The notes beneath the pieces are model-generated. The model ran no database searches, was not told the DNA's origin, and worked only from the letters and a program-made list of their open reading frames with translations. Shown here in pieces: positions 1 through 29,844 of a DNA stretch of 29,844 nucleotides. Origin of the DNA: a virus; the IMG/VR virus record IMGVR_UViG_3300025889_000644, positions 1 through 29,844 of that record. One strand, given 5' to 3'. A program made the translations under genes and the position numbers. The stretch's first letter is position 1, and every line of letters begins with the position of its first letter.

Positions 1-127
1 AATAATCATAAAACAAGTAAAAGACAAGAGTTAATTAAAAAAAAATATTTATATAAGAAATGAATAAAATTGATTTTTAATATATTTATAGTTATATTTG
101 TAATATAAATCAAAATAAAAACAGAAT
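1..127. repeat. Terminal direct repeat, left copy
   Basis: These 127 bases are identical to the last 127 bases of the window (29718-29844). The simplest reading is that an assembler closed a circular or circularly permuted molecule and left one overlap, giving a unit of 29,717 bp. The exact length of 127 equals a commonly used maximum assembly k-mer, which favours an assembly overlap over a true physical terminal repeat. The segment is non-coding and carries the first rightward promoter. Confidence 0.95.
70..100 (+). promoter_or_regulatory. Bacteroidota-type promoter P1
   Basis: The -33 box TTG (70-72) and the -7 box TATATTTG (93-100) are separated by exactly 20 bases, matching the Bacteroidota consensus TTG-N19/21-TAnnTTTG. 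It lies 31 bases upstream of the first rightward gene (start 132) and within the terminal repeat, so on the circular map it fires rightward out of the divergent control region. Confidence 0.75.
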
Positions 128-131
128 TACT

Positions 132-362
132 ATGATTATTAAAAATGACAAACCTCACGTATTTGTAGAAGCAGAGGAGTATAACCTCTTGAAAGAATTG
201 AAAAAAGTCCATAACACATTTCATTTTAAGATGAGAGATTTCTTAAAATCAAAAAATCTTTTAGATGAATTTTATGATTATTTCCAAGATGGAGATGAAT
301 TGGATAAAAAATATTTTGATTTAATTGAAAATAATAAACACTTACTATCTAACAAAAAATAA
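132..362 (+). CDS. Hypothetical protein (76 aa), first rightward gene
   Basis: I do not recognise this protein. It is small, charged and apparently soluble, with alternating acidic and lysine-rich stretches, no signal peptide, no membrane segment and no cysteine pair. The ATG sits in the context ACTATG, which recurs at several starts in this arm and supports this start. It is the first gene behind promoter P1, and the next gene starts 2 bases after its stop, so the two are probably co-transcribed. Its position suggests an early gene; no function can be assigned. Confidence 0.75.
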   Translation: MIIKNDKPHVFVEAEEYNLLKELKKVHNTFHFKMRDFLKSKNLLDEFYDYFQDGDELDKKYFDLIENNKHLLSNKK

Positions 363-364
363 CT

Positions 365-592
365 ATGGCAACAAAAGACACAGACACCCAAAGACAAATT
401 ATCCGTCAATCACAAATTAAGTTTTGCTTGGACTACTACAATAGTTGTAATATTTGTCCTACCTTGACTGACATCATCAAGACAACCACTATGTTGGAGG
501 ATTACATCATAAATGGATACTCAAAAGAAATGGTGTCAAAATTTGATAAATTGGATGAATTTATTTCTAATGAATATGGGACAAGAAAATAA
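365..592 (+). CDS. Hypothetical protein (75 aa)
   Basis: This is a small soluble protein of unknown function. The first fifteen residues are polar, with several Thr, Asp and Gln. The middle has a helical segment with three cysteines (FCLDYYNSCNIC), followed by a second helical part ending in KFDKLDEFI. The start ATG again has the ACTATGG context and follows the previous stop by two bases, so it belongs to the P1 transcript. Its 3' end overlaps the next gene in another frame. Gene status rests on spacing and start context, not on a recognised family. Confidence 0.72.
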   Translation: MATKDTDTQRQIIRQSQIKFCLDYYNSCNICPTLTDIIKTTTMLEDYIINGYSKEMVSKFDKLDEFISNEYGTRK

Positions 593-737
593 AACATCAC
601 AGACACCCTCTAATTTAAGGCAGGATGAATTATTTTTCTATTCCCTACCACTTTTCTACCAAGATAAAAAAAGTGTCTTAAATCAACTTAAAATGATTGA
701 AGACGATAAACATAGATTAAACACAAAAGTAAAATGA
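576..737 (+). CDS. Hypothetical small protein (about 53 aa)
   Basis: This is a short polar protein with no recognised domain; it contains a helical, lysine-rich C-terminal half. The reading frame is open from an ATG at 513, but that start overlaps the preceding gene by 80 bases. The ATGs at 570 or 576 reduce the overlap to about 20 bases and are more plausible; I chose 576. Its TGA overlaps the ATG of the next gene (ATGA at 734-737), the usual sign of translational coupling and the best argument that the frame is real. Confidence 0.55.
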   Translation: MGQENKTSQTPSNLRQDELFFYSLPLFYQDKKSVLNQLKMIEDDKHRLNTKVK

Positions 738-1003
738 TTGGAGCATCAAAATTAAATGAGAAAGATGTTGAGGTAATCAAATATCTCTTTGACAGAACAG
801 ATTTGAGAGATGGTGAGATTGCTGAAATATTTGATGTGTCACGAGTACATATCAACCGTATAAGACACGGTATAAGATGGAATGAGAATAAGAAATCCTT
901 TAGGATGAAATCACCTCAACCTAATTGGTGGAATGACTATATTGAGGAGTATATCACCAGAAAGATAGAACAGATGATAATTGAAAACTTGGGGGATGAA
1001 TAA
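734..1003 (+). CDS. Small helix-turn-helix protein (89 aa)
   Basis: Residues about 26-47 read as a helix-turn-helix: a GEIAEIFDVS helix and turn, then a recognition helix VHINRIRHGIRW. This resembles the DNA-binding modules of small phage regulators and the helix-turn-helix tails of homing endonucleases. No nuclease domain is present, so I favour a DNA-binding regulator. The C-terminal half is rich in Trp and charged residues and may mediate oligomerisation. It overlaps the preceding gene at ATGA and is followed by a good terminator, which makes it the last gene of the first rightward transcription unit. Its target could be the repeated promoters of this arm; that is inference. Confidence 0.7.
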   Translation: MIGASKLNEKDVEVIKYLFDRTDLRDGEIAEIFDVSRVHINRIRHGIRWNENKKSFRMKSPQPNWWNDYIEEYITRKIEQMIIENLGDE

Positions 1004-1021
1004 TTCCCCAAATTTTTTTTT
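989..1021 (+). terminator. Rho-independent terminator after the HTH gene
   Basis: A 9-bp stem TTGGGGGAT / ATTCCCCAA (one G-T pair) with a 5-base loop GAATA is followed by nine T residues. It overlaps the TAA stop of the HTH gene (1001-1003). It separates the P1 operon from the next promoter at 1030. Confidence 0.85.
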
Positions 1022-1029
1022 AATAATGT

Positions 1030-1060
1030 TTGGTGGTGTCAAGTATTCGCTGTATGTTTG
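1030..1060 (+). promoter_or_regulatory. Bacteroidota-type promoter P2
   Basis: TTG (1030-1032), a 20-base spacer and TATGTTTG (1053-1060) match TAnnTTTG. The following TGGAACAATAAA is a variant of the leader shared with promoters P3-P6. It directly follows the terminator at 989-1021 and precedes the gene starting at 1084. Confidence 0.8.
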
Positions 1061-1083
1061 TGGAACAATAAACGACATACACT

Positions 1084-1644
1084 ATGAAAAAGATAAATTT
1101 GATTGACAGCACCCCCAAGAGTGAAACCTACAAAAAGTTTAGAAACTCATTTGATGGTATTGATAATGGTAAATGTTTGTACCGTTCCATTATCAACCAA
1201 GAAGAAAGTGGTAGGGATATAAACTTTGGTATGGTTGTAGTAAAAAACAAATACAACAAACATGCTTCTACCTTAAACTATATGGGCTGGTGTATTCCTT
1301 ATGATTATCACGTATGGAATGAAGACGATGACAACATCTATGATTGTTTTCAAGCGTTTAGAGAGCATGACATTTTCTTACCTGAAAATCCTAACACTAT
1401 CACAATTGACTGGTCTGATAAAAAAATCAAAACCTTATACCAACTCCAAGTTGCTCTTAAAAAATTTATCAAGAGTATGAGAAACAGCAAAGCAGATGTC
1501 ATCTATATTTGTGGTATGGCTGAAGAATGTGTAAAAGAAATCATCATTTCTTGGGATAATTTTGAGGATATAATTCAACAAGGTTGTAATACTATCCACA
1601 AGGTGACTGGTGATACTATGAATAATGTTGTAGAATATGTTTAA
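1084..1644 (+). CDS. Hypothetical protein (186 aa) with Cys-His-Asp pattern
   Basis: I cannot place this protein in a family with confidence. It has Cys31 in GKCLYRS, His76 in YDYHVWNE and Asp87 in IYDCF. This order and spacing recalls thiol hydrolase (papain-like or transglutaminase-like) folds, in which a Cys near a helix start is followed by an HxW-type strand and an Asp. The next gene shows a similar C-H-D order, so the two may be distant relatives. There is no signal peptide or membrane segment. The start ATG has the CACTATG context behind promoter P2. An enzymatic role is inference only. Confidence 0.8.
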   Translation: MKKINLIDSTPKSETYKKFRNSFDGIDNGKCLYRSIINQEESGRDINFGMVVVKNKYNKHASTLNYMGWCIPYDYHVWNEDDDNIYDCFQAFREHDIFLPENPNTITIDWSDKKIKTLYQLQVALKKFIKSMRNSKADVIYICGMAEECVKEIIISWDNFEDIIQQGCNTIHKVTGDTMNNVVEYV

Positions 1645-1656
1645 TAATTAAAAATT

Positions 1657-2202
1657 ATGTTAATAAAAAGTTATTTGATTGATTTTGATAATGTAAAACA
1701 ACATTATCAAGAATTAAAAGAACACTATAGTGATTTTCCAAACCCTTATGACAATACCGCTCTTGGTATGGAATTACATTATACTGATTTACAGATAATG
1801 GATTATCAAAATTATCTCAAGGGACTTGGTGATAAAGTAATCAATTTCTATAAAACTTTTAAGATAAACAGAGGAGAATGCTGGAGGACTTGCTGGTTTT
1901 TTTGTTTCAATACTGATAAAGAAAGATTTGAGATGGTTGAGGGTTATTATGATAATATCAAATCCTTGTATCATTTTATGGTAATTGATACACATACTGG
2001 TAGATTGATTGACCCACACTTTGATTTGGACGGGGTTAGGGTAAATAATTTTACCATAACTAAACAGATGGATATTTGGACTTACCAAGATGAGTGTGAA
2101 AAAATAGAACAAGAAAAAAAGAAAAAGAAAAAAGAAGATGAAAAAAAATTTCAAGAAGCGTTAAAAATTCTAAAAAAACTTTTGGCAGAGAAAAACTTTT
2201 AA
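1657..2202 (+). CDS. Hypothetical protein (181 aa), possible thiol-hydrolase fold, Lys-rich tail
   Basis: Cys75 in GECWRTC, an EGYY strand, His106 in YHFMVID and Asp119 in LIDPHFD follow the pattern 'C ... veG ... H-x-x-x-x-D ... vDP' that I associate with small cysteine-hydrolase-like phage proteins. The C-terminal 40 residues are a very lysine- and glutamate-rich helix, probably a coiled coil. The gene follows the 186-aa gene by 12 bases and likely shares its transcript. Its last codons (LLAEKNF) encode the -33 box of promoter P3. No recognisable endolysin exists elsewhere in the window, but nothing here shows a cell-wall role. Confidence 0.8.
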   Translation: MLIKSYLIDFDNVKQHYQELKEHYSDFPNPYDNTALGMELHYTDLQIMDYQNYLKGLGDKVINFYKTFKINRGECWRTCWFFCFNTDKERFEMVEGYYDNIKSLYHFMVIDTHTGRLIDPHFDLDGVRVNNFTITKQMDIWTYQDECEKIEQEKKKKKKEDEKKFQEALKILKKLLAEKNF

Positions 2203-2212
2203 TCTATATTTG
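2182..2212 (+). promoter_or_regulatory. Bacteroidota-type promoter P3
   Basis: TTTGGCAG carries the -33 TTG (2182-2184), followed by 20 bases and TATATTTG (2205-2212). The leader then reads TGAAACAATTATG. The -33 box lies inside the last codons of the 181-aa gene, so promoter and coding sequence overlap. Confidence 0.85.
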
Positions 2213-2237
2213 TGAAACAATTATGAAAAACAACACT

Positions 2238-2504
2238 ATGGAAAACGAAAAATATCAATACGAAATTATCCCTATGAGCGATGTAAAATGTTTTACTGAC
2301 TTTGGTAGGTATAATACTTTATGTAAAGAAAGAACACTCTACAAAGATTTATCTTATTTGGTTTGTAATCTTAAAGGTGATGACTACAACACTTACTTTG
2401 AGATGTGGGACGAACAGGGATTTATTGGAAACTATTCTATCCCCAATACAGAAAATGGAAAATATATTGTATCAAAATATTTTCAAGAAAGTTTGGCAGT
2501 ATAA
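2238..2504 (+). CDS. Hypothetical protein (88 aa)
   Basis: This is a small acidic protein of unknown function, rich in Tyr and Asp, with no membrane segment. An in-frame ATG lies upstream at 2223 and would add MKNNT. That upstream stretch aligns with the non-coding leader of neighbouring genes, and the ATG at 2238 has the conserved ACTATGG context, so I chose 2238. The gene is alone behind P3. Its end (QESLAV) supplies the TTTGGCAG -33 box of P4. Confidence 0.75.
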   Translation: MENEKYQYEIIPMSDVKCFTDFGRYNTLCKERTLYKDLSYLVCNLKGDDYNTYFEMWDEQGFIGNYSIPNTENGKYIVSKYFQESLAV

Positions 2505-2523
2505 AATATCCTCCGTATATTTG
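2493..2523 (+). promoter_or_regulatory. Bacteroidota-type promoter P4
   Basis: TTTGGCAG (TTG at 2493-2495), a 20-base spacer AT-rich in the middle, and TATATTTG (2516-2523) are followed by TGAAACAATTAAAG. It is nearly identical to P5 over about 50 bases, including the ATAAAATATCC-like spacer. The -33 box overlaps the end of the preceding gene. Confidence 0.88.
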
Positions 2524-2548
2524 TGAAACAATTAAAGAAATAAACACT

Positions 2549-2845
2549 ATGACTGACATTCAATTCACCACCGACTTTATCCGTAAAAGTGAAATTATCA
2601 AAGATGGTAAAATTCATATCGCTGATAATATTATTCCTCGTATCAAACATTCAGGTATGATGAAAGTGGCTAAAGCCCTTAAAAAATATAAAATTTTGTC
2701 TTTCTTTAACAAAGAAAGTAATAATGTTGTATTCGTAAAAGAAAACAACCCTAATATTAGTGTAGTAAAAGAAAAAGGACATATCTTTGGTTATTACAAA
2801 AAGGGAGACAATATTGTAATTTTAACCCCAACCCAACTTTATTAA
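2549..2845 (+). CDS. Hypothetical protein (98 aa)
   Basis: This is a small basic protein of unknown function. The N-terminal part is polar; the centre has a lysine-rich helix (KVAKALKKYK) followed by beta-strand-like segments (NNVVFVKE, NPNISVVKE, NIVILTPTQ). The frame is open further upstream to 2405, but that extension runs through promoter P4 and the end of the preceding gene. The ATG at 2549 in the context CACTATGA is the right start. It is monocistronic behind P4. Confidence 0.78.
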   Translation: MTDIQFTTDFIRKSEIIKDGKIHIADNIIPRIKHSGMMKVAKALKKYKILSFFNKESNNVVFVKENNPNISVVKEKGHIFGYYKKGDNIVILTPTQLY

Positions 2846-2852
2846 AATAAAT

Positions 2853-2883
2853 TTGGCAGAGTAAAATATCCTTCGTATATTTG
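2853..2883 (+). promoter_or_regulatory. Bacteroidota-type promoter P5
   Basis: TTTGGCAGAG (TTG at 2853-2855), 20 bases, then TATATTTG (2876-2883) and the leader TGAAACAATTATG. It lies just after the stop of the 98-aa gene. The TTTGGCAG is conserved with P3 and P4 although here it is not coding, which indicates selection on the promoter element itself. Confidence 0.88.
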
Positions 2884-2908
2884 TGAAACAATTATGAAAA
2901 ACGAAACT

Positions 2909-3175
2909 ATGGAAACAATAACAATCACAGACATCGCATTCACTTACTTATGGGATGATAAGTATTTTAGACATTACAATCTTGAAAACAATTTGACTGA
3001 AGAAGAAATTGATGAAAGATGTGAAGAATTAAAATCTTTAACAACATTAGAGGTTGATTTGGGAGATTATGGATTTGATGGTGACGAAGATGATATTGAT
3101 GATTTTTTAATAAATGTTATTGAAGAAGAAACTGGTGAATATTTTTCAACTTTTTCTTGGGAGATTAAAAAATAA
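2909..3175 (+). CDS. Hypothetical acidic protein (88 aa)
   Basis: This is a strongly acidic protein with a run of Asp, Glu and Gly in residues 57-67 and no recognised domain. Such acidic small proteins in phage early regions can be DNA mimics or host-protein inhibitors, but nothing in the sequence proves this. The upstream in-frame ATG at 2894 (adding MKNET) lies in the conserved leader; the ATG at 2909 in GAAACTATGG is preferred. Its 3' end contains the -33 box of P6. Confidence 0.75.
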   Translation: METITITDIAFTYLWDDKYFRHYNLENNLTEEEIDERCEELKSLTTLEVDLGDYGFDGDEDDIDDFLINVIEEETGEYFSTFSWEIKK

Positions 3176-3187
3176 CCAGTATATTTG
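3157..3187 (+). promoter_or_regulatory. Bacteroidota-type promoter P6
   Basis: TTG (3157-3159) is separated by 20 bases from TATATTTG (3180-3187), followed by TGAAACAATTAAAG. The -33 box is TTGGGAG rather than TTGGCAG and lies within the codons of the preceding gene; the spacing is unchanged. Confidence 0.82.
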
Positions 3188-3212
3188 TGAAACAATTAAA
3201 GAAACAGAAACT

Positions 3213-3422
3213 ATGGAAAACATCACTTACATCAAAGACAACTACAAAAGGTCTACTATTGTTCGCTTACAAGAAATCTTTGGATATTCTAACGAGCAAG
3301 AAATCAATCAAGACAAACACCTGACTGACACTCTTGTATTCTTAAAAGAACAAGGTTTGGAGGTACAAGATGCTTTGTTCTCTTGTTTGACATCTGTAAA
3401 AGAATACCATAAAACCAAATAA
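3213..3422 (+). CDS. Hypothetical protein (69 aa)
   Basis: This is a small, probably helical protein (YIKDNYKRSTIVRLQEIF, then a Leu-rich C-terminal helix with two Cys/Ser positions). No family is recognised. The open frame reaches back to 3114, but that stretch covers P6 and the conserved leader. The ATG at 3213 (AAACTATGG) is chosen. It begins a short operon with the two following genes, which are spaced by 2 bases and by a 14-base overlap. Confidence 0.75.
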   Translation: MENITYIKDNYKRSTIVRLQEIFGYSNEQEINQDKHLTDTLVFLKEQGLEVQDALFSCLTSVKEYHKTK

Positions 3423-3424
3423 TT

Positions 3425-3628
3425 ATGAAATACGAGAGACAATTTAATGTGAAATTTACATACGATGAGATTGTAGAGGAATTTGGATTTGATTTACCCT
3501 TAAATGAGTGGGGCATGTTCTGTGAATGTTTTAGTGAATACTTCAGGTCTGAATATGCCAACACTATTGAGTGGATGAAAGAGGAATGGGATGAATTAAA
3601 AGAGGACTATATAGATGATGACGAATAA
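3425..3628 (+). CDS. Hypothetical acidic protein (67 aa)
   Basis: This is a small acidic, aromatic-rich protein of unknown function, with Trp and Phe clusters (EWGMFCECF, EWMKEEWDEL) and an Asp-rich end (YIDDDE). It starts 2 bases after the preceding stop and its end overlaps the next start, so it is the middle gene of the P6 operon. No homology can be claimed. Confidence 0.72.
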   Translation: MKYERQFNVKFTYDEIVEEFGFDLPLNEWGMFCECFSEYFRSEYANTIEWMKEEWDELKEDYIDDDE

Positions 3629-3818
3629 AGACATTACAGACACTTTTGATGATATGGTGATACACCTATCCCAAAAAGAGATAAAAGTCCTTCTAACCCT
3701 GTTAAATGATTGTTCTAGCGATGATTGTGATGCCATATTCACCAAACTCAAAAACAAATTTGAGGAAAAAACCATAGATGTCTTTGATGACATAAATGGT
3801 ATTTGGAATATGTTTTAA
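3615..3818 (+). CDS. Hypothetical protein (67 aa)
   Basis: This is a small acidic helical protein with no recognised family. Its predicted central helix (SQKEIKVLLTLLND) is followed by a CSSDDCD segment. It overlaps the preceding gene by 14 bases; two consecutive ATGs (3615 and 3618) are possible starts. Its last codons (GIWNMF) contain the -33 TTTGG of promoter P7, repeating the arrangement seen at P3, P4 and P6. Confidence 0.7.
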   Translation: MMTNKDITDTFDDMVIHLSQKEIKVLLTLLNDCSSDDCDAIFTKLKNKFEEKTIDVFDDINGIWNMF

Positions 3819-3833
3819 TTTTTTGTATATTTG
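3803..3833 (+). promoter_or_regulatory. Bacteroidota-type promoter P7, possibly leaderless
   Basis: TTTGG (TTG at 3803-3805), 20 bases, TATATTTG (3826-3833). Only four bases (TTCT) separate the -7 box from the ATG at 3838, so transcription would start at or next to the start codon. The usual TGAAACAATT leader is missing as a leader. Confidence 0.72.
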
Positions 3834-3837
3834 TTCT

Positions 3838-4131
3838 ATGAAACAAGATGGAATTTACATACCCGCTCAAGATGGAGGACAAGGTTGTTCTGTATATAGA
3901 CAAATTGACAAGTCATTCCGTGTGGTGAAATACCACAGGGACAATCGTGGGATGGTTTGGAAAATGGATACAGAAGAATATACCTACATTTACTACCAAG
4001 TATATTGGGGAGATGTAGATAATCGTAAAATGAAAGTGTTTAGAAGTGAGGAAAAACTAATCTTGTTTGTTAAAAACCTTACCAAACACGACCTACCCCT
4101 CTCTCATAAATTCCTCCATCCAGTCCTCTAA
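3838..4131 (+). CDS. Hypothetical protein (97 aa), last rightward gene
   Basis: No family is recognised. The protein is rich in Tyr, Lys and Gly and looks like a small beta-rich soluble domain (GIYIPAQDGGQ, FRVVKYHRD, YTYIYYQVYWGD). The frame is open to 3796 but that stretch is the P7 promoter and the end of the previous gene; the ATG at 3838 is preferred. Its last 53 bases overlap the convergent connector gene, so its final 17 residues are antisense to that gene. No terminator is visible at the junction. Confidence 0.72.
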   Translation: MKQDGIYIPAQDGGQGCSVYRQIDKSFRVVKYHRDNRGMVWKMDTEEYTYIYYQVYWGDVDNRKMKVFRSEEKLILFVKNLTKHDLPLSHKFLHPVL

Positions 4132-4663
4132 AATAAGTGTAGTCAGGCATGATGATAGGGGCTGTATAACCCTTACCTCTACCAGCGACAACACCACCAT
4201 CAGGCCTGCTTTCAGTATATTCAGGATATGGTGATGGATTATCACAAAGGTATTGTCTCAATCTAGCACCATAAAACTCTGCGATATTCTTGGCGTTGTT
4301 TTTTAACAACTTATATGTTCCAATATCAACAGCAGAGGATTGTTCTGTAAATGGAGATTGTAAACCAACATTCATAAACTTGATAAGGAAATTATCCATA
4401 GCAAAGTAGTATGCTTGATTGGTTAAAAAGGGTTGGATATAATCCACAAGTAATGATTTATATGCGGCATTACCTGCTTGATTGATTGTACCAGCATCTA
4501 CCAAATCTTGTATTTTATTGTTTAACGCTGTTCCAATCGCTTCAGTTAGGGAAATATCCTGACTGATAAGAATGGCACTTCTCAATTCAGCGTCATCTAC
4601 ATTTTTTGATATAGCCGTGTTTGTCTTTAATCGTTCAGTTGAAATCAATAATACCTTACTCAT
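4079..4663 (-). CDS. Putative head-tail connector/adaptor protein (194 aa)
   Basis: The layout (polar N-terminus; a conserved-looking 'D(D/E)..LR.AI..SQD..L' helix at 24-38; helices with AAYKSLLVDYIQPFL; and an FYGARLRQYLCDN helix near 130-142) matches the mostly helical structural protein that I associate with gp6-like head-tail adaptors in Bacteroidota phages (DUF6712-like). It follows the portal gene by one base, which supports a neck role at the portal vertex. It is the last gene of the late operon and overlaps the convergent rightward gene by 53 bases. The family call is from memory of the pattern. Confidence 0.55.
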   Translation of the reverse strand: MSKVLLISTERLKTNTAISKNVDDAELRSAILISQDISLTEAIGTALNNKIQDLVDAGTINQAGNAAYKSLLVDYIQPFLTNQAYYFAMDNFLIKFMNVGLQSPFTEQSSAVDIGTYKLLKNNAKNIAEFYGARLRQYLCDNPSPYPEYTESRPDGGVVAGRGKGYTAPIIMPDYTYFRGLDGGIYERGVGRVW

Positions 4664-4664
4664 T

Positions 4665-5747
4665 TTAATAATTCATTACTTTGTCTTGTACTTTAATAGT
4701 CATATCACCTTGTGGGTTTAACAGGTCTACAACAGGTTGTAATTGACTAATTACGGTGTGTTGGATAGGTTGTATGGTTGTCTTGAGAAAGTGGTTAGAA
4801 GCAACTGCCAATTCATCAGCATTCGCACTAAATCCTGCCGCTCCTGGCAATCCCACCAACAATCCACTTGACACTTTATTACCAGCCAATATTGTTCTTT
4901 GGTTTAACTCATACATCTCTGTATAATATCCATCGTGAGTAGATGTTGATAATTGTGTGATTTCAGGTTTCTCCTCATTTCCTTGTGAGAATGACACCAT
5001 AATTCTACCACCATTTTCTGCTCCAACAAATCTGCTCTCAATCTTGTTTAAAATGGCATTTTGTTCCTCTTGTGATATTTCAGTACCTGTTGGGAAATTC
5101 ACCCATAACCCCGCCAAACCGTTTCTACTGATGTTTGACAAGTGGAATAACCCTATTTGATGGTCTAGCCTGATATTGTTTAATACAGACATATAATATG
5201 GGGGAGAGTAGTATTCTGTTCCTGGTTGTCCGTTGTGTATCCACAGAATTTGTCTACTCTCATAATTTAAGGGGTCAAGATTGGTATACTTGATTAAACC
5301 TGACTGACGATTTCTATTCCAATCAGGTGAGTAGTAATAATACAAACTCTCATCATCATAACTTTCTCTTTTACCCATTCTCAATTTTTGTGCTGGAATA
5401 TGGTATAAACCAGCAATACCTTGTGTTCTATCTTTTTTCCAAATAACCTCAACCGCTGCGTTTCCTAAAATGTTGATGTCTTGATAAATTAACGGCAATA
5501 TTTGAGATATGGTTTGTGTTTTGTTTACCTTGAAATCATTTTCAGGGAGAATACTACCCGAACAATAGTCAATACGAGATTGAATACAAGCCGCATGTGT
5601 GGCACTTAAATTTAATGTTTCTAATAATAAATCAGGGAATGTATTTTCTGCTCCCCAATATACATACGGTTTTGAGGAATATACTTTTTCCTCCATTCTT
5701 TTAATACTATCTATTTCACCAAAGGCGACATTTTCTACTTTCATCAT
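4665..5747 (-). CDS. Portal protein (360 aa)
   Basis: This protein forms the dodecameric ring at one capsid vertex through which DNA is packaged and to which the tail attaches. Supporting features are an N-terminal YWGAENTFPDLLLE segment, then HAACIQSRIDYCSG, NILGNAAVEVIW and HIPAQKLRMGK segments, typical of compact portals of the PBSX/HK97 type. These are followed by a LILD-like receptor-contact region (PYYMSVLNNIRLDHQIG) and a C-terminal helical part. 360 aa is short but within range for such portals. Its ATG overlaps the stop of the preceding 141-aa gene (ATGA) and the connector follows after one base. Its position at the distal end of the late operon, far from the terminase, is unusual. 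Confidence 0.8.
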   Translation of the reverse strand: MMKVENVAFGEIDSIKRMEEKVYSSKPYVYWGAENTFPDLLLETLNLSATHAACIQSRIDYCSGSILPENDFKVNKTQTISQILPLIYQDINILGNAAVEVIWKKDRTQGIAGLYHIPAQKLRMGKRESYDDESLYYYYSPDWNRNRQSGLIKYTNLDPLNYESRQILWIHNGQPGTEYYSPPYYMSVLNNIRLDHQIGLFHLSNISRNGLAGLWVNFPTGTEISQEEQNAILNKIESRFVGAENGGRIMVSFSQGNEEKPEITQLSTSTHDGYYTEMYELNQRTILAGNKVSSGLLVGLPGAAGFSANADELAVASNHFLKTTIQPIQHTVISQLQPVVDLLNPQGDMTIKVQDKVMNY

Positions 5748-6169
5748 TCGTATACTTTCATATAATAATTATCATTATCATAGACTGGCATTTCAGTTGT
5801 TGATTTATTCACATACATCATACCTTCATCAACCACGTCCGTTGATAATAATGGGTTTAAGTTTGTTGGACTATTTTGTTGGTAAATCTTGTAATAATAT
5901 TCCCCTTCAGTCAACCAAACATTTGTGGTAAATCCACTTGTATTTCCTGTTAAAGATTGTGGAATATTAAAATCTATCTTACACTCAAATTCATCATATC
6001 TTGGGGGATATGTTGTATTCACAGGGTGATGATAAGGGATAAACCTAAATTTCTCCTCACTATATTTGTTATAGCAAGAAAATAGGTAATTATTACCACC
6101 ATTCAATAGTTTATTTCGGGTTGCCACCGAATAAATTAAATTACTTTGTCCCTGTTCTAATATAATCAT
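5744..6169 (-). CDS. Putative virion protein, unknown role (141 aa)
   Basis: This is a beta-rich protein with many Tyr and Asn residues. A middle part reads YDEFECKIDF, a later one EGEYYYKIYQQNSP, and near the C-terminus comes DEGMMYVNKS. This strand pattern occurs in small structural proteins of Bacteroidota and uncultivated marine phages next to head-tail connectors. I cannot name its function. It sits between a fibre-like protein and the portal, overlaps the portal start by 4 bases, and so is probably made in the same late operon and incorporated in the virion. Confidence 0.6.
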   Translation of the reverse strand: MIILEQGQSNLIYSVATRNKLLNGGNNYLFSCYNKYSEEKFRFIPYHHPVNTTYPPRYDEFECKIDFNIPQSLTGNTSGFTTNVWLTEGEYYYKIYQQNSPTNLNPLLSTDVVDEGMMYVNKSTTEMPVYDNDNYYMKVYE

Positions 6170-6183
6170 TTTTATTTAATTTT

Positions 6184-6606
6184 TTACAATTGACATGCCG
6201 CACAATCTGGGAATATAGTTGCTACAACAAATTGTTCTGGCGCAATTGTTGGGTCTATTATTTCCCAACAATCAATATCATTACCAACCACTTTAACAAC
6301 CTCACCAGGATTTATTAAAGTACCAATTGATTTAACAACATAAGTTGGGCCGAATGGGTCATTACAATTAAATACATTATAGTAATAAACATTTGGAGAT
6401 GGACTTGGAGTTAAAGTTGGAGTGGGTGATGGAGTACTCGTGGGAGTAATTGTTGGAGTAGGTGTAATTGTGGGAGTAGGTGACGGAGTAACGGATGGAG
6501 TAGGAGTGGGGCTAGGGTCAGCCACCACTACTCTCGCATCATATATTGGATACTCCCTTCCAAAATTAGCCGTAGTCCAAACTACATTCTTTTTTACAAA
6601 TCCCAT
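6184..6606 (-). CDS. Virion decoration/fibre protein with Pro-Thr linker and Cys module (140 aa)
   Basis: It has three parts: a 30-residue N-terminal anchor; a Pro-Thr/Ser repeat linker (about 31-72, units such as TPTPT and SPTPT); and a C-terminal module with Cys81, Cys113 (DCWEI), Cys135 and Cys138 (DCAAC). The C-terminal module resembles the one at residues 323-387 of the 548-aa tail protein, including the CYEV/CWEI and DCxxC motifs. Pro-Thr linkers are extended and probably place the Cys domain away from the virion surface. Its neighbours are the YadA-like fibre and the 141-aa structural gene. The precise virion location is unknown. Confidence 0.6.
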   Translation of the reverse strand: MGFVKKNVVWTTANFGREYPIYDARVVVADPSPTPTPSVTPSPTPTITPTPTITPTSTPSPTPTLTPSPSPNVYYYNVFNCNDPFGPTYVVKSIGTLINPGEVVKVVGNDIDCWEIIDPTIAPEQFVVATIFPDCAACQL

Positions 6607-6627
6607 TTGTTATTTTCTTTTATATTA

Positions 6628-7881
6628 TTAGAATAAGTCAACGTGCCAACAAGCGATATATCCATTTACACAAACAAATTTCAACTGAACGAAACCAGTA
6701 TTTGTTAAATTCATAAAGTTTGTATTCATCTTTTGCGAAAAACCAGCCGTTCCTAAAGCGGACATAATGAAATTACCAGTTGTTTCAACCAAAATACTAT
6801 ATTCACCACCTTCTTTTAGGTTAGTCAAAGTCAAATCCAAATTACCTGTTGCCTGAATAAAGTGTGTATTACCCTCATTCATATCAACAGAAATAGTTGT
6901 TCCCGTTTGTGATGTTGTATGAGTATATTGTTGCCCGAAAGAATAAAGGTTTTCTGTATGGGTAGTATTACTATCAATAGCCGTTCTGTTGTCTGTTCCC
7001 AACATTACCGCTCTTGTCTTACTACTAATAGTATTACCACTACCATTGATTATACTATTATATGTTCCCGTTCCAGTAATATCATTATCATTACCAGAAA
7101 TGAACGCACTATAGTTAGATGTTGTATTTGAGTTTGACTTACCCGCTAAATAACCATTATATGAGCCACTGGGGTTTCTATGTTGTGTTCCACCTATTTC
7201 AGCGTTGTATTCACCACTTTCAATATCATTATCCATACCTAATGCCAAGTTGTAGTTTGATATTACTCTGTTTCCATCACCATAAGCCATACTAAACCTA
7301 CCAGCATTTACTATGTTTGTTCCTATACTTACACCATAATCTCCAATAACATTACTATTGTCTCCAAAAACATAACCAGTTGTCGCTTGAACGGAACAAC
7401 CATTACCGACTATTAAACTCCATCGGTTATTCGCACTATTAGCACTACAATTATTACCAAAGATAAATGAGCCTAATGTATGGTTTCCATTAGTATTACT
7501 ATTACCATTACCAATTACTGCGTGTAAACTGCTTGTCCCTCCAATAGTGTTTCCACTACCAACAACAAAGTTGTTTTTTGAGCCCGCAGTTTGCGTATTT
7601 GTTCCACCACCCGTATTTAATTGAGTTGAATTACTAATACCGACTAATTTATCAACATAAGTTGTATCCGCAGCCGTTGCTGTTGATGTCGGTAAATAAT
7701 AAGGGACTAATGACTGACTGGCGTCTCCCCTAATAAAACCACCAGCAATATCTGTCCCTGCTAAAAGGTCTTCCCTTGTTATTTTACTTGTTGTTGTTTC
7801 ACCGCTATTTGTAATAACCAAATAATCTAAATCAGTAGCGGTGAAAACCTGGTTTAGTTGTGGTATTGTTTTATTTGCCAT
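6628..7881 (-). CDS. Fibre protein with YadA-head-like repeats (417 aa)
   Basis: The N-terminus (IPQLNQVFTATDLDYLVITNSGETT) is a common attachment segment of phage tail fibres. Residues about 85-300 hold many short repeats of the form G-x-x-N-x-I/V with regular Gly, Asn and Ser (GNGCSVQAT, GDGNRVISN, GMDNDIESG, SGNDNDITG), as in left-handed parallel beta-roll heads of trimeric adhesins such as YadA. The C-terminal 80 residues form a separate non-repetitive domain likely to cap the trimer. It is probably a trimeric receptor-binding or decoration fibre. It lies between the lectin-domain protein and the Pro-Thr/Cys protein in the late operon. Confidence 0.68.
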   Translation of the reverse strand: MANKTIPQLNQVFTATDLDYLVITNSGETTTSKITREDLLAGTDIAGGFIRGDASQSLVPYYLPTSTATAADTTYVDKLVGISNSTQLNTGGGTNTQTAGSKNNFVVGSGNTIGGTSSLHAVIGNGNSNTNGNHTLGSFIFGNNCSANSANNRWSLIVGNGCSVQATTGYVFGDNSNVIGDYGVSIGTNIVNAGRFSMAYGDGNRVISNYNLALGMDNDIESGEYNAEIGGTQHRNPSGSYNGYLAGKSNSNTTSNYSAFISGNDNDITGTGTYNSIINGSGNTISSKTRAVMLGTDNRTAIDSNTTHTENLYSFGQQYTHTTSQTGTTISVDMNEGNTHFIQATGNLDLTLTNLKEGGEYSILVETTGNFIMSALGTAGFSQKMNTNFMNLTNTGFVQLKFVCVNGYIACWHVDLF

Positions 7882-7910
7882 TTTTTAATTTCTTTTAATT
7901 TTTAATTTTT

Positions 7911-8879
7911 TTATAGTCCATATTTGTCTTGTATGTATGTTTCAACTTGACTAATTTCTGTTGCGTTCAAGTACCTATTGTAAAATAAGATTTCCCAAAT
8001 TGTTCCACCCATCGCTCTAAATCCAGCACTTGTATTCTCAAATATTCTATTGAAAGACTGGTTTTCAGTCCAACCAACATTAGTATAAACAGATGAGCCG
8101 TTTTGTCTTACTTGAGCGTTAGTACTATCCTTCTGCCAACAAACATATTGAGGTGTAGTTAAATCTACTCCTCCTTGATAAAATATTGACCCACTATTTG
8201 CGAATATAAATGGCCCATCACCACTAATTTGTAAACCTAAACCAGCGAATGTTCCACCACCAATAACATATTGAGGGTCGTTAGTGCTTCCACTTTGAGC
8301 GACAGCGAATATTGTATATTCATTATGGTTAGAATTACTAAAAGTCATACTTGATGTTGCTGATGGGTTATTAGTAATACCTAATAATCCGTTCAAACTA
8401 TTTGACTTGGTAAAGGTAGTTGATGAAACAGCGGTTGCGACTTTACTTGATTTTGTATCAGTCCAAGTCGTTACATATCCACCACTTTCTACAACACCAT
8501 AACTACTATCCCATAAATAAGTTAAACCACTTATACTATCTGGGTCAAATGGTATAGGAGTAGGTGTGGGCGTCGGTGTAGGACTTGGTGTAATTGTCGG
8601 TGTGGGTGTTATTGTAGCACTTGGCGTCGGTGTAGGACTTGGTGCTGGCTCAATATACCACAAGATATTTTCACCTTGAGCGGTTTGTAGAATATCACCT
8701 TGTGCTGTTAATAAATAGAAAGTTTCAACAGGAGGTGTTATATCTTCCTGTTGATTAGGCTGAATAAAAGAGCCAGTTAAATAAACTCCTCTTTGTCTTT
8801 GGTTTCCTACTTTTGTTCTGTCAACCCTTGTTATTGGTGCTACGGGTCTAAATCTTCTTCCACCCCAAGATAAACTCAT
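7911..8879 (-). CDS. Lectin-like virion protein with Pro-Thr linker (322 aa)
   Basis: Residues 1-78 form an anchor containing two similar half-units (LLTAQGDILQT and the following TAQGENILW). Residues 79-110 are a Pro-Thr linker. Residues about 112-322 look like a LamG/concanavalin-A-like sandwich: 'ISGLTYLWDSS ... YTIFAVAQSG ... WEILFYNRYLNATEISQVE ... YIQDKYGL'. The final helix and strand are typical for this fold. The same C-terminal fold occurs in the 400-aa tail completion fusion. Such domains bind sugars, so host or mucus glycan binding is likely. The linker DNA shares 22- and 26-base matches internally and with the 943-aa tail gene. Confidence 0.68.
   Translation of the reverse strand: MSLSWGGRRFRPVAPITRVDRTKVGNQRQRGVYLTGSFIQPNQQEDITPPVETFYLLTAQGDILQTAQGENILWYIEPAPSPTPTPSATITPTPTITPSPTPTPTPTPIPFDPDSISGLTYLWDSSYGVVESGGYVTTWTDTKSSKVATAVSSTTFTKSNSLNGLLGITNNPSATSSMTFSNSNHNEYTIFAVAQSGSTNDPQYVIGGGTFAGLGLQISGDGPFIFANSGSIFYQGGVDLTTPQYVCWQKDSTNAQVRQNGSSVYTNVGWTENQSFNRIFENTSAGFRAMGGTIWEILFYNRYLNATEISQVETYIQDKYGL
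8569..8648. repeat. Dispersed Pro-Thr linker DNA repeats
   Basis: Two 22-base segments, 8569-8590 and 8623-8644, are identical (core GTCGGTGTAGGACTTGGTG). The longer segment 8623-8648 also matches 16853-16878 in the 943-aa tail gene with one mismatch. The repeats encode the Pro-Thr/Ser linkers on the minus strand and could serve as sites for recombination between fibre genes. Confidence 0.85.
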
Positions 8880-8913
8880 ATATATATTATATTAATTTTT
8901 TTTATTTATTAAA

Positions 8914-8939
8914 GATAGGGGGTTTCTACACCCCCTATC
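8914..8939 (-). terminator. Intercistronic stem-loop after the tail-tube-like gene
   Basis: A perfect 10-bp stem GATAGGGGGT / ACCCCCTATC with a 6-base loop lies between the tail-tube-like gene and the lectin-protein gene. In the leftward transcript it is followed by TTTAATAAAT, only a weak T-tract. It may be a partial terminator or an mRNA-stabilising hairpin that raises expression of the upstream capsid and tube genes. Confidence 0.65.
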
Positions 8940-8960
8940 CATTAAATATCAAATTATTGA

Positions 8961-9509
8961 TTAAGCATTCCAAGTAATGCCAGAGAAAATACCCGAGATA
9001 GTACTTTCAGTCGCATCAATCTTACTTGATGCTGTGCTTTCTTGACCCACCATAGTTAAAGTAAATCCTACTAAATCTGTAGCAGCCAATCCAGATTGTA
9101 ATGTACCTTCACTTACAGAAAGTCCATTATCCTTACCCAATAACCAGAAATTCTTATCCATAGTTTGTATAACAACATAGATGTATGGTTGAGTAGATAA
9201 ACTCTCAAAGAAATTTCTGTTAGTAGTATCAAGTTTAGGGATTTGTAATGCCAAGGTTGGAGCAAATGATAATGAGTTAGTAGCATCATTTACAGCAAGA
9301 GGCTCTTCGTATGAAGACGACCCTCTTGTGATTTCCACCTTGTAGAAAGTACCAGTACCGCTTACAGAAGTGATTTCACCAGATACATCTTGTGAATAAT
9401 CACTTACGGTATTACCACTACCTCCCAAAATCCAAACACCACGTAAACCTCCAATAGCAGATTTACAATCAAGTGTTAGGTTTGATGAAATATAACAATT
9501 TATAGCCAT
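8961..9509 (-). CDS. Putative major tail tube protein (182 aa)
   Basis: This is a beta-rich protein of about the size of siphovirus tube subunits. It has the N-terminal IGGLRGVWILGGSGN segment followed by EITSVSGTGTFYKVEITRGSSSYEEPL. That pattern (GGL/I-x-x-V-x-I near the N-terminus, then a strand ending F-Y-K-V/I-E) I associate with tail tube-like proteins of Bacteroidota phages. No cleavage signal or membrane segment is present. It lies immediately downstream of the major capsid gene, and both genes are followed by GC-rich hairpins, as expected for highly expressed structural genes. A head decoration protein is the main alternative. Confidence 0.58.
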   Translation of the reverse strand: MAINCYISSNLTLDCKSAIGGLRGVWILGGSGNTVSDYSQDVSGEITSVSGTGTFYKVEITRGSSSYEEPLAVNDATNSLSFAPTLALQIPKLDTTNRNFFESLSTQPYIYVVIQTMDKNFWLLGKDNGLSVSEGTLQSGLAATDLVGFTLTMVGQESTASSKIDATESTISGIFSGITWNA

Positions 9510-9541
9510 AATATTTTATTCTTTAATTTTTTTTTATTAAA

Positions 9542-9563
9542 CCCCTCCATATTTCAGGAGGGG
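9542..9563 (-). terminator. Intercistronic stem-loop after the capsid gene
   Basis: A 7-bp stem CCCCTCC / GGAGGGG with an 8-base loop lies between the capsid stop and the tube-like gene start. In the leftward RNA it is followed by TTTAATAAAAAAAAATTAA, nearly the same tail as after the hairpin at 8914-8939. It is probably an attenuating or stabilising hairpin within the late operon. Confidence 0.62.
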
Positions 9564-9585
9564 ATTAGATTTATTTATTTTTTAA

Positions 9586-10518
9586 TTAAGCGATGATTGC
9601 TACGAAATCTTCAATAGCGAATACTGCCGCACCGAAAGTTGCTTTAGCACCAATCTTTACAACATCATTACTCTCATCATAAAACGCTTTCAAGTCAGTA
9701 GCCGTTTGGTCTACAGAGTTTACTCCAGCCAACATATAATTAGCAGGGCCGATATACATCTTATTGTCTGTAATACCCATCGTCGGCAAACACAACACAT
9801 TAGAAGCCGGAAATACAAATTTCCAGTCCATACCGTTTGTTGCTTCACCAGCATCAAATGAGAATAAGTTTAGTTGTGACGACTTACGAGCCGCATTCAA
9901 TAATGTTCTGTAGTTAGAATATGACATCCAACATACAAGGTCGTTTCTGTGTGAAACATCAACAGGGATAAGTTGTAAATATTCTCCAACAATATCCAAA
10001 GCGTTGTCGCTTGTCAAACCTGAAGTCGTTCCTGTGATTGCTCCATTAGCAGCAGTCAATTGTGCCTTATATCCGTTGAAACATCCACCAGATGCTTTAT
10101 TTTCATTCCATAATGCTAATTCAATTTGTTTAGCGAATTTCTGTGAAACATCAGCCAAAATCATTTCCTCATAAGGAACACTCTCATACCAGTTGCCTCT
10201 TGACAAACTCTCGCTTAAGAATGTATCCACCAAATCTTGAGGGCACAATTCCATTTTTGATTGTTTAGCACACGTCTCAATCGTTACTTGAGTTACGGTT
10301 GTATCTCCTGTAGAATTCCATCCACAAGAAGCATCAGTTAAAACTAATTCTGTATCCATAACAGGTACTTTGATTGTACCTTTAACATCTGGATAAATCT
10401 TTACATATTGTAAAGTATTTCCTGCGAACACTTCTTTCATCAAAACATCAAAACCTGTTTCTTTTGCGTAGCCAGTAATTGCGGAAACATCATAATCAAA
10501 GTTAAATTTCTTTTTCAT
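9586..10518 (-). CDS. Major capsid protein (310 aa)
   Basis: Its length, position and features fit an HK97-fold major capsid protein of Bacteroidota siphophages. An N-terminal helix with FDVLMKEVFAGNT is followed by a beta-rich part with YPDVKGTIKVPVM. A long spine-helix-like segment (EEMILADVSQKFAKQIELALW) comes next, then an A-domain-like part with NDLVCWMSYSNYRTLL and FPASNVLCLP, and a C-terminal strand-rich part (VKIGAKATFGAAVFAIEDFVAI). It follows the scaffold/decoration candidate by 18 bases and the protease gene before that, the usual capsid-assembly order. Eight cysteines are notable for an intracellularly assembled shell. No long N-terminal delta domain is seen, so scaffolding is probably separate. 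Confidence 0.8.
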   Translation of the reverse strand: MKKKFNFDYDVSAITGYAKETGFDVLMKEVFAGNTLQYVKIYPDVKGTIKVPVMDTELVLTDASCGWNSTGDTTVTQVTIETCAKQSKMELCPQDLVDTFLSESLSRGNWYESVPYEEMILADVSQKFAKQIELALWNENKASGGCFNGYKAQLTAANGAITGTTSGLTSDNALDIVGEYLQLIPVDVSHRNDLVCWMSYSNYRTLLNAARKSSQLNLFSFDAGEATNGMDWKFVFPASNVLCLPTMGITDNKMYIGPANYMLAGVNSVDQTATDLKAFYDESNDVVKIGAKATFGAAVFAIEDFVAIIA

Positions 10519-10536
10519 AATAATTTTATTTTCTTT

Positions 10537-11268
10537 TTACTTGTTTAATTTTTTCAACATTTCCAATCTATAATCACTAAATGATTGAGAATATGTTTCT
10601 TTTTTTGTGTTTATTGGTTTTTTGTCCTCACTAGCCTTAAACTCTTGATAATCATTTTTAAGAGCATCAAATGCTTGTGATTGGTTTTGGATTAAATCCA
10701 AGATTTTTTCAACTGACAATTTTAATGTTGTCAATTCGCTAGAGAAACCTTCCAACGAGCCTTCACCCGCTTCATCAGGTCTTTTAACACCTGTGATTGT
10801 TCCTTCAGCATCTACGGTGATTACAATACCACTTTCAGTTGTATGTTCGCCGGATGGTGCTTCAACTCTGTTTCCATCAGCATCAATTACATACAATTTC
10901 TTACCTACCTCAAAATCACCTTCAACCTCTATTTTTGTTCCGTCAGTTAAAGTTGCTGAAGCATACTCTTGTTCTACTACTTCACCTTCAGTCATCTCAC
11001 TAACGCCAGGGGCTTTAATTTCCAAAATGATTGAAGCCTCATCCAATAATACAATTGTTCCGTCTTCTAATTGATGTTCTTGATTTGCTGGAGCCAAAAC
11101 TAAATTTCCGTCAGCATCAACAACATAAAGGGTTTGTCCTACCTCAAACGCACCTTCAAGGTTATTTGTCACGATAGTGCCATCCATCAAATTAGCCTGT
11201 GCCATTTTGATTTCAGTTTTACCGAATAACATCTCCTTGATAAGTTTTACTGCTTGTTCTGTAGTCAT
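10537..11268 (-). CDS. Scaffold/decoration candidate with internal duplication (243 aa)
   Basis: The protein has two copies of a beta-rich unit, residues about 23-87 and 102-164. Each runs L.DGT, then FEVG..LYV(V/I)DADGN.V.AP, then E.G(I/T)(V/I). A C-terminal coiled-coil-like helix (about 172-215, SSELTTLKLSVEKILDLIQN) follows. The acidic duplicated units resemble capsid-associated proteins found just upstream of the major capsid protein in Bacteroidota phages. The coil plus basic tail (DYRLEMLKKLNK) resembles scaffold C-termini that contact the shell. Its ATG overlaps the stop of the protease gene (ATGA), linking synthesis of protease, scaffold and capsid. Whether it is scaffold, decoration or both is open. 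Confidence 0.6.
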   Translation of the reverse strand: MTTEQAVKLIKEMLFGKTEIKMAQANLMDGTIVTNNLEGAFEVGQTLYVVDADGNLVLAPANQEHQLEDGTIVLLDEASIILEIKAPGVSEMTEGEVVEQEYASATLTDGTKIEVEGDFEVGKKLYVIDADGNRVEAPSGEHTTESGIVITVDAEGTITGVKRPDEAGEGSLEGFSSELTTLKLSVEKILDLIQNQSQAFDALKNDYQEFKASEDKKPINTKKETYSQSFSDYRLEMLKKLNK

Positions 11269-13391
11269 AATTTTTTTACCTTTTTTAATATGTTTATTAT
11301 ATCGTACATTATCTGCTCGTCGCTTTTCGGTTGGTATTGTTTTTCATTACCCGCTTCCTTTGGGTCGCTCATTAAGTAATTTCCTTCAACACTCCAACCT
11401 AAAACTTTTTGCTTCTTTACATAATTATGCCAGATGTCTTTATTGTCAATTCTGTATGAAACCATCCAAGTACCAATAGGGACTTGTTCTTCAGTAAATC
11501 CTAATGAATATGCTTTGTCATTTTTGCTTTCAATTAACCAACTTTCCACTAAATAACAATCTTCAAGAGGAATACCAGAATGTTCCAAATTCGCTGATTT
11601 TGTTCTACCCTCCATCAAGAATTTTTGAGACATTCTTCTAACGGTGTCCTTATCAAAATATACATAATATCTCTCACCTGGTTTAAGCCCTTCAGTATAT
11701 TCATCCGCAATACGTACGATGAGTTTATCAGGGATTACTGCTGGGCCTGTAATTATTCTTTTTTCTTCATTTATATTGAATGATTGAGATGCTTTAACTG
11801 CCTTAAATTCCTCATTCTCCAAACAAGGAACATACGCCATACCATCTCTGTATTCAATCTGTTTCATTCTACCATTACACCCTAATTTATTAGAGGTAAT
11901 CTCTGCTGTTCCTATATCTCTAAAAATAGGTAATCCATTTGTATAAGAAATAGGTAATTCTAATTCATAAGATAATGTTGTGTGGACTGCGGGGGGATTT
12001 AATTGTCCCGACTGACCCGCTGCGGGCTGCTCAAAATCAGCCTTGTCTTCAGCCCTTCTCTTTTGATTAGGTATTCTTGTTTCATCATCTGTGAATACTA
12101 ATTGTCTCCAAATGTGATTACAATTTGCGCCATTTTTCCAGACAAACTGATTTACACTTGTTCCCTGTGGACGAGGTACTAACTTATAGGTGTCAGCATC
12201 CACATCTAATTGTTGTGATAAAATGAAAATATCTTCTACTCTATAAACCAACTGGAATTGTCCTATCATTTGTTTACACAACTTTCTACTTGTTCCCATC
12301 AACGCTGGACGACCTGGGCCTGGTGTAAAGACAAACCTTACCCTTCTACCTGGTGTATCCAACATAGAGGGGGCATTTGGATTAGATTGTATGGTATAGA
12401 ATTTCTCAAATAAACTATCACCTTTTTCTAATGCTAATTTTTTAAGTTGTTCTATAATTTCCATCGCTCTTTCTTGAGTGATTTCTTCATCCTCAATAAT
12501 AGTTAAACCTCTATCCAATAAATCCTCAATAGATACGGCAACCTCATCAACCATAGATTGTGTTCTACAATTCTCATCACAAGACATTTCCTGTTCTTTT
12601 AACAATCTCTCATACTCCTCGTGAGTTTCACAGGGAGCCCAACCATCCATCATTCTGTGTGTTCCTTTACAACCCAAAATGTAGGCTTCTTCTAATGCGT
12701 CAGCGATGTCAGGGTATTGTTGAAATTCCATTCTACCCAACAATCCAATTCTTGTTAAGAAATTATCCATATTGTATTCCACACCATCACGAGCAAAATC
12801 CCTGATGATGTCTTTAGCCATCTCTTTTCTGTTTTCTATATCATTTACCTTATTTAAGATTTCAATAATACCTTCAACCATTTCATAGTCATCTCTATCA
12901 TTAGTTTCAATAATCTCATCATTCAATAATGTTTCTTTAGACATTTCCTCTAATGATGATATTGTTCTTTCCAACCAAGACATAGCACTTTCATAGTTTG
13001 AGGGGATAAATCCCCAAGCAGCCATCATTTTATATCCGCAACCTGTCTCAAAATCCTTACTACTATCCCAATCTGCTTTGTGTCTACTACCATAAGAATA
13101 CATTCTCTTTAAGGTTTCTAATGATGCGTTATACCCAGCCGTAGCCAAGTCATTTGCTCTTTTCTTACCTACAGGTGTTCCACAATCACCCCATCCATTT
13201 TCTTCAGTATAATCAACAACTCTTTGTGCTGCCTCTCTAATGTATTCAGGGACTTGTGTAAATTTATGTTCTTGTGCCTTACGGAAATACATAAACTCTG
13301 TTGTATGAGCGGGAAACTCAACCAACGCTATTTGGAATGTTCCCAAATCATCAAACAATTCGTCCTCTATGTCTAATTTAACTATTTTCAT
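11265..13391 (-). CDS. Multidomain capsid maturation protein with XkdF-like protease (708 aa)
   Basis: The C-terminal part (about 555-680) matches the XkdF-like putative phage serine protease: His604 in NLEHSG, Ser617 in LVESWLI, then PIGTWMVSYRI and VLGWSVEG. The N-terminus (LGTFQIALVEFPAH) is typical for these proteins. Residues about 72-128 (KKRANDLA, LKRMYSYGSRHKADW, GCGYKMMAAWG) match a small module seen in capsid protease or portal-associated proteins. A middle part (about 360-480) has a GRRVRFVFTPGPGRP segment and NCNHIWRQLVF, recalling minor head proteins. It is far longer than a simple prohead protease, so it probably combines maturation with a minor head function. It lies upstream of scaffold and capsid genes. 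Confidence 0.75.
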   Translation of the reverse strand: MKIVKLDIEDELFDDLGTFQIALVEFPAHTTEFMYFRKAQEHKFTQVPEYIREAAQRVVDYTEENGWGDCGTPVGKKRANDLATAGYNASLETLKRMYSYGSRHKADWDSSKDFETGCGYKMMAAWGFIPSNYESAMSWLERTISSLEEMSKETLLNDEIIETNDRDDYEMVEGIIEILNKVNDIENRKEMAKDIIRDFARDGVEYNMDNFLTRIGLLGRMEFQQYPDIADALEEAYILGCKGTHRMMDGWAPCETHEEYERLLKEQEMSCDENCRTQSMVDEVAVSIEDLLDRGLTIIEDEEITQERAMEIIEQLKKLALEKGDSLFEKFYTIQSNPNAPSMLDTPGRRVRFVFTPGPGRPALMGTSRKLCKQMIGQFQLVYRVEDIFILSQQLDVDADTYKLVPRPQGTSVNQFVWKNGANCNHIWRQLVFTDDETRIPNQKRRAEDKADFEQPAAGQSGQLNPPAVHTTLSYELELPISYTNGLPIFRDIGTAEITSNKLGCNGRMKQIEYRDGMAYVPCLENEEFKAVKASQSFNINEEKRIITGPAVIPDKLIVRIADEYTEGLKPGERYYVYFDKDTVRRMSQKFLMEGRTKSANLEHSGIPLEDCYLVESWLIESKNDKAYSLGFTEEQVPIGTWMVSYRIDNKDIWHNYVKKQKVLGWSVEGNYLMSDPKEAGNEKQYQPKSDEQIMYDIINILKKVKKL

Positions 13392-13403
13392 TTTCTATAA
13401 ATA

Positions 13404-16337
13404 TTAAAACTTACTCAATTGGTTTAATCTGGCATTTACCTCTTGAGATGTTGTTATGTCTCTTTCAACTACATACGCTCTTATAGGTGCCGTTCTATTA
13501 CTATTATTTAACGCCTCAATCAATCTACTATCATCATAAGGTGTTGATAAAATAGGGGCTCCACCCGTTGATTGATTTATCTGCGATAATAGTCCACGAT
13601 AAAGTTGGGTGGAATTTCTTGTGATAATTGCTTCTCCACCTTCCACATTCGCTCCATTAGATAAGGTTATACCTCCTTGAGCGTGTGATGGGCCGAATAA
13701 CAAACCTCCACGAGCAAATGTCTGTACTTGTGATATTTGTTGTTGGATTACAGCAACCTGTGCCAAACCAATCGCTGCGGTAATACCCGCAAGGATTTGT
13801 CCTATAACAGGCCCCGCTGTTAGTGCTTTGGTGATGGCATCAGCGACATTAGCAAGGGCTGATGCTTGTGTCAATCTCAATTGAGCGATTTGTCCTTTCT
13901 TTGTCAACTCCTTTCTCTTTTGTTCGTAATCCTCTTGTATCTCAATTCTCTTTTGTGCTTGTTCCTCTTCTGTTCCAACAAGATTATCCAACGCCTTTTG
14001 TTCTGCTTGGTCTAATGCCTCAAGTTGTACTTCAATATATTGACGGAATACCTCAACACCTGTTCTGGCAACCTCACCAATCTGTCTTAAATTTTCAGCA
14101 AGTGATTGAGCGATTTCAGTATAAGTTGTTTTAGTTTCTTCACCTTCCTCATCTCTTTTTTGTCTTGCGTATTCATAATACGCATCCAATAATTGTTTCT
14201 TTTGTTCTGTAGATAATGATAGATAATCTATACCTAAATTGGCATAAAAACTCTCAACAGCAAAAGCATTTTTTTCTAATCTTTCTTTGTCATTAAAGTA
14301 TCTCTTATCTAAATCAACTCTTAATCCTAAAGAATAAACATACTCTGCCAATCTATCTCTATTATTGAGAACAAATGCCTTTTTTGCTTCACTATCTAAT
14401 GCGGTTATTTCATTTTGTAATTCCAAACCTGTGGCAAAGAAACCTCTTACCTCATTTTCTACTTTTACAATCGCTTCAGCCCCCTTGAAAAGATTTGTCA
14501 CGGCTGCTTCAGCAATTTTACCAGCATCCTCTGCCTTTACTCCACTATCTATTAAAGATTGTGTATATTTTTCAGTAACGGTTTTTACGAATATATCTAA
14601 ATTAGCCTGTGCTTTACTAAATTCAGTTGTGAATTGTCTTGGTACTGCCTCCAAGTTTCCACCAACCTCTTTAACCGCAGCACCTAATTTACCTTGTGCT
14701 CCCAAGAATGTTGTCAACACCCTATCAAAAGTTTCAATATTAAAGAATTTACGTAATGGGGGGTCTGTTTCTTCTAATTGTTTAGCGAATATTCTATAGT
14801 TTTCCACAACAGCCAAACCAGCATTTACTGCTTCTTGGGTGATTTTCTTATCTCTAAATAATCTATAAAAAGTATCTTCAGCATTTTTAGCGAATTGTTC
14901 TATATCTGTCTCCCCTCTCAATAAAGCACGGGGGATTTCTCTAATAGATTTGATAAAGGCAACACCAAATTCATCAGTTGTCTCTACAGCCGTCTTAAAT
15001 GTGTCATTAAACTCCTCAATAATACTTTTTGGAAATGCTGTTTTTATTTGCTCTTCTAATTCTGCTAATCTATCTCTCAATTTTTGTATGAATTCAGGTT
15101 CTGGAGCACTTGCTGTAATAAATTCTTTAAGTTTAGATAATTCCTCAACCTGTTTCTTATATGCTTCTGCTAATGCGTCGTTTACCTCTTGAGCGGTTTT
15201 AAGGGATTTAGCATTCCTTTCAATTCTACTTGTGTAATCACTAACTTTAGGTAATGTTGCTCTTAAAGCATCCTCATATTGTTTGGTAAATTTGTTTAAG
15301 ATTTCTTGATTTTCAGCACCTTCTTTTAACTTATTATTTATACCCGTTTCAAGATTACGCTGAAAGCGAGCAATTGGATTGTTTAATGATAAAATGGTAT
15401 TACCTAAATCCTCCCAAAATGATACATAATCTTCAAGGGGTTTATTACTATTCTCAAGGATTTCCTGTTGTTTTTTGATTACAAGTTGTCTTAAACTTTC
15501 AGCCTTGGTTTGTGCTACGATTAGTTGAATATTATCCTCAATTGCTTGGTTGATAATATCCAACGCATCTGCTCTGTCTAAATCTAATCCTTCTAATTCA
15601 GGTAATAATTTTACCAATTCATCTAATGCCTGTTTCCTTGTCTTTTCACTTTCTGCTGTGTCATTTACAACTTTCTGTAATGCTCTTAAAGGAACAATAC
15701 TTTCCTGTGCTTTTTTATCTCCTTCAGCAATTGCGGTATTTAATTCCTCTTGTGCTACTGCTGCTTTATCAACATCTTGACTAAATGCATAGGCTGCTGC
15801 CGCTGCCGCTGCTAATACCGTCACCAACGCTCCAATAGGATTTGAGGCAATAACGGTAAAGAGTGTTCTCATAGCCGTTGTGGTTGCTGCTGTCGCTAGT
15901 GTCTGTGCTTTTTGAGCGATGGTGGTTGCCACAATCTTTATCTGTAGGGATGCTTCAGCAATTTGTCTTGCTCCTAATGCTACGGTGATAAGTTGTTGTG
16001 CTTTTAATTGGGCTTCTGCTACATCCTCACTCTCAACACCAAATGCTGATAGGGCTGTAGTTGCCACAGCAAACGCTCCAACAATACCTTCACCCAATTT
16101 AACAAAACCTTCTGCCTTTTGTTGAGGCTCTAAACCTTCAATTTCTTTATTGATAGTTTTTAATTGACTTTCTGCCCCTTGTATATCTCGTGCTAATGTA
16201 TTAAATGGCTCACTACCAACTTGGAGGGTTTTTAATTCCTTCTTTGCTGATTGTAATGCTACTTCCAAATCCTCTATTGAGGCGATGGATGTATCTACAC
16301 CATTTATTTTAAGAGTAATATTTAACAAACCTGCCAT
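13404..16337 (-). CDS. Tail tape measure protein (977 aa)
   Basis: This is the second longest gene and has the features of a tape measure: a coiled-coil N-terminus (EVALQSAKKELKTLQ, EAQLKAQQLI), a hydrophobic Ala-rich segment near 160-190 (VIASNPIGALVTVLAAAAAAAY), and long charged helices. A second Gly/Ala segment follows (PVIGQILAGITAAIGLAQVAV), then the characteristic C-terminal 'FARGGLLFGPSHAQGGI ... VEGGEAIITRNST' motif. The protein fills the tail tube, sets tail length and is probably injected. By the usual rule of about 0.15 nm per residue the tail would be roughly 150 nm. It lies after the two distal-tail genes rather than before them. Confidence 0.9.
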   Translation of the reverse strand: MAGLLNITLKINGVDTSIASIEDLEVALQSAKKELKTLQVGSEPFNTLARDIQGAESQLKTINKEIEGLEPQQKAEGFVKLGEGIVGAFAVATTALSAFGVESEDVAEAQLKAQQLITVALGARQIAEASLQIKIVATTIAQKAQTLATAATTTAMRTLFTVIASNPIGALVTVLAAAAAAAYAFSQDVDKAAVAQEELNTAIAEGDKKAQESIVPLRALQKVVNDTAESEKTRKQALDELVKLLPELEGLDLDRADALDIINQAIEDNIQLIVAQTKAESLRQLVIKKQQEILENSNKPLEDYVSFWEDLGNTILSLNNPIARFQRNLETGINNKLKEGAENQEILNKFTKQYEDALRATLPKVSDYTSRIERNAKSLKTAQEVNDALAEAYKKQVEELSKLKEFITASAPEPEFIQKLRDRLAELEEQIKTAFPKSIIEEFNDTFKTAVETTDEFGVAFIKSIREIPRALLRGETDIEQFAKNAEDTFYRLFRDKKITQEAVNAGLAVVENYRIFAKQLEETDPPLRKFFNIETFDRVLTTFLGAQGKLGAAVKEVGGNLEAVPRQFTTEFSKAQANLDIFVKTVTEKYTQSLIDSGVKAEDAGKIAEAAVTNLFKGAEAIVKVENEVRGFFATGLELQNEITALDSEAKKAFVLNNRDRLAEYVYSLGLRVDLDKRYFNDKERLEKNAFAVESFYANLGIDYLSLSTEQKKQLLDAYYEYARQKRDEEGEETKTTYTEIAQSLAENLRQIGEVARTGVEVFRQYIEVQLEALDQAEQKALDNLVGTEEEQAQKRIEIQEDYEQKRKELTKKGQIAQLRLTQASALANVADAITKALTAGPVIGQILAGITAAIGLAQVAVIQQQISQVQTFARGGLLFGPSHAQGGITLSNGANVEGGEAIITRNSTQLYRGLLSQINQSTGGAPILSTPYDDSRLIEALNNSNRTAPIRAYVVERDITTSQEVNARLNQLSKF

Positions 16338-16371
16338 ATTCTAATTTCTATATAAGTATTTTTTATCTTTA

Positions 16372-19203
16372 TCAACAACTAACCCCTTTTACAATACTAC
16401 CTGTTCCATAAACAATTGCTACACTATTCTCACAAGCACATACATAGACATACTCACCAGGGTCTAACACTTGATTGGTTGTTGATAAACAATTTCCACA
16501 AGGTGAATAATCAAATGACAACTGACTTTCAATACTCAAGTTTTGTACTTCATAACTGAAACAAGGCCCTGAATATTGAGACGGAGTAGGAGTGGGGGTG
16601 GGATTATTTGTAGGGGTCGGTGTTGGACTTGCTGGAACACAACCACCTAATAATGCTACAACCACACTACCACCTGTTGAGGTAATAGGTGTTCCTTCAC
16701 ACTTACAGATGTAATCTGTTTGTCCTGCTCCTATTGTATTATTATGATAAAGTCCATTACAATCTGTATATTGGTAATTCACCAAATATGGATTTTCATT
16801 TTCAACACTCCACTCCTCACATACACATAATCCTGGTGTAGGGGTGGGCGTAGGCGTCGGCGTAGGACTTGGTGCTGGTGGGGTTGTTCCTGGCTGAATG
16901 GAATAATCAGGGGTTGGTAAATCAATAGAGTTAAATCCACCCAACTCCTTCACCAATATAACATCATTAAAGTCCTTTTTAATGAGGTTTCCATCCTTTA
17001 TTTCTTGTAGACGATAGTTTGTATCTTTTACAAAAATAATGTCATTAAAACTCAATTCTCCAATATCCTGTGGGTCTAATACAAACTTACCTTCCAACTT
17101 TCTTGCCTCACTTGAGTAGAGTTGGTTAATGTATTGTGATTGAAACGCATCAAATATCGTATAATTGGAATATAGATTGATATTACTATTTTGACTAGCA
17201 AAGTAATCCCAATATCTATCAAAATTTAAGTCAGCAAAAGTATTACTATTACCTGATGTCAATTTACTCAAATGTGAAATACAAGGATAAGTGGTTTGTG
17301 CCACGGTTGTATTACCACTCTGTAAATACCAATTGAATGTGGTGGTTTGTTCTTGGTCTACATAGTTGTATCTATTACCCACCCAAAATACCAATTTTGG
17401 TGTTTTAAGTTTTGTGGGGATAAACTGGTTTGTATCATCCAATTCATAAAATAATGGAATAATAAAATCCTCACTACCATCTATGTTTTTTGTAGGAACA
17501 GGGGCAAATGGAAATTCTATTGTCTCATCCCCTTTTAAGATATTAGATGATGATGAATAATATTTTGTTCCAAATATAGTATTAAAGGTTGTTTCTTGAT
17601 ATTTGTTTAACGCTTCATCATCACCACTTTGATAGGTATATATCACATCTTTCCTTAAGTCAAAATCTAATGTGGATACTTTCCAACTTTGGTCTAATGA
17701 TAATTTCTGCGTCCAATCTCTAACCAATCTGTCTGGTTGATTGTAATAATCATCATAGGGGATAAACTCAATTGTCTTATTTACGTCATCCTCAATTACC
17801 AATAGGTTAAACATATTGATTACAGATTTTAATAACTCAACACAACTTATATCCGGTAATTGTGTCTGTATATCCACATCATAAGATGGTAATGATGCTG
17901 GTGAGGCATATAAGTCAAATCTTACCAAACTACCAGCACTTTGATTAAATCCTCTAATTTCCACAATATCATTTACGATGAGTGGTGATGGTAATGTGTT
18001 GAATACTGGAACAACATAAACACCAGACGCTAAAGTTAGATTACATAATACATTCTCACTTTTCCAAGTATTACCTGCTTCACCATTATAGGTATAAGCA
18101 ATATTACCGCTTGAGAATACATTTAGAGTTGCTCCCGTCCATATCTCAATACTAAATTCTTGTTTTAATAATGCTGGAATATGTTTCTTATGTGAGAATT
18201 GTAGGTTAAATCCATACACACCTGGAAATGGGGTTTGGAAACCATTACGTAAAGTTGAATTTATATCTCCACTAATGGTTTTATTGGCAGCGATAAAATT
18301 TGTTCTGGTGTAATTATTTAAGTGGTCGTATCCATCACTTCCAAAAGTACAAAATGGTAATATTGTTCTATCTGTTAAACTACCCCTGTCTATGTCAAAA
18401 CTACCACAAGTATAAACCTTAAAATAATTTTGATTTTCAACCACCTCTGGTGTTCCAATACCATACTCACCATTATTGGATAATGTCATATAGATGGAAC
18501 GGAAATAAGGAGTGTCAAAGAAATCACTAATAACGGTATAGGTAGAGGCAGAGAATACTCTGTCTATTACCTCTTTTAATCGTATCTGTGGTTTCCAATA
18601 ACTTTCAGGGATAGGACATAAAGCACTTGTAAAAGTATTTGTTCCTGATAAAGAAAATGTAAATGTAGGGGTACTACCTGTATTATAGATATATCCATTA
18701 TTACTCATACCATAGAGTATCTTACCACCAAATAAACCAGCAGTATCACCTGTGGTTGCTTTCCAACTCTCAACAATATTGTCATAAGTTTGTTGATGGT
18801 ATAAATCACCCCATAATAAGTCAGTTAAAGACAATCCATCTATCTCACCCACAAAATCTCCAATATCACTTACAATATACACCTCAAACTCTTGGTAATC
18901 CCCTGTGTTGATTACAGAGTTTAATCGTAATGTTCCTCTAAAGATGTCATTACCATAATTTTGGATTACACAATTCCTTCTTGTCAAGGGGTCAAAATCA
19001 ATACCATTTACATCATAAAAAGAATTGAATACTTCCTTATTGTGTTTTGTTCCTGGTACGGTAAATGTATTGGAAAAACCAGCATTTCTTTCTTGTAGAT
19101 TTGTAATTGAATTGATAGATAAATTAGCCGTTACTGGTATTTCTTCATACAAATCAATTGAGTAATATTTGCCGTCTATTTCTAATAATAATTGACTATC
19201 CAT
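16372..19203 (-). CDS. Distal tail / minor tail protein with two C-terminal Cys modules (943 aa)
   Basis: The N-terminus (LLLEIDGKYYSIDLYEEIPVT ... FSNTFTVPGTKHNKEVFNSF) matches the large tail-tip or baseplate protein common in Bacteroidota siphophages, in which a Tal-like core is built around a 'P-x-T-x-x-N' motif. The C-terminal 170 residues hold a Pro-Thr linker, a Cys module (about 795-855), a second Pro-Thr linker and another Cys module (about 881-943). The two modules align (Y-x-x-C-x-x, then G-x-x-x-Y-(I/V)-C-x-C, then a final G-x-C). They are probably surface-exposed and may contact the host. Its ATG shares one base with the preceding stop (TAATG), which suggests coupled translation. 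Confidence 0.72.
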   Translation of the reverse strand: MDSQLLLEIDGKYYSIDLYEEIPVTANLSINSITNLQERNAGFSNTFTVPGTKHNKEVFNSFYDVNGIDFDPLTRRNCVIQNYGNDIFRGTLRLNSVINTGDYQEFEVYIVSDIGDFVGEIDGLSLTDLLWGDLYHQQTYDNIVESWKATTGDTAGLFGGKILYGMSNNGYIYNTGSTPTFTFSLSGTNTFTSALCPIPESYWKPQIRLKEVIDRVFSASTYTVISDFFDTPYFRSIYMTLSNNGEYGIGTPEVVENQNYFKVYTCGSFDIDRGSLTDRTILPFCTFGSDGYDHLNNYTRTNFIAANKTISGDINSTLRNGFQTPFPGVYGFNLQFSHKKHIPALLKQEFSIEIWTGATLNVFSSGNIAYTYNGEAGNTWKSENVLCNLTLASGVYVVPVFNTLPSPLIVNDIVEIRGFNQSAGSLVRFDLYASPASLPSYDVDIQTQLPDISCVELLKSVINMFNLLVIEDDVNKTIEFIPYDDYYNQPDRLVRDWTQKLSLDQSWKVSTLDFDLRKDVIYTYQSGDDEALNKYQETTFNTIFGTKYYSSSSNILKGDETIEFPFAPVPTKNIDGSEDFIIPLFYELDDTNQFIPTKLKTPKLVFWVGNRYNYVDQEQTTTFNWYLQSGNTTVAQTTYPCISHLSKLTSGNSNTFADLNFDRYWDYFASQNSNINLYSNYTIFDAFQSQYINQLYSSEARKLEGKFVLDPQDIGELSFNDIIFVKDTNYRLQEIKDGNLIKKDFNDVILVKELGGFNSIDLPTPDYSIQPGTTPPAPSPTPTPTPTPTPGLCVCEEWSVENENPYLVNYQYTDCNGLYHNNTIGAGQTDYICKCEGTPITSTGGSVVVALLGGCVPASPTPTPTNNPTPTPTPSQYSGPCFSYEVQNLSIESQLSFDYSPCGNCLSTTNQVLDPGEYVYVCACENSVAIVYGTGSIVKGVSC
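16853..16878. repeat. Pro-Thr linker DNA repeat shared with the lectin-protein gene
   Basis: This 26-base segment differs at one position from 8623-8648. Both encode the same linker-anchor peptide on the minus strand. The match lies in unrelated genes 8 kb apart and suggests exchange or a common source for linker modules. Confidence 0.82.
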
Positions 19204-20849
19204 TATCTATTCATTTTTAGGTTATTAGCATATTGGTATGATAATTCCAAATTCACAATATTTCTATTACCTCTATTTTTTCTAACAAAATCAGTTGTCG
19301 TCACAACAACAGGATTTAGTGTTCCATCATCTTCTATAATATAAACCTGTGGTGAGGTATATAAACCTTCCAAGAATTGAAAATCAGGGAAATTGATAAA
19401 ACCTGTATTTACCACGTGTGTTTCCGTTAAAGACACATTAAACACATCTGTTCCCCTTGATGAATTTAGATGGACTGGTGGGTTTAATAATGAAGCATCA
19501 CCCCAATTGATGTTATAGTGTTGATATTGTTGTCTGTCTATCTTTACACCCTCACTCTTACCTTTTAAGAAACGATAATAATCAAAAGTACCATATCTAT
19601 TCAACCAAACAAATTGGAGTTGATTAAATCTCAAACATTCATCATCAATCTCAAAACTGAATGTCTCACTCACCGCTGATAATGACGGACAAGTAGGTGT
19701 CTCACCACTTAAACAATCAGCACAATCTGTATAAGGGGATATACCATTTACACTCCAACTACTTGACTGGTCTCCCACACCACCAATAGACAATACCTCA
19801 TAACAATATCCATCTACTGCCACGGTTGTCCCTAATGGTAAACCATCTAAAATACAAGCACAAAACTCCTCCAAGTCATCACACCTTCTCATAGTACCAG
19901 GTGAATATCCACTAGCACATGCTGGCTCACCACAATTTTGACTATTAGGGGGAACAGGTCTCGTCACTTCACCACCCATCATCGTCACTTGATAATAAGT
20001 GGTTGCTGATGGAATAATGTTCTGTATGTTTTTAGGGCCTACACCCACATTTAAGATGTTCCAATCTACAGCATCTACAGCCGCATAAATCATCATCTGT
20101 TCTGTATCCGTACAACCACTCCAAGGCCCTCCACCATTTGAGTAGATGTTGTCTATGGTAGTTGCTGATATGTATGTTCCCGTATTATCAAACCATTCAT
20201 ATTTGACTGCTCTTGGTAATGATTTGTATGTATCACTTGAATACCAATTATAGTTGGCAAAAGATAAGGTGTAGTAATCATCACTTCTAACCGTCCTAAT
20301 TCTTGGACTATCAGTTAAAAATAAATCACTACTATTTCTCATTATATAAGGGGTAAAATCAAAATCTTCATTTCTATAAAGGAAATTGTTTACCATCGTT
20401 CCATTATACACCCTTGATACATCACTACTAAATGATGGTTGTCCTGGAGTATCTGTATAACCATTATAGATTACCACCTGTCCCGTTGGTGTCGTGGCAT
20501 ATTCCTCACCTACCAACACATACAAACTCCTTACTTGTGGGTATTGGTAGTCAGTTGATTGTATTGAGAATTTCTCTGTTGTCTGTATATCAAAAGTGGT
20601 GGAGTGGTCTGTTGATTTGATACTACTCTCAACATACGCATCCACAATATTAGACACATCAAATACCCCAATACCATTTGGGTTAGGGGTTGTCTTACCT
20701 GTATAGATTTTAACCCCATTTATATAAACATCCCACACATATCTAAATTTGTATTGAGATGTCTTATTACTCGTACAGGCATAAAATAAACCATTTGTAT
20801 AAACTGGTTGTGCCTTCTGTGGATTTACAAATACGCTTCCTATTGCCAT
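19203..20849 (-). CDS. Distal tail protein with Cys-rich insertion (548 aa)
   Basis: The N-terminal part (PQKAQPVYTNGLFYACTS, then FRYVWDVYINGVKIYTGKT) and the C-terminal WLNRYGTFDYYRFLKGKSEG segment are typical of a tail protein found beside tail-tip genes in Bacteroidota siphophages. I infer a distal-tail (Dit-like) role. An inserted Cys-rich module (about 323-387: Cys323, 330, 332, 349 in CYEV, 376 and 379 in DCADC, 387) resembles the C-terminal module of the 140-aa virion protein. Start and stop overlap with both neighbours at TAATG (20849 and 19203), giving a tightly coupled tail operon. Confidence 0.68.
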   Translation of the reverse strand: MAIGSVFVNPQKAQPVYTNGLFYACTSNKTSQYKFRYVWDVYINGVKIYTGKTTPNPNGIGVFDVSNIVDAYVESSIKSTDHSTTFDIQTTEKFSIQSTDYQYPQVRSLYVLVGEEYATTPTGQVVIYNGYTDTPGQPSFSSDVSRVYNGTMVNNFLYRNEDFDFTPYIMRNSSDLFLTDSPRIRTVRSDDYYTLSFANYNWYSSDTYKSLPRAVKYEWFDNTGTYISATTIDNIYSNGGGPWSGCTDTEQMMIYAAVDAVDWNILNVGVGPKNIQNIIPSATTYYQVTMMGGEVTRPVPPNSQNCGEPACASGYSPGTMRRCDDLEEFCACILDGLPLGTTVAVDGYCYEVLSIGGVGDQSSSWSVNGISPYTDCADCLSGETPTCPSLSAVSETFSFEIDDECLRFNQLQFVWLNRYGTFDYYRFLKGKSEGVKIDRQQYQHYNINWGDASLLNPPVHLNSSRGTDVFNVSLTETHVVNTGFINFPDFQFLEGLYTSPQVYIIEDDGTLNPVVVTTTDFVRKNRGNRNIVNLELSYQYANNLKMNR

Positions 20850-21388
20850 TATTGTTCTTGATTAAAATTATATATTATTTGGTCGAAAATCTCCTCAACA
20901 TCATTTATTGCTTCTCTTTCTAAAATAGGTAATACCCTATTCAACATTATATCCTCACTCCTTGTGATAAACTTATTACCTTTAATACCTTTTTTCTTGA
21001 TACTATTCATCGTAGCATAAGTCAGTTGTTCTTGTGTCAAACCAGGGGCTGTGATGTGTCTGGCTTGAAGCCAAGCAGAGATTACAGAAAATGGAGGTGC
21101 TTTTCTAAATGGGCCTCTACTACCCTTATCAACAAAATATGCTGCTGTTTCATTTCTTGCCCCCTTGAAATAAATCTCAACAACCTCAATATCACCTCTT
21201 TCAATTACTCTATAATTTACACTATCAATCAGTTGTCCCGTTGCCCTTTTGTTATGAGGGGCACCAGTTTGGTTTTTAGCCTGTCCGTAATAACCTGCTG
21301 GGTAGTATGTCCTACTTTCCAACACATCTTGGACTACCTTTACCATTACTCGTCCAACTAAATCTAATGTATCTCTTGAGAATGCCAT
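20849..21388 (-). CDS. HK97 gp10-like neck/tail protein (179 aa)
   Basis: The order of a short N-terminal helix, RATGQLIDSVNYRV, EIYFKGARNETAAYFVDKGSRG, KAPPFSVISAWLQARHI and a final helical region matches the HK97 gp10 family. These proteins sit at the head-tail joint or tail top and are required for stable tails. The usual 'Y-A-x-(Y/F)-x-(E/D)-x-G' strand appears as AAYFVDKGSRG. The ATG at 21388 overlaps the preceding TAA (TAATG), which fits the pattern of the neighbouring genes better than the upstream TTG at 21397. It follows the tail completion gene, as is common. Confidence 0.82.
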   Translation of the reverse strand: MAFSRDTLDLVGRVMVKVVQDVLESRTYYPAGYYGQAKNQTGAPHNKRATGQLIDSVNYRVIERGDIEVVEIYFKGARNETAAYFVDKGSRGPFRKAPPFSVISAWLQARHITAPGLTQEQLTYATMNSIKKKGIKGNKFITRSEDIMLNRVLPILEREAINDVEEIFDQIIYNFNQEQ

Positions 21389-22590
21389 TATACCCAATAT
21401 TGATATTGATATTTATTTTTCAAGTATTGTACTATTCCATTATATTCTGTATCAGTCAATTTTCTATCATAGATAAGTGCTTCACAGATGTTTATATCAC
21501 CACTTCCACCTGACTGAAAATCCCCTAATGTGATATAATCAAATTGAGTGGTTAATGTTGAAACACCAGATGAGGTTAAATCTTCATAATTATCAACACC
21601 ATACATATACATTTCCATATCACTTGTATTTCCTTCTTGTAATGCGGTGCTAATAAAGGCATTATTATTTGGGTCAATACCACCACCACTAACATTTACT
21701 TGATAATTTTGTCCTCTAACAAAATTAGATGTTGTAATTCTATAATTTACTATACTATAACTTTGTAATAAACCTATTGTTCCAAAAGTATTACCACTTG
21801 ATATGGTAAATATTGGACGGATATTATCTGTTGTTTCATAATCACTAACTATAAACATCGTAAATCCATCAGGGAATGATGCTGCTGATGATATATTATG
21901 TTGTAATCCAGTTAAATTAGTATCATACATAGAATAATAACCACTCAAATTACCACTTGTCATAGCAGAATATTTTGGTGGTGTATTAAATGGTGTTAAA
22001 GTATAATCATTACCAGATTTGTCTAATAATTGTGTGATGTCTGTTCCACCTGTTAAAGTAATGGTTGAAGTATCTTGTAAATCATACCAAGCAAATAATC
22101 CATCAATTTGTAATGGGTTATATTCTACTGGCACCAAGAAACTTTGACATACATTCAAGGGGTCTAATGATGTTAGGGTAATATCCAAAGCAACACCCCC
22201 CACATTATCCATAAACCTCTCTATGAAACTTGTTGATGTGATGGGTAGGTCTACATCAAAATATTCTTGTAAACCTCCTAATTTAATCTCACCAATCAAA
22301 TCCTTGGCAATCATACTCATATTGGAAATGGCATCCACTCTATTTTTTTCATCCTCGCTCAATCTATCCGCAATAATGATAGATAATGAATATTGTGTCT
22401 GTTGTTCGTCATAAGTTATGGTTTGGGGGACAACAAATAAAACAGGGTATAGTAATGTTCTATCCTCAATATCTTTTCCATACTCCAATAGATTACCAAA
22501 TCCAAAGGCGTTTAAGTCAATATGTCTGTAGGTAAAGTCCTCTAATAATTTGATGACTTTATGAAATGGTATATATTCTTCAGTAATCAT
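21388..22590 (-). CDS. Tail completion/terminator protein fused to a lectin-like domain (400 aa)
   Basis: Residues 1 to about 150 have the size and pattern of a tail completion or terminator protein: an N-terminal helix followed by LYPVLFVVPQTITYDEQQTQ and SIIIADRL strands, a helix, and a closing strand pair. Residues about 160-400 form a separate LamG/concanavalin-A-like domain (IDGLFAWYDLQD, FTMFIVSDYE, ICEALIYDRKLTDTEYNGI, YLKNKYQ), the same fold as in the 322-aa virion protein. The fusion would place up to a hexamer of carbohydrate-binding domains around the head-tail joint. It lies between the frameshifted chaperone and the gp10-like gene, in keeping with the tail role of its N-terminus. 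Confidence 0.72.
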   Translation of the reverse strand: MITEEYIPFHKVIKLLEDFTYRHIDLNAFGFGNLLEYGKDIEDRTLLYPVLFVVPQTITYDEQQTQYSLSIIIADRLSEDEKNRVDAISNMSMIAKDLIGEIKLGGLQEYFDVDLPITSTSFIERFMDNVGGVALDITLTSLDPLNVCQSFLVPVEYNPLQIDGLFAWYDLQDTSTITLTGGTDITQLLDKSGNDYTLTPFNTPPKYSAMTSGNLSGYYSMYDTNLTGLQHNISSAASFPDGFTMFIVSDYETTDNIRPIFTISSGNTFGTIGLLQSYSIVNYRITTSNFVRGQNYQVNVSGGGIDPNNNAFISTALQEGNTSDMEMYMYGVDNYEDLTSSGVSTLTTQFDYITLGDFQSGGSGDINICEALIYDRKLTDTEYNGIVQYLKNKYQYQYWV

Positions 22591-22593
22591 ATT

Positions 22594-23399
22594 TTATCTT
22601 TTTCTTTTTAATTTTTCTAATTCTTTTTTCTCCCTTTCATATATATCTTTGGCATCAGCCAGGAAATTATTACACAGGGTTAGGGGTAGTTTTAATATAT
22701 ATTCTAATTTTGATACATCTCTATTAGATAATGTCATTAGGTTATTCCAATAGTATCTACCCGTTACTTGAATTGGAGTGTCAACCACTTCTTCAATTTC
22801 CTCAATCTCTGTTTCACGATATTCTTCTTCATCGTCATCTTCTGTTGTTGTTCCAAAGAGTTTTGAGTAATTTCTAAAAATGTTTTGGCGTGAAGCAAAA
22901 AAAAAGTGGAAACACCAAACCAGTATTCTATGGGTAAATCTTGAAATTCTATTTTTCTTATTTTCATGCTCTCCCCATCATACTCCTCAATCTTGTATTG
23001 ACTACCCATAGTCCATTCTAATGGACGGTATAGGATTGCCATTATGGTGTCAATATTCTTGTCAATACCTTCAGCAATTGCCATCTCCAAATCAATCCAA
23101 CCCCCATAGTTGATTTCATTTATATTTTTCTCCATACCATATTTCTTACCATTAAACTCAAAAGTGGCTTGTACCTTATTCTTATCATAATTGAGATATT
23201 GTGATTGAATAAATGATAAGATAAATTGTATGTTTTTCTTATTAGCCTTTCTAATGGTTTTTTCAGGAATGTCCGTATAGGCATTTAATAATTTAATAGG
23301 GTCTTTAATCATCTTCTCCAGTTTTACCAAATCCATATATTTTTTAATGGTTAGGTATTCAGGGATTTCATAGGTTATATTTTCAACTTGTAATTCCAT
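22594..23399 (-). CDS. Tail assembly chaperone with programmed -1 frameshift (211-aa G form, 268-aa GT form)
   Basis: The unshifted frame (22764-23399, 211 aa) has features of tail assembly chaperones in Bacteroidota phages: an N-terminal YLTIKKYMDL helix, an AILYRPLEW motif and a WFGVSTFF segment near the slip site. At codons 166-167 the RNA reads T TTT TTT (22905-22899) within nine T residues. A -1 slip there opens a stop-free frame with an acidic linker (TEDDDEEE) that continues into the 64-aa tail ending at 22594 (YYWNNLMTL ... LEKLKRKR). The fusion would be 268 aa. This matches the lambda G/GT arrangement, in which the shifted form recruits the tape measure. The 0-frame tail beyond the slip is lysine-rich and looks like non-conserved sequence. 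Confidence 0.85.
22899..22905 (-). promoter_or_regulatory. -1 ribosomal frameshift slippery site
   Basis: In the gene's reading frame the heptamer is T_TTT_TTT, a perfect X_XXY_YYZ site, inside a nine-T run (22897-22905). Both tRNAs can re-pair fully after slipping back one base. The resulting frame is open for 101 codons. An assembly error in the homopolymer is the alternative; a tenth T would fuse the frames. Confidence 0.8.
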
Positions 23400-24557
23400 T
23401 TACACTAATGTTATTTTTGAGTTTGTTTCTCTTTTTATTACTGATTGTACTCCATACCTTACACTATCCCAAAAGTGATTGTATTTGTCGTGGGGTATTG
23501 GTAGTATCTTTCCATCTTTATCTTTTTTATATTTGTAATTCTGTGCCTCAAATAATGCGTTGCTGTCCCCTTTACAGATAAATAGTTTGTGTCTCTTTAA
23601 CAAATCTATCCCATACATAATGGTTTCCTTCTTTACTGGTTTGATGTTGTAACCAGCATACCTTATTTCCTTGATGGCAGAGGGGAGAGCACTATCCGCC
23701 CAAATGTCTTGTAGTTTTTCTACTTTCTCTTTTTCCATAAGATATATCAATTCACTAATGGTGATATTAGAAGTATAAATGATTTCCTTAAAATATAACT
23801 CATTATCTCTCCTCCATATTCCCGCTAGTGATGTACTGTCCGTAAAACCGAAATCTAAACCATAACACAAAAACCTGGCACCTTCAGGGATGTCCTCATA
23901 TTCATTTATGGTTGGGAATATCAGGGTTTCCTCTCTACCCCTTTCTCCAAGTCCGTAAATCCTCCACAAATTCTCATCTGTTTCTTTGAGTTTTAGAATT
24001 TCATTTATTACCTCTTGAGACAAATATGGATTATCTCTAAATGTGGATTTAATCACATTCACATCATCCCTTTCTTCCATATCATAAATCCAACCAGAAA
24101 ATTGTGATGGGTTATATGCGAAAATAATGGATGCTGGCTCCTCACCTTCTGTTCTCAATAGTAATTGGACTATCTCATCATATCCAACCTCGTTACACTC
24201 ATCCACTATTAAATAATCTCTCTTACGTCCCCTTACCTTCATTTCTTGGTCTAATGAGAAATACTCTATTGTGTTTGTTCCAAATTTGATAATCCCTTCA
24301 CTCTTGTTATGTAGTGTGGGGTCGTATATCTCCATCTCCTCCATAATGGTAATTAAATCACGCAGGATGGACGATTTCAACGCAGGTAATGTATCTCTAC
24401 ATATTGACAGAGTTTTGTTGTCCTGCGTCAATAAACGGACTAATGAGAATTGAAGCATACTATATGTCTTTGAGGAACGAGTACCTCCAACAAGGGATAC
24501 AATCCTTTTGTCATTTTCCCATAGTTTCTCAAATACTGGTGTTGCTTTAATTTTCAT
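23400..24557 (-). CDS. terL: Terminase large subunit (385 aa)
   Basis: This is the DNA packaging motor and headful or end nuclease. Walker A is GGTRSSKT (24-31) and Walker B is LIVDE (116-120), followed by an FAYNPS coupling segment near 146-151. The RNase-H-like nuclease domain shows three aspartates in the expected places: Asp235 (GLDFG), Asp288 (WADSA) and Asp364 (FWDSVRYG). Its length is normal to slightly short. It overlaps the homing endonuclease gene upstream by 11 bases and ends next to the tail chaperone start. The small subunit is upstream but separated by a methyltransferase and the endonuclease. Confidence 0.95.
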   Translation of the reverse strand: MKIKATPVFEKLWENDKRIVSLVGGTRSSKTYSMLQFSLVRLLTQDNKTLSICRDTLPALKSSILRDLITIMEEMEIYDPTLHNKSEGIIKFGTNTIEYFSLDQEMKVRGRKRDYLIVDECNEVGYDEIVQLLLRTEGEEPASIIFAYNPSQFSGWIYDMEERDDVNVIKSTFRDNPYLSQEVINEILKLKETDENLWRIYGLGERGREETLIFPTINEYEDIPEGARFLCYGLDFGFTDSTSLAGIWRRDNELYFKEIIYTSNITISELIYLMEKEKVEKLQDIWADSALPSAIKEIRYAGYNIKPVKKETIMYGIDLLKRHKLFICKGDSNALFEAQNYKYKKDKDGKILPIPHDKYNHFWDSVRYGVQSVIKRETNSKITLV

Positions 24558-25374
24558 CTACTAGTTTCCATTTATATCCAGCAGCAGTTGGTCTGTGTTT
24601 AACTCCACGACAAACGGCACTAATATTTCCGTGTGAAATATTTAATGCTTCTGCTGCTTCTTTTATACTATCCCATACTTTAATAATATTATTTTGTTTA
24701 TCCATTTGGATTACTTTTTTTTGTTTAGCCTTTGATGCTGCCTCAATAAACTTTTTTTTATGTTCTTCCGTTAAGGAAATACCTTTGCGTGATGGTGGTT
24801 TATTACCATTTCTAATATTCGCTAAAGATAAATTTTTTCTATGTTCCTCACTAAAGATAATACCCTTTCTATTTTTACTTATTTTTTTTCTTGTTTCATC
24901 ACTCAAAACTTTACCTTTATTTGCTTCACTTACTTTTTTATTTCTTTCCTCTTTTTGTTCTTTAGTCATCGTAGACCATTGAGATTTACTAATCTTACTC
25001 AACTTTTTTCTTGTTTCTTTACTAACATTATAGGAATTATTCTTTCTACGAGTTGAGACAATCTTATCTTTAGTTTCTTTACTAACAACAACACCAACAG
25101 CCCCATCACCACCATCAGTCATATTAGCGAGAATACCAGTTTTATTGTTTATTCTACCATATTGTTTGATGTATTGTTTTTCTAATTCGCAAGCGTTTTC
25201 CCAAGATAGATTTTTATGGATTATCTCAATAGTATAATTAGTTTTACTAACTATTTTGTTCCATATACTATTACGTCTATCTGGTTTATTTTCATATGCT
25301 CTTTTGAGTTTACCAATACCCACATAAAAAATTTCATTATTGTCTTTGCGTCTATGAAAATATATTACAGCCAT
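24547..25374 (-). CDS. GIY-YIG homing endonuclease with NUMOD repeats (275 aa)
   Basis: The N-terminal domain (VIYFHRRKDNNEIFYVGIGK, then a conserved RRNSIWNKI and ENACELEKQYIKQYGR) is a GIY-YIG nuclease. The middle holds about five NUMOD3-like DNA-binding repeats of the form S-x-E-T/H-x-K-K-I/L-S (for example SKETRKKLS, SDETRKKIS, SEEHRKNLS, TEEHKKKF). The end is a NUMOD1-like helix-turn-helix (VWDSIKEAAEALNISHGNIS). It is a free-standing selfish nuclease inserted between the methyltransferase and the large terminase. Its stop overlaps the terL ATG by 11 bases, so the insertion has preserved or rebuilt the terL start. Likely target: an intron-free or related terL-region site in competing phages; that is inference. 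Confidence 0.88.
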   Translation of the reverse strand: MAVIYFHRRKDNNEIFYVGIGKLKRAYENKPDRRNSIWNKIVSKTNYTIEIIHKNLSWENACELEKQYIKQYGRINNKTGILANMTDGGDGAVGVVVSKETKDKIVSTRRKNNSYNVSKETRKKLSKISKSQWSTMTKEQKEERNKKVSEANKGKVLSDETRKKISKNRKGIIFSEEHRKNLSLANIRNGNKPPSRKGISLTEEHKKKFIEAASKAKQKKVIQMDKQNNIIKVWDSIKEAAEALNISHGNISAVCRGVKHRPTAAGYKWKLVDEN

Positions 25375-25410
25375 TTGTTAGTTTTTAATTTGAGGTGTAA
25401 ATCTACAACA

Positions 25411-26295
25411 TTATTTCCATTTATCCAAATCTCCATTTATTCTGTCAATACTAAATTCTGCGTAGGTGGGATTTAACTCAAATCCAATATATTGTCTATT
25501 CATATCTTTACAGGGTAAACCAGTAGTACCAATTCCGCTGAATACATCCAAAACAACATCCCCTTCATCTGTTAGTAAATTGATAAAGTATTCGGGTAAT
25601 TCACGATTAAACGGAGCAGGATGGCGAACAATATTTGTTCTATCAGCCGCCGCTGTCTTAAATCTAAAGACATTATCAGGTCTTATCTTATCAGGTAATA
25701 ATCTGTATTTATACACGTGGTCTTGTTTTCCCTCTGTGATATTTTTCATATATCTTACCTTCTGTCTTACCCTTTTACCATCCACAATTTTACTATCATC
25801 ATTCATAGGACTTTCAGCCCTTTTGATATAACTTTCTGCTGGCTCCTCTAATACTCGCTCCATATAGAATTTGAGTTGCTTGGGGTCTTTAACAAAATGA
25901 AATATAAACTCTGTTAAATTTCTAAATCTCTTTTTAGAGCCGTTAGGTATTCCCCCTTTTTTATACCAGTATAGGTCTGAATATAATTTTAGTTTTGTTT
26001 CCTTTTGACTGCGGTATATCAATTCATACACAAACGGATTTACAACCCCTTTATTGACATTATGGTTGATGTTTAATATGAAACTACCAGTTGGTTTTAA
26101 TACTCTGTATATCTCATTAAAAAGGGGTAATATCCAATCCACATATTCAGTAGGTTTTTTGATGGATACATCCTTACCATAACTGCTAATAATATCTGCG
26201 TATGGTGGGGATGTAATCACCAAATCTATTGAATTGTCTGGTAGAGTTTTAATCAACTCAAAACAATCACCTATGAGTATTTGGTTGTATTCCAT
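25411..26295 (-). CDS. DNA methyltransferase, beta class, TSPPY type (294 aa)
   Basis: The catalytic motif IV TSPPY (28-32) comes first and the AdoMet-binding motif I (FSGIG, 252-256, in LDVFSGIGTTG) last, the order of beta-class enzymes. TSPPY is typical of N4-cytosine methyltransferases, though N6-adenine cannot be excluded. The middle region (about 85-235) is a plausible target-recognition segment. The enzyme probably modifies phage DNA, giving protection from host restriction. No partner endonuclease gene is seen, so it is an orphan. It lies between the small and large terminase genes and overlaps the upstream 58-aa gene by 25 bases. Confidence 0.9.
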   Translation of the reverse strand: MEYNQILIGDCFELIKTLPDNSIDLVITSPPYADIISSYGKDVSIKKPTEYVDWILPLFNEIYRVLKPTGSFILNINHNVNKGVVNPFVYELIYRSQKETKLKLYSDLYWYKKGGIPNGSKKRFRNLTEFIFHFVKDPKQLKFYMERVLEEPAESYIKRAESPMNDDSKIVDGKRVRQKVRYMKNITEGKQDHVYKYRLLPDKIRPDNVFRFKTAAADRTNIVRHPAPFNRELPEYFINLLTDEGDVVLDVFSGIGTTGLPCKDMNRQYIGFELNPTYAEFSIDRINGDLDKWK

Positions 26296-26447
26296 TTTTT
26301 TTTAATAAAATTCTTGATTAGTTTTTTATATTTCTTTGTGTCTTCTTTTGTTCCATCATAATAAGGTTTTTCAGCATACCCAATCCATTCATAGATATGC
26401 TCCCCATTCATTTCATCACCAGCATCACTTTTTATTATCTTCTTCAT
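26271..26447 (-). CDS. Hypothetical protein (58 aa)
   Basis: This is a small basic protein with a polar N-terminus (DAGDEMNGEHIYEW) and a lysine-rich C-terminal helix; no family is recognised. The frame is open from 26477, but the ATG at 26447 gives a smaller overlap with the terminase small subunit (ending at 26425), and a further ATG exists at 26411. It overlaps the methyltransferase start by 25 bases. It may be an accessory of the packaging genes, judged only from position. Confidence 0.58.
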   Translation of the reverse strand: MKKIIKSDAGDEMNGEHIYEWIGYAEKPYYDGTKEDTKKYKKLIKNFIKKKWNTTKYS

Positions 26448-26868
26448 CAACAACCTTTTTAATAATCTCAATTTCAATTTTATTATCCTTGATGGGTTGT
26501 CCTTGTGTTTGGATGTCTACCTCTTTCTTATCCACATAATCTTCAGGGAACATATTTCTAACAATTAAACTCCATAATTGTCCGTTTATAGATTTACTAT
26601 CCCCATTCTCAAATCCATCTCTTACTTTCTCAAACCACCATAGTTTAGAAAATTCTTTTGCTTGGGCTATGATGTCCTTAAAATCTTTATCAATCTCAAG
26701 TAGTTTGTAGTATGAGTTTCTAGAAATGTTTAGATATACGATGAAATGGGATTGTGATTTTCCATCTTTACCCATCGTAATTATTTGGGATTTCCAATCT
26801 TCAGGTAATATCCCTCTTTCTACCAGTTGTTCTGCTGTCTCATAAGCAGGTCTTCCTCTTTTTGCCAT
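26425..26868 (-). CDS. terS: Terminase small subunit (147 aa)
   Basis: Size and position fit a small terminase, which recognises the packaging start and stimulates the large subunit. The N-terminus (AKRGRPAYETAEQL) is basic. Residues about 30-60 have a helix-turn-helix-like segment (KSQSHFIVYLNISRNSYYKLL). The WWFEKVRDGFENG and SLIVRNMFPEDYVDKKE segments are typical of the oligomerisation region in Bacteroidota phage small terminases. The C-terminus is charged. It is separated from the large subunit by a small gene, the methyltransferase and the homing endonuclease. Confidence 0.82.
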   Translation of the reverse strand: MAKRGRPAYETAEQLVERGILPEDWKSQIITMGKDGKSQSHFIVYLNISRNSYYKLLEIDKDFKDIIAQAKEFSKLWWFEKVRDGFENGDSKSINGQLWSLIVRNMFPEDYVDKKEVDIQTQGQPIKDNKIEIEIIKKVVDEEDNKK

Positions 26869-26869
26869 T

Positions 26870-27103
26870 TTAGTATGTTCCTTTATATTTTATTAGTTTT
26901 TCAATTTGTTCTCTAACAAATCCTTTTGTATGGACTGATGTGTTTGGATATACCAACATAAATGATGCGTATATGTCATTCCACATTTCCTCAAATCCAT
27001 TTTCAGTTTGTTGTGATTGGTTATACAAATCTATTACAGATTGTACCAATTGGGGATTGTCTAAATTATTCCCCTTGTATTTTTGTTTACAATTACAGCC
27101 CAC
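26870..27103 (-). CDS. Hypothetical protein with CNC motif (77 aa)
   Basis: The N-terminus MGCNCKQKYK recurs, in my experience, in small proteins of Bacteroidota phages next to terminase genes, but I cannot name a function. The rest is helical and acidic (QLVQSVIDLYNQSQQ, FEEMWNDIYASF). The stop lies one base before the start of terS, and its start overlaps the preceding gene by 11 bases, so it belongs to the packaging operon. The paired cysteines could bind a metal in an oligomer. Confidence 0.65.
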   Translation of the reverse strand: MGCNCKQKYKGNNLDNPQLVQSVIDLYNQSQQTENGFEEMWNDIYASFMLVYPNTSVHTKGFVREQIEKLIKYKGTY

Positions 27104-27323
27104 TTGTTTTTAATTTATTTAATATCTTGTTTATTACATCTGCCATTTCATATTCCTCTTCTTCTAATAGTTGGGGTACAATTATTTCACTTAAAACCAA
27201 ATAAGAAATATCACCTTCCATTTGTGCGTATTCAATTAAATTGTTTACCATTTCTTCTTTTTGTTCGTCAGTCATTCTAAACCAATCCTCCCTATTAAAT
27301 TCAGGCTCTTTCATTAAATCCAT
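27093..27323 (-). CDS. Hypothetical acidic protein (76 aa)
   Basis: This is a small, strongly acidic and helical protein (EFNREDWFRMTDEQKEEM; LLEEEEYEMADVINKILNKL) of unknown function. It overlaps the preceding 208-aa gene by 23 bases and the following CNC-motif gene by 11 bases, which indicates a coupled cluster. A later in-frame Met4 would reduce the first overlap to 14 bases. Confidence 0.66.
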   Translation of the reverse strand: MDLMKEPEFNREDWFRMTDEQKEEMVNNLIEYAQMEGDISYLVLSEIIVPQLLEEEEYEMADVINKILNKLKTSGL

Positions 27324-27927
27324 TTTCTATTGCTTTTAACTTAAATACCTCTGCCGACATATTGGTTAGATAAAACCTATCAAATAAGATATGTACTGGT
27401 ATTCTCAATCCCCTTGAATATCTCTTTGTTCCATCTTTACAAGGGTCTGTTGAATATGTCATCCAAAAGGCATCTGGAAAATCACTATGAACGTCCTCTG
27501 TAAATCCTATATTCCTATTTATACCTTCTTCATTATTCTCCTCAATATACTTTCTCATAATTGAAAATAACTCATCTCTCGTCCAAGTACAAGTCAACAA
27601 GTATCTACCATTCATTTCCACATCATCAGGGTCTGGTATTCCAACCATAAAGTGCGTCCAATCGGTTGTATATACACCACTTTTCTCAAATACTGGTTTA
27701 CATCCACATTTGATTTGATGTGTCTCCAAAAAGAAATAACCACTCTTTAATGTTTGAGCGTCAGTTTTTATTTCCCATAAAATAACATTACCCTTATTGA
27801 GTTTTGTTAAAGTAATGTTTTTTTGTCTCTTATTACCCAAATCATTATTTAGATTTCTGTCGTAATAAGTTTCTTTTAATTGGTGATGCTGAATAACATC
27901 AACTGAATTTGTATAATCTTTTCCCAT
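27301..27927 (-). CDS. Putative PD-(D/E)XK-like nuclease (208 aa)
   Basis: The central part reads WEIKTD (Glu52, Lys54, Asp56), then GYFFLETHQ (Glu68) and SGVYTTDWTHFMV (83-95). This order resembles a group of small phage proteins with a restriction-nuclease-like fold, where a D/E-x-K core is followed by a 'f.E' strand and an 'SG..tt.ad' segment. The expected earlier acidic residue is not obvious. It may act on host or phage DNA ends, for example in recombination or packaging. It is the first gene after the terminator at 27982-28017 and heads the packaging operon. Function is inferred from a motif only. Confidence 0.55.
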   Translation of the reverse strand: MGKDYTNSVDVIQHHQLKETYYDRNLNNDLGNKRQKNITLTKLNKGNVILWEIKTDAQTLKSGYFFLETHQIKCGCKPVFEKSGVYTTDWTHFMVGIPDPDDVEMNGRYLLTCTWTRDELFSIMRKYIEENNEEGINRNIGFTEDVHSDFPDAFWMTYSTDPCKDGTKRYSRGLRIPVHILFDRFYLTNMSAEVFKLKAIENGFNERA

Positions 27928-27950
27928 AGAGTAAATTTAGTTTATACCAA

Positions 27951-27980
27951 TAAATATAAATTAAATAAGAAAAAAATCAA
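27951..27980 (-). promoter_or_regulatory. Candidate leftward promoter of the packaging/late operon
   Basis: On the minus strand TTG (27980-27978), 19 bases and TATATTTA (27958-27951) match the Bacteroidota consensus except that the last G is A. It lies between the terminator and the ATG at 27927 and would give a leader of about 20 bases. The mismatch leaves it uncertain. Confidence 0.5.
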
Positions 27981-27981
27981 T

Positions 27982-28017
27982 AAAAAAACCCCTACACTCT
28001 AGGGTATGTAGGGGTTT
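27982..28017 (-). terminator. Strong rho-independent terminator before the packaging operon
   Basis: An 11-bp perfect stem (AAACCCCTACA / TGTAGGGGTTT on the plus strand, 27986-27996 and 28007-28017) has a 10-base loop. In the leftward RNA it is followed by seven U residues (27988-27982). It ends the small-gene/lysis transcript and separates it from the packaging and late genes. Confidence 0.9.
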
Positions 28018-28041
28018 GAGAGCAATTAGTCTAGATTAAAC

Positions 28042-28077
28042 CAAATTTACTATAAAAATATATGTTCCTATAAGAAC
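28042..28077 (-). promoter_or_regulatory. Promoter-like -7 box with upstream near-palindrome
   Basis: On the minus strand TAAATTTG (28049-28042) matches TAnnTTTG, but no TTG lies at the right distance. In its place is the near-palindrome GTTCCTATAAGAAC (28064-28077), which could be an operator or activator site. A transcript starting here would meet the terminator within about 50 bases. It may be a regulated late promoter with attenuation, or a chance match. Confidence 0.35.
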
Positions 28078-28086
28078 AAGTAAATA

Positions 28087-28221
28087 CTAATTTGCTTGTT
28101 GTCTACAGATTGCGTATCTTTGTTTCGCATCAGGGTATTCACTAACCATCTTGCTGTCTCTCATACACTTCTGTATGAATATTGATTTCCTTTCTCCTTT
28201 TGGTCTATTAGGTAAAGGCAT
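28087..28221 (-). CDS. Small conserved-type protein (44 aa)
   Basis: The reading frame begins MPLPNRPKGERKSIFIQKCM and continues with MVSEYPDAKQRYAIC. The pattern 'F...CM.d..M...(F/Y)PD..QR.A(I/V)C' is familiar from tiny proteins and from N-terminal parts of capsid maturation proteins in many phages, so I regard it as a real gene. Its function is unknown. Two Cys residues flank the PDxxQR motif. It starts one base after the stop of the holin-like gene and is the last gene before the terminator. Confidence 0.75.
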   Translation of the reverse strand: MPLPNRPKGERKSIFIQKCMRDSKMVSEYPDAKQRYAICRQQAN

Positions 28222-28222
28222 C

Positions 28223-28438
28223 TTATTTCTTACTGAAATGGTCTAATGCTGTGAAACCTAATCCACTTGCTGTAAATCCTAACATACCCAAGAATACATA
28301 TTCTTTCATAGGTATGTCAAAAAATATATTACTGATAAATGCTATACTTACCAATAAAAATGATAATAGTGTAATAAATCTTTTTGATGAGTAATCTCCA
28401 TTTACACCAGTTACTAGTTGTCTAAAAAATTCTTTCAT
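28223..28438 (-). CDS. Putative holin (71 aa, two membrane segments)
   Basis: A short polar N-terminus (MKEFFRQLVTGVNGDYSSKR) is followed by a hydrophobic segment at about 21-40, a short loop (DIPMKEY) and a second hydrophobic segment at about 46-65, ending in a charged tail (DHFSKK). Size and topology fit small holins of Bacteroidota phages that start with a similar 'SSKR' pattern. It overlaps the preceding 52-aa membrane protein gene by 4 bases (ATGA). Together they probably form a lysis cassette, although no endolysin gene is recognisable nearby. Confidence 0.65.
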   Translation of the reverse strand: MKEFFRQLVTGVNGDYSSKRFITLLSFLLVSIAFISNIFFDIPMKEYVFLGMLGFTASGLGFTALDHFSKK

Positions 28439-28593
28439 TTGTTTTTGTTCTTAATTCTATCCCATATTCTTATGAGGTTTATTATTAGTCCCGTTATTAA
28501 AAGTAGTATTGTCAATTCTGCTTGAAATTTCATTAGGTATGCGAATACACCTGCCATAGTTGTTGTGTTCGCTATAATATCTTTATTATCCAT
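28435..28593 (-). CDS. Small membrane protein (52 aa), lysis-associated candidate
   Basis: This short frame runs from ATG 28593 to TGA 28435 and encodes MDNKDIIANTTTMAGVFAYL, then a strongly hydrophobic segment (about 27-41, LTILLLITGLIINLI) and a basic tail (RIWDRIKNKNK). Its TGA overlaps the ATG of the holin-like gene. Candidate roles are antiholin, second holin or small spanin-like component. The one-segment topology with a basic C-terminal tail does not decide among them. Confidence 0.68.
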   Translation of the reverse strand: MDNKDIIANTTTMAGVFAYLMKFQAELTILLLITGLIINLIRIWDRIKNKNK

Positions 28594-28600
28594 AATTTTG

Positions 28601-28972
28601 CTATAATAATTCTATATTATATTTATCACGTATTTTATCCAGGAATTGTCTGTGTATATTTCTTGATATATCATACCCCATTCTTGTCAATACATCTTTT
28701 GTTTCTTGGTAGTCCTGACTTGTTGGAAAGGATATTTGTAAATAACTCATATCATCCTTTTTACGAGGCTTTCTCTCACCTGACTTATTCCTATCATACG
28801 AAACCTTATTTCGTTCCCTGTGGTGTTGTTTACAGAGGGGATACTTACCAAAAGCACATTTGGTACAATTGTTAAATTCATATACGGGCTTAAAGTCGCA
28901 ACATTCCTTACAATAGTGATACATTACCCCATCACTACCCAAATACCTTTTGTCTTTAATTATTATTGCCAT
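28601..28972 (-). CDS. Cys-rich zinc-finger-like protein, paralog A (123 aa)
   Basis: The N-terminal half has paired cysteines as in a zinc ribbon or treble clef: CKEC (21-24), CTKC (36-39), then CKQHH (47-51). The C-terminal domain (about 73-121) runs DDMSY, then KDVLTRMGYDI and QFLDKIRDKYNI. It aligns without gaps to the C-terminal domain of the neighbouring 113-aa protein, with about 21 of 51 positions identical by eye. No HNH catalytic motif is present, so a DNA- or RNA-binding role is more likely than nuclease activity. It precedes the small membrane protein genes. Confidence 0.78.
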   Translation of the reverse strand: MAIIIKDKRYLGSDGVMYHYCKECCDFKPVYEFNNCTKCAFGKYPLCKQHHRERNKVSYDRNKSGERKPRKKDDMSYLQISFPTSQDYQETKDVLTRMGYDISRNIHRQFLDKIRDKYNIELL

Positions 28973-28988
28973 TCAAGAAATTAAAAAT

Positions 28989-29062
28989 GGGGATTGAGAA
29001 CATAAAAAAAAAATAAATCACTTGTGTTGAATAACAGAATATTGATGGCGTCCCCAATCCCC
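28989..29062. repeat. Widely spaced inverted repeat between the zinc-finger paralogs
   Basis: GGGGATTG (28989-28996) and CAATCCCC (29055-29062) are exact complements with a 58-base, A/T-rich interval. In the leftward RNA the second arm is followed by ATTTTTAATTT. It could be a terminator with a large loop, an attenuator in the leader of the 123-aa gene, or paired protein-binding sites for the flanking zinc-finger proteins. Confidence 0.6.
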
Positions 29063-29083
29063 TATATACTAATAAATATATGT

Positions 29084-29425
29084 TTAGTCTAGCAATATTC
29101 CATATTGTAATAATACTTTTTCTCTAAATTGTGGATATATTTCTTTGGTTATATCATATCCTGCTCTTTGGAATACTTGTTTTACTTCATTCATTTGTTC
29201 TTCTGTTGTACCTCTAAAATCAATATAACTCATATCATCTTTACCTGTTGATATTGACCTCAATTCTCTATCAATATTTTTTACACAACCCTTACAATAA
29301 GATGATAATTTATATTTTGTTCTTTTGTCATTATGGAAATTTTCTCTGGTATAAAGGTTTTTACATTTAGAACAAAAATAATATTCTATTCCGTCTATTA
29401 CTTTTAATTTATCTATTCTTTTCAT
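29084..29425 (-). CDS. Cys-rich zinc-finger-like protein, paralog B (113 aa)
   Basis: This is the first gene of the leftward arm. The N-terminal part contains CSKC (18-21) and CKGC (44-47), a four-Cys zinc-binding arrangement with an intervening 'F.ND(K)R' segment typical of phage HNH-type zinc ribbons. No His-Asn-His motif follows. The C-terminal domain (DDMSY, QVFQRAGYDI, QFREKVLLQYGI) is shared with the 123-aa paralog. Position next to the divergent control region suggests an early regulator of the two arms; that is inference. No TAnnTTTG promoter is visible upstream. Confidence 0.78.
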   Translation of the reverse strand: MKRIDKLKVIDGIEYYFCSKCKNLYTRENFHNDKRTKYKLSSYCKGCVKNIDRELRSISTGKDDMSYIDFRGTTEEQMNEVKQVFQRAGYDITKEIYPQFREKVLLQYGILLD

Positions 29426-29717
29426 TTGAGTACCCCTTTCTTTCCAAGATATTGATTTTTATATTCGTGCTGGTTGCTAGGCTGGTAATGTATATTCTAT
29501 TTTTAGGTGGAGTAATCAAGTCCCCTAGATGCTGCTAGTGCTAGATATGCTAGTGCTAGACTGACTACATCTAGAGACGATTACCCGACCTTCTATTTTT
29601 GAGGCTCTCAATTACTCACAAGTCCCTAGAAAGAGTTAGAGATTTAAGGGATTTTAATATCTTGTCGTGGGATACAAAAGGGTCAAGTATCTTATCCACT
29701 CTTGGATACATTCAATA
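29426..29717. other. Divergent intergenic control region, origin candidate
   Basis: This stretch has no convincing gene. It holds eight CTAG tetramers between 29477 and 29628, six of them within 29525-29574. GCTAGTGCTAGA is repeated at 29534-29545 and 29549-29560, inside an inverted repeat CTAGATG / CATCTAG (29525-29531, 29568-29574). Nearby are hairpins: ACTC / GAGT with outer CTCT / AGAG around 29606-29640, and GATAC / GTATC with outer GTGG / CCAC around 29667-29700. A 31-codon minus-strand frame (29616-29711) is probably chance. Base composition is less AT-rich than the flanks. An origin, packaging site or regulator-binding array are all possible. Confidence 0.6.
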
Positions 29718-29844
29718 AATAATCATAAAACAAGTAAAAGACAAGAGTTAATTAAAAAAAAATATTTATATAAGAAATGAATAAAATTGATTTTTAATAT
29801 ATTTATAGTTATATTTGTAATATAAATCAAAATAAAAACAGAAT
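29718..29844. repeat. Terminal direct repeat, right copy
   Basis: Identical to positions 1-127. It should be collapsed when the sequence is treated as a circle, which joins the leftward-arm control region directly to promoter P1. Confidence 0.95.

Follow-up and report, generated by a model that had tools for sequence, protein, structure and literature searches.

A large phage family of the Flavobacteriaceae and related Bacteroidota may make a G/GT-like pair of tail-assembly proteins by slippage of RNA polymerase on an obligatory run of at least nine T, and not by ribosomal frameshifting. The gene that related phages encode as a single ORF would be, in this family, a gene with two products. 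We give this joint reading a probability of about 0.4. It was developed on a window of 29,844 bases (the whole stretch of DNA analysed, IMG/VR virus record IMGVR_UViG_3300025889_000644) and on relatives of one of its genes. In the proposed scheme, one gene yields two proteins with a common N-terminal domain. Normal reading would give a short product, consisting of the N domain and a tail of 44 aa in the window and of about 55 aa in most relatives. The T run would divert part of the expression into the -1 frame, giving a long product with N domain, linker and C domain.

The frame-switch gene and its relatives

The gene is located on the minus strand of the window and consists of the following elements.

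23399-22764, minus strand: 0-frame ORF of 211 aa, with the N domain (codons 1-167) and a 44-aa 0-frame tail; putative short, G-like product
22897..22905, minus strand: T9 slip run (A9 on the plus strand); codons 165-168 are ACT TTT TTT TTG
22594..22899, minus strand: -1-frame segment of the fusion, 101 aa and stop; acidic linker and C domain
22594-22788, minus strand: 64-aa ORF, as it would be annotated; its sole start is GTG

The original prediction had placed a T_TTT_TTT heptamer in phase at codons 165-167, and the codons at the junction agree with this. Inspection of the ORFs likewise bore out that the -1 frame is open from 5' of T9 through to the stop at 22594, which results in a predicted 268-aa fusion, the long GT-like product, and that the 64-aa tail has no start of its own other than GTG. 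The ATG of the 211-aa ORF stands immediately 3' of the terL stop codon.

The 211-aa protein belongs to PHROG 32199, whose function is annotated as unknown. It matched only gene 38 of Nonlabens phage P12024S and its twin in P12024L, with 28% identity over half its length. When the 211-aa protein of the window was itself scanned against viral contigs, nothing matched, and the family was reached only via this weak match to P12024S. In P12024S, too, the gene follows terL, T9 is present and the -1 frame enters the next annotated gene, 39. Genes 38 and 39 (PHROG 32199 and 38404), annotated as two unrelated hypothetical proteins, thus share the slot after terL, the T9 run and the -1 relation with the window. 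They differ from it by an N domain that is only 28% identical and by the lack of an acidic linker.

Relatives were gathered from viral contigs and genome bins, seeded by P12024S and by profile alignments, and an N-domain profile and a C-domain profile were run on the translated frames of each locus. This yielded 262 distinct sequences, which fell into 85 clusters when grouped at 80% protein identity and into 34 at 60%. The C domain was in the -1 frame in 261 of them, the remaining one being cut by the contig end. An unbroken run of at least nine T was present at the junction in all 262, with nine T in 239, ten in 22, twelve in one, and seven or eight in none. Some of the search patterns spanned both Phe codons but permitted TTC, so that the run was not forced; others were placed elsewhere in the protein. 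One DNA pattern covered only sequence from the final T of the run onwards in the 3' direction; the 70 genuine junction loci reached by it all had exactly T9, and its two further matches were unrelated sequence. T_TTT_TTT was in phase in the junction codons of all clusters. The search for relatives with a conserved slippery heptamer, suggested along with the original prediction, therefore had a positive outcome in every member. Relatives in which the 64-aa tail is never linked to the chaperone frame, which were to speak against a fusion, were not seen, and no relative had the single fused frame that would be expected if T10 made a simple single gene. In one large cluster (L042, L047-L065 and similar loci), many sequences also have an in-frame A7 run about 100 bases upstream of T9.

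Sequencing is prone to errors in homopolymers, and replication slips on them; the true or an alternative sequence might have T10 and encode one simple gene. However, none of the 262 distinct sequences was fused-frame, and they stem from numerous projects independent of one another, with the isolate genomes of P12024S and P12024L among them. We rejected sequencing error on the ground of these concordant sequences. As a general explanation, a T10 reading, be it by error or by phase variation at the DNA level, is refuted by the sequence comparison, and we consider it extremely improbable.

Further evidence for the fusion came from more distant phages. A structure search tied the N domain to a protein of Flavobacterium phage 6H, and from there homologues were found in Flavobacterium, Cellulophaga, Polaribacter and Microcystis phages. 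These proteins (PHROG 25418; Duneviridae, Helgolandviridae and Microcystis phages) are encoded by single unbroken ORFs of 259-306 aa. In profile comparisons they aligned with the whole fusion (probability 99.2%, E 2e-19), and the -1-frame C domain alone matched their C-terminal part (92.6%, E 4.5e-7). The 0-frame tail gave no match with them (E 0.67), and a reversed control on the first, smaller homologue set gave nothing. They are hence homologous across the whole fusion but, unlike the window gene, are one ORF and need no frame switch; the longest T run in their genes is 5-7, and T9 is absent. Judged from their sequences, the single-ORF genes are a natural control, with the protein in one frame and the T9 run missing. 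Since distant homologues encode both domains as one ORF without T9, we infer that the fusion is a real protein, and we regard the frame switch that produces it as practically certain. These related phages would make the fusion constitutively, and the short form is therefore not required everywhere. Flavobacterium phage 6H itself was considered as a second type of frame break and rejected. Its homologue (L154 10352-10927) is annotated as a truncated ORF of 191 aa, whereas near-identical phages have an intact ORF of 293 aa, and the truncation probably reflects a mistake in that phage's record.

Judging by the reading frames after the run, the short form probably exists too. The 0 frame 3' of the run stayed open for a median of 55 codons across clusters. 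In most clusters this exceeded the expectation from shuffling the codons of the frame that overlaps it; for the window tail, 0.3% of shuffles reached the observed length. The +1 frame closed after a median of 2 codons and the -1 frame after a median of 83. In 62 of the 85 clusters the -1 frame had no start codon, of whatever kind, among its first 40 codons, so that separate initiation cannot generally yield the C domain. Codon changes in the overlap, compared for the window and the three relatives closest to it, were too few to be informative.

Polymerase slippage and ribosomal shifting

We lean towards RNA-polymerase slippage as the main mechanism, because the run length is conserved, runs of at least nine T are avoided elsewhere and no conserved RNA structure was found. 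The host RNA polymerase would slip on the T run and add one U. An mRNA with U9 would then code for the short form and one with U10 for the fusion, while U8 would lead to a stop after a few codons.

The run occurred in each of the three codon phases, its length was kept, and the codons on either side compensated. Where the codons up to the end of the earliest heptamer contributed nine T, the next codon started with C or G in 3 of 9 clusters. Where they contributed eight, it started with T in 78 of 78 (p 8e-4, kinship ignored) and encoded Tyr, Trp, Leu, Phe, Cys or Ser. Where they contributed seven, as in the window, it started with TT in 3 of 3, compared with 7 of 78 (p 1.4e-3, kinship ignored). 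These compensation tests ignore shared ancestry; at 60% clustering the p values were 0.005 and 0.04. The other genes of these phages, 557 kb of coding sequence, contained 0 runs of at least nine T as compared to 7.2 expected from synonymous shuffling, and 14 runs of at least nine A as compared to 49 expected. Avoidance of such runs serves as a signature for inferring slippage-prone transcription, and nine nucleotides are a common slippage threshold in bacterial genomes (PMC1088944).

The same two products could be obtained by programmed -1 ribosomal frameshifting at T_TTT_TTT, which is the established route for G/GT in lambda and in many tailed phages (PMC5009743). Every member has this heptamer in phase, and ribosomal slippage may be favored by long U runs. 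For a ribosomal shift, however, seven T would suffice, yet none of the 262 sequences had seven or eight, no alternative heptamer was used, and the flanking codons held the total at nine T or more. Downstream RNA structure is common at programmed -1 ribosomal frameshifts, although not required. Conserved structure, either as an upstream hairpin or as a downstream stem, was sought in 36 clusters, and the mean folding z was near 0. In synthetic tests in E. coli, U_UUU_UUU was moreover much less shift-prone than A_AAA_AAG (PMC5009743). We therefore consider ribosomal shifting rather unlikely; a mixture of polymerase slippage and ribosomal shifting is possible. Protein data cannot separate the two mechanisms, as both routes give the same protein sequence, ...TFFFASRQ.... 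Of the programmed -1 frameshift predicted for the window, the conserved frame transition that fuses a -1-frame C domain to the N domain was confirmed. A conserved run of at least nine T in any phase fits transcriptional slippage better than a ribosomal T_TTT_TTT site.

Polymerase slippage would bring the gene close to Thermus dnaX, IS elements and other bacterial slippage genes with A9 or T9, which likewise have a homopolymer of about 9 nt of conserved length and two products. As in these systems, such runs are avoided in other coding sequence. The slippage cases named in two papers (PMC5009743, PMC1088944) come from cellular genes, IS elements, secretion systems and RNA viruses, with no phage tail chaperone among them. 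Our literature search, which covered a collection of open-access papers, likewise turned up no phage tail chaperone made by transcriptional slippage.

Gene order and a role in tail assembly

The frame-switch gene is surrounded by genes of the head and tail modules.

23400..24557, minus strand: terL, large terminase subunit (Pfam Terminase_3, 1e-24; PHROG terL), directly upstream
21388..22590, minus strand: 400-aa gene, directly downstream; its N-terminal part is in the slot of P12024S gene 41 (synteny, tblastn of relatives)
20849..21397, minus strand: neck / tail completion protein, HK97 gp10-like (PHROG 5, E 3e-4)
13404..16337, minus strand: tape measure protein (PHROG tail length tape measure, 2e-10), fifth gene after the frame-switch gene

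The position directly after terL and five genes ahead of the tape measure was correctly described before. Calling the pair displaced holds only relative to lambda, since the slot after terL is family-wide in this phage group. The window and P12024S share the order terL, frame-switch gene, gene-41 slot, neck protein, large tail genes and tape measure. Among the 262 relatives, terL was found upstream in 233, with a gap sometimes up to about 1 kb, and gene 41 matched just downstream in most (220 matches). As this order is shared by the window, P12024S and the relatives, the slot after terL is the family's normal place. A chaperone gene just before the tape measure is typical, though not strictly defining. 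Cellulophaga phage Ingeline has its single-ORF homologue three genes ahead of the tape measure.

Several neighbouring genes showed features of their own. The 400-aa gene matches PHROGs of unknown function. As compared to the 138 aa of P12024S gene 41, it has an extra C-terminal part that matches PHROGs 11772 and 4390 and resembles an added binding domain. Between terL and a DNA methyltransferase gene, a 275-aa ORF (24547-25374, minus strand) that overlaps the terL start looks by eye like a GIY-YIG homing endonuclease. A 708-aa protein (11265-13391, minus strand) has a C-terminal Peptidase_S78_2 (XkdF-like) protease domain and a long N-terminal part without assigned function. Long Pro-Thr/Ser repeat linkers (PTPTPTP) occur in several tail-region proteins (6184-6606, 7911-8879 and 16372-19203, minus strand).

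By its architecture and gene context, the pair would work like lambda G/GT: the short form would coat the tape measure, and the rarer fusion would bring in tail-tube subunits. The window family resembles lambda in its overlapping ORFs with a -1 switch close to where the first ORF ends, in its location within the tail-gene region and, as predicted, in a short and a long product with a common N domain. They also differ in several respects. A sequence relation is undetectable, lambda has a short heptamer where the window family has at least nine T, the gene of the window family follows terL and precedes the tape measure by several genes, and phages related to this family encode the fusion as one ORF. 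Our analysis makes a G/GT-like tail-chaperone function probable. Taken as a whole, an explanation in which two products arise by polymerase slippage and work like lambda G/GT has about even chances.

Searches for known families and folds gave little direct indication of function. The pair had no chaperone match in Pfam or PHROG, the Pfam matches being at chance level only, and PDB profile searches likewise returned chance matches. The N domain was modelled well by AlphaFold (pLDDT 82), but its model found nothing significant in the PDB with Foldseek. HK97 gp13 (2ob9) matched its fold weakly over residues 1-69 (Z 2.5), and one viral model named tail assembly chaperone gave a weak structure match (E 0.09). 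The model of the C domain was too poor to search (pLDDT 64). The pair could have a real frame switch and be some other protein of the head or tail module, such as a connector or an assembly factor that acts close to the terminase and neck genes. Such a role would agree with a gene that adjoins terL, or follows portal and adaptor, rather than preceding the tape measure, with homologues that are constitutive single ORFs, and with PHROGs of unknown function and no clear fold match. A two-product frame-switch architecture, on the other hand, is typical of tail chaperones, and no other chaperone candidate was found beside the tape measure of the window. The similarity to HK97 gp13 and to the viral chaperone model, weak as it is, points in the same direction, and we consider a non-chaperone role rather unlikely. 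Genes 47-48 of P12024S, just before its tape measure, were examined as a rival chaperone pair and dismissed, as no frame-switch layout was seen in them. The proposal of a G/GT-type tail assembly chaperone for the window was accordingly upheld as to its two-product architecture, but it found no sequence family match and only a marginal fold match.

Distribution and significance

The only isolated phages found with this arrangement, P12024S and P12024L, infect Nonlabens. The member contigs were drawn from numerous environmental samples as well as from metagenome bins, the names of which were Winogradskyella, Bacteroidetes and, in one case, Epsilonproteobacteria. A search of about 395 Bacteroidota genomes detected no prophage copy outside the metagenome bins that had served as starting points, which suggests a lytic lifestyle of the member phages.

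In conclusion, the comparison joins PHROG 32199 and 38404 with PHROG 25418, both 'hypothetical' up to now, into one protein family, the members of which gene callers currently list as unrelated ORFs. A run of at least nine T, rather than the heptamer, as the conserved signal makes transcriptional slippage the leading hypothesis, a possibility absent from the original prediction and open to a simple test by transcript sequencing. Frame switching in tail chaperones has so far been described as ribosomal. If it is the run length and not the codon phase that is conserved, these phages would reach the same two-protein outcome by a different molecular route.
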